In this document: positions 1-64,000 of the stretch, piece after piece
How positions within the stretch are numbered: position 1 is the first letter of the stretch
How the letters are laid out: each line of letters begins with the position of its first letter
NCBI RefSeq assembly: GCF_015277675.1
Contig: NZ_JADHEC010000015.1
Location: forward strand, 1 to 64,000
Origin: Flavobacterium soyangense
Lineage (GTDB): Bacteria; Bacteroidota; Bacteroidia; Flavobacteriales; Flavobacteriaceae
Direction: 5' to 3'
DNA: 64,000 nucleotides
Translations under genes and position numbers: made by a program
Notes under the pieces: generated by a model
Databases searched by the model: none
What the model saw: only the letters and a program-made list of their open reading frames with translations
What the model was told of the DNA's origin: nothing

Positions 1-36
1 TGAAATTCTCTCTAATTTTTTTACGATAACTGCATA

Positions 37-71
37 GTGTTAACGGCAGGTACTCCGGTTCCGTTCAACAC
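37..71. repeat. hairpin (imperfect inverted repeat)
   Basis: Bases 37-46 (GTGTTAACGG) pair with 61-71 (CCGTTCAACAC) with one bulged base. It is the first of three hairpins at the left edge of the window. It overlaps the outer arm of the attC-like site at 63-120, so the two structures may be alternatives. No function can be assigned. Confidence 0.4.
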
Positions 72-120
72 GGGGTTCATTGTTCGGCTTGCAGCCGCAA
101 CGAACCCCTAGCTGTTAGCA
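63..120. other. attC-like recombination site (left)
   Basis: This 58-base stretch has the layout of an integron attC site. It starts with GTTCAAC, which fits the R'' consensus RYYYAAC. A hairpin follows with outer arms GGGGTTC (72-78) and GAACCCC (102-108) and an imperfect inner stem (82-89 with 93-101). It ends with GTTAGCA, near the R' consensus GTTRRRY. The length is normal for attC. The R' box departs from the consensus, and no integron integrase gene is visible in the window. It could be an unrelated hairpin. Confidence 0.35.
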
Positions 121-168
121 GATGTGGTTTAAAAACCTCGATTGTATAGGTCAAATCTAATATTTATT

Positions 169-396
169 ATGGATAAAAGAGCATTAGAATGTTACGCAAT
201 GATTGGGAGTAGAGAGCCAATTATAGAATGGTTAAAAAGTGAAGGTGTGAAAACTAAAAAAGAGGCTTATTTAAAACTAAAGCCCATAAAAGGAGGTATC
301 GCTATGGGAACATTTTTATCAGGCGCAGGTAATTCACGAACATTTGATAGTTCAAATTCTTTTTTCGATAGAATTATTTCCACTTTTGAAGATTAA
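169..396 (+). CDS. hypothetical small protein in a cassette-like unit
   Basis: This 75-residue protein belongs to no family I recognise. The ATG at 169 is preferred over an in-frame TTG at 142. The protein is basic in its first half (a run KKEAYLKLKPIK near residue 31) and richer in Gly, Ser and Asn in the second half, with no membrane segment or signal peptide. It stands alone between two attC-like structures. Its flanks, 114-128 and 432-446, are 14/15 complementary to each other. A short orphan ORF starting soon after one recombination box and ending just before the next is the usual form of an integron gene cassette. It could also be a non-coding cassette with a fortuitous ORF. Confidence 0.45.
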   Translation: MDKRALECYAMIGSREPIIEWLKSEGVKTKKEAYLKLKPIKGGIAMGTFLSGAGNSRTFDSSNSFFDRIISTFED

Positions 397-404
397 AATT
401 AATT

Positions 405-442
405 GCGGATATGGTGTTTAGGTCACTACGTACCATATCTGC
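405..442. repeat. inverted repeat after the small ORF
   Basis: GCGGATATGGT (405-415) pairs with ACCATATCTGC (432-442) with one mismatch around a 16-base loop. The same 11-base word, with two changes, also stands at 118-128 before the ORF. The motif therefore occurs three times around this unit. No T-tract follows, so a terminator is less likely than a recombination or structural role. Confidence 0.5.
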
Positions 443-501
443 TAACTATCTTATAGGCGCATAAAATTACCTTTTTTATTCCATTTGGGTATGTTATGCG
501 C
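440..501. other. attC-like site or terminator hairpin (right)
   Basis: The stretch begins TGCTAAC (440-446), the exact reverse complement of GTTAGCA at 114-120. That is the relation expected between the two ends of one integron cassette. It ends near GTTATGC (493-499), another R'-like word. Inside, GCGCATAA (456-463) pairs with TTATGCGC (494-501), and a run of T follows, so part of it could instead be a rho-independent terminator. A true attC would need folding and comparison with relatives. Confidence 0.3.
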
Positions 502-666
502 AAGTTTTTTTCTTTTTTTATGCGTATAATTTTTAATTTATACTCTACAAATTTAAATAAAAATCTTACATATCAAAAGGATTTATTATGTTTTTTAAAG
601 AAGTACTGCTTACGAGGATATATATCATTGTTTTTTTTTGTTATTATGAAAATAAAACGTAATAAT

Positions 667-745
667 TAGCCCCGATAGTAGTGGAAATCCTTTGTGGCCG
701 GTGTTCGGCCATAAAGATTGCAGCGGATAGCGGGAGCAGAGCTCC
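667..745. repeat. flavobacterial interspersed repeat with stem-loop
   Basis: The element begins TAGCCCCGATAG and ends near GCGGATAGCGGGAGC. Its centre is a strong stem: 687-700 pairs with 706-718 around the loop GTGTT with few mismatches. From memory this matches a REP-like unit scattered between genes in many Flavobacterium genomes. Only one copy is seen in this window. Its function is unknown; a 3'-end or terminator role is often supposed. Confidence 0.6.
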
Positions 746-803
746 AAAAAAAACCAAAAATGTCTTGCTCCTAAGAATCAATCCATTATCTCCTCGTAAA
801 TAT

Positions 804-834
804 TTTGCAGATAAATAAAAAAGAATTACTTTTG
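804..834 (+). promoter_or_regulatory. rpsA promoter (Bacteroidota type)
   Basis: TTTG at 804-807 is followed after 19 bases by TACTTTTG at 827-834, a full match to the -33 TTTG and -7 TAnnTTTG elements of the Bacteroidota primary sigma factor. Transcription would start near 840 and leave an untranslated leader of about 115 bases before rpsA, long enough for autogenous control by S1. Confidence 0.75.
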
Positions 835-953
835 CAGTCCTTTTGGTGAATAAGAGTTTCCTTTAGGAATAAACTAATTATACAAACAACTTCTGTTGTT
901 TTCTAGCACGTTATGAAACTCGAGAAAATACAGAATACAAATTTTTAATCAGC

Positions 954-2735
954 ATGTCTGAACAATTAAAATCACAAGAAGAGTTTTTAGCAAATTTTAA
1001 CTGGCACAACTTTGAAGAAGGTATTGATGCAGTAGATGAGAAAAACTTACAAGAATTCGAAGAACTAGTTTCAAAAACTTTCATCGCTACAGATCAAGAA
1101 GAAGTAGTTGAAGGTGTAGTTGTTAGAATTACAGATAGAGACGTTATCGTTGATATCAACGCAAAATCGGAAGGTGTTATTTCATTAAACGAATTCCGTT
1201 ACAATCCAGCTTTAAAAGTAGGTGACAAAGTAGAAGTATTGATTGACATCCGTGAGGATAAAACAGGTCAATTAGTATTATCTCACAGAAAAGCACGTAC
1301 TATCAAATCATGGGATAGAGTTATTTCGGCTAACGAAACAGGTGAAATCGTTAATGGTTTTGTAAAATGCAGAACTAAAGGTGGTATGATCGTTGACGTT
1401 TTCGGAATCGAAGCTTTCTTACCAGGTTCTCAAATTGATGTTAAACCAATTAGAGATTACGATGTATATGTAAACAAAATGATGGAATTCAAAGTGGTAA
1501 AAATCAACCACGAATTCAAAAACGTTGTTGTTTCTCACAAAGCGCTTATTGAAGCGGATATTGAAGTACAGAAAAAAGAAATCATCGGAAAATTACAAAA
1601 AGGTCAAGTATTAGAAGGTGTTGTTAAAAACATTACTTCTTACGGTGTCTTTATTGATTTAGGTGGTGTTGATGGATTAATCCACATTACTGACCTTTCT
1701 TGGTCTAGAATCAATCACCCATCTGAAGTTCTTGAATTAGATCAAGTTCTTAACGTGGTAATCCTTGATTTTGATGATGAGAAAACAAGAATCCAATTAG
1801 GATTGAAACAATTGAACGCTCACCCTTGGGATGCTTTAGATGCTAACTTAAAAATTGGTGATAAAGTAAAAGGTAAAGTAGTTGTAATCGCTGATTACGG
1901 TGCATTTATCGAAGTTGCTGAAGGTGTTGAAGGTTTGATCCACGTTTCTGAAATGTCATGGTCTACTCATTTACGTTCTGCTCAAGATTTCGTAAAAGTA
2001 GGTGATGTTGTTGAAGCTCAAATCTTAACTTTAGATAGAGATGACCGTAAAATGTCATTAGGTATCAAACAATTGTCGCAAGATCCTTGGACTGATATCA
2101 CTGCTAAATACCCAGTAGGTTCTAAACATACAGGTATTGTTAGAAACTTTACAAACTTTGGAATTTTCGTTGAACTTGAAGAAGGTATCGACGGATTGAT
2201 TTATATCTCTGACCTTTCTTGGACTAAGAAAATAAAACACCCATCTGAATTTGTAAATGTTGGTGAAAAACTGGACGTAGTTGTATTAGAATTAGATGTT
2301 GACGGACGTAAATTATCTTTAGGTCATAAACAAACTACTGCTAATCCTTGGGATCAATATGAAGATTCATTTGCAGTGGGAACTATCCACACAGGTGAAA
2401 TTTCTGAAATCGTTGACAAAGGAGCTACTGTAGAATTTGGTGATGACATCGTTGCTTTCATTCCTACACGTCACCTTGAAAAAGAAGACGGTAAGAAATT
2501 GAAAAAAGGAGAAACTGCTGAATTCAAAGTAATCGAATTTAACAAAGAATTTAAAAGAGTTGTTGCTTCTCACACAGCTATCTTCCGTGAAGAAGAAGAG
2601 AAAAATGTGAAAGCAGTTACTGAAAATACTTCATCTAATTCATCTACAAATGCACCTGCTGCAACTTTAGGTGATGCAAATGATATTCTTGCTGGTCTTA
2701 AAGCCAAAATGGAAAAAAACGAAAAAAAGAAATAA
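954..2735 (+). CDS. rpsA: 30S ribosomal protein S1
   Basis: This is the 593-residue S1 protein, which binds mRNA single strands and helps the 30S subunit load transcripts. Six S1/OB-fold repeats run from about residue 50 to 545. The clearest are repeats 3-5, each with the pattern YG(A/V)FI followed by GLIH(I/V)S, starting near residues 220, 303 and 388. Repeats 1, 2 and 6 are more divergent, as usual. The tail is charged and rich in Asn, Ser and Lys. The length is normal for Bacteroidota. The ATG at 954 follows the mapped promoter and leader, and a hairpin terminator ends the gene, so it appears monocistronic. In species without Shine-Dalgarno use, S1 is expected to matter for initiation on AU-rich leaders (inference). 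Confidence 0.97.
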   Translation: MSEQLKSQEEFLANFNWHNFEEGIDAVDEKNLQEFEELVSKTFIATDQEEVVEGVVVRITDRDVIVDINAKSEGVISLNEFRYNPALKVGDKVEVLIDIREDKTGQLVLSHRKARTIKSWDRVISANETGEIVNGFVKCRTKGGMIVDVFGIEAFLPGSQIDVKPIRDYDVYVNKMMEFKVVKINHEFKNVVVSHKALIEADIEVQKKEIIGKLQKGQVLEGVVKNITSYGVFIDLGGVDGLIHITDLSWSRINHPSEVLELDQVLNVVILDFDDEKTRIQLGLKQLNAHPWDALDANLKIGDKVKGKVVVIADYGAFIEVAEGVEGLIHVSEMSWSTHLRSAQDFVKVGDVVEAQILTLDRDDRKMSLGIKQLSQDPWTDITAKYPVGSKHTGIVRNFTNFGIFVELEEGIDGLIYISDLSWTKKIKHPSEFVNVGEKLDVVVLELDVDGRKLSLGHKQTTANPWDQYEDSFAVGTIHTGEISEIVDKGATVEFGDDIVAFIPTRHLEKEDGKKLKKGETAEFKVIEFNKEFKRVVASHTAIFREEEEKNVKAVTENTSSNSSTNAPAATLGDANDILAGLKAKMEKNEKKK

Positions 2736-2764
2736 TCTGATTTCTTGATTTTGAATATAGAAAG

Positions 2765-2789
2765 TCCCGAGCAATCGGGATTTTTTTTT
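2765..2789 (+). terminator. rho-independent terminator of rpsA
   Basis: TCCCGA (2765-2770), loop GCAA, TCGGGA (2775-2780), then nine T. It lies 30 bases after the rpsA stop. Confidence 0.85.
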
Positions 2790-2907
2790 GGTGTAAACAC
2801 TTGATTTTTATTGCTTAATGAAAATAAATATTTTATTTCTGTTTTTTTTAAATCCAAAAGGAATCTAATCCCGTAAATGATATTAATTAACTTTAATAAA
2901 TAGATTT

Positions 2908-3465
2908 ATGAAAACTAGAAAATTTTTATCAGTTGCATTTTTTGCATTAGTATTTGGAACGACAGCCTCGTTTGGACAGAAATCAGTTGTTGTAGGTGGA
3001 GCGGAAATGTTTCCAACAAAAAACATTATTGAAAATGCGGTCAACTCAAAAGATCACACCACATTAGTTGCAGCTGTCAAAGCAGGAAGCTTAGTCGAAA
3101 CCTTGCAAGGAAAAGGACCATTTACCGTTTTTGCTCCAACGAATGCAGCTTTCGACAAATTACCAATGGGTACAGTGGAGACTTTGCTAAAACCAGAAAA
3201 CAAAAAAATGTTGCAGACAATTTTAACCTATCATGTAGTAGCTGGTAGAATGAGTGTTGCTGATATTAACAAAGCCATAAAAATGGGTAATGGAAAAGCA
3301 ACAATAAAAACGGTTAGTGGTGGTACATTAACAGCTTGGAAGAAAGGCAAAAAAATGTATATCACTGATGAAAAAGGAGGAATGGCTGAAATCACTATTG
3401 CCGATGTGAATCAATCGAATGGAGTAATTCACGTTGTGAATGCAGTACTTTTGCCAAAAGCATAA
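2908..3465 (+). CDS. secreted fasciclin (FAS1) domain protein
   Basis: This 185-residue exported protein has one FAS1 domain. Residues 1-23 form a Sec signal peptide (Lys-Arg start, hydrophobic core, cleavage near SFG-QK). The FAS1 fold covers about residues 35-183, with the H1 motif FTVFAPTNAAFDKLP near residue 72 and the H2-type region ILTYHVVAG near 110; it ends in NGVIHVVNAVLLP. FAS1 domains mediate adhesion or ligand binding, and the bacterial single-domain forms are periplasmic or cell-surface proteins of uncertain role. The gene stands alone between two terminators, so it is probably transcribed by itself. Confidence 0.92.
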   Translation: MKTRKFLSVAFFALVFGTTASFGQKSVVVGGAEMFPTKNIIENAVNSKDHTTLVAAVKAGSLVETLQGKGPFTVFAPTNAAFDKLPMGTVETLLKPENKKMLQTILTYHVVAGRMSVADINKAIKMGNGKATIKTVSGGTLTAWKKGKKMYITDEKGGMAEITIADVNQSNGVIHVVNAVLLPKA

Positions 3466-3488
3466 ACAAAATTCTTTTTATAAAAAAG

Positions 3489-3523
3489 ACTCCCAATTCT
3501 ATTTTAGAATTGGGAGTTTTTTA
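3489..3523. terminator. bidirectional terminator, fasciclin gene / pheT
   Basis: A perfect 12-bp stem ACTCCCAATTCT (3489-3500) pairs with 3506-3517 around ATTTT. T-rich sequence follows on the plus strand, and A-rich sequence precedes it. It therefore serves both the fasciclin gene and the convergent pheT, which ends at 3563. Confidence 0.85.
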
Positions 3524-3562
3524 TTTTTTCAAACTTAAATGAACTTCTATACTTTCAATAAG

Positions 3563-5983
3563 TTACCTCAAACTGGCACCCAATTCCGTTTCAAAATTCT
3601 TTTGCAACTTGCCCATAATTTTGTCAATTTGAACATCGGTTAGTGTTTTTGTGTTGTCCTGAATGGTAAAACTCACTGCATACGATTTTTTGCCTTCCGG
3701 AAGATTCTTGCCTTGGTAAACATCAAATAAATTGATGTCTTTTAACAATGATTTTTCGGTTTGTCGGGCTAGATTGTATATTGCATCGAAAGAAACACTG
3801 TCGTCCAATAACAAAGACAAATCTCTGCGAACTTCTGGATATTTAGGAATTTCGGTGAATTTTATTTTATTGGAAAGTAATTTCAAAAGCAAAGCCCAAT
3901 TAAAATCGGCAAACAAAACTTCTTGCTTAATATCAAAATGTTTTAAAACTGATTTTTTCACAACGCCATATTCTACAATGATATCATTTCCGAAGCCTAT
4001 TGCAATTCCTTCTGAAAATATATCCGAAGCTATTGGAAGATTTTGTATTTTTTGGATTCCTAGTCTCGAAATAACTCCGTTTACATACCCTTTGAATAAA
4101 AAGAAATCTGAAGGTTTTTGTGTATTTGTCCAGCTTTCTTGATTTCTGTTTCCAGTAATAAACATCGTTAAATGTTTATTTTCTTCATAACCGGAATGAA
4201 GTTTATGGTAGGTTTTCCCAAATTCAAAAAATTTCAAATCTGCATTTCTACGATTGATGTTATACGATATTGCTTCTAATCCTGAGAATAATAAGGATTG
4301 TCGCATTGCTGACAAATCATTACTCAATGGGTTTAATATCATTACATTACACTCTTCTTTTAAATTTTCGGTTAATTGAACATAAGAAGGAGTGGTCAAG
4401 GAATTTGCCATAATTTCATTGAATCCTTGAGAATTCAATTGGTTTGCAATGATATTTTGAACCTTATAATCTTCGGTTCTTGGAGCATTAGAAACTGTGG
4501 CGTTTAATTTTTCTGAAAATTTGATATTGTTGTAGCCATAAACTCGAAGGATTTCTTCTATAACATCAATTTCTCTTTGAACATCAACACGGTAAGCCGG
4601 AATTATCAAGCCTAATCCAGCATCAGAAACGCTATTCACTTTGATTTCCAATGAAGCTAATATGTTTTTTATAATTTCTTTTGATAATTCTTGGCCAATA
4701 ATTTTCTTTACATTATTGAAATTTAAAACCACAGGAAAATCTTCAATTTTCTTTGGATAAACATCAACAATATCCGAAGTTATTTCACCACCGGCAACTT
4801 CTTGTATTAATAAAGCAGCTCGCTTCAATGCGTAAGCTGTTATGCTTGGGTCTATTCCTCTTTCAAATCGAAACGAAGCATCCGTGTTTAATTGATGTCT
4901 TTTGGCACTTTTCCGAATACTTACAGGATTAAAATATGCACTTTCAAGAAAAATAGCAGTTGTATTTTCTGAAACACCTGAACTTTTTCCGCCAAAAACT
5001 CCCGCAATACATAAAGGTCCATTCTCGTCACAAATCATTAAGTCTTCTTCGTGCAAAGTTCTTTCTACATCATCGAGCGTAGTGAATTTTGTTCCCGAAG
5101 GAAGTGTTTTTACAATTATCTTTCCACTTATTTTTGAAGCATCAAAAGCGTGAAGTGGTTGTCCTAATTCGTGCAATACGTAATTAGTGACATCTACAAT
5201 ATTGTTTTTTGGATTAATTCCAATGGCTTTCAATCTGTTTTGTAACCAGCTAGGAGAAGGTTTGATAGTAATTCCAGAAATGGTAACCCCGCAATATCTT
5301 GGAACTAAGAGTGTTTCCTCGACTTTTACATCAATCTTTAAGGTTCTTTTATCCACTCTAAAATTACTCACAGATGGAGTAATAAATTCCACATTAACAC
5401 CAGTTTGAGATAAACCAGCCCTTAAATCACGTGCAGTTCCAAGATGACTCATTGCATCAGCTCGATTAGGAGTTAGTCCAATTTCGAAAACTTCGTCATT
5501 TTCAATTTTAAAAACACTTGCGGCTGTTGTTCCTGCTTTTATAGCATTATCAAGTATCATGATGCCATCGTGACTTTCCCCAAGACCTAATTCATCTTCG
5601 GCACAAATCATTCCGTGGCTTTCCTGACCGCGAATTTTTCCTTTTTTAATTTGAAAAGAAACACCTTCTTTATCATATAAAGTGGTTCCAATTGTGGCAA
5701 CAGGCACTTTTTGACCGGCAGCAACATTGGCAGCGCCACAAACAATCTGTACAGGAATACCATCGCCTAAATCTACTGTTGTAACTTTCAAACGGTCGGC
5801 ATCAGGATGTTGAACACAAGTAAGAACGTGACCTACAACAATACCTTCTAATCCACCTTTAACGGATTGGTATTTTTCTACCATTTCTACTTCGAGACCT
5901 AAATCTGTTAGTAAAGCAGCTGTTTCTTCGGATTTCCAGTCTATTTTTATGAATTGTTTTAACCAGTTGTAAGATATTTTCAT
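3563..5983 (-). CDS. pheT: phenylalanine--tRNA ligase beta subunit
   Basis: This is the 806-residue beta chain of the alpha2-beta2 phenylalanyl-tRNA synthetase. The domain order is standard. An N-terminal tRNA-binding EMAP-like fold covers about residues 40-150, including HPDADRL. The B3/B4 editing domain follows (about 210-385), then B5 (about 405-475), the synthetase-like core (about 490-690) and a C-terminal FDX-ACB anticodon-binding domain from about 710, starting at KYPEVRRDL. The length is typical for Bacteroidota. The alpha subunit gene pheS is not in the window. The gene is convergent with the fasciclin gene and shares its bidirectional terminator. Confidence 0.97.
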   Translation of the reverse strand: MKISYNWLKQFIKIDWKSEETAALLTDLGLEVEMVEKYQSVKGGLEGIVVGHVLTCVQHPDADRLKVTTVDLGDGIPVQIVCGAANVAAGQKVPVATIGTTLYDKEGVSFQIKKGKIRGQESHGMICAEDELGLGESHDGIMILDNAIKAGTTAASVFKIENDEVFEIGLTPNRADAMSHLGTARDLRAGLSQTGVNVEFITPSVSNFRVDKRTLKIDVKVEETLLVPRYCGVTISGITIKPSPSWLQNRLKAIGINPKNNIVDVTNYVLHELGQPLHAFDASKISGKIIVKTLPSGTKFTTLDDVERTLHEEDLMICDENGPLCIAGVFGGKSSGVSENTTAIFLESAYFNPVSIRKSAKRHQLNTDASFRFERGIDPSITAYALKRAALLIQEVAGGEITSDIVDVYPKKIEDFPVVLNFNNVKKIIGQELSKEIIKNILASLEIKVNSVSDAGLGLIIPAYRVDVQREIDVIEEILRVYGYNNIKFSEKLNATVSNAPRTEDYKVQNIIANQLNSQGFNEIMANSLTTPSYVQLTENLKEECNVMILNPLSNDLSAMRQSLLFSGLEAISYNINRRNADLKFFEFGKTYHKLHSGYEENKHLTMFITGNRNQESWTNTQKPSDFFLFKGYVNGVISRLGIQKIQNLPIASDIFSEGIAIGFGNDIIVEYGVVKKSVLKHFDIKQEVLFADFNWALLLKLLSNKIKFTEIPKYPEVRRDLSLLLDDSVSFDAIYNLARQTEKSLLKDINLFDVYQGKNLPEGKKSYAVSFTIQDNTKTLTDVQIDKIMGKLQKNFETELGASLR

Positions 5984-6110
5984 TGTATTTATAGTAAATT
6001 TTCAAAGATGCAAATATAATCAATGTTTCTCGAGCTTCAAAGTTAGAAAGGAACAATCTTGAAAGTCTTTTGGGGATTATTTAATCCATTTTTATCAAAA
6101 AAAAAGGTTT

Positions 6111-7424
6111 TTAGAAAGTTAAATTTCCTGCTAGTTCTTTTAATAAAATCTCGGTTAATTTAGCTTGGAATTGGGCTTTACTGTAGTTCACTTTGGCATT
6201 GACATAATTCAATTGCGCCGTTCTGAATTCCAATGTAGTTATGGTTCCGATACGGAATTTATCTACCGTAATTCCCATGTTCTGCTTGGCAATAGCTTCG
6301 TTTTCGTATTCTAAATTAATCAATTCTAAATTGGTTAAATACGTTTGATAGAAGGCTGTTATTTGTGAATTCAATTTTTGGTTTTGTTGATCAATTGCCA
6401 ATTTTGCATTGTCAATTTCTATTTTTGCAATTTTTTCGTTACGGTTTTGTGCAAATCCATCAAACAAATTTAATGATGCGCGAAAGCCGTAATTAAGCCC
6501 TTGCCCTGACGATTGTGTCGTAAAACCAAGTCCTGATTTATTTTCTGAGAAGACATAACCTGAAGTCAAATTTAATGTTGGGTATCTCTCACCTTTTATT
6601 TGTTTCAATTGCAATTCAGAAATTCTTTGATTAATAATTTGGGTTTCTAATTCTGGATTTTGTTTTTCAGCCAATGCTGTTAATTCCGGAAGTAATAAAC
6701 TTTTATCCACCTCGATTACATCCACCACTTTGAAGTCGATTTTTGCATCCCGAGCCATCACCTGATTCAAAATGATTTTCGTGTTGGCGTACAATTCTTT
6801 TTGTCTTAATAAATTTGTTTTGTCAGTATTAAGGTCAACTTGCGCATTCAAAACTTCTAATTTAGAAGCTTTGCCAATCGTAAAACGATTTTTTGCTAAA
6901 GTTAAACGTTGATTTGAAATCTCGATGGTTGTATCTAACGCTGCCAATTGTTGTTGTTGGTTAACTAATTCAAAATAAACTGCATTTAAGTTGCTAATTT
7001 TCGTTATGATGGTCAGCTTTAATTGGGTTTCACCAAGTTTTTGCAATTCTTTTAGTTGATCTAATTTTGCAAACATTTTAAAACCATTAAAAACGGTCCA
7101 ATCTAGACCCGCTCCATAATTTAAATTACTGTTCTTGGCATTATTAAGTGAATTTACTGTTCCGTCTGCACGTGTTTGCGAAAGGTTTTGAATACCATTA
7201 TTGTCCACTACAGTCGCGGTAACTTTCGGTAACATTCCAGCATTTCCGGTGGTTACATTGGCTTTATCAATATTTAAATTGTTTGATGCTATTTTGATTT
7301 CATAATTATTTTCCAATGTTATTTTTACGGCATCTTCGATGGTTAGGACTTCTTGAGCATTCATTTTTAGAATGCAAAAGAAGAATAAAACTACACTTTG
7401 AAGTAGGATTTTAAGATTTTTCAT
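6111..7424 (-). CDS. TolC-family outer membrane efflux protein
   Basis: This 437-residue protein is the outer membrane channel of the RND tripartite pump. It has a signal peptide (residues 1-23, ending near NAQE) and two outer membrane efflux protein repeats rich in Gln, Asn and Leu heptads. These form the alpha-helical tunnel, with beta-barrel strands around residues 80-110 and 285-320 (GFRASLNLFDGF). The length is normal for TolC-like proteins. It is the last gene of a three-gene minus-strand operon after the adaptor (10703) and the pump (7509), with 84 bases between it and the pump gene. The substrate cannot be read from the sequence. Confidence 0.93.
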   Translation of the reverse strand: MKNLKILLQSVVLFFFCILKMNAQEVLTIEDAVKITLENNYEIKIASNNLNIDKANVTTGNAGMLPKVTATVVDNNGIQNLSQTRADGTVNSLNNAKNSNLNYGAGLDWTVFNGFKMFAKLDQLKELQKLGETQLKLTIITKISNLNAVYFELVNQQQQLAALDTTIEISNQRLTLAKNRFTIGKASKLEVLNAQVDLNTDKTNLLRQKELYANTKIILNQVMARDAKIDFKVVDVIEVDKSLLLPELTALAEKQNPELETQIINQRISELQLKQIKGERYPTLNLTSGYVFSENKSGLGFTTQSSGQGLNYGFRASLNLFDGFAQNRNEKIAKIEIDNAKLAIDQQNQKLNSQITAFYQTYLTNLELINLEYENEAIAKQNMGITVDKFRIGTITTLEFRTAQLNYVNAKVNYSKAQFQAKLTEILLKELAGNLTF

Positions 7425-7508
7425 AATTATTTACTTTCTTTTTCTTCAGGTTAAATTATTTATTTGCCTAAGGACTTCAGGAACCAGTTTTTTATTAATT
7501 GGAAAAAA

Positions 7509-10500
7509 CTATTTTTTTATGCTGGTTTCATATTCTTCGATATGGTCAAATTCCGGATAATGTTTTCTTGCTTTTGACCATAATAAATAGAGAGCAGGAA
7601 TTACAAATAAGGTTAAAACCAAAGAGAAAATAGTACCGCCAACGATGACAACTCCCATTCCCATTCTGCTTGTTGATGCTGCTCCAAGTGACAAAGCAAT
7701 TGGTAAAGCACCTAATGAAATAGCTAAACTTGTCATCAAAATAGGTCTAAGTCGCGCTTCAGATGCTTCTAATATAGCTTCTAATTTTGGTTTTCCCTGT
7801 TCCTGTAATTGATTGGCAAATTCCACGATAAGAATTCCGTTTTTAGTTACCAAACCAATCAGCATTATGGTACCAATTTGGCTGAAAATATTCCAGGTTT
7901 GGTCAAACAACCATAGTGAAAATAAAGCTCCGGCAACCGCCATTGGCACCGTTAGAATAATAATGAAAGGATCAATAAAACTTTCGAATTGAGCCGCCAA
8001 TATTAAAAATATCAACAATAAAGCCAGTCCAAAAGCAAACGAAGTATTGGAACTACTTTCGACAAAATCTCGGGATTCTCCACCTAAATCGGTAGTAAAA
8101 CTATCGTCCAGCACTTTTGCTTTTATTTCATTCATTGCATCAATTCCATCGCTAATACTTTTGCCCGGAGCAAGTCCTGCGAAAACCGTTGCCGACATAT
8201 ACCTGTTATTATGAAACAATTGAGGGGGATTACTTTTTTCTTCAATAGTCACGACATTATCCATTTGAATGAGTTCTCCTTTGTTGTTTTTGACAAACAT
8301 TGAAGTTAAGTCTAACGGTTTCGAACGATCTTTTTGGTCAAATTGTCCAATGACTTGATATTGTTTTCCGTTTCGCATAAAATAGCCAAAACGTTGCCCA
8401 CTTAGCGAAAGTTGCAGCGTTTGAGCAATATCAATTACAGAAATTCCTAAACTTTCAGCTTTCTCGCGATCGATGGTCACATTGATTTCGGGTTTGTTGA
8501 ATTTCAGATTGACATCAGTTGTGGAAAAAGTTTCATTTTTTGCCGCTTCGTCCATAAATAGCGGAATTTTTTCCTGTAGTTTTTCAAAGTTTGGTGCCTG
8601 AATAATATACTGAATTGGCAAGCCTCCACGTTTATTTACTGAAATCGTGGGTTGTTCTGTCACTGAAGTTTTTGCTTCTGGATATTTCTTAGTCCATTTT
8701 GTTAATTTATCGGCAATTTCTTTTTGAGTTCTTTTTCTTTCGCTAGGATCTACTAATGCAATTCTAACTCTTCCACTGTTTGAAGCTGAGGCAATAAAAC
8801 CTGGCGATGTGATTACTAAAGCTACTTTTTTCTCCGGAATGGAATCATCAATTAATCTTGAAATTTCCCGCATAAATCGATCGGTGTATTCATATGAAGA
8901 ACCTTCGGCAGTTGTAACACTCATAATTATTGAACTTCGATCATCATATGGAGCAGTTTCTTTTTGGATTAAATTAAAAAATAAAACAATTAATCCAAAA
9001 CAGACAAACAGTATTGGAAAACTTAACCATTTCCTTTTCATAAAACGCTCTAAAGCACTTGCGTAAACACTGTTTAATTTTTGAAAATAAGGTTCAGTAG
9101 CTATATAAAATTTCGATTTTTTTTGTTCGCCGCCTTTCATTAAATAGGCATTCAACATAGGTGTTAAAGTTAGTGAAACAAAGGCAGAAATTAACACAGC
9201 AGCTCCAATGACGACGCCAAACTCCCGGAACAATCTGCCCACAAATCCTTCAAGAAAAATTACTGGCAAAAACACAGCTGCCAAGGTTATTGAAATGGAT
9301 ATTACAGCAAAAAAAATTTCGTTTGAACCTTTAATTGCGGCTTCAATAGGGGACATTCCTTCTTCTACTTTTTTGAAAATATTTTCGGTAACCACAATTC
9401 CATCGTCGACTACTAATCCTGTTGCCAGAACAACTGCCAGTAAAGTCAATACATTTATCGAGAATCCAAAAAGCCACATTATAAAGAAAGTAGCAATCAA
9501 TGAAACGGGAATATCTATTAATGGACGGATAGCGATTGCCCAATCTCTAAAGAATAAATAAATGATTAAAATCACCAGAATTAATGAAATCCCTAATGTT
9601 TCAGCCACTTCAAGAACTGACTTTTTTACAAATAGTGTATTATCAATTGCAATGTTTAGTTTAATATCTTTTGGTAAATCCCTTTTTAAAATTTCTACTT
9701 CTTTGTAAAATTCCTTAGAAATATCAAGATAATTGGCTCCAGGCATTGGCACAATACCAATACCAACTAATGGCAAACCGGATTGACTCATTTTGGTTTC
9801 AATATTTTCCGGACCAAGCTCTGCAGATCCAACATCGCTTAAACGTACTATTTTTTCTCCATCAGTGCGAATAATTATATTGTTGAATTCTTCGGGAGTT
9901 GAAAGGTTTCCAACTGTTTTTACTGTCAATTCTGTGTTGCTCCCAGTTAATTTTCCTGATGGTAATTCTACGTTTTGTTTATTTAATGCATCTCTAACTT
10001 CGGATACGGTACAACCATAAGAAGCCAGTTTTACTGGATCTATCCACAAACGCATTGCGTATTTTTTTTGTCCCCAAATTTGAACACCACTAACTCCGGG
10101 GATTGTTTCCATTCGTTGTGAAATTACATTTTCAGCATAATCGCTTAGTTCTAATTCACTTCGGGAATCACTTTGAATTGTCATCGAAATAATAGCATCA
10201 CTATTGGCATCAGCCTTAGAAACCACTGGCGGTGCATCAATATCTTTTGGCAAAATCCTTATGGTTTGCGAGACTTTATCACGCACATCATTTGCGGCTT
10301 CTTCCAGATTTTTATTCAAATTGAATTCGACCGTGATGTTGCTGCTTCCCTGCGTACTCGAAGAAGTTACGTTTCGAATCCCGTCAATTGAATTGATTGC
10401 TTTTTCGAGGGGTTCTGTAATTTGAGATTCAATAATATCAGAATTAGCTCCTGAATAATTAGTTCGAATCGAAATCTGGGCTGGATCTATTGAAGGAAAT

Positions 10501-10607
10501 TCTCTAACGCCCAGAAAACTGTATCCAATTATCCCAAACAAAACTATTGTCAAGTTTAAAACAATGGTTAATACAGGTCTTTTTATGCTTATGGTGGATA
10601 AACTCAT
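7509..10607 (-). CDS. RND family efflux pump, inner membrane subunit
   Basis: This 1032-residue AcrB-like transporter is a proton-driven drug or metabolite exporter of the inner membrane. Twelve membrane segments are arranged as one N-terminal helix, a large periplasmic porter loop, helices 2-7, a second loop and helices 8-12. The TM4 proton relay is visible in GLVVDDGIVVTEN near residue 400, which has the paired Asp of the HAE1 family. The N-terminus (SISIKRPVLTIV-like) and FIDPFIIILTVPMAV near residue 860 are typical. The length is complete. It lies between the adaptor and TolC genes in the order expected for an export operon. No regulator gene is adjacent. Confidence 0.95.
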   Translation of the reverse strand: MSLSTISIKRPVLTIVLNLTIVLFGIIGYSFLGVREFPSIDPAQISIRTNYSGANSDIIESQITEPLEKAINSIDGIRNVTSSSTQGSSNITVEFNLNKNLEEAANDVRDKVSQTIRILPKDIDAPPVVSKADANSDAIISMTIQSDSRSELELSDYAENVISQRMETIPGVSGVQIWGQKKYAMRLWIDPVKLASYGCTVSEVRDALNKQNVELPSGKLTGSNTELTVKTVGNLSTPEEFNNIIIRTDGEKIVRLSDVGSAELGPENIETKMSQSGLPLVGIGIVPMPGANYLDISKEFYKEVEILKRDLPKDIKLNIAIDNTLFVKKSVLEVAETLGISLILVILIIYLFFRDWAIAIRPLIDIPVSLIATFFIMWLFGFSINVLTLLAVVLATGLVVDDGIVVTENIFKKVEEGMSPIEAAIKGSNEIFFAVISISITLAAVFLPVIFLEGFVGRLFREFGVVIGAAVLISAFVSLTLTPMLNAYLMKGGEQKKSKFYIATEPYFQKLNSVYASALERFMKRKWLSFPILFVCFGLIVLFFNLIQKETAPYDDRSSIIMSVTTAEGSSYEYTDRFMREISRLIDDSIPEKKVALVITSPGFIASASNSGRVRIALVDPSERKRTQKEIADKLTKWTKKYPEAKTSVTEQPTISVNKRGGLPIQYIIQAPNFEKLQEKIPLFMDEAAKNETFSTTDVNLKFNKPEINVTIDREKAESLGISVIDIAQTLQLSLSGQRFGYFMRNGKQYQVIGQFDQKDRSKPLDLTSMFVKNNKGELIQMDNVVTIEEKSNPPQLFHNNRYMSATVFAGLAPGKSISDGIDAMNEIKAKVLDDSFTTDLGGESRDFVESSSNTSFAFGLALLLIFLILAAQFESFIDPFIIILTVPMAVAGALFSLWLFDQTWNIFSQIGTIMLIGLVTKNGILIVEFANQLQEQGKPKLEAILEASEARLRPILMTSLAISLGALPIALSLGAASTSRMGMGVVIVGGTIFSLVLTLFVIPALYLLWSKARKHYPEFDHIEEYETSIKK

Positions 10608-10616
10608 TTTTTTTTC

Positions 10617-10711
10617 TAATTATAAATTATGAGTTATAAATTATGGATTCCGAATTATTGTATTGATTTAGTCTCCTAAACTTATAATTCTTAATTCATA
10701 ACTTATAACTT
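10617..10711. repeat. AT-rich imperfect inverted repeat between pump and adaptor genes
   Basis: The 95-base gap contains the words ATAAATTATGAGTTATAAATT (20 bases quoted at most elsewhere; arms about 10620-10645) and a reverse-complement-like partner around 10680-10710 (TTAATTCATAACTTATAAC). They could form a long AU-rich stem in the operon mRNA and modulate the pump/adaptor ratio. The match is imperfect. Confidence 0.4.
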
Positions 10712-11764
10712 TATTTTCACTTTTACGGCATCGTCTTCTTTTAAAGACACTACACCAGTTGTCAAAAGCGTGTCTCCTGCTTTTAAACCTGAAAGGACTA
10801 AAATGGAAGCGTCAGTTCTAGTGGCTGTTTCAACCATAACTTCTTTGGCTTTACCATTATTTGAAATTAGGACTTTCTTTCCGTTTTGAACTGGAATGAT
10901 GGCTTCTGATGGAATAACAATAGCATCTTTAATGATTTCCAAAGGCAATTCAACATTGGCAAAAGTACCTGGCAATAATTTTCCGTCTTTATTTTCGGCA
11001 ATGGCACGAACCTGCAATGTTCTTGTCGAAATTTGAACTTCTGGCTCAATTGCGTATATTTTGGCAGTATATTTTTCGGTTGATCCAGCAACAGTAAAAC
11101 TTAAATTGGAATTTGGTTTCACTTGATTTGCATATTTTTCAGGAATGGAAAAGGTGATTTTTAATTTGCTGATGTTGACTAATTTGGCAACTAAAAGGCT
11201 TGGAGTGATGTAAGATCCCGGCGAAATAGAACGTAATCCTATCTTTCCTGAAAACGGCGCTTTTACCGAAGTCTTTGCAATTTGTGCCTGAATCAATTGA
11301 ATTTGGGCTTGCGCCAATTTTAAATCGGCTCTTGCAACATCGTATTCTTCTTGGCTTATGGCTTCTTTTTCTAGTAACAATTTAGCTCTTCTTTCGTTTT
11401 CCGAAGCTAATCCTCCTTTTGTCTTGGCTTGAGCCAATTGTGCTCTTAACTCAATATCATTTACTTTAAAAAGCAATTGGCCTTTAGTCACATTGCTTCC
11501 TTCTTTAAAATAAATACCTTCGACAATACCTGAAATTTCAGATCGAATCTCCACTTGTTCATTGGCTTCAATCGAACCAGAAAGAGAAAGATTATTATCG
11601 AAAGTTTGCGTTTTAACAACGATTCCACTCACGGTCATTGTTTTGTTTTTTCCACCTTTGTCTTTAGAATCGTCGTTTTTGTTTTTGTTTGAGATAATTC
11701 TGTAAGCTATAAAAGCACCAAACCCGATTATTAGTATGGTATAAATAACATGTTTAAGTTTCAT
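10703..11764 (-). CDS. RND efflux periplasmic adaptor (membrane fusion protein)
   Basis: This 353-residue HlyD/AcrA-like adaptor connects the inner membrane pump to the TolC channel. A single N-terminal membrane anchor spans about residues 5-22. A lipoyl half-motif (EIRSEISGIVEGIYFKEGS) lies near residue 75. A short alpha-helical hairpin covers about 105-160, with alternating Ala, Glu, Gln and Lys. The second lipoyl half (VKAPFSGKIGLR) follows near 167, then the beta-barrel and membrane-proximal domains. It is the first gene of the operon. The 268 bases upstream (11765-12032) show no gene and no convincing operator. Confidence 0.94.
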   Translation of the reverse strand: MKLKHVIYTILIIGFGAFIAYRIISNKNKNDDSKDKGGKNKTMTVSGIVVKTQTFDNNLSLSGSIEANEQVEIRSEISGIVEGIYFKEGSNVTKGQLLFKVNDIELRAQLAQAKTKGGLASENERRAKLLLEKEAISQEEYDVARADLKLAQAQIQLIQAQIAKTSVKAPFSGKIGLRSISPGSYITPSLLVAKLVNISKLKITFSIPEKYANQVKPNSNLSFTVAGSTEKYTAKIYAIEPEVQISTRTLQVRAIAENKDGKLLPGTFANVELPLEIIKDAIVIPSEAIIPVQNGKKVLISNNGKAKEVMVETATRTDASILVLSGLKAGDTLLTTGVVSLKEDDAVKVKIKL

Positions 11765-12032
11765 AATTATGTAAAAAATAAGATTAAAATTCTCCTATTT
11801 AAGGAAAAATCACAAAATTAAGGTTTAGAATTTGGAATAAAGGGAGTTTTGCCAATTATTTAACAACTAACAAGCAAATATTAATATTCAAAAAATCTAA
11901 CCTTTTGTAAGACTATAAAAAAGGAAATGGTTTAACTTTAAATTTAAAAAATCAGTTTTAATCCTCGTTTTTACGAAGTAAATCAGTGTCATCCGTGTAC
12001 TGTTTAAATTTAATTATTTGAACTTAAGTGTT

Positions 12033-14141
12033 TTAGCTAATATAATTCCAAATATTTTTCTTTTTGGTCAATTCGATATAAGTAGCTCTCAAAATGGCAT
12101 TTTCAAGTTTTTGCATTGGAGCATCATCTTTTAAAATTTTCAAGGCATAATTTCGTGCCAATATCAGAATATCTCGATCGCGAACAATATCAGCAATTTG
12201 GAGATTCAAAACTCCACTTTGTTGCGTTCCCATCAAATCTCCCGGGCCGCGGAGCTTGAGATCCACTTCGGCAATTTCGAAACCATCATTCGTTTGCACC
12301 ATTGTTTCCATTCGGGTTTTGCTGTCGGCACTTAATTTATGGCTCGTCATTAGGATACAATAACTTTGTTCGGCTCCACGACCCACGCGACCACGAAGCT
12401 GATGGAGTTGTGATAATCCAAAACGTTCGGCACTTTCGATAATCATTACGCTGGCATTGGGAATATTTACACCTACTTCAATCACGGTTGTTGCGACCAT
12501 AATATTGGTTTTTCCTTCTGAAAATCGCTTCATTTCGGCATCTTTATCCGCTGGTTTCATCTTTCCGTGCAAGATGGAAATAGCATATTGAGGCAATGGA
12601 AAATCTCTAGAAACACTTTCGTAACCATCCATTAAATCTTTGAAATCCATAGTTTTCGACTCTTCTATCAACGGATAGACAATATAGATTTGACGACCCA
12701 AAGCAATTTCGTCCCGAATAAATTTCCAAACTTTCAGGCGATTGCTGTCAAAACGATGGACGGTTTGAATAGGTTTTCGTCCTGGAGGTAATTCATCAAT
12801 GACCGAAATATCTAAATCGCCATACAAACTCATCGCCAAAGTTCGCGGAATAGGAGTGGCCGTCATCACCAAAACATGTGGCGGAATCTCGTTTTTCTTC
12901 CAAAGTTTCGACCGTTGTTCTACCCCAAAACGATGCTGTTCGTCAATCACGGCCAAACCTAAATTTTGAAACTTTACCTTATCTTCCAATAAAGCGTGTG
13001 TTCCAATCAGAATGTGTAAACTGCCATTTTCGAGTTCTTCGTGAATAATTCTTCGGGCTGCAGTTTTAGTTGAGCCAGTTAGTATTTTTATGTTGATATT
13101 CAGGTCTTTGGATAATTCAGTTAAACCGTTAAAATGCTGATTTGCCAAGATTTCCGTTGGCGCCATCAAACAGGATTGAAAACCATTACCCAGCGCTATG
13201 AGCATACTCATCAATGCCACAATTGTTTTACCGGAACCCACGTCACCTTGTAGTAGCCGGTTCATTTGGGCATTGCTACCCATATCGATTCTGATTTCCT
13301 TTATCACTCTTTTTTGTGCATTGGTCAATTCGAAAGGCAGATGCTTTTGGTAAAAGACATTGAAATAATCGCCCACTTTTGTAAATGGATGCCCTTTTAT
13401 TTTATGTTTCCGAATTAGGTTTTTTGTGATTAATTGCAATTGGATATAAAACAATTCCTCGAATTTCAATCGGTATTGGGCTTTCGCCAATGCTTCGGCA
13501 CTTTTTGGGAAATGAATGTTGAATAAGGCAGCGTTTTTTGGAATCAGTTTCAATTCCGCAGTCAAATAGTCCGGCATAGTTTCGGAGAATTTGGCTTGGG
13601 TTTCCAAGAACAATTGTTGCATCATTTTATTGATTACTCGATTAGAAATTCCTCGATTAGCCAAGGTTTCCGTCGAAGGATATACGGGCTGCATCGCTGA
13701 ACGAAGGCTTTGTTCGTGTTCTGCCATCAACTCGATTTCTGGATGTGCCATATTGAAAGTATTCCCAAAAGAAGTACATTTTCCGAAAATAACACACATT
13801 TCATTCAATTTCAAACTTTCCCGGATCCATTTGTGACCCTGAAACCAAACGAGTTCCATTTGTCCCGTATCATCCACAAAAGTAGCAACTAATCGTTTCT
13901 GGTTTTTACCAAATTCAACGGTTTTAACGTTGATTATTTTACCAATAATCTGAACTTCAGCAACGTTATTTTGCAGTTCGTTAATCTTGTAATAACGCGT
14001 TCTGTCAATGTATCTATTTGGAAAAAAATTAAGCAAATCGCCATACTTGTGAATTCCCAATTCCTTGCGAAGCAAAGTGCCACGGTTAGGGCCAACACCT
14101 TTGAGGTATTCGATGGGAGTTTCTAGGAGGTTTTGCTGCAT
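12033..14141 (-). CDS. recG: ATP-dependent DNA helicase RecG
   Basis: This 702-residue helicase regresses stalled replication forks and branch-migrates Holliday junctions. The N-terminal wedge/OB domain covers about residues 1-220. The Walker A motif GDVGSGKT is at 299-306, the DEQH box at 400-403, motif III is VMTATPIPRTLA, and the C-terminal helicase motif HQLRGRVGRG is near residue 590. Length and motif order are those of full RecG. The gene is divergent from the AAA/HNH module; the 255-base gap between them carries the tandem repeats described separately. Confidence 0.97.
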   Translation of the reverse strand: MQQNLLETPIEYLKGVGPNRGTLLRKELGIHKYGDLLNFFPNRYIDRTRYYKINELQNNVAEVQIIGKIINVKTVEFGKNQKRLVATFVDDTGQMELVWFQGHKWIRESLKLNEMCVIFGKCTSFGNTFNMAHPEIELMAEHEQSLRSAMQPVYPSTETLANRGISNRVINKMMQQLFLETQAKFSETMPDYLTAELKLIPKNAALFNIHFPKSAEALAKAQYRLKFEELFYIQLQLITKNLIRKHKIKGHPFTKVGDYFNVFYQKHLPFELTNAQKRVIKEIRIDMGSNAQMNRLLQGDVGSGKTIVALMSMLIALGNGFQSCLMAPTEILANQHFNGLTELSKDLNINIKILTGSTKTAARRIIHEELENGSLHILIGTHALLEDKVKFQNLGLAVIDEQHRFGVEQRSKLWKKNEIPPHVLVMTATPIPRTLAMSLYGDLDISVIDELPPGRKPIQTVHRFDSNRLKVWKFIRDEIALGRQIYIVYPLIEESKTMDFKDLMDGYESVSRDFPLPQYAISILHGKMKPADKDAEMKRFSEGKTNIMVATTVIEVGVNIPNASVMIIESAERFGLSQLHQLRGRVGRGAEQSYCILMTSHKLSADSKTRMETMVQTNDGFEIAEVDLKLRGPGDLMGTQQSGVLNLQIADIVRDRDILILARNYALKILKDDAPMQKLENAILRATYIELTKKKNIWNYIS

Positions 14142-14269
14142 ATTGTTTATGGGATACGGATAAAACGGATTTGCAAAAACAAAAACGTTGATTAAAATGG
14201 ATTCTTAATTTAATGAAGCGAAGATAGTTTTTTGTTTGGAAAATAGGAATTTGAAATTGTTGATTTTTT

Positions 14270-14324
14270 TTGACAATAAATTTGCTGTTGAAATAATTTG
14301 ACAATAAAAACGCTGTTAAAATAA
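14270..14324. repeat. tandem 28-bp direct repeats upstream of the AAA/HNH module
   Basis: Two 27-base units start at 14270 and 14298, each beginning TTGACAATAAA and ending GAAATAA or AAAATAA. They match at 23 of 27 positions and are spaced by 28 bases. They lie 73-127 bases before the ATPase start. Possible roles are operator sites for a repressor or duplicated promoter boxes (TTGACA resembles a -35 hexamer). Two copies with no spacer do not make a CRISPR. Confidence 0.6.
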
Positions 14325-14333
14325 TAATCAACT

Positions 14334-14349
14334 TTTTCAAAATTGAAAA
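14334..14349. promoter_or_regulatory. small dyad near the AAA gene start
   Basis: TTTTCAA (14334-14340) and TTGAAAA (14343-14349) form a 7-bp dyad with two bases between, 48 bases before the ATPase ATG. It could be an operator half-site pair. In such AT-rich sequence it could also occur by chance. Confidence 0.3.
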
Positions 14350-14396
14350 TATTGTCGTTTAGAAATAGTTATATTTGGAAGATAAAATATTTAGGT

Positions 14397-16607
14397 ATGA
14401 GTTTTAAGTTAATTGCTATTAGACCTTTGGAAGGTTGTAATCCAAAATTCTTGAAAGTTTTAAAAGAAAATGAGTTTTACACTTTTTATAGTGATTTTGT
14501 TTTTGAAAAATCACTAAATGAAAATGAAATCAAATTAAAATATAAATCAACTTTGCCAGAAGAATTGTTTTGGGATGATAAAAAATGCCATATAAATGTT
14601 TCAGCCGTTGTTGGGAAAAATGGAAGTGGAAAGAGTAGTATTTTAGAACTTTTTTATGTAGCTATTTATAATTTTTCTGTTATTAAGGGAATTATTAAAG
14701 CTGATGAAATTCTAGAAAATATAGAATTTGATTTTGAAGAATTAAATGATATAGTTAAATCTTCAAATATGGATGATGTCAATAATAATATCAGAATATT
14801 AAATGATTACAAATATTATTTAGAAAATAAGAATAATGAAAAAGAAATAATTGAAATTGAAAATAATATAAATGTTCAAATCTTTTTTACAATTGGAAGT
14901 GAAATATACGTTATTAATCTAAAAAAGACAACTGCCACAATCCATAAACTTAACAAGGACGAAGAAGGCGATTACATTCAATTTTATTGTATTATAAATG
15001 AAAATAATAATGATGAATTTAAATCACTAAAACAAAACTGGGGGTTGTTTTATAGTATTGTAAATAACTATTCTCTTTATGGGTTAAACTCTAATGAAAT
15101 TGGTGATTGGATAAACAAAATTTTTCATAAAAACGATTCCTATCAAACTCCGATTGTAATAAACCCAATGCGAATAGATGGTAATATTGATGTAAATACT
15201 GAAACAGATTTGTCAAAATCAAGATTATTGTCAAATATTTTGACCTACGTAAGGGAGAATGAAAAAATAGAAGATAGTTTTAGATGCTTAGTAAAAAATA
15301 AGATTGCAAGTGATTTAATTTTAAAATTGAAACTTGATAAATTTAAAAATAAAAAAGGAGAGGTTGAATTTGACTATTTAGAGAAATATAAAGAGTTATA
15401 TTTATTAGATATTTTAAATGTTTTTAAAATTCATTCTGATGAACTCGATATTACTAAAAATGAATTTGATAAAAAATATGGAGATGAGAAATTAAATCTT
15501 GCAGAAAAATATGCTATTGAATATGTTTTTAGAAAAATACAAAAAATAGCTAATGTTTATGAAATAGAAAAGAAAAGATTCAGAAGTAAAGAAAGTAAAT
15601 TTGATTTTGAAAGTAAATTATTGGTAAGAGAGTTTCTTGAATTATTAAAAAATGAAGACTCTCACATTACTTTTAAATTACGACAAGCAATTAACTTTTT
15701 GAAATATGATTATAAGAGTTTTTTAAAGACAAGAAATTACGAGGAAGAAGTTATAATTCCAATTGAATCATTATCCAAAGAAATTTTTGAAAATTTACAA
15801 AATCTGCAAAAAAAGTATTTAAAACCAATAAAAGATTCTAATGATAAAGAATGGTTTTTTATTCCGAAGAACTTCAATTTAATAAATTTTATTCCACCTT
15901 CTTTTTTTGAAATTGATATCGATTTTGAAAATAATATGGGAAAATTTAGTTTTTTGAGTTCAGGAGAAAAACAAAAAATATTCAGTATTAGCTCTATTTT
16001 GTACCATATAATGAACATAAATTCAAATCATACTGATAATATTTCGGGTAAATATGAATATAGATATGTAAATATAATGTTTGATGAAATTGAATTATGT
16101 TTTCATCCAGAAATGCAAAAATCATTTATAAATGATTTATTAAAAAGTTTACAAAGAATTGATCATATGAATATTTATATGAATATTGTTTTTGTCACTC
16201 ATTCTCCATTTATTCTTTCGGATATTCCTAATCAAAATATTATGTATTTAGATAAAGGAAATTGTTTGTTTGGGAATAAGAGACCTCAAAATTCCTTCGG
16301 AGCAAATATTACAGATTTATTAGCTGATAGTTTTTTCTTTGGAAATGGTGATAAAGCATTAATTGGAGATTTTGCAAGAGAAAAGATAAAGCAAGTAATC
16401 AAATGGTTAAATAATGAAGAAAGTAAAATTTTAAATAAAGAAGAAGCGAAAATGATTATCGAAATAATCGATGAACCTTTACTCAAATATAAATTATTAG
16501 AAATGTATTTTGATATCTTTCCTGAGCAATATGATTTAGAAAAAGAAAAAGAAGATGTAAGAAAAAGAGCAATAGAATTAGGGATTATAAAAGAAAGAAA
16601 TGATTAA
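14397..16607 (+). CDS. AAA/SMC-like ATPase of a Septu-like defence module
   Basis: This 736-residue ABC/SMC-type ATPase follows the RecF/OLD/PtuA pattern. Walker A GKNGSGKSS is at residues 73-81. The ABC signature LSSGE is at about 520-524. Walker B IMFDEIELCFHPE has D563 and E564, and the switch-histidine motif FVTHSPFILSDIP follows. Between Walker A and the signature lie about 440 residues of Lys, Glu, Asn and Ile-rich helices, which is a long coiled-coil or dimer arm. The ATG at 14397 is chosen over an in-frame TTG at 14343 because the homology-like start SFKLIAIRPLEG follows it. Its last 8 bases overlap the HNH gene, so translation is probably coupled. Base composition is visibly lower in G+C than recG on one side and the DUF1697 gene on the other, as for transferred DNA. 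The defence role is inferred from architecture. Confidence 0.8.
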   Translation: MSFKLIAIRPLEGCNPKFLKVLKENEFYTFYSDFVFEKSLNENEIKLKYKSTLPEELFWDDKKCHINVSAVVGKNGSGKSSILELFYVAIYNFSVIKGIIKADEILENIEFDFEELNDIVKSSNMDDVNNNIRILNDYKYYLENKNNEKEIIEIENNINVQIFFTIGSEIYVINLKKTTATIHKLNKDEEGDYIQFYCIINENNNDEFKSLKQNWGLFYSIVNNYSLYGLNSNEIGDWINKIFHKNDSYQTPIVINPMRIDGNIDVNTETDLSKSRLLSNILTYVRENEKIEDSFRCLVKNKIASDLILKLKLDKFKNKKGEVEFDYLEKYKELYLLDILNVFKIHSDELDITKNEFDKKYGDEKLNLAEKYAIEYVFRKIQKIANVYEIEKKRFRSKESKFDFESKLLVREFLELLKNEDSHITFKLRQAINFLKYDYKSFLKTRNYEEEVIIPIESLSKEIFENLQNLQKKYLKPIKDSNDKEWFFIPKNFNLINFIPPSFFEIDIDFENNMGKFSFLSSGEKQKIFSISSILYHIMNINSNHTDNISGKYEYRYVNIMFDEIELCFHPEMQKSFINDLLKSLQRIDHMNIYMNIVFVTHSPFILSDIPNQNIMYLDKGNCLFGNKRPQNSFGANITDLLADSFFFGNGDKALIGDFAREKIKQVIKWLNNEESKILNKEEAKMIIEIIDEPLLKYKLLEMYFDIFPEQYDLEKEKEDVRKRAIELGIIKERND

Positions 16608-17538
16608 GATAAATCCCTCCTCGAATGCTATTGAGTTTCATCGTAAAAAGGCAAGTAAGTATTTTGAAGATTTAGTATCAAAAGGTTATATTTTAAGAGA
16701 TAAAAAGCAAAAAAATATTTGTAAAACATTTTTGATTTTTCTTACAAAGTACAAAGATGAATTAATTAATGCAATGCCTAATCGACTGCTTGAAATACAT
16801 CAAGAGTTCGAAAATAAAAATTTTTCTAAACATCAATTAACATTGATAAAGAGTTTTTTTCTAAAAACGTGCTATGATAATTTTCCGAATAAAGAATTTT
16901 TAAACCATTTAAAAATTGATACTTGTGTGTATTGTAATAGAAATTACACATTATATTTTGGAGGAAATAATGCAAGAGCAGAACTTGACCATTGGTATCC
17001 TAAAGAAAAATTTCCTATTTTGGCGATGTCTTTTTATAATTTAATTCCAAGTTGTCATTCTTGTAACCATATTAAAGGAAACGGAGATGTTTTAATAAGA
17101 CAATTATTAAAAGAGCCAAAAGCCAATCAAAATGAAATTAAAGATTGGTGGAAAAATGCTTTAGATAATTTGAATCATCCATATTTAGAATGCAGTAAAT
17201 TTAAATTCAGTTATTCTTATATATCTATAAATAATTTTGGTGTTGAATTAAAAAAGACTAACAATATAAAAACTGAAAATACATTAGAATTTAATAAAAC
17301 CAAAGAAATCTACAGTGCAAATTCTAACAAAGAATTGAAAGACTTATTAGACTTAAGATATAAGTATTCAGAGAATTACATTGATGTCTTGATAAATAAA
17401 ACATTCAAAGGGATTATGTCAAAAGAAGAAATTTACCGTATGATTTTTGGCATAGAAATCAAAGAAGAAGATTATCATAAAAGACCATTCAGTAAATTTA
17501 AGCACGATATAATTGAAGAATTAAAAAACATAAAATAA
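16600..17538 (+). CDS. HNH endonuclease, PtuB-like partner
   Basis: This 312-residue protein has one zinc-stabilised HNH nuclease domain in its middle. The domain has C109-x2-C112, the catalytic-type motif D130-H131-W-Y-P-K, an NLIP segment with N147, and C152-x2-C155 followed by N156-H157-x-K159-G. The order CxxC, DHxxPK, NLxPxCxxCN, KG is that of PtuB and related HNH effectors of Septu systems. The N-terminal 100 residues and the C-terminal 150 residues are helical, with no motif I recognise. Its ATG overlaps the ATPase stop by 8 bases. The ATPase is expected to hold the nuclease inactive until invasion is sensed (inference from Septu). A reverse transcriptase, seen in retron-Septu loci, is absent nearby. 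Confidence 0.8.
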   Translation: MIKINPSSNAIEFHRKKASKYFEDLVSKGYILRDKKQKNICKTFLIFLTKYKDELINAMPNRLLEIHQEFENKNFSKHQLTLIKSFFLKTCYDNFPNKEFLNHLKIDTCVYCNRNYTLYFGGNNARAELDHWYPKEKFPILAMSFYNLIPSCHSCNHIKGNGDVLIRQLLKEPKANQNEIKDWWKNALDNLNHPYLECSKFKFSYSYISINNFGVELKKTNNIKTENTLEFNKTKEIYSANSNKELKDLLDLRYKYSENYIDVLINKTFKGIMSKEEIYRMIFGIEIKEEDYHKRPFSKFKHDIIEELKNIK

Positions 17539-17539
17539 A

Positions 17540-18085
17540 ATGACAACTCATCTCGTACTTCTTCGTGGCATCAATGTTTCTGGACATAATATGATAAAAA
17601 TGGAAGCTTTGAAAACTACATTAGAGGCTATTGGTTTCGAAAATGTGCAAACTTATATACAATCTGGAAATGTTTTTGTGGACACTGAGGAAGAGAATGC
17701 TGCTGCCGTTGGTTTTAAAATCAAGCAGGAAATTTTCAAGGCTTTTGGTCACGAAGTTCCAGTAGTTGTTATTGGTAAAGCGGATTTAGAAGCCTGTTTA
17801 AAGAACAACCCTTTTTTGAAAGAAGTAGTATTGGACATTAAAAAATTATATGTGGCTTTTGTTTCTACGATTTTGCGAAGCGATAATATCAATGATTTAA
17901 AAATCAGTCAATTTAAACCTGATGAAGCTAGTATTGATGAAAATAAAATTTACATTAAATATGCTGTTGGAGCCGGAAAAACAAGATTTGACCAGAAATA
18001 TATCGAGAAAAAACTTAACGTAACGGCAACTATACGGAATTGGAATACAGTGACGCAATTGTTACAACTATTTGATGAAAGATAA
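17540..18085 (+). CDS. DUF1697 family protein
   Basis: This 181-residue protein is of the DUF1697 family, recognised from the start LLRGINVSGHNMIKM, the motif YIQSGNVF near residue 40 and the end ATIRNWNTVTQLLQL. The family is widespread, cytosolic and of unknown function. The ATG lies one base after the HNH stop codon, so the gene is presently in the same transcription unit as the defence module. Its base composition is higher in G+C than the HNH gene, as for a resident chromosomal gene. The join suggests the module entered immediately in front of this gene and took over its expression (inference). Confidence 0.88.
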   Translation: MTTHLVLLRGINVSGHNMIKMEALKTTLEAIGFENVQTYIQSGNVFVDTEEENAAAVGFKIKQEIFKAFGHEVPVVVIGKADLEACLKNNPFLKEVVLDIKKLYVAFVSTILRSDNINDLKISQFKPDEASIDENKIYIKYAVGAGKTRFDQKYIEKKLNVTATIRNWNTVTQLLQLFDER

Positions 18086-18109
18086 CAAAAATAATTATAA
18101 TTCATTTTC

Positions 18110-18733
18110 ATGTACTTATTCAAAAACAAATACAAAACCGAATCAAACCGATTGAAAAACTGGGATTATTCCAGTGAAGCTATCTATTTTATCACGATGG
18201 TTTCTCGAAATAGAGAATGTATTTTTGGTGTTATTGATGACGATAAAATGGTTTTGATTGAAAATGGAAAGATCATTGAAAAAGAATTGTTAAAATCAAT
18301 TGGAATTCGGGGGCGTTGGTTTTTTCATAATTGGGTTATTATGCCCAATCATATTCATTTGTTGATTGAAATTAAAATTGATTCATCATCCAATGTAAAG
18401 ACGCACGATGTAGAGACGCACTGCAGTGCGTCTCTACATCAATGCAAATCCCAACGCGAATGGGAATCCGAACGCGGGTACGAACACGAACCCCAATTAA
18501 ACCCAAAAAAAATATCCCGAAAACCCAATTCTATTTCGTCATTTGTTGCAGTATTTAAATCGGTTACAACAAAACAAATTAATTTATTGATAGAAAATAA
18601 TGATGGCGAATCTGTTTGGCAAACGAATTATCACGATCATATTGTCCGAAACTATAATTCATTGGATACAATTTATTATTACATAAAAAACAATCCCAAG
18701 AATTGGAATACGGATTCTATAAATATTGATTAG
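18110..18733 (+). CDS. REP-associated tyrosine transposase (RAYT, Y1_Tnp)
   Basis: This 207-residue IS200/REP-type HUH single-strand transposase has the metal-binding HUH pair in VIMPNHIHLLIEI (H81 and H83). The family signature SSFVAVFKSVTT is near residue 143, and the C-terminal DHIVRNYNSLDTIYYYIKNNP corresponds to the conserved helix of RAYTs. Between the HUH motif and the FKS motif sits an unusual 45-residue insertion (about 92-137) encoded by repeat DNA, including a perfect 34-bp palindrome. RAYTs usually move or maintain REP palindromes, so a palindrome inside the gene is notable. The frame stays open. It may still be active or may have diverged in its loop. Confidence 0.85.
   Translation: MYLFKNKYKTESNRLKNWDYSSEAIYFITMVSRNRECIFGVIDDDKMVLIENGKIIEKELLKSIGIRGRWFFHNWVIMPNHIHLLIEIKIDSSSNVKTHDVETHCSASLHQCKSQREWESERGYEHEPQLNPKKISRKPNSISSFVAVFKSVTTKQINLLIENNDGESVWQTNYHDHIVRNYNSLDTIYYYIKNNPKNWNTDSINID
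18407..18440. repeat. perfect 34-bp palindrome (REP-like) inside the RAYT gene
   Basis: The arm GATGTAGAGACGCACTG is followed at once by its exact reverse complement, centred on CTGCAG. A degenerate half copy (TGTAAAGACGCAC) precedes it at about 18394-18406. It is read in frame as residues 100-110 of the transposase. The word GTAGAGACGC and its complement resemble REP palindromes I recall near RAYT genes in cyanobacteria and Bacteroidota. Confidence 0.9.
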
Positions 18734-18734
18734 A

Positions 18735-20801
18735 ATGAAATACCTTTTCCTTTTAATTTCCACAATCGTTTTTGCACAACAAACTAAATCTGTCGATTTT
18801 AAATCGGTTTATGGTCAATTGACTATTAATCCAGTTGAAAAATCTGTTTCGGGATCGGTTCGGTATTGGTTTACGGTTTTGAAACCCATTGACACCCTTA
18901 AAATTGACGCTCAGAATATGATTTTTTCCGAGGTGGAAATGAACGAAAAGAAAATAGAATTTACGACCAATGGGAAACAAATTTTATTGATTTATCCTTT
19001 CCAAAAAGGCAAAAACACTCTAAGTTTTAAATATAAAGCGATTCCAAAACAAACTTTATATTTTGTTGGTTCTGAATTCACAAATAATTTACAAATTTGG
19101 ACACAAGGGCAAGGTAAATATACCAGCAATTGGTTTCCGAGTTTTGACGATGTGAATGAAAAAATGATTTTTAAATTAGGAGTTACTTTCGATGCCAATT
19201 ATCAGGTTATTTCGAACGGAATTTTGCAAGAAAAATACAAAAACAACAATACTTTTTATTGGGAGTATAGAATGCAAAAACCAATGAGTTCCTATTTATT
19301 GATGCTTGCCATTGGGAAATTCGATAAGAAAATTGAGGTTTCAAAATCTGGAATACCTTTGGAAATGTACTATGAGCCTTCAACTTCATCCCAATTTGAA
19401 CCTACTTTTCGCTATTCTAGAAAAATTTTCGACTTTCTGGAAAAAGAAATAGGAGTGAAGTATCCTTGGGAAATATACAGGCAAATTCCGGTTCGTGATT
19501 TTTTGTATGCCGGAATGGAAAACACTTCGGCGACCCTATTTTCTAGTCGGTATATTGTTGATTCAACGGGTTTTGAAGATCGAAATTATACCAATGTAAA
19601 TGCACACGAATTAGCACATCAATGGTTTGGAGACATGGTTACTGCCGAAAGTGGCAAACACCATTGGCTTCAGGAAGGTTTTGCCACTTATTATGCTTTG
19701 CTGGCTGAGAAAGAAATTTATGGTGAAGATTATTTTTATTCCAAATTATATGAATATGCGCAACAACTTAAACAAGCGTTTAAAACAGATTCAATTCCTG
19801 TCCTGAATGCCAATGCAAGTTCGTTGAGTTTCTACCAAAAAGGAGCTTGGGCGTTATACGTTTTGCATGAAGGAATTGGTGACAAAGCCTTTAAAAAATC
19901 AGTGCGAAGTTATTTGAAAAAACATTCTTTTCAAAGCGTAAATACTCGGGATTTCTTAGATGAAATCAAGAAGTTTTCTAATTATGATTTGGATGATTTT
20001 AGTAAAGTATGGCTTGAAAATTCGAATTTTAACAGTCAAATTGCCAATGATTTACTTTCAAAAAATAAAATAGCCTATTTGCTTATTAAAATTGAAAAAC
20101 TTCGAAATAAATCTTTGTCCGAGAAAGAGGAATTCTTTACGAAAACGATGCAATCGGATGTGTATTTTTCAGTAAAAGAAGCCATTGTTTACCAATTAAA
20201 AAACGAAAAATTTGAGGATAAAAAACAGTTGCTATTTCTTGCTTTGGAAACCCATAATTTACAAATTCGTCAAGCGGTCGCTGCTATTTTGACATCAATT
20301 CCTGAAGAGTTCAGAATAGAATATGAAAGTTTACTAAATGATAAATCGTATCAAACACAGGAAATAGCCTTGTATAATTTGTGGAATAATTTTCCGGAAC
20401 ATCGCATTCAATATTTAGATAAATCAAAAAATTGGATTGGTTTTAACGATTATAATTTAAGGACTTTGTGGTTATCGCTGGCGTTGTCAACGTTAGATTA
20501 TCCAGTAAAAAATGAAGTTTTAACCAATGAATTGATTGATTATTCTTCACCGAATTTCGAAGCAATCACCAGACAAAATGCTTTAGAGAAATTGATTGCC
20601 TTTCATTTAATTAATGATACGGTTTTGAAAAATTTAGTTAACGCAACAACGCATCATATGTGGCAATTTTCTAAATTTGGAAGAGAAAATATCCGAACTT
20701 TGTTAAAGAATCAGGAAATGAGAGTTTCTTTCGAAAGGATTTTACCGGATTTAGACGAAAGAGAACAATTACAATTGAACCGATTGTTAAAAGAGAAATA
20801 G
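18735..20801 (+). CDS. M1 family zinc aminopeptidase
   Basis: This 688-residue exported metallopeptidase removes N-terminal residues from peptides. A short signal peptide covers residues 1-15. The substrate-binding GAMEN-type motif is at G260-M-E-N263. The zinc site is H291-E292-L-A-H295 with E314 19 residues later (WLQEGF). The catalytic Tyr region follows near residue 375 (FYQKGAWALYVL). The C-terminal third is helical and HEAT-like. The ATG at 18735 is chosen over a TTG at 18726 because it lies one base after the transposase stop and opens directly into the signal peptide. It is probably periplasmic, or lipid- or cell-associated. The patatin gene follows after 7 bases, so the two are likely co-transcribed. 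Confidence 0.93.
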   Translation: MKYLFLLISTIVFAQQTKSVDFKSVYGQLTINPVEKSVSGSVRYWFTVLKPIDTLKIDAQNMIFSEVEMNEKKIEFTTNGKQILLIYPFQKGKNTLSFKYKAIPKQTLYFVGSEFTNNLQIWTQGQGKYTSNWFPSFDDVNEKMIFKLGVTFDANYQVISNGILQEKYKNNNTFYWEYRMQKPMSSYLLMLAIGKFDKKIEVSKSGIPLEMYYEPSTSSQFEPTFRYSRKIFDFLEKEIGVKYPWEIYRQIPVRDFLYAGMENTSATLFSSRYIVDSTGFEDRNYTNVNAHELAHQWFGDMVTAESGKHHWLQEGFATYYALLAEKEIYGEDYFYSKLYEYAQQLKQAFKTDSIPVLNANASSLSFYQKGAWALYVLHEGIGDKAFKKSVRSYLKKHSFQSVNTRDFLDEIKKFSNYDLDDFSKVWLENSNFNSQIANDLLSKNKIAYLLIKIEKLRNKSLSEKEEFFTKTMQSDVYFSVKEAIVYQLKNEKFEDKKQLLFLALETHNLQIRQAVAAILTSIPEEFRIEYESLLNDKSYQTQEIALYNLWNNFPEHRIQYLDKSKNWIGFNDYNLRTLWLSLALSTLDYPVKNEVLTNELIDYSSPNFEAITRQNALEKLIAFHLINDTVLKNLVNATTHHMWQFSKFGRENIRTLLKNQEMRVSFERILPDLDEREQLQLNRLLKEK

Positions 20802-20808
20802 TAATTCT

Positions 20809-21714
20809 ATGAGAGCATTAGTAATTTCGGGAGGAGGAAGTAAAGGAGCATTTGCAGGCGGTGTAGCCCAATATTTGTTGGAAAACAAAGAAAATAAATA
20901 TGATTTATTTCTTGGTACATCAACCGGAAGTTTACTTATACCGCACTTGGCTTTGGGACATATTGCAAAAATTCATAACATTTATACCAATGTTGATATG
21001 GATAAAATATTCGATATTAATCCATTTATTATTAAGAATAAAGAAGGAATTGACATTGTAACAATCAACCATTTCAGTGTGATTTGGCAGTTTATAAGAG
21101 GGAAAAGAACTTTTGGAGAAAGTAAAAATTTATTAAAATTGATTAAATCAAGTTTTCCTATTTCTGATTTTAATGCTTTAAAAGCTTTGGAAACGGACGT
21201 TGTGGTTACCGTAACCAATATTTCAAAAAATGAAGCGGAATATAAATCTATTAAGGATTGTACTCACTCAGAATTTTGCGAATGGACTTGGATTTCAGGA
21301 AATTATATTCCATTTATGAGTATAGTTTCAAAAAATGATTGTGAATATGGAGATGGTGGGTTCTCGAGTTTAGTTCCCATTCAGGAAGCGATTCATCGTG
21401 GAGCCACAGAAATTGACGTTATTATTTTGGAAACCGAGACTTCAATTTCCAGAACTGCCATTGGAAAAAATCCATTTTCATTGTTGATTGATTTATTCCG
21501 AGTCACGCTTGACCAAGTTGAAAAAAACAATATTGCAATTGGCAAACTAATCGCAAGCAACAATAAGGTCAAGCTAAATTTATACTATACTCCAACGAAA
21601 TTGACGAATAATGCACTCATTTTCAATAAGAAAAAGATGAAAAAGTGGTGGAAACAAGGGTATGAATATGCGCAAAACAAGAGCGAAATTATGAGTGATA
21701 ATAAACTACCATAA
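20809..21714 (+). CDS. patatin-like phospholipase
   Basis: This 301-residue serine lipid acyl hydrolase has the oxyanion loop GGGSKG at residues 8-13, the nucleophile elbow G36-T-S38-T-G40, and the second half of the Ser-Asp dyad in Y-G-D182-G-G. No signal peptide is seen, so the enzyme is probably cytosolic or peripheral on the inner membrane. It follows the aminopeptidase gene by 7 bases. Its 3' end overlaps the convergent gene at 21706 by 9 bases. The substrate is not known. Confidence 0.92.
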   Translation: MRALVISGGGSKGAFAGGVAQYLLENKENKYDLFLGTSTGSLLIPHLALGHIAKIHNIYTNVDMDKIFDINPFIIKNKEGIDIVTINHFSVIWQFIRGKRTFGESKNLLKLIKSSFPISDFNALKALETDVVVTVTNISKNEAEYKSIKDCTHSEFCEWTWISGNYIPFMSIVSKNDCEYGDGGFSSLVPIQEAIHRGATEIDVIILETETSISRTAIGKNPFSLLIDLFRVTLDQVEKNNIAIGKLIASNNKVKLNLYYTPTKLTNNALIFNKKKMKKWWKQGYEYAQNKSEIMSDNKLP

Positions 21715-22227
21715 TTGATTCACTTCATTCTTTATGAAAGACAATGCAGCGCTACTTGGAGATGGTTTTTCTAATAAATCTCTTAAAATCACTTCACGCA
21801 ATTGATTCGCATCATTAATTTTTTCATTTTTTGTTGCCAAAAGAATCATTTGTATCGTTGCATTTTTGGCAGTTGTGATTGTTGACCAGCATTCCTCAGA
21901 AACATAAATTTGTTGTGCTAAATTGTGTTCATATTCTTGTTCAATTTGCGCAATCACAAAGTTTTGATAGTCATTTTTATCATCTGAAATGGGTGTGATT
22001 CTCACCAATAATTGACTTGGATTAATACGTTCTAAAAACAAGGTCATTCGCTCATAAGCCTGTAAGCGCAAGGTTAAAGTATCTGGTTTGGTATCTTTCT
22101 GCAATAAATATTTTCTTTTTGCATTTTCATTTTTTGTATAAAGATCAAAGAAACTATAAGCCACAAATGCCATAATAATTGTTGGTAAAGTATAGCTTAT
22201 TAATTCTATTATTCGTGTTGAATCCAT
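21706..22227 (-). CDS. hypothetical protein with one membrane anchor
   Basis: This 173-residue protein is of a type common in Flavobacteria but without a name I know. It has one membrane segment at about residues 8-25 (LPTIIMAFVAYSFF), then a soluble domain rich in Glu, Gln and Leu with ERMTLFLERINPSQLLVRI near residue 60. The ATG at 22227 is preferred over a TTG at 22272, whose extra residues are a low-complexity Lys/Asn run. It is divergent from the TSUP gene and overlaps the 3' end of the patatin gene tail to tail. Orientation in the membrane is not certain. Confidence 0.75.
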   Translation of the reverse strand: MDSTRIIELISYTLPTIIMAFVAYSFFDLYTKNENAKRKYLLQKDTKPDTLTLRLQAYERMTLFLERINPSQLLVRITPISDDKNDYQNFVIAQIEQEYEHNLAQQIYVSEECWSTITTAKNATIQMILLATKNEKINDANQLREVILRDLLEKPSPSSAALSFIKNEVNQLW

Positions 22228-22327
22228 TTGTAATTTTCTGTTTCTATTTAATTTTTTTTTAACCAAAGACAAATTAACGAATAAACGAATAAACTTATAG
22301 ATTACATTTGGTAAAATTTTATTAAAA

Positions 22328-23095
22328 ATGGAATCCTACATAATAATTATACTTTGCCTTGCTGCTTTTGTTGCGGGATTTATTGATGCCATCGTTGGAG
22401 GAGGAGGACTTATTCAAACTCCGGTTGGATTGATTATGCTGCCCAATCTTCCCGTTTCCACAGTTATAGGATCATTGAAAGTGCCTGCTTTTAGCGGAAC
22501 TTCATTTGCCGCTTATCAATACCTTAAAAAAGTGGATATGAACTGGAAGTTACTGGTTATTATGATGGTTCTGGCATTTCCTTCCGCATTTTTGGGTTCC
22601 ACTTTGTTGACTTATGTGAGCAATGATTTTATGAAACCTTTATTGCTGGTTGTACTTTCGTTTTTGGTCATATACACTTATGCCCAGAAAAATTTTGGGC
22701 AGCATATTGTAAAAGCACATTCTGCCAGAACCCAAATTTTATATGCCGTTCTAATCAGTTTTGTTGTTGGGTTTTATGACGGATTTATTGGCCCTGGCAC
22801 GGGAAGTTTCCTGGTTTTGGCATTTATCGCCTTGATGGGATTTGATTTTTTGCACGCTTCAGCCAATGCGAAAATGGTTAATCTGGCAACTAATTTTGGT
22901 TCGATTTGCTTGTTTATGTTAAGGGGTAAAATCATTTGGGCAATCGCAATTCCTATGGCTTGTTGCAATGCATTTGGAGGTTGGCTTGGTGCAAAATTAG
23001 CCATAAATAAAGGGAATAAGTTCATCCGGATTTTCTTTTTGGTTGTCGTTATTGGAACCCTAATTCGGTTTGGGTATGATGTGTTTTATAAATAG
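22328..23095 (+). CDS. TSUP (TauE/SafE) family membrane transporter
   Basis: This 255-residue inner membrane permease of the sulfite exporter TauE/SafE family has seven to eight membrane segments. It starts with the hallmark first repeat FIDAIVGGGGLIQTP (residues 19-33). The second repeat is at about 150-165, with FYDGFIGPGTGSFL. The family moves sulfur-containing or organic anions such as sulfite and sulfoacetate. The actual substrate cannot be inferred, because no sulfur gene is nearby. The gene is complete and stands alone before the helicase gene. Confidence 0.92.
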   Translation: MESYIIIILCLAAFVAGFIDAIVGGGGLIQTPVGLIMLPNLPVSTVIGSLKVPAFSGTSFAAYQYLKKVDMNWKLLVIMMVLAFPSAFLGSTLLTYVSNDFMKPLLLVVLSFLVIYTYAQKNFGQHIVKAHSARTQILYAVLISFVVGFYDGFIGPGTGSFLVLAFIALMGFDFLHASANAKMVNLATNFGSICLFMLRGKIIWAIAIPMACCNAFGGWLGAKLAINKGNKFIRIFFLVVVIGTLIRFGYDVFYK

Positions 23096-23126
23096 AAAAC
23101 CACTCTTTTTTTAATTCTTAAATCCT

Positions 23127-23134
23127 TATTTTTG
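23127..23134 (+). promoter_or_regulatory. -7 element before the UvrD/PcrA gene
   Basis: TATTTTTG matches TAnnTTTG exactly, 20 bases before the helicase ATG. A T-rich block 18-22 bases upstream could serve as the -33 region, but it has no clear TTTG. Confidence 0.5.
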
Positions 23135-23153
23135 CATTCAACAGAAAATTTTT

Positions 23154-25478
23154 ATGCGCAAATACATCGACCAACTTAACGAAGCCCAACGTGAACCCGT
23201 TCTCCAAAAAGACGGGCCAATGATTATTATTGCCGGTGCCGGTTCGGGAAAAACACGTGTATTGACGATTCGGATTGCTTATTTGATGAGTTTGGGAGTG
23301 GATGCTTTTAGTATTTTGGCTTTGACTTTTACTAATAAAGCAGCGCGCGAAATGAAAAAGCGTATCTCCGATATTGTAGGTTCCAATGAGACCAAGAATC
23401 TTTGGATGGGAACTTTTCACTCGGTTTTTGCCAGAATCCTTCGTTCCGAAGCAGATAAATTAGGTTATCCATCTAATTTCACGATTTATGACACTCAAGA
23501 TTCTGTCCGATTGATTTCGGCAGTAATCAAGGAAATGCAATTGGATAGAGATGTTTACAAACCCAAACAAGTTTTAAGCCGAATTTCCTCTTATAAAAAC
23601 AGTTTAATAACCGTAAAAGCCTATTTTAATAATACCGAATTACAAGAGCAAGATGCGATGAGTAAAAAGCCTCGTTTGGGCGAAATTTACCAAAATTATG
23701 TAGATCGATGTTTCAAAGCGGGTGCCATGGATTTTGATGATTTATTATTGAAAACCAATGAATTGCTGACACGTTTTCCGGAAGTTTTGTCCAAATACCA
23801 AAACCGTTTTCGATATATACTTGTTGATGAGTACCAAGATACCAATCATTCCCAGTATTTGATTGTTCGGGCTTTGTCGGATAAATTTCAAAATATATGC
23901 GTCGTTGGTGATGATGCTCAAAGTATTTATGCGTTTCGTGGTGCCAATATCAATAATATCCTGAATTTCCAGAAGGATTATGAAGGCGTGAAAACCTTTA
24001 GATTGGAACAGAATTACCGTTCGACAAAAAACATTGTGGAAGCCGCCAATTCGATCATCGAAAAAAACAAGACCAAACTCGACAAAATTGTTTGGACTGC
24101 CAATACGGACGGAGCCAAAATAAAAGTGCATCGCAGTATGACCGATGCCGAAGAAGGACGTTTTGTTGCCAGCACAATTTTCGAACAAAAGATGCAGCAC
24201 CAAATGAAAAATGGTCAATTTGCTATTTTATACCGTACTAATGCACAATCCCGTGCAATGGAAGATGCGCTCCGAAAACGCGATATTCCATACCGAATTT
24301 ATGGAGGTTTGTCTTTTTACCAAAGAAAAGAAATTAAGGATGTTTTGTGCTATTTGCGACTGGTTATCAATCCAAAAGACGAAGAAGCATTGATTCGGGT
24401 TATCAATTATCCTGCACGTGGAATTGGGGATACAACGGTCGAAAAACTGACTGTTGCGGCCAATCATTACAAGCGTTCCATTTTTGAAGTGATGCAGAAT
24501 ATTGATAAGATTGACTTGAAATTAAACTCGGGAACGAAACAAAAACTTCAGGATTTTGTGACGATGATCCAGAGTTTTCAGGTAATCAACGAAAATCAAG
24601 ATGCTTTTTTTATCACGGATCACGTGGCCAAAAAAACGGGATTGGTACAAGAATTAAAGAAAGATGCGACACCGGAAGGAATGGCAAAAATCCAGAATAT
24701 CGAGGAATTATTAAACGGGATCAAGGATTTTACCGAAGGTCAAAGAGAAATTGACGGTGCTCGTGGGGCTTTATCTGAATTTATGGAAGACGTGGCATTG
24801 GCTACAGATTTGGACAAAGATACCAGCGATGAAGATCGTGTGGCTTTGATGACAATACATTTAGCCAAAGGATTGGAATTTCCATACGTTTTTGTGGTGG
24901 GAATGGAAGAAGATTTGTTTCCAAGTGCTATGTCTATGAGTACCCGAAGTGAATTGGAGGAAGAGCGCCGTTTGTTTTACGTAGCGCTCACAAGAGCGGA
25001 ACATCAGGCGTATTTGACCTATGCCCAATCACGATACCGCTGGGGAAAACTGACCGATAGTGAGCCTTCTCGTTTTATTGAAGAAATCGACGGACAATAT
25101 CTTGAATATCTGACAGCAGAGGAAAATAATTACCGTTATAAACCTTTGATTGACAGTGATATTTTTGGTGATATCGATAAATCAAAATTGCGATTGGCTA
25201 AACCCGAAAATGGAACGCCTCCAAAAAAACAGGGTGAAGGACCAACATCTTTCGTTAGAAAATTGAAACCAGTTTCCAATACTAATTCTTCGGGAAGTGT
25301 CAATTTATTTGACAACAAACTGGTAGCAGGAAATATCGTGATGCACGAGCGTTTTGGCAAAGGAGAAGTCCTAAATCTTGAAGGTTCTGGAGCAGACAAA
25401 AAAGCAGAAATCAAATTTGAAGTAGGTGGAATCAAGAAGTTGTTGTTGCGTTTTGCAAAATTGGATGTGATTGGGTAA
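23154..25478 (+). CDS. uvrD: UvrD/PcrA-type DNA helicase
   Basis: This 774-residue superfamily 1A helicase with 3'-5' polarity functions in repair and in removing recombinase or stalled complexes. Walker A AGAGSGKT is at residues 27-34. Motif II is VDEYQDTN near 225, motif III is VVGDDAQSIYAFRGA, motif IV is QNYRST near 285. Motif V is MTIHLAKGLEFPYVFV near 565 and motif VI is EERRLFYVALTRA near 605. The C-terminal end (HERFGKGEVL to KLDVIG) is the Tudor-like RNA polymerase-binding domain typical of PcrA/UvrD. The length is complete. Whether it is the orthologue of UvrD or PcrA is a naming question in Bacteroidota. Confidence 0.95.
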   Translation: MRKYIDQLNEAQREPVLQKDGPMIIIAGAGSGKTRVLTIRIAYLMSLGVDAFSILALTFTNKAAREMKKRISDIVGSNETKNLWMGTFHSVFARILRSEADKLGYPSNFTIYDTQDSVRLISAVIKEMQLDRDVYKPKQVLSRISSYKNSLITVKAYFNNTELQEQDAMSKKPRLGEIYQNYVDRCFKAGAMDFDDLLLKTNELLTRFPEVLSKYQNRFRYILVDEYQDTNHSQYLIVRALSDKFQNICVVGDDAQSIYAFRGANINNILNFQKDYEGVKTFRLEQNYRSTKNIVEAANSIIEKNKTKLDKIVWTANTDGAKIKVHRSMTDAEEGRFVASTIFEQKMQHQMKNGQFAILYRTNAQSRAMEDALRKRDIPYRIYGGLSFYQRKEIKDVLCYLRLVINPKDEEALIRVINYPARGIGDTTVEKLTVAANHYKRSIFEVMQNIDKIDLKLNSGTKQKLQDFVTMIQSFQVINENQDAFFITDHVAKKTGLVQELKKDATPEGMAKIQNIEELLNGIKDFTEGQREIDGARGALSEFMEDVALATDLDKDTSDEDRVALMTIHLAKGLEFPYVFVVGMEEDLFPSAMSMSTRSELEEERRLFYVALTRAEHQAYLTYAQSRYRWGKLTDSEPSRFIEEIDGQYLEYLTAEENNYRYKPLIDSDIFGDIDKSKLRLAKPENGTPPKKQGEGPTSFVRKLKPVSNTNSSGSVNLFDNKLVAGNIVMHERFGKGEVLNLEGSGADKKAEIKFEVGGIKKLLLRFAKLDVIG

Positions 25479-25557
25479 GAAAATATTTCAAGTTTAAGTT
25501 TTAAAGTTGTATATTAGAAGAACTTTAAACTTTAAACAATTTAAACTTTAAATTAAA

Positions 25558-26178
25558 ATGGCACAGTTCATAAAAATATACGAAGACAAACCTAACGAAG
25601 CAGCAATTGCGAAAGTCGTAAAAGTTTTAAAAGACGGCGGTTTAGTGATTTATCCAACCGACACTGTTTACGGTTTGGGTTGCGATATTACCAATACTAA
25701 GGCTTTGGAACGCATTGCCAAGATAAAAGGAGTGAAGTTGGACAAAGCCAATTTTTCCTTTATTTGTTATGATTTGAGTAATCTTTCAGATTATGTGAAA
25801 CAGATTGACACGGCGACTTTCAAAATATTAAAAAGAGCTTTGCCTGGCCCATACACTTTTATTTTACCTGGAAATAACAATTTACCCAAAGAATTCAAGA
25901 AAAAAACCACTGTCGGTATTCGTATTCCGGATAATTCAATTGCTTTGGAAATCGTTCGACAATTAGGCAATCCTATAGTTTCCACATCCATTTATGATGA
26001 AGATGAAGTGATTGAATACACCACCGACCCGGAACTTATTTTCGAGAAATGGCAAAATTTAGTCGATATGGTTATTGATGGCGGTTATGGTGACAATCAA
26101 GCTTCTACCATTATCGATTTATCAGGTGATGAACCAATTGTAGTAAGAGAAGGTAAGGGGAGTTTAGATATTCTTTAA
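25558..26178 (+). CDS. tsaC: L-threonylcarbamoyladenylate synthase
   Basis: This 206-residue YrdC/Sua5-family enzyme makes threonylcarbamoyl-AMP from threonine, bicarbonate and ATP. This is the first step of t6A37 modification of ANN-decoding tRNAs. The substrate cleft motifs are GGLVIYPTDTVYGLGCD (residues 27-43), KRALPGPYTFIL near 90 and VGIRIPDN near 120. The STSIYDED and STIIDLSGDEP segments close the fold. It is the short form without the C-terminal Sua5 domain. The partner tsaE lies at 60307 in the same window. The gap before the gene repeats AACTTTAAAC several times. Confidence 0.94.
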   Translation: MAQFIKIYEDKPNEAAIAKVVKVLKDGGLVIYPTDTVYGLGCDITNTKALERIAKIKGVKLDKANFSFICYDLSNLSDYVKQIDTATFKILKRALPGPYTFILPGNNNLPKEFKKKTTVGIRIPDNSIALEIVRQLGNPIVSTSIYDEDEVIEYTTDPELIFEKWQNLVDMVIDGGYGDNQASTIIDLSGDEPIVVREGKGSLDIL

Positions 26179-26216
26179 TTTTCAGATAACAGATTTCAGA
26201 TAACAGTATATAAATG

Positions 26217-26249
26217 AAAAACGTCCCGATTTCTCGAGACGTTTTTTTT
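26217..26249. terminator. bidirectional terminator, tsaC / OmpA gene
   Basis: AAAACGTC (26218-26225) pairs with GACGTTTT (26238-26245), and further T bases follow. It lies between two convergent genes, and the A-tract on the left gives the minus-strand T-tract. Confidence 0.75.
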
Positions 26250-26289
26250 GTTTCTGTCACCTGCAAACTGAAATCTGCTAGTAGCCTGC

Positions 26290-27123
26290 TTAATTTTGTT
26301 GTTTTTTCATTTCTTTTTCAACCATTTCATAAAATTGGTCAATTTTTGGTAACACAACGATACGAGTTCTTCTATTTTTTGCTCTGTTTTCAGGAGTGTC
26401 ATTTGCAACCAAAGGAGTATAAGAACTTCTTCCTGCAGCAATCAATTGAGCTGGATTAACTCCCAAATCACCGGCTAAAACGCGAATGATTGAAGTAGAA
26501 CGTTTTACACTTAGATCCCAGTTGTCAAGCAAAACACCATTTCCGTTGAAAGGAACGTTATCTGTATTCCCTTCCACCATACATTCAAAATCTGGTTTGT
26601 CATTCACCACTTTTGCTACTTTTGCCAAAACTGATTTTGCTTTATCGGTTACATCGTAACTACCACTTTTAAATAATAATTTATCGGCAATTTGAATAAA
26701 AACCACTCCTTTTTCAACATTTATTTCGATGTCTGGATCCGAAATTCCAACCGAAGCTTTTAAACTTGTTACAACAGCTAGAGTAACACTGTCTTTTTTA
26801 GTTAAAGCGTCTTGCATTCTGCTGATTTTTAAATCTTTTTCTTTGATAGATTCTAAGGCTTTTTCAATGTTTTCAGCTCCTTTTGTACTCAAAACAGTCA
26901 TGTCTTTAGATTGGGAAATCAAAGTCTGATTGTGCTCTTTTAAGCCTTCAACAGTAGCTTTAAGACCTGCTTTTTCTTCTAAACAAGAATTCAATTTTAC
27001 AGTACAAGTGTTCAATAAATCTTGGGTTTCCTTGTTTTTGGCTTCTAATGCAGCATATTGTTTCTTTGAAACACAAGAAGTCAAAAGCATAAAGAAGGAT
27101 AAGGCAATTACAATTTTTTTCAT
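26290..27123 (-). CDS. OmpA-family peptidoglycan-binding lipoprotein
   Basis: This 277-residue lipoprotein has lipobox LTSC with the acylated C17. A coiled-coil of about 100 residues (about 22-120) follows. The C-terminal OmpA domain (about 140-270) contains LLFKSGSYDVTDKA, VEGNTDNVPF and the arginine-rich NRAKNRRTRIVV, which bind diaminopimelate in peptidoglycan. It is therefore expected to tether the outer membrane to the wall. A strong promoter lies 32 bases upstream, inside the end of the glycosyltransferase gene, so it has its own transcript. Confidence 0.93.
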   Translation of the reverse strand: MKKIVIALSFFMLLTSCVSKKQYAALEAKNKETQDLLNTCTVKLNSCLEEKAGLKATVEGLKEHNQTLISQSKDMTVLSTKGAENIEKALESIKEKDLKISRMQDALTKKDSVTLAVVTSLKASVGISDPDIEINVEKGVVFIQIADKLLFKSGSYDVTDKAKSVLAKVAKVVNDKPDFECMVEGNTDNVPFNGNGVLLDNWDLSVKRSTSIIRVLAGDLGVNPAQLIAAGRSSYTPLVANDTPENRAKNRRTRIVVLPKIDQFYEMVEKEMKKQQN

Positions 27124-27154
27124 AAAAGTTAAAATTTTAATTAAACATGAATTA

Positions 27155-27186
27155 CAAAGTTAGTTTTACTATTTAGTAGTAGCAAA
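27155..27186 (-). promoter_or_regulatory. promoter of the OmpA lipoprotein gene
   Basis: Read on the minus strand, TTTG (27186-27183), a 20-base spacer and TAACTTTG (27162-27155) match the Bacteroidota consensus exactly. The -33 element and part of the spacer lie within the last codons of the glycosyltransferase gene. Confidence 0.75.
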
Positions 27187-28173
27187 TATATTACTAAATA
27201 CTTTAATTTTCTTAATAAAGTATAGATAAACGATACTTTTAACTTTATAGTATTTATTGGATTGAAATTGGTCTCTTTTCTTATAATTATTTGAGAAAAG
27301 GCGATAAAATTCAAAATGAGCTTTTAATATAGCCAATAAATGCTTGAATTTTCCTTGCAATAGAAATTGTATTCCGGCAATTCCGTCCAAAACAAGACGA
27401 ATGGAAATCACAGGAAACAATTGATTTTTGGGTAGGTTTTTTACCAGCATCAACAATGAATTTCTAAAATTCAAAAAGGTTTTCATTGAGTTTCCTTGTT
27501 GCAAAGTTGCTCCGCCAACGTGATAAACTACCGATTCCGAATTGTATTTTATTATATGTCCTTTATTGAATGCGCGCCAACACAAATCGATTTCTTCCTG
27601 ATGCGCAAAAAAATCACCGTCAAAACCTTTCAGTTCCTTATAAACGGAACTCCTAATAAAAAAACAAGCTCCGGAAGCCCAAAATATTTCGCAATTGTCA
27701 TCGTATTGTCCGTTGTCTTTTTCCAAAGTTTCAAAAATGCGTCCCCGGCAAAACATGTAACCATATTTGTCCGTAAAACCACCGGCAGCACCGGCATATT
27801 CGAAGTATTCTTTGTTTTTATAATCCAAGATTTTCGGTTGGATTATGGCAGTTTTAGGTTCTTTTTCGAAAGTGTTAAGGATTGGTTTTAACCAATTTTC
27901 AGTCACTTCAATATCCGAATTAACCAAAGCAAATAGCTCCGCATCAACACCTTTTAAAGCTTCATTGTACCCTTCGGCAAAGCCAAGATTGCTTTCGTTT
28001 TTGATAATTTTAACCGTTGGAAAAAAAGCTTTAATGTAGGAAATAGAATCATCTGTCGAAGCATTATCGGCAACATAAACAGTAGCTTCTTGGGAATATT
28101 GGACAATCGAAGGTAAAAACTGTTCTAACAATTTTTCACCATTCCAATTGAGGATTACTACTGCTATTTTCAT
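27169..28173 (-). CDS. glycosyltransferase family 2
   Basis: This 334-residue GT-A fold glycosyltransferase begins VVILNWNGEKLLEQFLPSI. The nucleotide-sugar site is VADNASTDDS (residues 34-43) and N85-S-D87 serves as the metal-binding DxD equivalent. The acceptor-side motif ASGACFFIRSSVY is near residue 165, with HQEEIDLCWR (ED-x-D-type catalytic base) near 190. It resembles rhamnosyl- or N-acetylglucosaminyl-transferases of cell-surface glycan synthesis. The C-terminal region may lie against the membrane. It is adjacent (zero-base gap) to the downstream end of the HsdR_N-like gene, so the two form a transcription unit. The sugar donor is unknown. Confidence 0.92.
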   Translation of the reverse strand: MKIAVVILNWNGEKLLEQFLPSIVQYSQEATVYVADNASTDDSISYIKAFFPTVKIIKNESNLGFAEGYNEALKGVDAELFALVNSDIEVTENWLKPILNTFEKEPKTAIIQPKILDYKNKEYFEYAGAAGGFTDKYGYMFCRGRIFETLEKDNGQYDDNCEIFWASGACFFIRSSVYKELKGFDGDFFAHQEEIDLCWRAFNKGHIIKYNSESVVYHVGGATLQQGNSMKTFLNFRNSLLMLVKNLPKNQLFPVISIRLVLDGIAGIQFLLQGKFKHLLAILKAHFEFYRLFSNNYKKRDQFQSNKYYKVKSIVYLYFIKKIKVFSNIFATTK

Positions 28174-28635
28174 TTAGATTATTTCATTTTTTGATTTGTA
28201 ATCTGGCAATTCATTCATAAACTCATATTTCCTGTTCTCAAAATCCATTTGACAAAAGTAATGATTATGACCGTTGGTTACCATCATATATTCCGCTTTC
28301 AAAGTCATATTGTAGCGGGCAATTTGGTCAAAAGTGGCTTGAGCCGTTTTAATTTCTGGAGATTTGCATTCGACTAAAACAAAGATGGAACCATCTGGAT
28401 TGAAAACGACAACATCGTATCTTTTTCGCAACCCATTGACATTGAGAACTTTCTCGACGTTAATTAATGATTTTGGATATTTTTTCTCTTCCAATAAAAA
28501 CCGAACGACGTGCTGCCGAACCCATTCTTCGGGTGTGAGAATGATAAATTTTTTCCTGATTTCATCAAAAATTGACACTTTATTTTCGCTATTTTTGAAA
28601 CGGAAAGAATAAGAAGGAAAATTAAGTTGCTGCAT
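28174..28635 (-). CDS. HsdR N-terminal-like (HSDR_N_2) nuclease-fold protein
   Basis: This 153-residue stand-alone protein has the PD-(D/E)xK nuclease fold found at the N-terminus of type I restriction HsdR subunits. D74 (RYDVVVF) and E89-C-K91 (LVECKSP) form the catalytic-type triad. The helicase and methylase parts of a restriction system are absent, and neither hsdM nor hsdS is nearby. The gene sits head to head with holA, 48 bases apart, an arrangement I recall as conserved in Flavobacteria. A housekeeping role in DNA metabolism is therefore more likely than restriction. Confidence 0.85.
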   Translation of the reverse strand: MQQLNFPSYSFRFKNSENKVSIFDEIRKKFIILTPEEWVRQHVVRFLLEEKKYPKSLINVEKVLNVNGLRKRYDVVVFNPDGSIFVLVECKSPEIKTAQATFDQIARYNMTLKAEYMMVTNGHNHYFCQMDFENRKYEFMNELPDYKSKNEII

Positions 28636-28683
28636 AAAGCAAAAGTAAGACTTTTAGCGAATAGATAAAAGAGAATAGACAAA

Positions 28684-29688
28684 ATGGATGAAGTTTTAAA
28701 AATAGTCAAAGACATACAAACAGGCAACATTAAACCGATCTATTTTTTGATGGGTGAAGAACCCTATTATATTGACAAATTGTCCGATTATATTGAGCAA
28801 AACGTGTTGTCAGAAGATGAAAAAGGCTTTAATCAAACCGTTTTGTATGGACGTGATGTTTCTATAGAAGATGTTATTTCGACTGCTAAACGTTACCCAA
28901 TGATGGCGGAACACCAAGTTGTGATTGTCAAAGAAGCGCAGGATTTGTCTAGAACGATCGACAAACTCGAAAGCTATGTTGAAAACCCATTGCAATCAAC
29001 GGTTTTGGTTTTTTGTTATAAATACAAAACTTTGGACAAACGCAAAAAAATGACCAAAATGTTGGACAAAATAGGCGTGGTTTACGAAAGCAAAAAGTTA
29101 TATGATAATCAAGTAGGCGACTGGATTAAACGTGTTTTATCCGGAAAAAGTTATTCGATAGAGCCTAAAGCCAATGCGATGTTGGTGGAGTTTCTTGGCA
29201 CAGACTTGAGTAAAATCAATAATGAACTCGAAAAATTGCAAATCATTTTGCCAATAGGCAGCACCATAACGCCCAAACATATTGAGGAAAACATTGGTTT
29301 CAGCAAAGACTTCAATAATTTTGAATTGTTAAATGCTTTGGGCTCCAAAAACCAATTGAAAGCCTTTCAAATTGTACAGTATTTCTCTGACAATCAGAAA
29401 GCAAATCCTTTGGTCGTAACTACGAGCACGGTATTTGGTTTTTTTATCAAACTTTTGAAATACCACGGATTAAAAGATCGAAACCCAAGAAATGTTGCAT
29501 CAGTTTTGGGAGTAAATCCTTTTTTCTTAAAGGATTATGATTTGGCACTCAAAAATTATCCGATGAAAAAGGTAAGCCAAATTGTTTCTTCTTTGCGCGA
29601 TGTTGATGTAAAAAGTAAAGGAGTTGGCGCTAATGCTTTGTCTCAATCGGATTTATTGAGAGAAATGCTATATAAAATATTTAATTAG
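28684..29688 (+). CDS. holA: DNA polymerase III delta subunit
   Basis: This 334-residue clamp-loader subunit opens the beta sliding clamp. It starts with the AAA-like domain, including PIYFLMGEEPYYIDKL (residues 18-33) in place of a functional Walker A. The central region has VVIVKEAQDL and the C-terminal collar domain covers about 215-334. Length and order are typical of HolA, with low sequence conservation as usual. It is divergently transcribed from the HsdR_N-like gene. The small membrane protein and ettA follow on the same strand. Confidence 0.92.
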   Translation: MDEVLKIVKDIQTGNIKPIYFLMGEEPYYIDKLSDYIEQNVLSEDEKGFNQTVLYGRDVSIEDVISTAKRYPMMAEHQVVIVKEAQDLSRTIDKLESYVENPLQSTVLVFCYKYKTLDKRKKMTKMLDKIGVVYESKKLYDNQVGDWIKRVLSGKSYSIEPKANAMLVEFLGTDLSKINNELEKLQIILPIGSTITPKHIEENIGFSKDFNNFELLNALGSKNQLKAFQIVQYFSDNQKANPLVVTTSTVFGFFIKLLKYHGLKDRNPRNVASVLGVNPFFLKDYDLALKNYPMKKVSQIVSSLRDVDVKSKGVGANALSQSDLLREMLYKIFN

Positions 29689-29738
29689 CATTTAAAATTT
29701 GCGATATTTGCATCTTTAAAATATAATAAGGAATAATT

Positions 29739-29921
29739 ATGGGAATGAATAAAAATACCGTTTTAGGATGGGCTACACTATTGATGTTAGTTATGGGATT
29801 ATTACTTATAGGATTAGGTGCTTTTAGATATGATGATGTTGCAGGTTGGGGATTTGCAGCAGTTGGAGTTGGGTTTTTGGCTAATGCGTGGGTATTTAGT
29901 TCTTTAAAAGGAAGATTGTAA
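29739..29921 (+). CDS. small membrane protein, CAL67264-like
   Basis: This 60-residue protein has two membrane segments (about residues 9-27 and 36-54) separated by RYDDVAGWG. It closely resembles the small CAL67264-family membrane proteins annotated across Flavobacteriia. Function is unknown. A near-consensus -7 element (GATATTTG, 29703-29710) lies upstream, and ettA follows after 20 bases, so the two may be co-transcribed. Confidence 0.82.
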   Translation: MGMNKNTVLGWATLLMLVMGLLLIGLGAFRYDDVAGWGFAAVGVGFLANAWVFSSLKGRL

Positions 29922-29941
29922 TAATTATTTAAAATATAAAA

Positions 29942-31636
29942 ATGGCTGACGATAAAAAAGTAATTTTCTCAATGCAAAAATTGAGTAAAACCTATACAGG
30001 AGCAGATAAACCAGTACTAAAAAACATCTATTTGAGTTTCTTTTACGGTGCAAAAATTGGGATTTTAGGATTAAATGGTTCAGGAAAGTCTTCATTGTTA
30101 AGAATTATTGCTGGTGTTGATAAAAATTACCAAGGTGATGTAGTTTTTCAGCCCGGCTATACCGTGGGGTATTTAGAGCAAGATCCACAATTGGACGAAA
30201 CAAAAACTGTTCTCGAAATTGTTCAAGAGGGAGTTGCCGAAACAATGGCAGTTCTAAAAGAGTATAATGATATAAACGATTTGTTTGGTCTTCCGGAAAA
30301 CTATGAAGATGCGGATAAAATGGACAAGTTAATGGATCGTCAGGCTGCTTTGCAGGATAAAATTGATGCTCTAGGTGCATGGGAAATCGATACTAAGTTA
30401 GAAATTGCGATGGATGCGTTACGCACTCCGGAAGGTGATACACCCATCAAGAATTTGTCTGGTGGAGAGCGACGTCGTGTAGCCTTATGTCGTTTGTTAT
30501 TGCAACAACCTGATGTTTTGCTTTTGGATGAGCCTACGAATCACCTGGATGCAGAAAGTGTACTTTGGTTAGAACAACATTTGGCACAATACGCAGGAAC
30601 TGTAATTGCCGTAACTCACGACAGATATTTCTTAGACAATGTTGCAGGTTGGATTTTAGAACTCGATAGAGGAGAAGGTATTCCTTGGAAAGGAAATTAT
30701 TCATCTTGGTTAGAACAAAAATCAGGTCGAATGGCATTGGAAGAAAAAGTGGCTTCTAAACGCAGAAAGACTTTGGAACGTGAGTTGGATTGGGTTCGTC
30801 AAGGTGCCAAAGGTCGCCAAACCAAACAAAAAGCGCGTTTGCAGAACTACGATAAACTCTTGAATGAAGATCAAAAACAACTGGATGAAAATCTGGAAAT
30901 CTATATTCCAAATGGTCCGAGATTGGGGACAAATGTAATCGAAGCTAGAAATGTAGCGAAAGCTTTTGGTGATAAATTACTGTATGACAACTTGAATTTT
31001 AAATTGCCTCAAGCTGGAATTGTTGGAATTATTGGGCCAAATGGTGCTGGTAAATCAACTATTTTCAAAATGATTATGGGTGAAATTGAACCGGATGCCG
31101 GTGAATTTTTGATTGGTGACACCGTAAAAATTGCTTATGTGGATCAGGCACATTCTAATATTGATGTAAACAAATCCATTTGGGAAAACTTTGCCGATGG
31201 TCAGGAATTGATTATGATGGGTGGACGACAAGTGAATTCTCGTGCTTATTTGAGCCGATTCAATTTTGGGGGTGGTGAACAAAATAAGAAAGTTTCTATG
31301 CTTTCGGGTGGAGAACGAAACCGTTTGCACCTTGCTATGACTTTAAAAGAAGAAGGAAATGTATTGTTACTGGATGAACCAACGAATGATTTGGACATCA
31401 ACACGCTTCGCGCTTTAGAAGAAGGATTGGAAAATTTCGCAGGTTGTGCCGTTGTGATTTCGCACGACAGATGGTTCTTGGACAGAATTTGCACCCACAT
31501 TCTAGCTTTTGAAGGCAACTCCGAAGTGTATTATTTTGAAGGCGGATTTTCTGATTATGAGGAGAACAAAAAGAAGCGATTAGGCGGAGATTTAACTCCG
31601 AAACGATTGAAATATAGAAAATTGATTAGGAGTTAA
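29942..31636 (+). CDS. ettA: energy-dependent translational throttle protein EttA (ABC-F)
   Basis: This 564-residue ABC-F ATPase binds the ribosomal E site and couples translation to ATP level. There are two ABC cassettes without membrane domains. The first has GLNGSGKSS near residue 39, LSGGERRR near 173 and LLLDEPTNHLD near 195. The P-site tRNA interaction linker covers about 245-320 with Arg/Lys-rich helices. The second cassette has GPNGAGKST near 365, LSGGERNR near 458 and LLLDEPTNDLD near 480. The arm region (about 95-140) in the first cassette is the EttA type. Downstream is a strong terminator. Confidence 0.96.
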   Translation: MADDKKVIFSMQKLSKTYTGADKPVLKNIYLSFFYGAKIGILGLNGSGKSSLLRIIAGVDKNYQGDVVFQPGYTVGYLEQDPQLDETKTVLEIVQEGVAETMAVLKEYNDINDLFGLPENYEDADKMDKLMDRQAALQDKIDALGAWEIDTKLEIAMDALRTPEGDTPIKNLSGGERRRVALCRLLLQQPDVLLLDEPTNHLDAESVLWLEQHLAQYAGTVIAVTHDRYFLDNVAGWILELDRGEGIPWKGNYSSWLEQKSGRMALEEKVASKRRKTLERELDWVRQGAKGRQTKQKARLQNYDKLLNEDQKQLDENLEIYIPNGPRLGTNVIEARNVAKAFGDKLLYDNLNFKLPQAGIVGIIGPNGAGKSTIFKMIMGEIEPDAGEFLIGDTVKIAYVDQAHSNIDVNKSIWENFADGQELIMMGGRQVNSRAYLSRFNFGGGEQNKKVSMLSGGERNRLHLAMTLKEEGNVLLLDEPTNDLDINTLRALEEGLENFAGCAVVISHDRWFLDRICTHILAFEGNSEVYYFEGGFSDYEENKKKRLGGDLTPKRLKYRKLIRS

Positions 31637-31662
31637 ATATTAAATTTCTTAAATGCAAAAAC

Positions 31663-31698
31663 AAAAAGAGGATATCCATTTAGATATCCTCTTTTTTT
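31663..31698 (+). terminator. rho-independent terminator of ettA
   Basis: A 14-bp stem AAAAAGAGGATATC (31663-31676) and its complement (31683-31696) enclose a 6-base loop, with a T-tract on the right and an A-tract on the left. It therefore also serves the convergent gene ending at 31721. Confidence 0.85.
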
Positions 31699-31720
31699 AT
31701 TATATACAGTTTATTTATTC

Positions 31721-32125
31721 TTAATCTTCGTCTTCATCATCTTCGTCTGCGACATCTTTTTCATCATCATCGTCGTCGTCGTCATCTGAATCATCTTCGT
31801 CTTTAAAGTCAGGTTTATCAAGACTATCACCATCATCAATATCATCATCTTCTTCGTCAAGGTCAAGACCTTCTTCTAATGGTTCTATTTCGGCAGCGAT
31901 TTCATCATCTTCATCATAATTTTCTATTCTATCAGCAAGATTTGTGCTGATTTTTACCAAAAAAATGGTATCTTCAGTTTTAACTTCCACAGCCTCTATT
32001 AACTCGTTTTGGGCATTTCTAAAACGGATAATGTTGGAGTCGTCATAGCCATCAGGAAATTTATCTACCAAAAGGTTTAAAATTTCGTGGGTTAGTTTTG
32101 CGTAATCTACAATTACTCTTTTCAT
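31721..32125 (-). CDS. small acidic protein of unknown function
   Basis: This 134-residue protein has an ordered N-terminal part of about 65 residues (VDYAKLTHEILNLLVDKFPDGYDD, then a strand-rich VEVKTEDTIFLVKIS). The remainder is an extremely acidic tail made almost wholly of Asp, Glu and Ser. Similar flavobacterial proteins have, as I recall, been annotated as DNA primase without support; no primase motif is visible here. The tail could act as a nucleic-acid mimic or a chaperone-like segment. It is the last gene of the unit with the deoxyhypusine-synthase-like gene (9-base gap). Confidence 0.8.
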   Translation of the reverse strand: MKRVIVDYAKLTHEILNLLVDKFPDGYDDSNIIRFRNAQNELIEAVEVKTEDTIFLVKISTNLADRIENYDEDDEIAAEIEPLEEGLDLDEEDDDIDDGDSLDKPDFKDEDDSDDDDDDDDEKDVADEDDEDED

Positions 32126-32134
32126 AAAATCAAT

Positions 32135-33106
32135 CTATAGGTCTAATAAATAAGCAAAAATTAAGGGAGCCACTATAGTGGCATCCGACTCGATAATAAA
32201 TTTTGGAGTTTTTATGTCCAATTTTCCCCAAGTAATTTTTTCGTTTGGCACCGCTCCGGAATAAGAGCCATAACTGGTTGTTGAATCCGAAATCTGACAG
32301 AAATAACTCCAAAAAGGTATGTCATGGATTTCCATATCCTGATATAACATTGGTACGACACAAATAGGAAAATCTCCCGCAATTCCACCACCAATTTGGA
32401 AAAAGCCAACGCCGTTTGAACTGTTTTTTGGATACCAATCAGATAAGTAAACCATATACTCAATACCGGATTTCATTGTAGATGCTTTTAAATCACCTTT
32501 TATAACATAGGAAGCAAAAATATTTCCCATCGTGCTATCTTCCCATCCCGGTACAATAATAGGTAAATTTTTCTCTGCAGCAGCATACATCCAGCTATCT
32601 TTTAAATCAATTTCGTAATATTCTTCAAGAACTCCCGAAAGTAACATTTTATACATAAACTCGTGAGGGAAATATCTTTCTCCTTTGTCATCGGCATCTT
32701 TCCATATTTTATAAATATGTTTTTGCAAACGACGAAATGCTTCATGTTCAGGTATGCAAGTATCTGTAACACGGTTCAATCCTCTTTCCAGTAAAGCCCA
32801 CTCATCTTCTGGTGTTAAATCTCGATAATGTGGCACTCTTTCATAATGTGAATGTGCAACCAGATTCATTATGTCTTCTTCAAGATTTGCTCCTGTGCAT
32901 GAAATAATTTGTACTTTATCCTGACGAATTATTTCTGCGAAAATTTTACCTATTTCGGCGGTGCTCATTGCACCAGCCATACTCACCATCATTTTTGCCC
33001 CGTTGGCTAATTGTTGCTCGTAAGCCTTTGCTGCATCAACTAAGGATGCTGAATTAAAATGCAAATAATGCTTTTCAATAAACTGACTGATTGGTCCTTT
33101 ACTCAT
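32135..33106 (-). CDS. deoxyhypusine synthase-like enzyme, probably polyamine-forming
   Basis: This 323-residue member of the deoxyhypusine synthase (DHS) family has an NAD-dependent Rossmann-like fold. The catalytic lysine that forms the enzyme-butylimine intermediate is kept as K295 in ITWGKLDIK, matching the eukaryotic WGK motif, and the following ESDATIVAPL corresponds to the eukaryotic DAS segment. Bacteria lack eIF5A, and bacterial relatives have been shown to make homospermidine or related polyamines, so this is the likelier activity. The arginine decarboxylase gene lies 82 bases upstream on the same strand, which supports a polyamine role. No agmatinase gene is seen between them, although I recall that as the usual companion. 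Confidence 0.88.
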   Translation of the reverse strand: MSKGPISQFIEKHYLHFNSASLVDAAKAYEQQLANGAKMMVSMAGAMSTAEIGKIFAEIIRQDKVQIISCTGANLEEDIMNLVAHSHYERVPHYRDLTPEDEWALLERGLNRVTDTCIPEHEAFRRLQKHIYKIWKDADDKGERYFPHEFMYKMLLSGVLEEYYEIDLKDSWMYAAAEKNLPIIVPGWEDSTMGNIFASYVIKGDLKASTMKSGIEYMVYLSDWYPKNSSNGVGFFQIGGGIAGDFPICVVPMLYQDMEIHDIPFWSYFCQISDSTTSYGSYSGAVPNEKITWGKLDIKTPKFIIESDATIVAPLIFAYLLDL

Positions 33107-33188
33107 TTTTATTATTATTGTTTAAAGCTAATATTTGACTGTTCAAAGAAAATATATTTTTTTGAAAACTACAATGAAAACTTTTAAA

Positions 33189-34589
33189 TTATTTTTTGTC
33201 GTAGCCTAATATTTTCAAAACCTCCTCAGCAGTTTGTTGTTCTGAGAAAATTTCGGTGGCTAGGATTCCGTTTTCATCACGATCAATTAATATGTGTTTG
33301 GGTTGAGGAATCAAACAGTGATGCAACCCTCCGTAACCGCCTATTGTTTCCTGATAGGCACCGGTATTAAAAAAACCAATGTAAAGGGGCTTTTCTTTAT
33401 TGTATTTGGGCAAATAAATGGCATTCATATTTTGCTCAGAATTGTAATAATCATCACTGTCACAAGTCATTCCGCCTAGTAAAACTCTTTCGTAAGTGTC
33501 ATTCCATCTGTTGATGGCTAACATGATGAAACGTCTGTTTATGGCCCAGGTATCCGGTAAGGTGGTAATAAAAGAGGAATCAATCATATCCCATTTTTCT
33601 CTGTCATTTTGTTGTTTTTGATACAGAATTTGATAGATGGCACCGCCACTTTCGCCAACAGTATAAGAACCAAATTCGGTAAAAATATTGGGTACATCCA
33701 CTTCGGCTTCATCACAGGCGATCTTAATCTGATTGATAATTTCGTCAATCATATATTGGTAATCATATTCAAATGCCAAAGAGTTTTTGATTGGAAATCC
33801 TCCACCGATGTTTAATCCATCCAATGTTGGACATTCTTTTTTCAACGCAACGTACACTTTGATACATTTCACTAATTCGTTCCAATAATAGGCATTGTCA
33901 TTGATACCGGTATTAATAAAAAAATGCAGCATTTTAAGCTCCAGCTTTTTATTATCCTGAATTTGCTTTTTATAAAACTGAACGATGTTCTTGTAACCAA
34001 TTCCAAGACGGGAAGTATAAAATTCAAATTTTGGTTCTTCCTCGGCTGCAATACGAATTCCGATTTTGAATTTTCTTTTGATTTTATCTTGCAAAATGTC
34101 AAGTTCTTCGTAATTGTCAATAATGGGAATCGTGTTTTTATGTCCGTTATTAATTAATCGGGCAATGTTTTCGATGTATTGATCTCTTTTGAACCCGTTA
34201 CAAATCACATAAGTACTTTTGTTGATTTTTCCCGAAGCCAAAAGATTTTCAACAATATTTATATCAAAAGCCGAAGAGGTTTCAATATGGATATTGTTCT
34301 TGAAAGCTTCGTTCATTACATATTCAAAATGAGAACTTTTTGTGCAATAACAATAGTAGTATTTGGCCTCATAATTGTTTTTCTCCATCGATTTACGAAA
34401 CCAGTTTTTGGCTTTGTTGATGTTATTGGAAATCTGAGGTAAATAGGTAAATTTTAAGGGTGTTCCGTATTCTTCCACAAGTTTCATCAAGTCAATATTG
34501 TGAAACTCAAGGTTGTCTTTATTTAAAGTAAATTCTTCTTGAGGAAAATAGTAAGTTTGATTTATTAAGTCGAAATATTTAGTATTCAT
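33189..34589 (-). CDS. biosynthetic arginine decarboxylase-like PLP enzyme
   Basis: This 466-residue fold-type III PLP decarboxylase has an N-terminal alpha/beta barrel with the likely Schiff-base lysine K84 in YYCYCTKSSHF. The phosphate-binding glycine run is near residue 255 (GLNIGGGFPI). The C-terminal active-site motif is GGMTCDSDDYY near 375, whose Cys and Asp contact the substrate across the dimer. It resembles the Bacteroidota arginine decarboxylase that makes agmatine for polyamine synthesis. A diaminopimelate or carboxynorspermidine decarboxylase role cannot be fully excluded. It is first in the unit with the DHS-like gene. The 288 bases upstream hold a possible minus-strand CAAATGTA/CAAA promoter around 34828-34855. 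Confidence 0.85.
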   Translation of the reverse strand: MNTKYFDLINQTYYFPQEEFTLNKDNLEFHNIDLMKLVEEYGTPLKFTYLPQISNNINKAKNWFRKSMEKNNYEAKYYYCYCTKSSHFEYVMNEAFKNNIHIETSSAFDINIVENLLASGKINKSTYVICNGFKRDQYIENIARLINNGHKNTIPIIDNYEELDILQDKIKRKFKIGIRIAAEEEPKFEFYTSRLGIGYKNIVQFYKKQIQDNKKLELKMLHFFINTGINDNAYYWNELVKCIKVYVALKKECPTLDGLNIGGGFPIKNSLAFEYDYQYMIDEIINQIKIACDEAEVDVPNIFTEFGSYTVGESGGAIYQILYQKQQNDREKWDMIDSSFITTLPDTWAINRRFIMLAINRWNDTYERVLLGGMTCDSDDYYNSEQNMNAIYLPKYNKEKPLYIGFFNTGAYQETIGGYGGLHHCLIPQPKHILIDRDENGILATEIFSEQQTAEEVLKILGYDKK

Positions 34590-34877
34590 TTGATTTTTAG
34601 TATTTTAGATTATTGTATTCAAAAAATAAATTATACTAAAATTCAAACCCTAATATTGGCATAAACAATTTGAAGTTTCTCATTTTCGGCTTTCAAATAA
34701 GAAAAAAGAGTAAAACTAAAAGTATCTTTAATAGTAAAAAAGCGTCTCAATATTCTTAAAAAAGAGCTACTGTTTTCGTTTTTTATGAAACTATAATTTC
34801 GTGTGTTTTGACTTTTTTTCATTGCAGCAAATGTAAAAAAATATTGAATACCAAAGTAATCCTTTTGAGTAAAAAAA

Positions 34878-35945
34878 TTATGATTTATAATCTTCGAAAG
34901 CCTTCAGAATTAATTCGTTTTCAACAGATTGATTAATCATTATTTTTCCAATTCCATCAATCAATGCAAACTGGATGTTTCCGTATTCATTTTTTTTGTC
35001 GTGAATCAATAATTCCAATATCGGTTCAATGTCACTTTCTTCAAAAACCACGTCATCATAAATCGTTTTTATGGTTGATTTTATTTGGTGGTATTCATCA
35101 GGAGTAATCAAACCTTTTTCTAACGAAATAAAACTTTCTAATATCATTCCTATGGCAATAGCCTCTCCATGCAACAATGATTCTTTGTTTTCATTCTCTA
35201 AAAAATAACTTTCGATGGCGTGGCCAAGGGTATGGCCAAAGTTTAATGCTTTTCGAATATTTTTTTCGGTTGGATCCTGAGTGACAATTTCATTTTTTAT
35301 TTCGACAGAACGGTATATTAATTCATCAAAATCGGCGAAATCAATGGCTTTTAAATCCAGGAATTTCCCCCAATAAGTTGCGTCGTAAATTAATCCGTGC
35401 TTGAGCATTTCGGCAAGTCCAGAACGCATCTCTTTTTTAGAAAGGGTTTCTAAATATTGAGTGTCAATAAGCACCATTTTTGGAACATTGATAACACCAA
35501 TCTGGTTTTTTAAATTGCCTAAATCAACACCGGTTTTTCCGCCTACTGAAGCATCAACCATAGAAAGTAAAGTGGTTGGAATATGAATGAAATCTATTCC
35601 TCTTTTAAACGTTGAAGCTACAAAACCGCCTAAATCAGTGACAACACCTCCTCCAACATTGATAATCAGACTTTTTCTGTCGGCACCAAGTTCAGTTAGA
35701 ACATTCCATATTTGGACACAAGTCTCAATATTTTTATTGGGTTCACCCGCTTCAAATTCAACAATTTCTATAGTAAGATTGGTTTCCAAAAAAGGAAGAA
35801 ATCTTGACAAACAAAACTCATTGGTATTGTTGTCAACAATGATAAATAGGTTCGAATATTTACTTTCGTTTAGGAACGAATTTAAGGCTTCATATCCCTT
35901 TTCGTTAAAATAAATGGGATAATTATTGGCTTGAATAGTTTGCAT
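34878..35945 (-). CDS. aroB: 3-dehydroquinate synthase
   Basis: This 355-residue NAD- and metal-dependent enzyme converts DAHP to 3-dehydroquinate, the second step of the shikimate pathway. The NAD-binding segment GGGVVTDLGGFVASTFKRG is near residue 98 and IPTTLLSMVDASVGGKTGVD near 122. Metal ligands lie in LAEMLKHGLI, in LNFGHTLGHAIE (near 230) and in LHGEAIAIGM. Length and motifs are complete. It is divergent from the proline dehydrogenase gene with a 92-base shared promoter region. Confidence 0.97.
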   Translation of the reverse strand: MQTIQANNYPIYFNEKGYEALNSFLNESKYSNLFIIVDNNTNEFCLSRFLPFLETNLTIEIVEFEAGEPNKNIETCVQIWNVLTELGADRKSLIINVGGGVVTDLGGFVASTFKRGIDFIHIPTTLLSMVDASVGGKTGVDLGNLKNQIGVINVPKMVLIDTQYLETLSKKEMRSGLAEMLKHGLIYDATYWGKFLDLKAIDFADFDELIYRSVEIKNEIVTQDPTEKNIRKALNFGHTLGHAIESYFLENENKESLLHGEAIAIGMILESFISLEKGLITPDEYHQIKSTIKTIYDDVVFEESDIEPILELLIHDKKNEYGNIQFALIDGIGKIMINQSVENELILKAFEDYKS

Positions 35946-36010
35946 TTTATTTTATTGATTGAAACCGCAAAATAAGGTAATTTTTACTGAATAATATTCA
36001 AAACTCTCTT

Positions 36011-36018
36011 TATATTTG
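36011..36018 (+). promoter_or_regulatory. -7 element of the proline dehydrogenase gene
   Basis: TATATTTG fits TAnnTTTG, 20 bases before the ATG. The expected -33 position is only T-rich. Confidence 0.5.
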
Positions 36019-36037
36019 TGTAAAAATATAACAAAAA

Positions 36038-37201
36038 ATGAAAAATTTATTCAATAACACACAAATTGCCTTTTCATTAAAAAGCGATACCGAACTGGAT
36101 AGAGCTTATTTTCTTTTCAAATTAATTGATAATCAGCCTTTGGTTCGAATAGGAACTGCGGTGACAAATTTTGCCATAAAGGCAAATTTACCGGTCGAAG
36201 GTTTGATCCGTGCTACTGTTTTCGACCATTTTTGTGGTGGTGTTAACGAAGATGATTGCATTCCTGTAGTGGATAAAATGTTCGCCAAAGGAGTTTCCTC
36301 TGTTTTGGATTATTCTGTTGAAGGTAAGGAAGAAGAAGAACAGTTTGATGCAGTTTTAGAGAAAACCTTAAAACTGATTGATTTTGCCAAGGAAAAAACG
36401 GCAATCCCCTTTGCTGTTTTTAAACCATCTGGTTTTGGTCGTATAGATTTGTATGAGCAAGTTGGTTTAGGAAAAAAACTAACACCAGTCGAAGACGAAG
36501 AATGGAACAAAGTAGTCGCTCGTTTTGATAAAGTGTGCAAGGCATCTTACGATAACGATGTTGCATTATTAATTGATGCCGAAGAAAGCTGGATGCAAGA
36601 TGCAGTCGATTCTTTGGTTGAAAAAATGATGAAGAAATACAATAAATTAAAACCAATTGTTTTTAATACTTTGCAAATGTACCGTTGGGATCGATTGGAT
36701 TTCTTGAAAAAACTACACGATAAAGCAAATTCTGAAGGTTTTCACATTGGAATGAAATTAGTGCGTGGCGCTTATATGGAAAAAGAAAATGAGCGCTCCA
36801 TTGAAAAGGGGTATCCAACACCTATTTGCACTTCAAAAGAAGCTACAGATGAGAATTACGATGCCGCTGTAAAATATATGGTTGACAATAAGATGGCTGT
36901 TTTTGCAGGAACCCATAATGAATTGAGTACTTATTTCTTGATGGATTTAATGGAAGAAAAAGGGATAGAATCAAATGATGAAAGAATTTGGTTTGGTCAA
37001 TTATACGGAATGAGTGATAATATCAGTTTTAATTTAGCTGCAAACGGCTATAATGTTGCTAAATATTTGCCTTTCGGACCTGTAAAAGATGTTATGCCCT
37101 ACTTGATTCGCCGTGCCGAAGAAAACACTTCGGTAGCGGGACAAACCAGCCGCGAATTGTCTATGATAAAAGCGGAAAGAAACAGAAGAAAAGGAAAGTA
37201 A
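36038..37201 (+). CDS. proline dehydrogenase
   Basis: This 387-residue FAD enzyme oxidises proline to pyrroline-5-carboxylate and feeds electrons to quinones. It is the single-domain PRODH form without the PutA P5C dehydrogenase part. The beta-barrel motifs include KLVRGAYMEKEN near residue 240, the flavin-contacting FAGTHNELST near 285, GQLYGMSDNIS near 325 and the C-terminal YLIRRAEENTSVAGQ, whose two Arg bind the proline carboxylate. A hairpin terminator follows. Confidence 0.94.
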   Translation: MKNLFNNTQIAFSLKSDTELDRAYFLFKLIDNQPLVRIGTAVTNFAIKANLPVEGLIRATVFDHFCGGVNEDDCIPVVDKMFAKGVSSVLDYSVEGKEEEEQFDAVLEKTLKLIDFAKEKTAIPFAVFKPSGFGRIDLYEQVGLGKKLTPVEDEEWNKVVARFDKVCKASYDNDVALLIDAEESWMQDAVDSLVEKMMKKYNKLKPIVFNTLQMYRWDRLDFLKKLHDKANSEGFHIGMKLVRGAYMEKENERSIEKGYPTPICTSKEATDENYDAAVKYMVDNKMAVFAGTHNELSTYFLMDLMEEKGIESNDERIWFGQLYGMSDNISFNLAANGYNVAKYLPFGPVKDVMPYLIRRAEENTSVAGQTSRELSMIKAERNRRKGK

Positions 37202-37212
37202 TTATTTAATGG

Positions 37213-37249
37213 AAAGACTGACAGGTTTATATAACCTGTCAGGTCTTTT
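37213..37249 (+). terminator. terminator after the proline dehydrogenase gene
   Basis: AAAGACTGACAGGTT (37213-37227) pairs with AACCTGTCAGGTCTTT (one bulged G) and ends in T. It lies between this gene and the convergent ABC exporter gene. Confidence 0.7.
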
Positions 37250-37254
37250 CTTAT

Positions 37255-38874
37255 TTATGAATGACTAAACTGCAAATTGCTCAGATTTTTATAAATGCCG
37301 TTTTCCAAAGCAATCAGTTCCTGATGCGTTCCTTGTTCTGAAATGACACCTTTGTCCAACACTAAAATCTGATCTGCACTACGAATAGTCGAAAGACGGT
37401 GTGCAATAATAATACTCGTTCTTCCTTCCATTAAGATTTCCAAGGCTTCTTGAACCAGTTTTTCACTTTCACTGTCTAATGATGATGTGGCTTCGTCCAA
37501 TATTAAAATACTTGGGTTTTTGAGCAAGGCTCTCGCAATGGCAACACGTTGTCTTTGTCCTCCAGAAAGTTTAACACCGCGTTCGCCAACGACAGTTTCA
37601 AATTTTTCCGGAAAACTTTCAATAAAACTCAAAGCATTGGCTTGTTTTGAGGCTAAAATAATTTCTTCATCTGTGGCGTCTGGTTTTCCGTAAGCAATAT
37701 TTTCTTTGATGGTTCCTCCAAAAAGAATCACATCTTGAGGTACAATACTCATATTCCCGCGAAGATTTTCTAAATCATAATCGTAAATGTTTTTGCCGTC
37801 TATCAATATTTCGCCACTGTCAATATCATAAAAGCGCAACAATAAGGAGGCAATTGTGGATTTTCCAACACCGCTTGGTCCCACAATGGCTATTTTTTGG
37901 CCAAAGTTAGCCGTAAAATTTACGCCTTTCAACACTTTCATTTCTTTTCTGGAAGGGTAGGTGAACCCCACATTTTTAAAAGTAACATTGCCTTGTATCT
38001 TTTGAACGGAATGCAAAATTTGGGTAGAGTTAATTTTTTCAGGAGTTTCATCCAATAATTCAAAAACGCGTTCAGTGGCTCCAACGGCTTTTTGAATCTG
38101 GGCATAAAGCTCGGCAATTCCGCCAAAAGAAGCACCAACAAATGTGGAATACAAAACAAAGGAAATTAATTGTCCCACGCTCATTTCGCCGCTGATGCTC
38201 AATCTCACGCCAAACCAAACCACAGCAACGATAGCGCCAAATAAACAGAAAATAATGAAGGAAGCAAAGTAACCTCTGTATTTTCCGCCTTTGATGGCCA
38301 GTTTCACCACTTCGTTTATTTTTCCTTTATAGCGGGCAATTTCATACCATTCATTGGCGAAAGCCTTCACAATACTGATTCCTTGCATTGTTTCTTCAAC
38401 AATAACTTGACTTTCGGCAACCTGATCTTGTACTTTTTTGGAGTATTTCCGAATGAATCTTCCAAAAATAACTGCAGCAACAGCAACAAGTGGAACAACG
38501 GAAAGCATTAATAAGGTTAGTTTAATGCTCTCAGTGGCCAATAAAATTACGCCACCAATGATTAAAATGAATTGACGCAAAAATTCAGCGATAGTAGTGG
38601 TTAATGTGTCTTGAATTTGCGTGATATCAGAACTGATGCGGCTGTTTAATTCTCCAACTCGTTTATGCGAAAAAAAAGACATTGGCAGTTTTACCAAATT
38701 GCTGTATAACGAAAGGCGAAGATTGGCGAGGGTGTGTTCCGTAAAATTCACGAATAAGGATACTCTGAAAAAAGAAAAAATGGATTGCAAAAATAATATT
38801 CCAATCAGTAATAAAGCGATTTTGTTGACTTGGGAATAACTTTTATCCTTGACACAGTCAACCAACATTCCCAT
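37255..38874 (-). CDS. ABC exporter (MsbA/LapB-like), 5'-truncated
   Basis: This 539-residue fused membrane/ATPase half-transporter has five membrane segments (about residues 20-280). The nucleotide-binding domain has GPSGVGKST near residue 340, LSGGQRQRVAIARALLKNPSILILDEATSSLD near 440 and the H-loop IAHRLST near 495. Proteins of this type usually have about 50 more residues with TM1. Here the reading frame before the first ATG continues with residues ISIVAFPKL, which fit the family, and then meets a stop at 38902-38904. The coding sequence has apparently lost its start near 38.9 kb, 100 bases from tRNA-Val. With TM1 missing it may be non-functional. Confidence 0.85.
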   Translation of the reverse strand: MGMLVDCVKDKSYSQVNKIALLLIGILFLQSIFSFFRVSLFVNFTEHTLANLRLSLYSNLVKLPMSFFSHKRVGELNSRISSDITQIQDTLTTTIAEFLRQFILIIGGVILLATESIKLTLLMLSVVPLVAVAAVIFGRFIRKYSKKVQDQVAESQVIVEETMQGISIVKAFANEWYEIARYKGKINEVVKLAIKGGKYRGYFASFIIFCLFGAIVAVVWFGVRLSISGEMSVGQLISFVLYSTFVGASFGGIAELYAQIQKAVGATERVFELLDETPEKINSTQILHSVQKIQGNVTFKNVGFTYPSRKEMKVLKGVNFTANFGQKIAIVGPSGVGKSTIASLLLRFYDIDSGEILIDGKNIYDYDLENLRGNMSIVPQDVILFGGTIKENIAYGKPDATDEEIILASKQANALSFIESFPEKFETVVGERGVKLSGGQRQRVAIARALLKNPSILILDEATSSLDSESEKLVQEALEILMEGRTSIIIAHRLSTIRSADQILVLDKGVISEQGTHQELIALENGIYKNLSNLQFSHS

Positions 38875-38962
38875 TAATTTTGGAAAAGCTACTATACTGA
38901 TTCAATGCTAAAAAATAAGTTGTATTTCATTTTGGATAAAAATTAAATTTTTTTGATTTTTG

Positions 38963-38994
38963 TTTGTGAATTCAATATCTACTATATATATTTG
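38963..38994 (+). promoter_or_regulatory. promoter of tRNA-Val
   Basis: TTTG at 38963-38966, a 20-base spacer and TATATTTG at 38987-38994 give a full Bacteroidota consensus. The start would be at about 39000, just before the tRNA. Confidence 0.8.
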
Positions 38995-39006
38995 CACCCA
39001 CAATTA

Positions 39007-39081
39007 GGGCGATTAGCTCAGCTGGTTCAGAGCACCTCGTTTACACCGAGGGGGTCGGGGGTTCGAACCCCTCATCGCCCA
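39007..39081 (+). tRNA. tRNA-Val (anticodon UAC)
   Basis: This is a complete 75-base cloverleaf. The acceptor arms GGGCGAT and ATCGCCC pair fully. The D arm is GCTC/GAGC, the anticodon stem CCTCG/CGAGG encloses TTTACAC with anticodon TAC, and the T arm has loop TTCGAAC. CCA is not encoded. It has its own promoter and terminator, so it is a single-gene unit. Confidence 0.97.
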
Positions 39082-39091
39082 CAAGTTACCT

Positions 39092-39124
39092 AAAACCTCA
39101 AGTTTATTTCTTGAGGTTTTTTTT
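39092..39124 (+). terminator. terminator of tRNA-Val
   Basis: AAAACCTCAAG (39092-39102) pairs with CTTGAGGTTTT (39110-39120) and a run of T follows. Confidence 0.85.
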
Positions 39125-39232
39125 ATAGCTTTTTTTTAGTAAATAATTTAAATAGTTGGACTCATTTAAAAGTAAACTTTTAAAAAAAATAAACTATAGA
39201 ACTTTGGACTTCTTTTAACAATTTTCTATGTT

Positions 39233-42106
39233 TCATATGTTCATCAAGAAACCGATAAGATTTTCTTTCTTATTGAGTTCCAGTTTTTTTCTTAATCTGT
39301 AACGCGCTAATTCTACTCCGCCTATAGAAATGTTCATAATCTCGGCAATTTCTTTAGTAGACATGTTCATCAATAAATAGGTTGATAAATCTAATTCACG
39401 AGGAGAGATTGTTGGGCATTTTTCTTTTAATCTTTTTAGAAAATCAAAATGAACATTCTTAATGTGTTTTTCTAAATCCTTCCAACTTTGATCTGAATTT
39501 ACCTCTTTTATGATACTTTTATTTAATTTGGTAAATTGAAATTTTGCAGATTCATCAAATGATTTAATATCTATATCCTTTAGCTTGTGAATAATCCCAT
39601 TTAGAATTTTATTCTTTTTTGCTACTTGTAATGAGTTGTTTACCAATTCTTTGTCTTTTGCTAAAATTTTAATTTGTAGTTTGTCATTTTTTAATTTTTC
39701 AATTTCTTTTTCTAAGTCAAATTGTTCCTGTCGTATTTTTGATTCTTTTTCTAAATATAGTCTTCTTTGCTCAACAGTTTCATAGTATTTATTTTTCATT
39801 ATTTTTATTTTTATTCTTTTTCGGATATAAAATATAATGATGGCTATACAAATAATATACAAAATGTAAGCTAAGAAATGTCTGTACCACGGAGGCAAAA
39901 TGGTAAAAAGAACAATCGTTTCGTCAGATTGTATCCCATAGCTGTTTTCTACTCTTACTTTCATTTTGTAATTGCCTTCTCTTAAATTTGTATACTCTTT
40001 TATTGATGCTGGAGTCCATTTGCTCCATTTGTCTTCAAAACCCTCTAATTGATAGGAGAATTTAATGTTCTCAATATTCTCATAGGTTGGCGAGGAAAAG
40101 GTGAAAGTAACATAATTTGATTTATAAGGAATTTTAAATTTTTCAAGCTTAGTTTTTCCATTTCCAAATAGTATTGTATCACCTAAAAACGAAAAACTTC
40201 TTATAAAAGCTTTAGGTTTAGTTACGAAACTATTAGATGATTTTGAATCATAATGGACTAATCCATCAGTAAGACCAATAAAGATGTTTTCAGGATCAAT
40301 AGTATTTATGGACAATTTATTATAAACTAAATTTTGAGTTAAATTTAAAAACGGAGCTTCAATATTTGTATAATCTCCTGTGTTGTTTTTCATTAAAACA
40401 CAAAGAGATTCTTTGATGACATACCATATATTGCCATAGCTATCCTCATAAATAGAACTGATTTTAGGAATGTTTTTGAATAAATTACTAATTATATTGT
40501 CTTTGTAAAACACATTTTTTTCCTGTGAATATTTATAGAAATGATTATTCGTTTGGAAATAAATATTGTTTCTAATGCGTTGTATGCTTTCAATTCCTTT
40601 ATCTGAAGCAGAAATGTTTTCGTATGTTTCAACAGATTTAAATGTTTTAAAATCATCATTTAGTATGATTTTATAAATAACATCATCTTTTTTAACCCAA
40701 ATATTTTCATTATCAATTTCATAATCTCCTACTGATTTAGAAAACCCTTTAATTTGATTTGAAAATCTCCATCCTTCTGGCTTTTTTTCAAATAGCGAGA
40801 AACCATTGTAATTAGATCCAATCATATAATTCGGATGATTTGGAACTTTCTTAAAACTCCAATACCCCATAACATTATCCAAAGTTTTGATGGATTTACC
40901 TCCTGTGATTAATAAAGCACCTCTATTGTGCGCACATAATAACTGGTCATCAATTACTTGAATATTCCATGCTTGCCCGGTGGTTCCTTCAACTAATGTA
41001 AAAGCCCCTTCTTTGAATGGCTTATCCCATGAATGATAAAAAACGCCTTGATTTGTAGCTACATAAAGATTTCCTTTATGAATAACAGTTGCATAAACCG
41101 TACTCAAATCATAACTATAACCAAAATATGAGAAGGGTGAATTGATATTTATGAATGAAATTCCATTATCAAGACCTAGCCATAGATTTTTTTTGTTGTC
41201 AACAAAAGAGGTAAGCACAGTATTGTTTTGAAGACCTTTTTTTTGATTAATATGCTGAATTATCCGCCCTGTTTTATCACAAATAATAATTCCGTTTAAA
41301 ACTGAATTAAGTACTATATAATTGTTCATGATGGAAATACCTCCTAAACAGCTGTTTTTCTTAATAAAATTGTTTGCCTCGGTGTTCCATGAAGTTATTT
41401 TGTTATTTTCATATATGAATAAACCTTTATCAAGAGTGGCAACAAGAATCTTTTTTTCTGTCAATGCAAACATTCCCCATACCTCAGTGTTATTTAAAAT
41501 AGTTGTGCCAGAAAGTGAGATTAGTTTTCCTTTTCGGTACTCCATCAAACCTATGGATATATCTTGGAAATAAAATCTATTGCCTACCTGAAAAGAAAAC
41601 TGAAATCGTGAAAAGGGTTTGAGTATTTGGAGTGTATTGTTTTTAAACACAAAAATACTTTGAAAAGATTGAAAAATTACTTCATCATTATTAATGTGTA
41701 TTTTCCAGACAATGTCAAATGCTGCCTTTTGTTTATTTAGAAATTTAGATAATGAATAATAGACAAGTATTCCTTTTGGATTGGATTTAAAATATCCAAA
41801 CTCATTATAGCCTCCGACAAAAATTTTCCCTGTATCTTCAATTTTTACACATCTAATCACAGAATTATTTGGCAAAGTATATTTGTGCCAAGAAGAACCA
41901 TCAAATTGAAAAAGACCATGATTATTAGCAAAATAGAGATTTCCATTTTTATCTTGGTCAATATTCCAGTTTTGTGTACCTCCTTTGTAATCGGTTCTTT
42001 TATAATTTCTAATTTCTGGAAGTCCAATGCTTTTTACCTGACAATGTAAGAGAGTTGTAAATGATATAATTAAAAAAAGCATTCCGAAGCGGTTTGTAAA
42101 ATGCAT
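39233..42106 (-). CDS. PUL regulator: propeller sensor, Y_Y_Y, membrane anchor, LuxR-type HTH
   Basis: This 957-residue one-component membrane regulator has a signal peptide or first anchor (residues 1-22). About fourteen two-component-regulator propeller repeats make up the periplasmic beta-propellers (about 30-660). A Y_Y_Y immunoglobulin-like domain follows (about 670-735), then one membrane helix (about 741-762) and a cytosolic coiled coil (about 770-850). The C-terminal helix-turn-helix of LuxR type spans about 890-957, with SPRELDLSTYLLMNMSTKEIAEIMNIS. There is no histidine kinase or receiver, so it is not a hybrid two-component (HTCS) protein. It is divergent from susC across a 345-base gap, so it probably senses the glucan fragment in the periplasm and activates the PUL. 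Confidence 0.88.
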   Translation of the reverse strand: MHFTNRFGMLFLIISFTTLLHCQVKSIGLPEIRNYKRTDYKGGTQNWNIDQDKNGNLYFANNHGLFQFDGSSWHKYTLPNNSVIRCVKIEDTGKIFVGGYNEFGYFKSNPKGILVYYSLSKFLNKQKAAFDIVWKIHINNDEVIFQSFQSIFVFKNNTLQILKPFSRFQFSFQVGNRFYFQDISIGLMEYRKGKLISLSGTTILNNTEVWGMFALTEKKILVATLDKGLFIYENNKITSWNTEANNFIKKNSCLGGISIMNNYIVLNSVLNGIIICDKTGRIIQHINQKKGLQNNTVLTSFVDNKKNLWLGLDNGISFININSPFSYFGYSYDLSTVYATVIHKGNLYVATNQGVFYHSWDKPFKEGAFTLVEGTTGQAWNIQVIDDQLLCAHNRGALLITGGKSIKTLDNVMGYWSFKKVPNHPNYMIGSNYNGFSLFEKKPEGWRFSNQIKGFSKSVGDYEIDNENIWVKKDDVIYKIILNDDFKTFKSVETYENISASDKGIESIQRIRNNIYFQTNNHFYKYSQEKNVFYKDNIISNLFKNIPKISSIYEDSYGNIWYVIKESLCVLMKNNTGDYTNIEAPFLNLTQNLVYNKLSINTIDPENIFIGLTDGLVHYDSKSSNSFVTKPKAFIRSFSFLGDTILFGNGKTKLEKFKIPYKSNYVTFTFSSPTYENIENIKFSYQLEGFEDKWSKWTPASIKEYTNLREGNYKMKVRVENSYGIQSDETIVLFTILPPWYRHFLAYILYIICIAIIIFYIRKRIKIKIMKNKYYETVEQRRLYLEKESKIRQEQFDLEKEIEKLKNDKLQIKILAKDKELVNNSLQVAKKNKILNGIIHKLKDIDIKSFDESAKFQFTKLNKSIIKEVNSDQSWKDLEKHIKNVHFDFLKRLKEKCPTISPRELDLSTYLLMNMSTKEIAEIMNISIGGVELARYRLRKKLELNKKENLIGFLMNI

Positions 42107-42451
42107 AATTGAATTTTAAAATATAGTTTGATAATAATTATAGTACAAAGATTTTTTTTCAAATATAATGATTATATAGTAATCATAAATCTTCAGAAAA
42201 TTACTAAAAATTGTGATTTGTTTGAATTTTTAAAATTGTAGTGTTATTTTTTTTTAAATATAATGTTAAATTTATTTTTAATATGCTTAATATTAGATTT
42301 TTAAAATTTATTTGATTGGTTTTTGTAGTATTACAAAACTAACTTTGATGTGTTTTTGTATACTTTAAAAAAAAATATTTTTAATAAAATGTTAAAAAAT
42401 ACGATTACTTTTATACCAAATTACTAATTAATTAACCAAAATTTTAGAAAA
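42107..42451. promoter_or_regulatory. divergent control region between PUL regulator and susC
   Basis: This 345-base very AT-rich gap contains no gene. A 7-bp dyad ATGATTA/TAATCAT (42168-42174 and 42180-42186) lies near the regulator side and could be its operator. Near susC, TACTTTTA (42406-42413) is one base off the TAnnTTTG consensus and lies 39 bases before the ATG. The long upstream part may be bound by the regulator. Confidence 0.45.
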
Positions 42452-45400
42452 ATGAAATTAACAAAATCACTTATTTTTTGTTTTTTATCTGTTCTATTCT
42501 CAGTTTATGGGCAAGCACAAGATGTTTCCATAAAAGGAAAAGTAATAGATGATAGCGGATTACCCATTCCGGGAGTAACCATTTTAATTAAGGGGACTAC
42601 TAGGGCAACATCTTCGGATATTGATGGGAATTATCAAATAAAGGCTGCTTCAAGTGGTACTTTAGTATTTAGTTATGTGGGTTATACTTCAATTCAGGAA
42701 TCCATTAAAGGCAGAACTGGTATTGATGTAAAACTAAGCCCCGAGTCACAATCCTTACAAGAAGTTGTAGTTGTAGGATATGGAACTCAAAAGAAGAGTG
42801 TTACAACTGGAGCTATTTCCAGTGTTAAGGCAAAAGATCTTGAAAAAATCCCTAACAATGGTCGCATCGAGAATGCATTGCAAGGGAGAGTTTCTGGAGT
42901 TTCTGTCTTTGCAAATGCTGGGCAACCTGGTTCTTCCTCAACAATTAGAGTTAGAGGAATAACCACTTTTGATGGTCAAGGCGGGAATAACCCTCTTTGG
43001 GTTGTAGATGGCGTTGTAGTTGACAACGGTGGAATTGGCTATGTTAATCAGTCTGATATAGAATCTATAGAGGTGCTTAAAGATGCCGCATCTCAAGCAA
43101 TTTACGGTACTCGCGGTGCTTCGGGTGTAATTTTGGTTACAACAAAAAAGGGAAAAGAAGGTAAAATTTCTGTAAGCTATAATGGTTTTTATGGTGTATC
43201 TAGTCCAGAAAACACTTTGAAATTGTTAAACGCTACACAATACGGAGCGATTATCAACGAAAAAGCTATTGCCGCAGGTAAACCTGTAGTATATCCAAAT
43301 TTATCTGCTTTAGGAGTCGGTACTGATTGGCAAAAAGTAATCTTCAACACTAGGGCTGCACGTTTTAATCACGAAGTTGGAATAAGTGGGGGTAATAATG
43401 TTTCTACATTTTATGCTTCATTTGGTATTCTAGATCAAGAGGGTATTGTTACTACTGAAATCTCAAACTATAACAAAAAGAATATTCGTTTAAATTCAAA
43501 TCATATTCTTTCTAAATACGTTACTGTTGGACAAACTCTTGGTTTTGCGCATACAGAATCAATTGGGATAGGAAACACAAACAGTGAATTTGGAGGGCCA
43601 TTGAATTCTGCTATAAATTTGGATCCTATTACCCCAATAATAGAGACAGATCCAACTAAAGCAAATAATTTGACTTTATATCCTGTTAATTCTATCAGGG
43701 ATGCCAATGGAAACCCTTATGGTATTTCTAGTGTTGTTACAGGTGAACCTACAAATCCACTTGCCTATACTCAAACAAGATTAGGTAATAAGGGTATATC
43801 CGATGATTTTGTAGGAAATGCTTTTATCGAAGTCTCTCCTATAAAAAATTTAAAAATAAAAACAGCTATTGGTTCTAAATTATCCTATTATGGTAACGAG
43901 TCTTTTACACCTGTTTCTTATTTAAATGGATCAAACATAACTGCTCAAAATAGACTGTCAAGAGATAGAAATAAAGGATTCGCTTGGAATATTGAAAATA
44001 CAGCTACTTATGTAAAAAAAATCAAGGAGCATGATTTCTCATTATTAATTGGTCAAGGGACTTATATAGATAACATAGTGAGCGGCTTAAGTATTTCTGT
44101 AGCAGGAATTCCTGCAGCAAACTATCATGACGCTTCATTCAATTTTGGATCAACACCAGATCAAAGATCATCAAGTGCATATACAGGCCAAGAGCATAGA
44201 GTAACATCATTATTCTCAAGGTTTAATTACAACTATAATGAAAAATACCTTCTTACAGGTGTGATTAGACGTGATGGGTCGTCAAGATTTGGAGCAAACA
44301 ACAAATATGGTATTTTCCCCTCTTTTTCTGCAGGATGGGTGGTTTCTAAAGAAAGTTTTTGGAAAGTCAACAACATAATTAATACATTAAAAATAAGAGG
44401 TGGTTATGGAATTGTAGGAAATGATGCTATTGGAGATAATAAATTTTTAGCTCTTATTGGAAGCAACAGAAATTTTACTTACGGTCCTAATGGTACTATT
44501 TTTATTGGAAATAGCCCTGATGCACCAGCAAACCCAGATTTAAAATGGGAAGAAACTACACAATCGAATATTGCTTTAGAAACAAGACTTTTCAGTTCTG
44601 TAAATTTCACAATCGAAGCCTTTGATAAGAAAACAAATGGGATATTACAAAATGTTACACTACCTGGTTTTCTTGGAGCGACTGGAGATCCTTCTGCAAA
44701 CGTTGCAAACTTAAGCAATAAAGGAATTGAAATTGAATTGGGTTACCGCAAAAAAATAGGTGAAGTAAACTTCTCAATAAACGCAAATGGATCTTTTATA
44801 GAAAATAGAGTTACTTTCTTGGGTACTGGTAAAGAATTTATTACAGATCAAAACGCAAGTGTTCACAATTTGGGAGCTGTTACTAGAACACAAGTAGGAC
44901 AGTCATTCAGTTCATTTTATGGTGCACAAACAAATGGAATTTTTCAAACAGTGGCAGAAGTTAACGCCTATAAAAATTCAGCTGGTGGTTTAATACAACC
45001 TAATGCTGTTCCTGGAGATTTTCGTTATGTTGATATTGATGGGAATGGACTTTATGAAAGTACAAAGGATAAAAAATTCCTTGGAACTCCACTACCAAAA
45101 TATACTTTTGGAATGTCATTGAATGCAGATTACAAAGGATTTGATTTATTAATAAATATGCAAGGTGCTGCTGGCAACAAAATATTTGATGCAACACGTA
45201 GGTTAGATGCAGGTGTTACCAATTATCAAACTTCTGTTTTAAGTCGCTGGACAGCTCCAGGTACTTCTAATACATACCCTAGAGTAACAGATAATGATTC
45301 GAACGGTAATTTTAGTACACCTTCAGATTTCTTTTTACAAAAAGGAGATTACTTACGTTTCAAAGTCGTTCAAATAGGTTATTCTTTACCAAAAGAAGTA

Positions 45401-45574
45401 ATAAGTAAGATTGGCATACAAAAAATTAGACTTTTTATAACAGGTGAAAATTTACTGACACTAACAAAATATACTGGTTTTGACCCAGAAATTGGTGGCG
45501 ATATTTCCGGGATAGATAGAGGTTATTACCCTCAAGCCAGATCATTTCAGTTTGGAGGCACTCTACAATTTTAA
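42452..45574 (+). CDS. SusC/RagA-family TonB-dependent glycan importer
   Basis: This 1040-residue outer membrane porin moves oligosaccharides into the periplasm with TonB energy. Residues 1-22 are the signal peptide. The carboxypeptidase-like regulatory domain is at about 25-100 (GKVIDDSGLPIPGVTILIKG). The TonB box-like LQEVVVVGYGTQKKS is at 101-115. The plug follows (VDGVVVDNGGIGYVNQSDIESIEVLKDAAS near 190), then the 22-strand barrel to a C-terminal Phe (GGTLQF), as needed for BAM insertion. No N-terminal extension domain for anti-sigma signalling is present, consistent with control by the propeller regulator. SusD follows after 27 bases. Confidence 0.96.
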   Translation: MKLTKSLIFCFLSVLFSVYGQAQDVSIKGKVIDDSGLPIPGVTILIKGTTRATSSDIDGNYQIKAASSGTLVFSYVGYTSIQESIKGRTGIDVKLSPESQSLQEVVVVGYGTQKKSVTTGAISSVKAKDLEKIPNNGRIENALQGRVSGVSVFANAGQPGSSSTIRVRGITTFDGQGGNNPLWVVDGVVVDNGGIGYVNQSDIESIEVLKDAASQAIYGTRGASGVILVTTKKGKEGKISVSYNGFYGVSSPENTLKLLNATQYGAIINEKAIAAGKPVVYPNLSALGVGTDWQKVIFNTRAARFNHEVGISGGNNVSTFYASFGILDQEGIVTTEISNYNKKNIRLNSNHILSKYVTVGQTLGFAHTESIGIGNTNSEFGGPLNSAINLDPITPIIETDPTKANNLTLYPVNSIRDANGNPYGISSVVTGEPTNPLAYTQTRLGNKGISDDFVGNAFIEVSPIKNLKIKTAIGSKLSYYGNESFTPVSYLNGSNITAQNRLSRDRNKGFAWNIENTATYVKKIKEHDFSLLIGQGTYIDNIVSGLSISVAGIPAANYHDASFNFGSTPDQRSSSAYTGQEHRVTSLFSRFNYNYNEKYLLTGVIRRDGSSRFGANNKYGIFPSFSAGWVVSKESFWKVNNIINTLKIRGGYGIVGNDAIGDNKFLALIGSNRNFTYGPNGTIFIGNSPDAPANPDLKWEETTQSNIALETRLFSSVNFTIEAFDKKTNGILQNVTLPGFLGATGDPSANVANLSNKGIEIELGYRKKIGEVNFSINANGSFIENRVTFLGTGKEFITDQNASVHNLGAVTRTQVGQSFSSFYGAQTNGIFQTVAEVNAYKNSAGGLIQPNAVPGDFRYVDIDGNGLYESTKDKKFLGTPLPKYTFGMSLNADYKGFDLLINMQGAAGNKIFDATRRLDAGVTNYQTSVLSRWTAPGTSNTYPRVTDNDSNGNFSTPSDFFLQKGDYLRFKVVQIGYSLPKEVISKIGIQKIRLFITGENLLTLTKYTGFDPEIGGDISGIDRGYYPQARSFQFGGTLQF

Positions 45575-45601
45575 CTAATTTTTCAATAAAAAACAAGAAT
45601 T

Positions 45602-47110
45602 ATGAAAACAATAAAAATGAGGTACTTACTTGCTATAATAGTAATGGCAATAACAACGGTCTCATGCACCAAAGAGTTTTTGGACGTGGAGCCAAAAGGA
45701 ACAGATCTAGAATCCAACTATTATAAAGATGAGAATGAAGCTTTCGCAGCATTGGTAGCAGTTTATGATAAAGTACAGAAAAATTCTGGCGGTTTTGAAA
45801 ATATGATAGCCATGATGAATGCAGGATCTGATGATTTTTATGCTGGTGGTGGTGATGCTGGCGATGGTGCTGGAATCCAAGGATTTTCTAATTATACAAT
45901 AAATGCTGTAACTATCCCTAGAAGTTTTTGGAACGATCATTATCAGGGGATTTACAGAGCTAATGTTTTATTGCAAAAACTACCTGGAATTCCTATGGAT
46001 GCAACATTAAAAGCAAGATTTACAGCTGAATCTAAAGCTTTGCGAGCATTGTATTACTTTAATTTAGTGAGAATGTTTAAAAATGTCCCTTTAATTTTAA
46101 CCCCATTAGGTCCAGCTGATATTAGTTCAGTTACTCAAGCCAATCCAACAGCCGTTTATGCTCAAATTGAGAAAGACCTTGTTGAAGCAGTAGCGGTTTT
46201 ACCTAGCACAGTAGTTTCGGCTGAATTGGGTCGTTTAACAAAAGGTGGAGCTCAAGCCTTGTTAGGAAAAGTTTATTTGTATGATAATAAAAATGCTTTG
46301 GCAGCTACAGAATTAGCAGTTGTAAATGGTACACCTGGAGGAACAAGTATTTATGGTTATAAATTGTTAACTAACTTTAAAGACCTTTGGATTGTTGCCA
46401 ATAAATTCAATTCAGAATCAATTATTGAAGAAAATCATTCTAGTTTTGGAAAAACAGGTTTTGGAAACTGGGGTTCTGGAAGCGACGAAGGAAACACATT
46501 GAATCAATTAGTTGGTCCACGTGGGTATGTTAAAAAAACTGCAGCAGCACCAGATTTAGCTGGTGGATGGAGTTTTAATACTGTTACTCAAAAATTCTAT
46601 GATGTAATAAAAAACGACCCTCGTTTTTCAGCAACAGTGTTGGATTTAGCCGCATTAAAAGCTTCAGGTGATGCCGATTGGGCTCCAGCAAATAAAGATA
46701 CAGGCTATTTTCTTAATAAATTTATGCCAAGGGTAGCTGATAAGGCACCATCAGGTGGAGATCAAATATTAAATTATGCTCAAAACACCTACATCATTAG
46801 ATTAGCAGACACCTATCTTATGGAAGCTGAGGCATTAGGAGGTAGTGGAACTAGAGCTCAAGCCTTACTTGATGCTGTTAGAGCGAGAGTTGGTTTAGCA
46901 TCTATTCCAGTTTCTTTAACTGCAATTGCCAATGAACGTAGAATTGAATTAGCTGGAGAAGGTCACCGTTGGTTCGATTTAGTTAGAACAGGGAAAGCTG
47001 TTACTGCTCTAGCAGACAGAGGATTTGTGGCTGGTAAAAGCGAAATTTTTCCAATTCCATTAATAGAATTAGAAAATACTCAAATAAAACAAAATCCAGG
47101 GTATAATTAA
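45602..47110 (+). CDS. SusD/RagB-family glycan-binding lipoprotein
   Basis: This 502-residue lipoprotein caps the SusC barrel and captures oligosaccharides at the surface. The lipobox TVSC gives an acylated Cys near residue 22. Tetratricopeptide-like helices run through the N-terminal half, with KALRALYYFNLVRMFKNVPL near residue 145. The C-terminal motif ERRIELAGEGHRWFDLVRTGKA (near 445) and the end FPIPLIELENTQIKQNPGY are the family signatures. It pairs with the preceding SusC. Binding residues for the glycan cannot be assigned from sequence alone. Confidence 0.96.
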   Translation: MKTIKMRYLLAIIVMAITTVSCTKEFLDVEPKGTDLESNYYKDENEAFAALVAVYDKVQKNSGGFENMIAMMNAGSDDFYAGGGDAGDGAGIQGFSNYTINAVTIPRSFWNDHYQGIYRANVLLQKLPGIPMDATLKARFTAESKALRALYYFNLVRMFKNVPLILTPLGPADISSVTQANPTAVYAQIEKDLVEAVAVLPSTVVSAELGRLTKGGAQALLGKVYLYDNKNALAATELAVVNGTPGGTSIYGYKLLTNFKDLWIVANKFNSESIIEENHSSFGKTGFGNWGSGSDEGNTLNQLVGPRGYVKKTAAAPDLAGGWSFNTVTQKFYDVIKNDPRFSATVLDLAALKASGDADWAPANKDTGYFLNKFMPRVADKAPSGGDQILNYAQNTYIIRLADTYLMEAEALGGSGTRAQALLDAVRARVGLASIPVSLTAIANERRIELAGEGHRWFDLVRTGKAVTALADRGFVAGKSEIFPIPLIELENTQIKQNPGYN

Positions 47111-47116
47111 TAAATA

Positions 47117-48226
47117 ATGAAAAATATGAAAAACATAAAATTAGTTTTCAGCTTTGTATTGCTACTGGCTGTAACAATAAGTTGTACTCAACAAATAGAT
47201 GGTATCGACGGCGATACTTCTTTTGTAAATTCTGCCGCTTCAGGGAATGTTGCCAAGATTTTTGACATAAGTACTGATAATTCTGGAAATGTAAAAATTA
47301 CTCCTACAGGAGATGGAGTAACATCATTTGCAGTAAATTATGGTCAAGGAACTGGAGCTTCCGCATCTGCTGTGGTTTTACCTGGCGGAAGCGCTACACA
47401 TTCTTATCCAGAAGGATCTTACACCGTTTCTATACTTTCGACTGATATTGCAGGACATCAAACAACTGCTACTTTTCCGTTAGTAGTTACTTACAGAGCG
47501 CCAGAAAATGTTACTATTGCAACTTCTGGTGAAATGAAAGTGAGTGCAACTGCCTTATATGCTAAATCATTTTTGGTATATTATGGAGATGTAGCAAATG
47601 AAGTGGGCACGCCATTGGCTATTGGTCAAGAATTGCCTGCGCATACATATTCTGCTGCTGGAGCAAGTCCATTTGTTCTTAAAGTAGTCGCATTGAGTGG
47701 TGGCGTTGCAAAAACGGAAGCAACTAAAACATTATTTGACTTACCTATTGATTTTGAAACTGGAGATGTAGACTTTTTTGGAACATTTGATGATTGGGGT
47801 CAACAGTTGTTTTCTACAGTTGACAATCCTAGCAAAACAGGATTAGATACAAGCTTAAAAGTTGGAATGTATACTAATGGTCATGCTCCTTGGAGTGGAA
47901 CTTACAGTCCTTTAAATATTCCTATCAATTTTGCTTACGGAAAAAAAATAAAAGTTATGGTTTACAATCCAAGTGCTGCCAATATTGGTAAAAAATTAAA
48001 TGTTGAATTAGAAGCGGCTATTGGTGGATTACCTTCGAATGGGGTTGCTATTGTAAAGATGCCATTAACAACATCTGGTGCTTGGGAAGAAATAACTTTC
48101 GATTTTAGCTCTATTTCAGGCATACCTGCTGGAGCCAAATTTGGTCAGCTTGTGTTACGTTTTAACGATTCACAAAATGGAACTCAAGAAGTTTTCTATG
48201 TAGATAACTTCAGACAAACTAATTAA
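47117..48226 (+). CDS. PUL surface lipoprotein with PKD-like and jelly-roll domains
   Basis: This 369-residue lipoprotein sits in the SusE/SusF position. The signal is lipoprotein type with VTISC (Cys near 23). Two PKD/Ig-like domains follow (about 40-130 and 130-205). The C-terminal jelly-roll domain (about 210-369) has DFETGDVDFFGTFDDWG, EEITFDFS and VFYVDNFRQ, which look like a carbohydrate-binding module. It is predicted to bind the glucan on the cell surface. A second ATG at 47126 is possible. It starts 6 bases after susD. Confidence 0.82.
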   Translation: MKNMKNIKLVFSFVLLLAVTISCTQQIDGIDGDTSFVNSAASGNVAKIFDISTDNSGNVKITPTGDGVTSFAVNYGQGTGASASAVVLPGGSATHSYPEGSYTVSILSTDIAGHQTTATFPLVVTYRAPENVTIATSGEMKVSATALYAKSFLVYYGDVANEVGTPLAIGQELPAHTYSAAGASPFVLKVVALSGGVAKTEATKTLFDLPIDFETGDVDFFGTFDDWGQQLFSTVDNPSKTGLDTSLKVGMYTNGHAPWSGTYSPLNIPINFAYGKKIKVMVYNPSAANIGKKLNVELEAAIGGLPSNGVAIVKMPLTTSGAWEEITFDFSSISGIPAGAKFGQLVLRFNDSQNGTQEVFYVDNFRQTN

Positions 48227-48236
48227 TATTAAATAT

Positions 48237-49184
48237 ATGAAAACAAATATAAAATACATTTTTGGTGTTTTCTTCCTGTTGCTTTTTGTAGTTACAAGTT
48301 GTACACAAGACACCTTCTCTTTAGGAGATTTAACTGCCCCTAATAACTTGATTATTAATACGGTAATTGTTGGCAAAGACGCTACCCATCCTAATGGAGA
48401 TGGTTCAGGGAAAGTAAATATTTCAGTAACTGGGAACAATATTCTAGGAAGTAAAATTGATTATGATGCTAATGATGCAGTTGATTGGGTTTTTCTGACT
48501 GGCAATTCAGGCTCCAAAACTTTTAATGCTGCAACAGGGGTGAATACATATAGAGTAACAGTCGTTGCTTCTGGGGCAGGAGGAACTTCAACTAACCTTA
48601 CAAAGGATATTACTGTACGATATGATTTTACTCCAGATGCAGCTATTGTTACTAATTTAACGAACAATTCTTCAAAAACGTGGATTGTTGATAAGAGTGT
48701 GCCAGCTCATTTTGGAGTAGATGATTGGAATCAAACTAGAACATCCGGTTGGTGGTGGTCTGCTCCTATAGATGCTAAGGTTACTGAAGCACCTTGTTTT
48801 TATACGGCTACATTTAAGTTTGCTAAAGTGGTAGAATCTGGCACCTATTCATTAACAGTTACTACTCCTGATGGCGCTTTTACAAAGACTGGTGCTTTAG
48901 CTGGGGGGCTTCCTGGAATTCCAGCTTCTGGAGCTGAGGGTTGTTACCCATATGCAGGTGGAACTTCAAGTTTCCTTTTTTCTACTTCTTCAAGTGCAAT
49001 TCCAACCTCTTTTCCATCAACTAAAACAAGTATTAATTTAGCAGGTGTTAATACTTTCATAGGTTATGGTGCAACACAAAAAGAATACGAAATTTTGGAA
49101 ATAACTCCTACATACATGTTCCTTAGAGTACGAGGAACCGAAACTGGAAACGCATGGTATTTAAAATTAAAACCAGCACCATAA
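48237..49184 (+). CDS. PUL surface lipoprotein with PKD-like domain
   Basis: This 315-residue lipoprotein has lipobox VTSC (Cys near 22). A PKD-like domain (about 32-130) contains HPNGDGSGKVNISV, and a C-terminal beta domain of about 170 residues (WIVDKSVPAHFGVDDW and on) is of unknown type. The N-terminal module is very similar to that of the GH16 enzyme encoded next (TPTNLVVSALVIG and QNPNGDGSGMVNFNIS), so the two products share a binding module. It was probably placed here for surface glycan binding. It is followed by a terminator. Confidence 0.8.
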   Translation: MKTNIKYIFGVFFLLLFVVTSCTQDTFSLGDLTAPNNLIINTVIVGKDATHPNGDGSGKVNISVTGNNILGSKIDYDANDAVDWVFLTGNSGSKTFNAATGVNTYRVTVVASGAGGTSTNLTKDITVRYDFTPDAAIVTNLTNNSSKTWIVDKSVPAHFGVDDWNQTRTSGWWWSAPIDAKVTEAPCFYTATFKFAKVVESGTYSLTVTTPDGAFTKTGALAGGLPGIPASGAEGCYPYAGGTSSFLFSTSSSAIPTSFPSTKTSINLAGVNTFIGYGATQKEYEILEITPTYMFLRVRGTETGNAWYLKLKPAP

Positions 49185-49202
49185 GTTTTTTTTTTAAATA
49201 AG

Positions 49203-49237
49203 ACCCAGAACTATTATTTGGTTCTGGGTTTTTTTTT
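49203..49237 (+). terminator. intra-PUL terminator between lipoprotein and GH16 genes
   Basis: ACCCAGAAC (49203-49211) pairs perfectly with GTTCTGGGT (49221-49229), and eight T follow. It may separate the binding/import genes from the enzyme genes and set their ratio, or act as a partial attenuator. Confidence 0.8.
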
Positions 49238-49265
49238 AATTTTTTTTAATTTTAATTTAATATTA

Positions 49266-50369
49266 ATGACACCAAATATCTTAATTTCTAGGCTTAATAA
49301 ATGGCAAATAAATTTATTTAGAAGTTGTTTGCTAATTAGTGCTTTTATGTTAATTTCTTGTAGTAGCGATAGTGGCTCTACTGGAGGAAGTGGCACTAAA
49401 AGTACAACGCCAACAAATCTAGTAGTTTCAGCACTAGTAATTGGAACAAGTGTTCAAAATCCAAATGGGGATGGTAGCGGAATGGTAAATTTTAATATCA
49501 GTGCAACTAATGCAACTTCCTATAAAATTTTACTTGGTAACGGCGAGGTAAAAGAAGTTACAAATGGGGTATTCACTTATACTTATACAGCATCAGGCAC
49601 TAATACTTATGTTGTATATGTATCTGCATATAATGGAGCAAATTTTATTAGCACTTCTGCCTCAATTAGCTTGTATGTTGCTCCTACCGCACTTTGGTCC
49701 GACGAATTTAATGTGGCAGGCACTCCTAATAGTAATTATTGGAGTTATGATACTGGTGCAGGTGGCTGGGGAAATAATGAAGCTCAATATTATACCAATA
49801 GGCCAGAAAACATATCAGTTTCAAATGGAACACTAAAAATAAACACCATAAAAGAAAGTTATCTTGGTAGTAATTATACTTCTGCAAGAATTATTACTAA
49901 AGGAAAATTTTCTTTTAAATATGGTACAGTAGAAATAAAGGCAAAAATGCCTATTGGAGGTGGGACTTGGCCAGCATTATGGATGTTGGGAAGCAATATT
50001 GATACTGCTCCTTGGCCGGCTTGTGGAGAAATTGACATGATGGAACACTTGGGAAATCAGCTTAATAAAATATACGGGACGCTTCATTATCCCGGTCATT
50101 ATGGCGGTACAGGTGATTCATCTAATGTAACTATAACTAATGCAACTACAGAGTTTCATATTTATAAGTTAGACTGGAGAGCTGATTTTGTCAAATTTTA
50201 TGTTGATAATCAGTTGTTTAAAACTTTTGTGAATTCGGCTAGTTTACCTTTCAACCAGAATTTTTTCTTGATTATAAATTCAGCAATTGGAGGGAATTTT
50301 GGTGGTACTATAGATCCAAATTTTGTTTCTTCAACTTTTGAAATTGATTATGTTAGAGTTTATAATTGA
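49266..50369 (+). CDS. GH16 beta-glucanase lipoprotein (laminarinase-like)
   Basis: This 367-residue secreted lipoprotein has lipobox LISC (Cys near 32). A PKD-like module (about 45-140) precedes a GH16 catalytic domain (about 145-365). The active site is G-E255-I-D257-M-M-E260, with E255 the nucleophile and E260 the acid/base; the extra Met gives the beta-bulge of the laminarinase branch. The substrate cleft carries WGNNEAQYYT near 165 and GGTWPALWML near 240. It is expected to cleave beta-1,3-linkages in laminarin on the surface. The ATG at 49266 is chosen over a TTG at 49218. It is preceded by a terminator and so needs its own or read-through transcription. A decayed copy of this type of gene follows at once. 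Confidence 0.92.
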   Translation: MTPNILISRLNKWQINLFRSCLLISAFMLISCSSDSGSTGGSGTKSTTPTNLVVSALVIGTSVQNPNGDGSGMVNFNISATNATSYKILLGNGEVKEVTNGVFTYTYTASGTNTYVVYVSAYNGANFISTSASISLYVAPTALWSDEFNVAGTPNSNYWSYDTGAGGWGNNEAQYYTNRPENISVSNGTLKINTIKESYLGSNYTSARIITKGKFSFKYGTVEIKAKMPIGGGTWPALWMLGSNIDTAPWPACGEIDMMEHLGNQLNKIYGTLHYPGHYGGTGDSSNVTITNATTEFHIYKLDWRADFVKFYVDNQLFKTFVNSASLPFNQNFFLIINSAIGGNFGGTIDPNFVSSTFEIDYVRVYN

Positions 50370-50392
50370 TTATTTTGTTTAGTTAGTTTTTC

Positions 50393-50431
50393 ATTATTTG
50401 CTTCTGTTTGTTAATTAACGGAAGCAATAAT
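50393..50431. repeat. inverted repeat between the GH16 gene and its decayed copy
   Basis: ATTATTTGCTTCTGT (50393-50407) pairs with ACGGAAGCAATAAT (50418-50431) with one bulge and one G-T pair. No T-tract follows. It may be a processing site or the former terminator of the GH16 gene. Confidence 0.5.
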
Positions 50432-50454
50432 GGAAACAAAATTTAATTTTTAGA

Positions 50455-50705
50455 ATGAATAATTTAAAGGTATTTTGCGTTCTCTTATTAGTATCTACTT
50501 CAATTTTTTCTTGGCTTGTAGGTCTAACAAGTCAGCTTAAAATTATAAAATTGTATTTAAAAAACATTATGTTTGTGACATTAGTCAGAATTTCATTTTG
50601 ATATTTAATTGCGCAATAGAAGGAACACATAACAAATCAATAGATCCAAATTTTACCTCTTCAAATTTCAATATAAACTATGTAAGGGTATACCAAAATA
50701 AATAA
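50455..50705 (+). pseudogene. GH16 remnant: signal peptide plus C-terminus
   Basis: This stretch preserves both ends of a second GH16 gene. From the ATG at 50455 comes a signal-peptide-like start (NNLKVFCVLLLVSTSIFS). In another frame, 50586-50705 reads QNFILIFNCAIEGTHNKSID and then PNFTSSNFNINYVRVY to a stop at 50703. That matches QNFFLIINSAIGGNFGGTID and PNFVSSTFEIDYVRVY of the neighbouring intact enzyme. About 300 catalytic codons, including the active site, are gone. An internal deletion after tandem duplication is the simplest history. The next gene starts one base after the relic stop. Confidence 0.85.
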
Positions 50706-50706
50706 A

Positions 50707-51540
50707 ATGAAATACATCCTTTTTTTTATCGCAATATTTAACTTATTTTTTTCAAATGCACAAAATTTAAAATTAATGACTTATAACATTCGTCTTGATG
50801 TTGCAGTTGATGGAGAAAATGATTGGACACATCGCAAAGATTTTTTTACTTCACAAATACAATTTTATGAACCGGATATTTTGGGAGTTCAGGAGGCAAC
50901 ACCACATCAGGTTACTGATATTGCAACAGCACTTTATCAATATAGTTTCATTGGAATAGGAAGAGAAGGGATTGGAAAAGGAGAATCATCTAATATTTAT
51001 TATAAAAAAGATGGTTTTAAATTATTAGAAAGCAACACTTTTTGGCTTTCAGAAACTCCGGACAAAATTTCAAAAGGTTGGGATGCTGCATGCAATAGAG
51101 TTTGTACTTATGGTTTATTTAAAGATTTAAAAACTAAAGAGACATTTTGGGTTTTCAATACCCATTTAGATCATATTGGAGAATTGGCCAGAACAAATGG
51201 AATTTTACTCATTCTTTCGAAAATAAAGGAATTGAATACAAAAAACTATACAACTATTTTTATGGGGGACTTTAATTCTGAACCTAAAGAGGAAAGAATT
51301 ATAGCCCTAAATAAAGAAATGAATGATTGCAGAAAAATCTCTGAAGATAAACCTTTTGGACCATCGGGAACTTTCAACGGATTTAAGCACAATGAGGCAG
51401 TAACTGCATTGATAGATTATATTTTTATTTCTAAAAACAGTGAATTTAAAGTAAAGAAATTTGCGGTTTTAAGCGATTCAAAGGATTTAAGATATCCATC
51501 AGACCATTTGCCAGTTTATGTTAAAATAAGCTATAAATAG
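50707..51540 (+). CDS. secreted endonuclease/exonuclease/phosphatase-fold protein
   Basis: This 277-residue exported protein has a signal peptide at residues 1-18 (ending FSNAQ). The EEP fold has all the usual motifs: TYNIRLD (residues 25-31), GVQEATPHQ near 60, NTHLDHIG near 150, MGDFNSEP near 190 and the catalytic SDHLPVYVK at the end. The fold includes DNases, sphingomyelinases and inositol or sugar phosphatases. The gene lies among glycosidase genes, spaced by 16 bases from GH30, so removal of a phosphate or ester decoration from the glycan, or phosphorus recovery, is plausible but unproved. It is the least explained member of the PUL. Confidence 0.85.
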   Translation: MKYILFFIAIFNLFFSNAQNLKLMTYNIRLDVAVDGENDWTHRKDFFTSQIQFYEPDILGVQEATPHQVTDIATALYQYSFIGIGREGIGKGESSNIYYKKDGFKLLESNTFWLSETPDKISKGWDAACNRVCTYGLFKDLKTKETFWVFNTHLDHIGELARTNGILLILSKIKELNTKNYTTIFMGDFNSEPKEERIIALNKEMNDCRKISEDKPFGPSGTFNGFKHNEAVTALIDYIFISKNSEFKVKKFAVLSDSKDLRYPSDHLPVYVKISYK

Positions 51541-51556
51541 AATAAAAATTAACAAA

Positions 51557-53005
51557 ATGAAAACTATAATGAAATTTTTCTTTTTAGTAATACTAACCAG
51601 TCTAGTGACAAATTGTTCTAGTTCAAATGGTGGGTCAGTGCCTACGCCAACACCAACACCACCCCCAATTTTAACTAATGAGGTTGATTTTTGGTTAACT
51701 AAAGCAGATCAATCTGTTAAGCTTCAGAAACAATCAAGTATTTTAGCCTTTGGAACAACCTATAATATTTATGCAAATATTGAAGTAGATGATTCACAGA
51801 CTTTTCAAACAATAGATGGTTTTGGTTTTACTTTAACAGGAGGAAGTGCGGAGGTCATCAATCAATTAAGTACTGCCAAAAAACAGGAATTATTGCAAGA
51901 ATTATTTGGTTCAGCCAGTAATTCGATCTCTATAAGCTATTTAAGAATTAGTATTGGAGCTTCAGATTTAAACAGCACTCCATTTTCTTATGATGATATC
52001 CCAACAGGACAAACGGATGTGAACCTGACCAATTTTAGTTTGACACCGGATATGACGAATTTAATACCTCTTTTGAAAGAAATTTTGGTAATAAATCCAA
52101 ATATAAAAATCATGGCTACTCCTTGGTCTCCTCCGGTTTGGATGAAAGACAATAATAATTCTATAGGTGGAAGTTTGCAGCCTCAATACTATGGAGTCTA
52201 TGCCCAATATTTTGTAAAATATATTCAAAAAATGAAAGCCGAAGGGATTACAATTGATGCAATTTGCCCGCAAAATGAACCTTTGAATCCAGGAAATAAT
52301 CCAAGTATGATGATGGCCGCAGTTCAACAGTCAACATTCATAAAAAATAATTTAGGCCCAGTTTTCCAAACTGCGGGCATTAAAACCAAAATTATTATTT
52401 ATGATCATAATTGTGACAAACCGGATTATCCATTGGCAATATTGAATGATGCTGCAGCAAATCCTTACATAGATGGTTCCGCATTTCATTTATATGGAGG
52501 AGATATAAGTGCTTTATCGACTGTTCATAATACATTTCCAAATAAAAATGTCTATTTTACAGAACAATGGACTTCATCTGACGGAAATTTTGGTGCAGAT
52601 CTTAAATGGCATACAAAAAATGTAGTTATTGGGTCTATGAGAAATTGGAGCAAAGTTGCATTAGAATGGAATCTGGCTAACAATACATCATTTGGACCTC
52701 ATACGCCTGGCGGTTGTACACAATGCAAAGGGGCATTAACGTTGATTAGTAGTGAGAATTTTGACAGAAATGTATCCTATTATATAATTGCCCATGCCTC
52801 AAAATTTGTTCCTACTGGTTCAGTCAGAATTGCAAGTAATTTAAGCGGGAATTTGAACAATACAGCTTTTAAGACTCCAAACGGAAAAATTGTATTAATT
52901 GTTGAAAATGATGGAATTAATACGGAATTATTCAATATAAAATATAATGGACGATGGATTACTACTTCACTAGAAGGTGGTTCTGTGGGTACTTACATAT
53001 GGTAA
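51557..53005 (+). CDS. GH30 beta-glycosidase lipoprotein
   Basis: This 482-residue surface or periplasmic lipoprotein has lipobox TNC (Cys near 21) and a Thr-Pro-rich linker (PTPTPTPPP, about 30-40). A GH30 (beta/alpha)8 barrel with side beta-domain covers the remainder. The fingerprint IDGFGFTLTGGSA starts near residue 89. The acid/base is E241 in CPQNEPLNP and the nucleophile E336 in VYFTEQW. GH30 relatives cleave beta-1,6-glucan, beta-glucoside or glucuronoxylan. In a laminarin-type PUL, a beta-1,6-branch or exo-beta-1,3 activity is likely. The lipid anchor suggests a surface location, unlike the second GH30. Confidence 0.92.
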   Translation: MKTIMKFFFLVILTSLVTNCSSSNGGSVPTPTPTPPPILTNEVDFWLTKADQSVKLQKQSSILAFGTTYNIYANIEVDDSQTFQTIDGFGFTLTGGSAEVINQLSTAKKQELLQELFGSASNSISISYLRISIGASDLNSTPFSYDDIPTGQTDVNLTNFSLTPDMTNLIPLLKEILVINPNIKIMATPWSPPVWMKDNNNSIGGSLQPQYYGVYAQYFVKYIQKMKAEGITIDAICPQNEPLNPGNNPSMMMAAVQQSTFIKNNLGPVFQTAGIKTKIIIYDHNCDKPDYPLAILNDAAANPYIDGSAFHLYGGDISALSTVHNTFPNKNVYFTEQWTSSDGNFGADLKWHTKNVVIGSMRNWSKVALEWNLANNTSFGPHTPGGCTQCKGALTLISSENFDRNVSYYIIAHASKFVPTGSVRIASNLSGNLNNTAFKTPNGKIVLIVENDGINTELFNIKYNGRWITTSLEGGSVGTYIW

Positions 53006-53056
53006 AGTAAACAAAAAAATGAATCAAATTAAATAACAACCAAACAACCAAATTTT

Positions 53057-54619
53057 ATGCAAACAAAAAAAAGTTCAGTAACGCTAATTGCTTTAGTAGT
53101 AGCAATGGGTGGATTTCTAATGGGTTTTGATGCCTCGGTTATTTCCGGAGTAATCAAATTTATAGAACCCGAATTTCAGCTTTCAAAAATCGAATTAGGA
53201 TGGGCTGTAGCCTCCTTATCCTTATCTGCTACTGCGGCAATGATGTTTGCAGGGCCTATAAGTGACAAATATGGTAGAATTGTAGTTCTGAAATATTCCG
53301 CTTTGTTATATGCTTTTTCGGCCATTTTATCGGCTTTGGCCCCTACCTTTTTTATTTTGGTAGTTGCTCGAATGTTAGCTGGAATTGGAGTGGGAATTTC
53401 TTTAATAATAGCGCCAATGTACATTGCCGAAATCGCTCCTGCTGACAAACGGGGAAAAATGGTTTCATTCAATCAGTTGAATATCGTAATTGGACTTTCA
53501 GTAGCATTTTTTACCAATTATCTTATTGTTCATTTAGCAAGTTCGAATGCAGCTTGGGTTGATACTTTAAAAATCAGGGAATATAACTGGAGATGGATGT
53601 TGGGAATAGAATTCATTCCTGCTTTTCTCTATTTTATCTTTTTATTTTTTGTTCCTCAAAGTCCAAGGTGGCTTATTATGAAAGGAAGATTCGGTGAAGC
53701 TTTAGATATAATGAAAACCGTTGGTGACGAAAAAATTGCCGAGAAAACCGTTAGCGAAATCCAGGAAAGTATTTTATTGGATTCTGCTCCAAAAGAAAAA
53801 ATATCGATTAAAGAATTGTTTGCGCCTTCAATGAAATTAGTAATGACCATTGGAATTGGAATCGCAATATTGCAACAAATTGTTGGGATCAATTGTGTAT
53901 TTTTCTATGCTCCAATGATTTTTGAACAATCAGGAATTGGTACCGACGCTTCTTTTATCCAAGCTATTTTAGTAGGACTAATCAACGTGGTGTTTACCAT
54001 TGTAGCAATGGCTTTAATTGATAAATTGGGAAGAAAACCTTTGTTAATTATTGGCGTAAGCGGTATTGCACTAAGTATGTTTGTGTTGGCTTATAGTTTT
54101 AATGCAGCAACTTACACCCTGACCGATACTTCTGTGGGGAAATTGCCAACCGAAATAACTGATGGCCAACTGAATTCTTTAAAAAATAAAACCTTTGAAA
54201 CGGATACCGAATTTAAAAATGCTGTAGCAGCAACTATAGGAGCAACTTTGGCAAATAAATACGAATCAGAACTTATAACGGCTTCTATAAAGATGAATTC
54301 AACCTTAATTCTATTTTGTATTTTAGGTTTTGTAGCTTCTTTTGCCATTTCACTTGGACCAGTAATGTGGGTGTTATTTTCGGAACTATTCCCAAATAGA
54401 ATACGAGGAGTTGCCATTTCATTTGTTGGATTTATTAATTCAGCGGTAAGTTTTTTAGTTCAACTCGTTTTCCCATGGGAATTATCAAGATTAGGAACTA
54501 CTTTAACTTTTTTGATTTTCGGACTTTTTGCTTTTTTTGGATTGCTTTTGATTATAAAACTATTGCCTGAGACTAAAGGAAAATCATTAGAAGAATTAGA
54601 GGCTATTTTAGTAAAATAA
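53057..54619 (+). CDS. MFS sugar porter
   Basis: This 520-residue inner membrane sugar transporter has twelve membrane segments. The sugar-porter signatures include DKYGRI and RGKMVSFNQL (after TM4), PQSPRWL after TM6, QQIVGINCVFFYAPMIFE in TM7 and PETKGKSLEE at the end. A loop of about 60 residues (about 355-415, TLTDTSVGKLPTEI and on) between TM9 and TM10 is longer than in well-studied porters such as XylE. I have seen this in other flavobacterial porters. It should import glucose or glucooligomers released by the PUL enzymes. Confidence 0.94.
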   Translation: MQTKKSSVTLIALVVAMGGFLMGFDASVISGVIKFIEPEFQLSKIELGWAVASLSLSATAAMMFAGPISDKYGRIVVLKYSALLYAFSAILSALAPTFFILVVARMLAGIGVGISLIIAPMYIAEIAPADKRGKMVSFNQLNIVIGLSVAFFTNYLIVHLASSNAAWVDTLKIREYNWRWMLGIEFIPAFLYFIFLFFVPQSPRWLIMKGRFGEALDIMKTVGDEKIAEKTVSEIQESILLDSAPKEKISIKELFAPSMKLVMTIGIGIAILQQIVGINCVFFYAPMIFEQSGIGTDASFIQAILVGLINVVFTIVAMALIDKLGRKPLLIIGVSGIALSMFVLAYSFNAATYTLTDTSVGKLPTEITDGQLNSLKNKTFETDTEFKNAVAATIGATLANKYESELITASIKMNSTLILFCILGFVASFAISLGPVMWVLFSELFPNRIRGVAISFVGFINSAVSFLVQLVFPWELSRLGTTLTFLIFGLFAFFGLLLIIKLLPETKGKSLEELEAILVK

Positions 54620-54638
54620 TTAATTGAAAAAATTAAAT

Positions 54639-55931
54639 ATGGTAATACTGTTTAGAAAATTCAAAAAGCAATTTATTTTGCCATTGGTAATGACTTTATT
54701 TTTGCCCAATTGTGCCAATACAAAAACTCAAAAAATAACAAGTAAAGATAAGAATCAAACTCCAAAAGTAATAATTGTAGAAGCAGAAGACTTTACCGAA
54801 AATTCTGGAAATGTGACATTGTTAAATAATGGATTTGTCAAAACAAGTCAAGATGGTTCTTGGCTAAATTATAGTGTAAACATTCCTGTTTCAGGAAGAT
54901 ACATTGTACGTCTTTTTGCAAAAAACAAAGAAGTTAAAGCTGCAAATTGTTGGATAGAAGATTACATAGGTAACAAAGAAGGTCGGAAATATAACATTAC
55001 CAGAAATATGACTGTTTCAGAGAATAGTTCAAATAGTTTTGTTCAAACAGATGGTTCTCCCTTGGCTGCAATGACTCACTTAATGAAACTTCATATAGGA
55101 AAAAGTGTATTATTAATTGATAGAATTGAATTCACTTTAATACTAGAACATAAAGCTTCTCCTTTAGTAATTAAACAAAACACTACAGGAAAGGATTGGA
55201 AATTAACTTGGAGTGATGAGTTTAACGGAAAGGGATTTCCAGATCAAACAAAATGGACTTATGACATTGGAAATTGGGGTTGGGGCAATAATGAACCACA
55301 ATATTATACTAAAAAAAGGCTTGAAAACGCAAGACAAGAAGGAGGAAACCTTATTATCGAAGCCAGAAAAAATGATGCTGGGAAACCTTGGACTTCGGCA
55401 AGATTAACTACTCGCGGTAAAGAAAGTTTCTTGTATGGAAAAATCGAATTTAGAGCAAAAGTCCCTGTAGGAAGAGGAACTTGGTCAGCAGCATGGCTAT
55501 TAGGTGATTCATATGTAGATGAATTATCTTGGCCTTATTGTGGTGAAGTGGATGTATTAGAAAATGTGGGTTCTGAAATAGATGACAATACAGGAAATGG
55601 TAAAACACATGGTTCCGTCCATTACGAGGGGTATTATTTTAAGAAAGGAAATCAGACACCGTTTATTACAGATGTTGAAAATATGAATAGAGAATTTCAT
55701 AATTATACTCTTGAATGGTTGCCATCTGGTATGACAATGTATGTTGACGGAAAAAAATATTTTGACTATCAGCTCACTGAACCAAGAAGTTTGACTTGGC
55801 CATATAATAAAATACCGCAAAATCTAATTTTAAACCTTGCAATGGGAGGGGGAATGGGCGGAGAAATAGATCCGGCATTAACATCTCAAAAATTAATTTT
55901 TGATTATGTGAGAGTTTACGAATTAAAATAA
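54639..55931 (+). CDS. GH16 beta-glucanase with N-terminal CBM6-like domain
   Basis: This 430-residue lipoprotein has lipobox-type LPNC (Cys near 22). A CBM6-like jelly-roll (about 43-170) starts VEAEDFTENSG, with SWLNYSVNIP, GRYIVRLF and LLIDRIEF strands. A GH16 domain covers about 185-430. The active site is G-E303-V-D305-V-L-E308, with GWGNNEPQYYT near 220 and GRGTWSAAWLLG near 285. The two GH16 enzymes of this PUL thus differ in accessory domain (PKD-like against CBM6-like). The CBM6-type module suggests action on less soluble or branched beta-1,3-glucan. The ATG at 54639 is chosen over a TTG at 54624. Confidence 0.92.
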   Translation: MVILFRKFKKQFILPLVMTLFLPNCANTKTQKITSKDKNQTPKVIIVEAEDFTENSGNVTLLNNGFVKTSQDGSWLNYSVNIPVSGRYIVRLFAKNKEVKAANCWIEDYIGNKEGRKYNITRNMTVSENSSNSFVQTDGSPLAAMTHLMKLHIGKSVLLIDRIEFTLILEHKASPLVIKQNTTGKDWKLTWSDEFNGKGFPDQTKWTYDIGNWGWGNNEPQYYTKKRLENARQEGGNLIIEARKNDAGKPWTSARLTTRGKESFLYGKIEFRAKVPVGRGTWSAAWLLGDSYVDELSWPYCGEVDVLENVGSEIDDNTGNGKTHGSVHYEGYYFKKGNQTPFITDVENMNREFHNYTLEWLPSGMTMYVDGKKYFDYQLTEPRSLTWPYNKIPQNLILNLAMGGGMGGEIDPALTSQKLIFDYVRVYELK

Positions 55932-56039
55932 ATAAATAAACCTGCAAGGTTTTTAAAATCGTACAGGAAAAAAACACTAAAATATTTCCAATAAAATGGA
56001 AATGTAAGAATTAGAAAAATTTTAAAATAAAGTTAAAAT

Positions 56040-57497
56040 ATGAAAGCAACAATTATCACATTCATTTTGCTGATCACAGCCAGTACCTTTTCTCAGCAAA
56101 AAAGCAAAACTTTGCAGAAACCTTTTTCTACAAAAAACAAAGTAATTAGTGTTTACAGTTCTGCTGACAGCACAAATTTAAGATTGACAAATACTGATAA
56201 TTTGAAATTCTCTGAAATAAAACAACCTCTTGAAACCCAGACTTGTATTTTTGTAAATCCAAGCAAGACTTTCCAGACATTTTTAGGAATTGGAGGTGCA
56301 ATAGCTGATGCCAGTGCCGAAGTTTTTGCAAAATTATCAAAAGCAAAACAACAAGAATTGTTGAATGCTTATTTCTCTAAAGACAAAGGGATTGGCTATA
56401 CTTTAATTAGAACCAACATAAATAGTTGTGATTTTAGCAGTGATACATATACTTATGTAGATGAAGGGGATAAGGAATTGAAGACCTTCAACATTGACCA
56501 TGACCGTAAATTTAAAATTCCTTTGATTAAAAAAGCTATGGAAACAGCTGGAGGGAAATTAACATTATTTGTCTCTCCTTGGAGTCCGCCGGCCTTTATG
56601 AAAGACAACCAAAACATGCTGAAAGGTGGAAAATTATTACCTGAATTCTATCAATCATGGGCAAATTATTATGTGAAATTTATAAATAGTTATCAAAAAG
56701 AAGGGATTCCGGTTTGGGGATTAACAATTCAAAACGAGCCAATGGCGACTCAAAAATGGGAATCGTGTATTTTTACAGCCGAAAACGAACGTGATTTTTT
56801 AAAGAATTATCTTGGTCCAACATTAAATAAAGCAGGGCTTGGCGATAAAAAGATTTCGGTTTGGGATCACAACAGAGATTTGTTATCTCAAAGAGCTAGT
56901 ACAATTCTTGATGACCCGGAAGCCAGTAAATATGTTTGGGGAATTGGTTTTCACTGGTACGAAAACTGGAGTGGTGGTGAGCAAATGTATGAAAACGTGG
57001 GTAAAGTACACGAAATGTATCCCAACAAAAACTTACTTTTTACCGAAGGCTGCGTTGAAAGTTTTAATGCAAAAAAATACCAACTTTGGAAAAACGGAGA
57101 ACGTTATGGTAAATCAATGATTAACGATTTTAATAACGGAACTGTGGGTTGGACTGATTGGAACATCCTTTTAGATGAAAATGGAGGGCCAAATCACGTA
57201 GGTAATTTCTGTTTTGCCCCAATTCATTATGACACCAATACTAGTGAATTAATTTATACACCTTCATACTATTTCATTGGACATTTTTCAAAATTTATTG
57301 ATAAAAATGCTAAAAGAATCAGCAGTGTGTCAAGTCGTAGTATTTTAATGACTACCTCTTTTTTAAACCAAAATGGAAAAGTCGTTACTGTTGTAATGAA
57401 TCAAAGTAGTAAAAAAGTGATTTATAATTTATGTATTGGCACAAGTGCAACAGAAGTTTCAATTTTGCCTCATGCCATTCAAACTTTAGTGTATTAA
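56040..57497 (+). CDS. GH30 beta-glycosidase, secreted
   Basis: This 485-residue protein has a Sec signal peptide (residues 1-19, cleavage near TFSQ), not a lipobox. The GH30 barrel has QTFLGIGGAIADASAEV near residue 80, acid/base E233 in IQNEPMA and nucleophile E336 in LFTEGCVES. The C-terminal side domain ends in a short beta strand (ILPHAIQTLVY). It resembles GH30 glucosylceramidase-like exo-beta-glucosidases. It lacks a lipid anchor, so it may be periplasmic and act on imported oligomers, while the first GH30 (51557) is surface-bound. Confidence 0.92.
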   Translation: MKATIITFILLITASTFSQQKSKTLQKPFSTKNKVISVYSSADSTNLRLTNTDNLKFSEIKQPLETQTCIFVNPSKTFQTFLGIGGAIADASAEVFAKLSKAKQQELLNAYFSKDKGIGYTLIRTNINSCDFSSDTYTYVDEGDKELKTFNIDHDRKFKIPLIKKAMETAGGKLTLFVSPWSPPAFMKDNQNMLKGGKLLPEFYQSWANYYVKFINSYQKEGIPVWGLTIQNEPMATQKWESCIFTAENERDFLKNYLGPTLNKAGLGDKKISVWDHNRDLLSQRASTILDDPEASKYVWGIGFHWYENWSGGEQMYENVGKVHEMYPNKNLLFTEGCVESFNAKKYQLWKNGERYGKSMINDFNNGTVGWTDWNILLDENGGPNHVGNFCFAPIHYDTNTSELIYTPSYYFIGHFSKFIDKNAKRISSVSSRSILMTTSFLNQNGKVVTVVMNQSSKKVIYNLCIGTSATEVSILPHAIQTLVY

Positions 57498-57562
57498 TAT
57501 ACAGTTAATTATATATTAATTTTTCTCCTATTATTAGTCTTTTTGTTATATATAATTTAATT

Positions 57563-58000
57563 ATGACTACAGGAAAACCAGTCGTTGAATTGATTAATGA
57601 AGGAAGATCACTCATTTTTAATTGGACTGCTGGTAATGTTGCGGCAATTCTTTAAATATGGTGGTTAAGTAGCGAAGCAGGGAATGCAATTGCCGATGTG
57701 CTTTTTCGAGAGGTGAGTCCCAGTGCAAAACTGACCATGTCTTTTCCTAGAGAAGAAGGTCAAATTCCTATTTATTACAATAAATTCAACACTGGAAGAC
57801 TTTTGAAAATTATCAAAATTCCCCATTTAGATTAGCCTATATTGATTTGCCAAGTACTCCGAAATTTTCTTTTGGCTTTGGATTAAGCTGCACTACTTTT
57901 GAATATTCTGATTTGAAATCATACAAAATGTATACAATTTCCATCAATTTAGTTGAAGCATCGACAATCATGAAAAATCCTACCAGAGACGGAGTTTTAT
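57563..58000 (+). pseudogene. GH3 beta-glucosidase remnant (C-terminal part)
   Basis: Fragments of the C-terminal region of a BglX-type GH3 enzyme survive. The first is TGKPVVELINEGRSLIFNW, then an in-frame TAA at 57653. In the same frame come SSEAGNAIADVLFREVSP, KLTMSFPREEGQIPIYYN and NTGR. After a frame change near 57838 comes YIDLPSTPKFSFGFGLSCTTFEYSDLK. The N-terminal catalytic barrel, about 500 residues, is absent. The PUL has therefore lost the enzyme that would turn oligomers into glucose, unless another GH3 gene exists elsewhere. The 65 bases before it hold no gene. Confidence 0.85.
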
Positions 58001-58019
58001 TGGCAAATTTTTGGCTATT

Positions 58020-58394
58020 CTATTTTTTAATAATATCATCCAAGACTGCTTTTTCAGGGTAATTAATCACTTTAAGTATGATTTCTTGATTTTTTACAGT
58101 TTTCCCTTCGATAACATAAATTTTTCCTTTTTCGAATTCGATATTGCTTTGGTCAAAATCAACATCACCGTATTTCAAAGTGTTTTTTATATCGATGGTG
58201 TCAATCCATTTTTCAGCCAATATTTGGGAGGCTTTATCCGAATAATTAAAAGGTTTATTTCTTAAGTCATTTAAAACTCTGGCATTTGGAAAATAATTAC
58301 AACGGGTATCTTTTCCACTAAAAACAGCTGCCACAAAGAAAGAACCCATTATTAATCCTATTAAGTAATAGGCAAAACGGTGTACAAATTTCAT
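58020..58394 (-). CDS. small membrane-anchored protein, DUF4258-like
   Basis: This 124-residue protein has one N-terminal membrane segment (about residues 6-25). The remainder is soluble and contains CNYFPNARVLNDLRNKPFNYS and LKYGDVDFDQSN, then VIEGKTVKNQEIILKVIN. It resembles flavobacterial proteins annotated as DUF4258 that sit beside alanine dehydrogenase, as here. That name is from memory. Function is unknown. It is convergent with the decayed GH3 gene and marks the right-hand boundary of the PUL. Confidence 0.75.
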   Translation of the reverse strand: MKFVHRFAYYLIGLIMGSFFVAAVFSGKDTRCNYFPNARVLNDLRNKPFNYSDKASQILAEKWIDTIDIKNTLKYGDVDFDQSNIEFEKGKIYVIEGKTVKNQEIILKVINYPEKAVLDDIIKK

Positions 58395-58526
58395 ATATCT
58401 AAAAAATTATTTGTTAGGGGTCATATATGGTATCGCCTTTTTAATTATTGGTGTTTGTTTGCAACAACCTTTTTTTAGTGGCGATTTCATAAATTAAATT
58501 TTTGGCAAAGGTAAAAGAAAGTTTAT

Positions 58527-59720
58527 TTAAAACACGATTAAATTAATATCGTTGTTAGGCAAGTCAAACCAATCGCCAATGGCTTTATTGGTGAGGATTC
58601 CATGGTATAAATACACTCCATGTTTTAAACCGTTGTCGCATCGGATGGCACTTTCGATCCCGCCGTCTTCGGCAATCTGTAACAAATAGGGGGTTAGGAT
58701 ATTGCTAATCGAAAGGGAAGCCGTTTTGGAATATCGGGAGGGAATATTGGGAACGCAATAATGCAAAACACCACTTTTAACAAAGGTTGGTTTTTCGTGA
58801 GTAGTAACTTCTGATGTTTCAAAACAACCACCGGTGTCTATGCTGACATCGACAACTACAGCTCCTTTTTTCATATTTTCGACCATAGTTTCAGTAACAA
58901 TAACCGGACAGCGTTCCTTACCACGCATGGCACCAATAGCAACATCGCATCTTCTTAATGCTTTCAATAAGGATTTGGGTTGAATGGTGGAAGTGAAAAT
59001 ACGCTGATTCAAATGGTTTTGCAAACGACGTAGTTTTATAATTGAATTGTCAAAGACTTTTACATTGGCACCCAGTCCAATAGCGGTTTTGGCTGCAAAT
59101 TCACCCACAGTTCCGGCTCCAATAATGACCACGTCAGTAGGAGGGACGCCGGTAATGTTACCAAATAACAATCCTTTTCCAAAGGAATTGGTAATCATCA
59201 ATTCGGCAGCAATTAATATCGATGCGGTTCCTGCAATTTCACTCAATGATTTCACTGCCGGATACGAGCCATCTTCATCTTTAATATATTCGAAAGCTAG
59301 TGCAGTAATTTTTTTCTTTTTTAAGGCTTCAAAATACGATTTTTTTCTTGTTTTTATCTGAATTGCCGAAATAATAATGGTTTCAGGACTAATCATCGCA
59401 ATTTCGGTAAGAGTAGGAGGTTCTACTTTTAAAAGCATCGGGCAACTGAAAACTTTTTTTGTATCCTTTGTAATTTCGGCCCCTGCATCAGCATATTCTT
59501 TGTCGGAATAACTCGAACTTTCACCTGCACCGGCTTCTATCATCACGCGATGTCCCTGATAAGTTAAGGAGTTTACAGCATCTGGAGTAAGGCAAATGCG
59601 GCGTTCTTGAAAACTATTTTCTTTGGGTAAACCAATGAAAAGTTTGCTTTTGTGCCTTGCTATTTCAAGTTTTTCTTCTTGAGGCAATAACTGTTGCTTT
59701 GTAAATGGAGTTATCAACAT
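58527..59720 (-). CDS. ald: alanine dehydrogenase
   Basis: This 397-residue NAD enzyme catalyses the reversible oxidative deamination of L-alanine to pyruvate and ammonia. The substrate domain begins GLPKENSFQERRICLTPDAV (residues 30-49). The Rossmann motif VIGAGTVGEFAA is near residue 200, and the catalytic-side segments KVEPPT and VDVSIDTGGCFETS are near 100 and 295. Closely related PntA-type transhydrogenase subunits share the fold, but the length and end fit alanine dehydrogenase. Its order with tsaE and porX is conserved in Flavobacteria, as I recall. Confidence 0.9.
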   Translation of the reverse strand: MLITPFTKQQLLPQEEKLEIARHKSKLFIGLPKENSFQERRICLTPDAVNSLTYQGHRVMIEAGAGESSSYSDKEYADAGAEITKDTKKVFSCPMLLKVEPPTLTEIAMISPETIIISAIQIKTRKKSYFEALKKKKITALAFEYIKDEDGSYPAVKSLSEIAGTASILIAAELMITNSFGKGLLFGNITGVPPTDVVIIGAGTVGEFAAKTAIGLGANVKVFDNSIIKLRRLQNHLNQRIFTSTIQPKSLLKALRRCDVAIGAMRGKERCPVIVTETMVENMKKGAVVVDVSIDTGGCFETSEVTTHEKPTFVKSGVLHYCVPNIPSRYSKTASLSISNILTPYLLQIAEDGGIESAIRCDNGLKHGVYLYHGILTNKAIGDWFDLPNNDINLIVF

Positions 59721-59825
59721 TGTTTAGGGAAATTAGTGGTACAATTTACTGAAAAAAATCAGAATTTGGTCATTATAACAATATAAAATTACGCATTCAT
59801 CAGTATTAAAAATGGAAAATTAACA

Positions 59826-60296
59826 CTAAAGAATCCGTTCCATCTTAATATCTGCTCTTTCATAAATACCATCTTCTAAAGGAACTTCCTCAAAATCATA
59901 TTTCTTGTACAAATATAATGCAGGCAATAATTTTCTGTTTGAATACAAAATGAGTTTTTTTATTCCTTTTTGTTGAGCAAATTCAATGCAATGTTCTATA
60001 AGTTTGTTGCCAATTCCTAATCCCTGAACCCCATCGGTTACAGCCATTTTACTCAGTTCGAAGGTGGTTTTGTCAATTTTTAACAGAGAAACTGTGCCTA
60101 CAATTTTGTCATTGTACTTGGCATAAAAAATCATTCCCCCTTTGTCTATTATTTCGCGTTGAGGATCGGAAAGCATAAGTTCATCTTTAGCTTCGACTTT
60201 GAAATGTTTTTTTAGCCATTCAAAATTCAGCGTTTTTATTTCTTCCTTTAAATCCGGAGAAAACGGAATAATTAAAACAGTGTTATCTATATCCAT
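59826..60296 (-). CDS. GNAT-family N-acetyltransferase
   Basis: This 156-residue single-domain acetyltransferase has the acetyl-CoA motif VQGLGIGNKLIEH (Q/RxxGxG/A, near residue 90). The KLILYSNRKLLPALYLYKKYDFEEV end (near 115-138) is typical of GNAT motif B. The substrate is unknown; small amines, peptides or ribosomal N-termini are usual. It sits between ald and tsaE on the same strand and could be co-transcribed with tsaE (10 bases between). Confidence 0.9.
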   Translation of the reverse strand: MDIDNTVLIIPFSPDLKEEIKTLNFEWLKKHFKVEAKDELMLSDPQREIIDKGGMIFYAKYNDKIVGTVSLLKIDKTTFELSKMAVTDGVQGLGIGNKLIEHCIEFAQQKGIKKLILYSNRKLLPALYLYKKYDFEEVPLEDGIYERADIKMERIL

Positions 60297-60306
60297 AATT
60301 TTATAA

Positions 60307-60714
60307 TTATATTAATTCTAAAAGGCGTTTGCCATCAGAAAGCAATCTAATTGAAATTGTTGAATGCAAATCCGGAATAAGATTTGGAATCTTTTCACCC
60401 CACTCAATAAAACACCAATTACCGGAATAAAGGTACTCATCTGCTCCCATATCTAAGGCTTCGATTTCATTATTCAGTCTATAGAAATCAAAATGATATA
60501 TAGTCTGATTAGTAGCAGTTTGATATTCATTAACTAAAGAAAAAGTTGGACTACTCGTCACGTCATTTACGCCCATTTTTTTAGTCAAAGCTTTTATTAA
60601 AGTGGTTTTTCCAACACCCATTTCTCCATTAAAAAGTATGACTTTATTCGGATTTTGTTCTAAAATTTGCTGGGCAACTTCATTGATTTCATCTAATGAA
60701 AAAATAACTTCCAT
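60307..60714 (-). CDS. tsaE: tRNA threonylcarbamoyladenosine biosynthesis ATPase TsaE
   Basis: This 135-residue P-loop ATPase works with TsaB and TsaD to attach the threonylcarbamoyl group to A37 of tRNA. Walker A is GEMGVGKT at residues 30-37. SSPTFSLVNEY (switch region) and HFDFYRL with Asp (Walker B-like) follow. The C-terminal Trp-rich CFIEWGEKIPNL is diagnostic. The partner tsaC (25558) is also in the window. The end is short, as usual for TsaE. Confidence 0.95.
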   Translation of the reverse strand: MEVIFSLDEINEVAQQILEQNPNKVILFNGEMGVGKTTLIKALTKKMGVNDVTSSPTFSLVNEYQTATNQTIYHFDFYRLNNEIEALDMGADEYLYSGNWCFIEWGEKIPNLIPDLHSTISIRLLSDGKRLLELI

Positions 60715-60777
60715 TCGTTAAAAAGTGTTAGGATTTGAGTAAATCTGCAATCTAAAATCTGTAATCTGCATTCTGAA

Positions 60778-62358
60778 TTACTTCGGGTTAAAAATCAAAA
60801 ACGGGATAATCATTTCTTCTAATGAAATTCCGCCGTGCTGATAGGTATTTTTATAATAACTTACATAATGATTGTAATTATTAATATAAGCCAAAAATAA
60901 GTCATTCTTGGCAAAAATATAAGAGCTGCTCATATTTATGGTGGGCAAACCTATGTTTTTCGGCTCTTTTACGGCATATACATCTTTCTGTTCGTAGGAC
61001 AAACTGCGTCCTGTTTTGTAGCGTAAATTGAGACTTGTATTTTTATCACCAATAACTTTCGAAGGATTTTTTACGTTAATGGTTCCGTGATCGGTGGTCA
61101 GAATCAATTTAAAACCCAATTTTTGGGCTTGTTGAATGATTTCTAAAAGAGGGGAATTCTTAAACCAACTCAATGTCAGCGAGCGATACGCCTTATCATC
61201 CGAAGCAAGTTCTTTTACCACATCCATTTCAGTCTTAGCATGCGAAAGCATATCCACAAAATTGTAAACTACAGTTACCAAATCATTGTTTTTTAATGTT
61301 CTAAAGTTTTCAACCAGTTTTTTTCCTCCGGCAAGATTGGTAATTTTAAAATAATCCTGCTTGATATTCAATCCCAATCGTTTTAATTGGGCTGTCAAAA
61401 ACTCGGCTTCATATAGATTTTTTCCACCTTCTTCAGGATCGTTTTTCCAGTATTGCGGAAACTGTTTCTCCATTTCAAGAGGGGTTAAACCAGAGAAAAT
61501 TGCATTTCTGGCATATTGAGTCGCTGTTGGCAAAATGGCGTAATACGGCACTTCTTTTTCCAGTTTATAATGATTACCCACCACACTTTCAAAAACTTTC
61601 CATTGGTCGTAACGCAGGTTGTCAATGACCACAAACAAAATAGGCCTGTCTTTTTTTACAATTTCAGGAACTACTAATTCCCGGAATAAATTGTGTGAAA
61701 GAATTGGTTTGTCCGCTTTTGGCGCACTCGAGCCTTGGCGAACTGGCGAAGCAAACCAGTCTTCATAATTTCGTTCAATGAATTTTCCAAATTGAGAATT
61801 GGCTTCCGCCTTTTGCGATTCAAGAATTTCAATCATGCTCTGATCGTTAATGTTTTCAAGTTCCAACTCCCAAAAAACCAATTTTTTATACAATTCCACC
61901 CAGTCTTCATAGGAATTGACCATCGCCATTTCCATTGATATTTTTCGGAATTCCTTCTGGTAATCAAGCGTCGTTTTCTGCGAAATCAATCGTGAATGAT
62001 CTAAATTTTTCTTCAAACTCAACAAAATCTGGTTAGGATTCACTGGTTTAATCAAATAATCGGCAATTTTGGAGCCTATGGCTTCCTCCATAATATATTC
62101 TTCCTCACTTTTAGTAATCATAATCATCGGAATCGAAGATTTTTTCTCCTTCATTTCCGAAAGTGTTTCCAAGCCACTCATTCCCGGCATATTTTCGTCT
62201 AGAAAAACAATGTCAAAATTTTCGTTTTCAAAAATATCAATCGCATCACGACCGTTATTGCAGGTAGTGACACTGTAATTTTTCTTTTCCAGAAATAAAA
62301 TATGCGGTTTTAAATAGTCAATTTCATCATCGACCCAAAGTATTTTTATCTTATCCAT
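60778..62358 (-). CDS. porX: response regulator PorX with PglZ domain
   Basis: This 526-residue two-domain protein belongs to the PorX/PorY type IX secretion regulatory system. The receiver domain (residues 1-125) has phospho-acceptor D54 in VFLDENMPG, D10/D11 and K106-type switch residues. The linker of about 80 residues is helical. The C-terminal PglZ alkaline-phosphatase-superfamily domain (about 215-526) has VVIDNLRYDQW (nucleophile region) and LILTTDHGTINV with the zinc-binding His. PglZ proteins of BREX defence share the fold, but the fused receiver is diagnostic of PorX. It is predicted to regulate T9SS secretion through an ECF sigma factor. No T9SS C-terminal signal is visible in the PUL enzymes. 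Confidence 0.94.
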   Translation of the reverse strand: MDKIKILWVDDEIDYLKPHILFLEKKNYSVTTCNNGRDAIDIFENENFDIVFLDENMPGMSGLETLSEMKEKKSSIPMIMITKSEEEYIMEEAIGSKIADYLIKPVNPNQILLSLKKNLDHSRLISQKTTLDYQKEFRKISMEMAMVNSYEDWVELYKKLVFWELELENINDQSMIEILESQKAEANSQFGKFIERNYEDWFASPVRQGSSAPKADKPILSHNLFRELVVPEIVKKDRPILFVVIDNLRYDQWKVFESVVGNHYKLEKEVPYYAILPTATQYARNAIFSGLTPLEMEKQFPQYWKNDPEEGGKNLYEAEFLTAQLKRLGLNIKQDYFKITNLAGGKKLVENFRTLKNNDLVTVVYNFVDMLSHAKTEMDVVKELASDDKAYRSLTLSWFKNSPLLEIIQQAQKLGFKLILTTDHGTINVKNPSKVIGDKNTSLNLRYKTGRSLSYEQKDVYAVKEPKNIGLPTINMSSSYIFAKNDLFLAYINNYNHYVSYYKNTYQHGGISLEEMIIPFLIFNPK

Positions 62359-62476
62359 ATTTTTATAAAAAAGTATTCAAAAGTAATAAATCAATGTGCC
62401 AATTTACCTTTTTTTACTGGGAAGTTGCCAATTGTAAGATAATTTAGTATTATTTTAAGGTATTGGGTTGCCCTAT

Positions 62477-62502
62477 GTCATTGCGAGGAACGAAGCAATC
62501 TC
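62477..62502. repeat. GTCATTGCGAGG-type palindromic repeat
   Basis: The word GTCATTGCGAGGAACGAAGC followed by AATCTC contains the dyad ATTGC/GCAAT. It is a well-known genomic palindrome in many bacteria, found between genes. Only one copy occurs in the window. Confidence 0.55.
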
Positions 62503-62527
62503 ATTATTAGAACAACAATTGTGATTT

Positions 62528-62549
62528 GCTTTGCCTTTTCGAGCAAAGC
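62528..62549. repeat. short stem-loop
   Basis: GCTTTGC (62528-62534) and GCAAAGC (62543-62549) enclose an 8-base loop, with no T-tract. It lies in the repeat-rich gap upstream of the DUF262 gene and has no clear role. Confidence 0.4.
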
Positions 62550-62603
62550 TCTTAGAACTCCATCGTTGAAATGATAAATAAACCTATTAATTTAATACCC
62601 TTT

Positions 62604-62732
62604 TGGGCGTGTCACCGCCTCCGCAAGCTCCGGCGCTGTCGGGCTGTACGCTGTATTCCCTATTTACAAAAACTACAGCTAAAAAGCCTTGTTTTTCTAA
62701 ATCGGGAGATGCCGCTTCCATCCCTCACGCAA
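62604..62732. repeat. flavobacterial interspersed repeat (GGGCGTG...CACGC)
   Basis: This is a G+C-rich patch of about 130 bases in otherwise AT-rich sequence. It begins TTGGGCGTG and ends GCCGCTTCCATCCCTCACGC. Both borders, with their GCGTG/CACGC complementarity, resemble an intergenic repeat I recall from Flavobacterium genomes. The apparent reading frame across it is not considered a gene. The whole 62359-62968 gap thus holds three repeats and no coding sequence. Confidence 0.55.
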
Positions 62733-62968
62733 TCCAGAATTAATAAACTATTGAGTTCCCATAAAAAAGTAGCGTAAAATAGTTTAGTTTATAAAAAAAT
62801 GTTTTGATAATTTGTAATAATTTTGTTATATATTTGAAAGAAATAAATCCTGACAGTTATCAGACAAAGCAACCCAATTCGGGGTATAAAAGTTTGATTT
62901 CATCAGGTTATAAAAGTTACAAGTTATAATACCAATGATATACGAATATAAAAACTTAATGATTTATT

Positions 62969-64000
62969 ATGTTAGAAAATAGAAATTTAAATCTATACCC
63001 AATTGATTATCCTTTTGAAACTTTAATTTTAAGAACAAATACAAATCCCGCAAAATTAATACTTGATCCGGAATTTCAGCGAAAATATAAATGGGATAAT
63101 GATGGGAATGAAAGAGCTTCCAAATTTATTGAATCCTGTTTAATGAGAATTCCACTTCCTGCTTGTTATTTTGCAGAAAATGAATTAGGTAATCATATTG
63201 TCATTGATGGTGTTCAACGAATTACTTCAATTAAGAGATTCTTTAATGATGAGTTTAAATTAGAAGGATTAACAATTTTTAATGAATTAGAAGGCAAATT
63301 GTTTTCGGAACTTGGAGATTATAAAACCGAATTAGAAAATACAACAATTCGTTGTATAATACTTAGAAAAGAAAATCCAAAAGAATTAATTCAAGAAATT
63401 TTTGCAAGATTGAATCAGGGTGCTGTCCAATTAACGGCACAAGAAATTAGACACGCAATATACCCTGGAAAATTAGACAATCTTTTAATTAAATTAAGTG
63501 AGAATCCTTTTATTATTTCTTTTGGTAATGGAATTTCAGGAAAAAATGTAAAAGACGGAAGAGAAACAAACGAAATGATTCTAAGATATTTTGCAATGCA
63601 AAATGACCTATCAAATTATGAAGATAAATTATCAAAATACTTAGATAAATTTATTGAGAAAAATCAAAACATCGACGATGACCAAATCGTAATTATGAGA
63701 ACTGACTTTATAGAAACACTAAATAAATGTATGTTAACATTTGACAATAACCCTTTTGTAAATACTACAAAAACAAAAGAAAGACAAAGTCTAGTGTATT
63801 ATGATTTACTAATGTGGAGTTTTCATAGTTTAACTACTGAGTATATTACCGCAAATAAACAAATAATAGGAGAAAAATTTAAAGAACTTTGTCAAGATGT
63901 TGATTTTAACAAAACTCTTTCTGGAGGTTTGCAACAGAAAAGTTCAATATTAAGAAGAAGAAAACTTTGGCTTGAAAAATTAGACTCAATAAATGGATAA
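62969..64000 (+). CDS. DUF262 (GmrSD/ParB-like) domain protein
   Basis: This 343-residue protein has its stop at the last base of the window, so it is complete. The DUF262 N-terminal domain has LDPEFQRKYKW (residues 32-42), LPACYFAEN (63-71) and the nucleotide/ParB-like motif VIDGVQRITSIKRF near 78-92, and the RLNQGAVQLTAQEIR segment follows near residue 148. DUF262 occurs in the GmrS part of type IV restriction enzymes and in defence-associated pairs, where it acts as an NTP-dependent DNA-binding or nuclease module. This protein lacks the DUF1524 HNH half of GmrD, so a partner is expected just beyond 64000, possibly a HEPN-like nuclease (from recollection of such pairs). Confidence 0.85.
   Translation: MLENRNLNLYPIDYPFETLILRTNTNPAKLILDPEFQRKYKWDNDGNERASKFIESCLMRIPLPACYFAENELGNHIVIDGVQRITSIKRFFNDEFKLEGLTIFNELEGKLFSELGDYKTELENTTIRCIILRKENPKELIQEIFARLNQGAVQLTAQEIRHAIYPGKLDNLLIKLSENPFIISFGNGISGKNVKDGRETNEMILRYFAMQNDLSNYEDKLSKYLDKFIEKNQNIDDDQIVIMRTDFIETLNKCMLTFDNNPFVNTTKTKERQSLVYYDLLMWSFHSLTTEYITANKQIIGEKFKELCQDVDFNKTLSGGLQQKSSILRRRKLWLEKLDSING

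Follow-up and report, generated by a model that had tools for sequence, protein, structure and literature searches.

A REP-type palindrome translated within a RAYT gene of Flavobacterium soyangense, with conserved silent sites among its relatives

REPs lying in frame inside RAYT genes are already known. Quentin et al. 2018 (PMC6006769) reported "double foot" REPs of this kind in genes of TnpAREP subclass 2.4, a subclass that was delimited by clustering of protein sequences and by a tree, that typically has flanking REPs and that, as stated in the accessible parts of that paper, corresponds to RAYT group 4 of Bertels et al. 2017. According to accessible parts of PMC8266576, TnpAREP enzymes from two further groups can bind or cleave single-stranded DNA hairpins with GTAG in vitro, and the REPs of E. 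coli are extragenic and need a bulge for activity. In-frame palindromic elements also occur in unrelated genes, as the Rickettsia RPE and intragenic GTAG/CGTC REPs illustrate (PMC3733652, accessible parts). Silent-site constraint on an embedded REP is absent from the available passages of PMC6006769, whose main text does not contain the word 'synonymous', and neither such constraint on in-gene REPs nor an in-frame inverted pair is reported in the titles and abstract starts listed by our searches of one open-access library. Exact matches of short sequences in the literature, judged by titles and abstract starts, were chance primer matches. The comparative findings given below go beyond the accessible literature.

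The window, a 64,000-nucleotide stretch of a Flavobacterium soyangense contig (NZ_JADHEC010000015.1), contains a RAYT gene with the following features:

18110 to 18733, forward strand: RAYT/TnpAREP-type Y1 transposase gene, 207 aa (Pfam, NCBIfam, alignment A1, Foldseek)
18359 to 18538, forward strand: variable loop from the HxH strand to the FK helix, about residues 84-143 (loop bounds; pLDDT under 50 at 95-137)
18395 to 18406, forward strand: half copy of the REP arm, 12 nt with one mismatch to GTAGAGACGCAC, encoding residues 96-99 (VKTH)
18407 to 18440, no strand: perfect palindrome in frame, 34 bp, encoding residues 100-111 (DVETHCSASLHQ)
18410 to 18437, no strand: double-foot REP core, a 28-mer made of GTAG foot, hairpin and CTAC foot; the assembly's sole copy

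An earlier note on this DNA had recognized the gene as a RAYT, and that identity is well founded: the ORF scores 31 bits against Pfam Y1_Tnp (PF01797), above the gathering cut-off of 23, it has HUH and Y motifs, and its predicted fold has a Foldseek match to relevant enzymes. With the NCBIfam model NF047646 (REP_Tyr_transpos) it scores 57.3 bits (E 1.6e-15, in two stretches), below the curated cut-off of 80. The HUH motif is N80-H81-I82-H83; N80, H81, H83 and Y191 do not vary across ten aligned sequences, and Y191, within YIKNNP, is the candidate catalytic tyrosine. A PDB sequence search with the protein gave no match at E values up to 1, and the fold was therefore compared by Foldseek, using an AlphaFold2 model built from a shallow alignment (mean pLDDT 70.9, pTM 0.70), which matched IS200-type transposases and the E. 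coli TnpAREP-REP complex 4er8 (E 2e-5). The window gene and its palindrome thus resemble E. coli TnpAREP and its REPs in the HUH/Y1 fold, the GTAG foot and the hairpin. Model confidence falls below a pLDDT of 50 across residues 95-137, the palindrome residues included, which suggests that this segment of the loop is probably disordered. The HxH-FK loop comprises about 60 residues rather than the 45 first attributed to it.

The inverted repeat has arms of 17 bp each (18407-18423 and 18424-18440) with no spacer. In 5000 synonymous recodings of the gene the longest stem in the loop was 9 bp, compared with the real stem of 17, so the palindrome is not a product of chance; folding of the 61-nt stretch gave z-scores of -6.2 as DNA and -6.8 as RNA. 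The half copy begins 15 bp ahead of the 28-mer core, and one or several such 15-bp half units occur in the loops of four related genes (L230, L254, L267 and L272). A perfect 34-bp palindrome translated in frame within the loop, a partial second copy and a REP-like character had all been proposed in the earlier note; we find the palindrome at 18407-18440, the partial copy as the 12-nt element at 18395-18406, and a GTAG...CTAC element of REP type within an inserted loop.

Set against the accessible description of subclass 2.4 (PMC6006769), the gene carries the motifs NH[IFV]H (as NHIH, residues 80-83), WQ (within VWQ) and YIxNNP (as YIKNNP), a variable insertion between beta3 and alphaC (a loop of 15-217 aa in the genus, of low model confidence), a double-foot REP with 5' GT[AG]G and 3' C[TC]AC at 18410-18437, and an in-frame REP between HUH and Y; Bacteroidetes are common to the two. 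Unlike that subclass as described there, the window gene is without flanking REPs, its genome is without dispersed REPs, and its genus also has an in-frame inverted REP pair. Its palindrome is perfect and lies in a gene, in contrast to the extragenic, bulge-dependent E. coli REPs (PMC8266576, accessible parts). With the elements of PMC3733652, as far as the accessible text describes them, it shares a palindrome translated within a protein; the window's case differs from those in that the host is a transposase of the REP-acting family, a single loop is used recurrently and silent bases are conserved. The premise that RAYTs act on REPs outside genes is no rule here, in-frame REPs having been reported in 2018 (PMC6006769, accessible parts).

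We searched the window's assembly (3.47 Mb, 95 contigs) for further copies. The 28-mer occurs at a single place, the one in the gene, with up to 3 mismatches allowed; the looser pattern TAGAGACGC-N0-14-GCGTCTCTA has one place and no second in the assembly, and a single-foot REP pattern likewise has one place there and none elsewhere. There is one RAYT match in the assembly at E 0.01. With one copy and one RAYT match at that threshold, the palindrome was rejected as an amplified REP of this genome, and a definition of REPs as repeated and extragenic does not fit an element that is single and intragenic. The earlier note had proposed a genome-wide count and held that a palindrome found nowhere else in the genome would speak against its idea; nowhere else in the assembly is it found. 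Despite its single copy here, the palindrome belongs to a family that is repeated in other genomes: contigs bearing the labels of several phyla contain it, and many congeners have several copies each.

The genes on either side of the RAYT leave little space:

17540 to 18085, forward strand: DUF1697 gene directly upstream of the RAYT, separated by a 24 bp gap
18735 to 20801, forward strand: M1-family metallopeptidase gene, starting 1 bp past the RAYT stop
18086 to 18734, forward strand: 649-bp block of the window that is 3 bp in the relative G359 (blastn of the window against L372)

With neighbours 24 bp and 1 bp away, there is no room for REPs flanking the RAYT, and the 1.5 kb that precede the peptidase gene contain no footed palindrome other than the embedded one. 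In G359 the DUF1697 and M1-peptidase genes lie 3 bp apart, an empty site. Among the 30 best-scoring peptidase loci (from 133 of 150 genomes with a match; not a random draw), 10 have a RAYT match whose end lies 4-14 bp short of the peptidase, with the stop codon within the gap, one (G315) has a RAYT remnant, and 19 have none. From these sequence comparisons the position of the RAYT looks like a shared, vertically inherited one with losses and not like that of a roaming element. A TTTGTAACTTTG stretch lies upstream of the RAYT in L384, L385, L390, L391 and L394 and upstream of the peptidase in L373 and L380, two loci with no RAYT, as though the RAYT separated the peptidase from its promoter. The closest relative by peptidase, G359, carries two double-foot palindromes and no RAYT match; in L378 (from G446), another locus where the RAYT is absent, a double-foot palindrome lies about 112 bp upstream of the peptidase gene.

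RAYT homologues are present in 121 of 398 genomes of the window's genus. We read 91 loci of the better-scoring RAYTs and kept 86 full uninterrupted ORFs (from 79 genomes) after dropping L252, L270, L293, L300 and L327, which have no full-length uninterrupted RAYT ORF; loop bounds were available for 81 of the 86. A hairpin with a GTAG or CTAC foot follows the HUH motif in 71 of the 86 ORFs and precedes it in 2, and 200 synonymous recodings gave an expectation of 1.4 on average (maximum 6) for such hairpins after HUH. Those 71 genes divide into 28 with at least one double-foot element, 27 with single-foot elements in both orientations (20 of them with exactly one S+ and then one S-) and 16 with one single-foot element. 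Under a stricter test for perfect stems, a stem of at least 9 bp was found in 53 of 81 loops as against 8 of 81 elsewhere in the gene, with a recoding expectation of 1.1. Loop length in the 81 genes ranges from 15 to 217 aa (median 58). Two open frames are used, the less common one, with RRDAMHCVST-type peptides, in 8 of 44 double-foot elements from 115 ORFs.

The earlier note had suggested alignment with other RAYTs as a check; the loop does vary among relatives, and REPs recur in it. The outcome named there as counter-evidence, homologues whose loop is the same but consists of unrelated DNA, is seen in a minority only: 15 of the 86 ORFs have no footed hairpin after HUH. Five genes (L324, L334, L337, L339 and L340) have retained a stem and lost the feet, and the embedded site is thus dispensable, since 15 of 86 genes do without a footed hairpin and some have the stem without feet. 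Inserts also occur at other positions. L262 has a second loop (TTKQIN to IWQSN) with a double-foot palindrome and half copies in another frame, which its sister L253 is without; inserts of L267 and L272 are similar to this second-loop insert; and L151, L188, L099 and L118 have REP-like peptides in an earlier turn, before the LSxxG motif.

In the window's family, a homologue was found in 31 of 299 genomes (E 1e-10) and the palindrome in 11 of 299. Flavobacterium sp. ACAM 123 (L230) has a partial ORF, 66% identical, with the same double motif (VETHDVETHCSASL versus VKTHDVETHCSASL). The pattern GTAGAGACGC-N0-10-GCGTCTCTAC occurs in at least 119 stretches of genome contigs, many of them metagenome bins, labelled Bacteroidota, Cyanobacteria, Spirochaetes, Planctomycetes and others. 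Among the genome-contig matches listed, 34 of 130 palindromes lie in ORFs of at least 120 aa; 9 of these 34 ORFs match RAYT and 25 have no RAYT match, the ORFs being mechanically called. A total of 19 in-RAYT palindromes were collected, 3 being the window itself, 6 coming from loci of the RAYT search and 10 from the palindrome scan. Palindrome-bearing RAYTs in viral contigs were rejected as a candidate, none of 117 palindromes there lying inside a RAYT ORF of at least 120 aa.

REPINs (Bertels and Rainey 2011) are reportedly laid out as an inverted REP pair. A sister clade of the window gene shares this layout, S+ ... S-, but has its pair within the RAYT coding sequence, where the loop usually encodes two REPs, one with a GTAG foot and one with a CTAC foot, the second being approximately the reverse complement of the first, often with a stem mismatch included. 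Two distant genes, L303 and L338, also have the S+ ... S- layout, with a different stem sequence, and L278 and L280 each have several REP pairs in one gene. In a tree of 86 rows and 179 of 607 columns, made by a quick search with midpoint root and with several nearby forks open, the double-foot genes, that of the window included, are placed below the 28-gene inverted-pair clade (SH-aLRT 92), and for this reason the inverted pair looks derived from the double-foot form, an order that is favoured and not proven. Central deletion of an inverted pair is mentioned in the accessible text of PMC6006769 as a possible route to the double-foot form. As the origin of the window palindrome we rejected it, the tree favouring the reverse direction (SH-aLRT 92, midpoint root). 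Over the 86 rows of the tree the loop switches state (double-foot, pair, single or none) no fewer than 27 times, so turnover is frequent and the state labile.

The evidence that bears most directly on why the palindrome is there comes from silent sites. Between the window gene and 8 relatives keeping VETHCSASL, nine genes picked for retaining that peptide motif, four-fold sites differ in 2 of 40 comparisons within the palindrome versus 120 of 220 in the gene core. In the sister clade, whose elements (28 genes) were picked by peptide motif alone with the first match per gene taken, and whose pairs are not independent, differences number 0 of 1093 (26 genes) and 0 of 867 (23 genes) in the two REPs versus 5179 of 11498 in the core; hairpin bases that change the amino acid do vary in this clade. 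The window and G620, which has no other double-foot copy and one related single-foot REP, share the same 28 bases, and 12 of 27 four-fold sites in their cores differ. The loop sequence around the palindrome differs among relatives. The two arms also vary together: in 71 genes for which the left 8-mer was the sole selection criterion, 8.3 of the 9 inner pairs are formed, compared with 5.9 (maximum 6.3) when right halves were shuffled among genes, a procedure that ignores relatedness. Fixed silent bases in a gene that otherwise drifts suggest that the DNA itself is being kept, and we infer that the constraint acts on the nucleotide palindrome and not on the peptide. The "self-targeting site" offered as one possibility in the earlier note fits such a nucleotide-level constraint.

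Across the genus, the pattern GTAGAGACN(11-14)GTCTCTAC occurs at 222 places in 92 of 398 genomes, and its reversed control has matches in 2 genomes. The 79 genomes with a full RAYT ORF hold 103 of these places, 25 of them inside RAYT ORFs (22 genomes). The embedded copy is the sole double-foot copy in 7 genomes, the window's included, and 24 genomes with a full RAYT ORF have double-foot copies, none of which is embedded. In three of the seven sole-copy genomes, a search for single-foot REPs elsewhere gave none for the window's genome, one for G620 and many for G360. Hairpin-loop types of outside copies resemble the embedded one in G471 (CGCA, 17 of 20), G458 (AGCA, 17 of 21) and G498 (TGCA, 22 of 38), all among the places listed; by the same measure the matching is weak in G483 (2 of 8), 7 of 12 places in G642 match one of its two types, and G388 is mixed. 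These matches are hand counts that cover G399 in part and do not extend to G582. Of 30 genomes picked for having no RAYT match, 21 carry REPs of this type, with up to 60 matches, which indicates that REPs persist independently of a RAYT gene. G682, G302 and G400, with no RAYT match at E 1e-8, have at least 44 REP matches (both strands summed), and G388 carries a REP array with a spacing of roughly 221-226 bp (G388:C1:1525997-1528233) just upstream of a RAYT at C1:1528440.

Together, these results lead us to favour, with a probability of roughly 0.55, a domesticated and vertically kept RAYT of subclass 2.4/group 4 type that has retained its embedded double-foot REP as a likely cis site. In an ancestor, a double-foot REP of the RAYT's own substrate family would have inserted into the loop that joins the HUH strand to the following helix, and it would have stayed in frame ever since; the part retained would be the nucleotide palindrome with its GTAG and CTAC feet and not the peptide. 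The embedded copy would then probably be a working cis site, a hairpin for the enzyme to bind in the single-stranded form of its gene or in its mRNA. Enzyme and substrate would travel and coevolve as one unit, and the outcome could be feedback on expression or the seeding of dispersed copies. Speaking against this reading are the 15 of 86 genes with no footed hairpin after HUH and those that have lost the feet, the frequent changes of state, the 24 genomes whose double-foot copies all lie outside RAYT ORFs, the uneven matching of loop types, and the 21 of 30 genomes that carry such REPs and no RAYT match.

Quentin et al. 2018 offered a different interpretation (PMC6006769, accessible parts), namely a selfish insertion that is tolerated: REPs inserted near their source gene by RAYT activity or by slippage survive where they fall in frame into a flexible loop, without the palindrome serving any function in the gene. 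The very low model confidence of the loop agrees with this, as do the repeated gains visible as several REP pairs or tandem half units and at least 27 state changes, the second-loop insert in another frame of L262 but not of its sister L253, the in-frame REPs of unrelated genes (PMC3733652, accessible parts) and the 25 of 34 in-ORF palindromes whose mechanically called ORFs have no RAYT match in the genome-contig sample, among the matches listed. We nevertheless consider it rather unlikely, since it leaves unexplained both the unchanging silent sites, next to a core in which about half of the four-fold sites differ, and the retention of the palindrome in genomes without another double-foot copy. 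A still more doubtful explanation overall, though a serious rival in REP-rich genomes, is that embedded and dispersed REPs exchange by conversion or repeated replacement, which would give a frozen look without selection on the gene. Embedded and dispersed types do tend to match within genomes, and the multi-pair genes L278 and L280, along with the frequent state changes, suggest turnover; however, the window's genome and six others are without a double-foot copy outside RAYT ORFs, and the window's genome is also without a single-foot REP elsewhere (G620 has one and G360 many). That the window and G620 palindromes are identical while 12 of 27 core four-fold sites differ, and that the loop around the palindrome differs between relatives, likewise weigh against such exchange.

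Selection might also have acted on the embedded peptide (VETHCSASL and its kin) as a protein element, with the palindrome as by-product. Frame 0 dominates in the genus, and VEAHSSAS, AETHCCAPL and similar peptides recur; yet the other open frame is used too (RRDAMHCVST and the like, in 8 of 44 double-foot elements from 115 ORFs), peptide-changing hairpin bases vary and four-fold ones do not, and the residues fall within the segment with pLDDT under 50. We regard this as very improbable.

A broader statement, which we put forward tentatively and at just under even odds, is that RAYTs of this group would store their own substrate in frame as a selected nucleotide element, a palindrome in some and an inverted pair in the sister clade, kept base for base at silent sites, so that enzyme and site would be inherited together as a single cassette able to regulate itself or to reseed dispersed REPs. 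The fixed silent bases of an embedded REP, in a gene that drifts elsewhere, give a direct handle on why hosts keep RAYTs and on how REP and RAYT remain matched. The silent-site result argues against in-gene REPs being merely tolerated, and the order of double-foot and inverted-pair forms on the tree is opposite to the central-deletion route of 2018.

Beside the RAYT, at 14343-17538 of the window, lies a gene pair encoding an AAA ATPase and an HNH endonuclease, which matches the PADLOC candidate system PDC-M62A/B (E 5.6e-49 and 1.4e-40) and, more weakly, Septu PtuA/PtuB.
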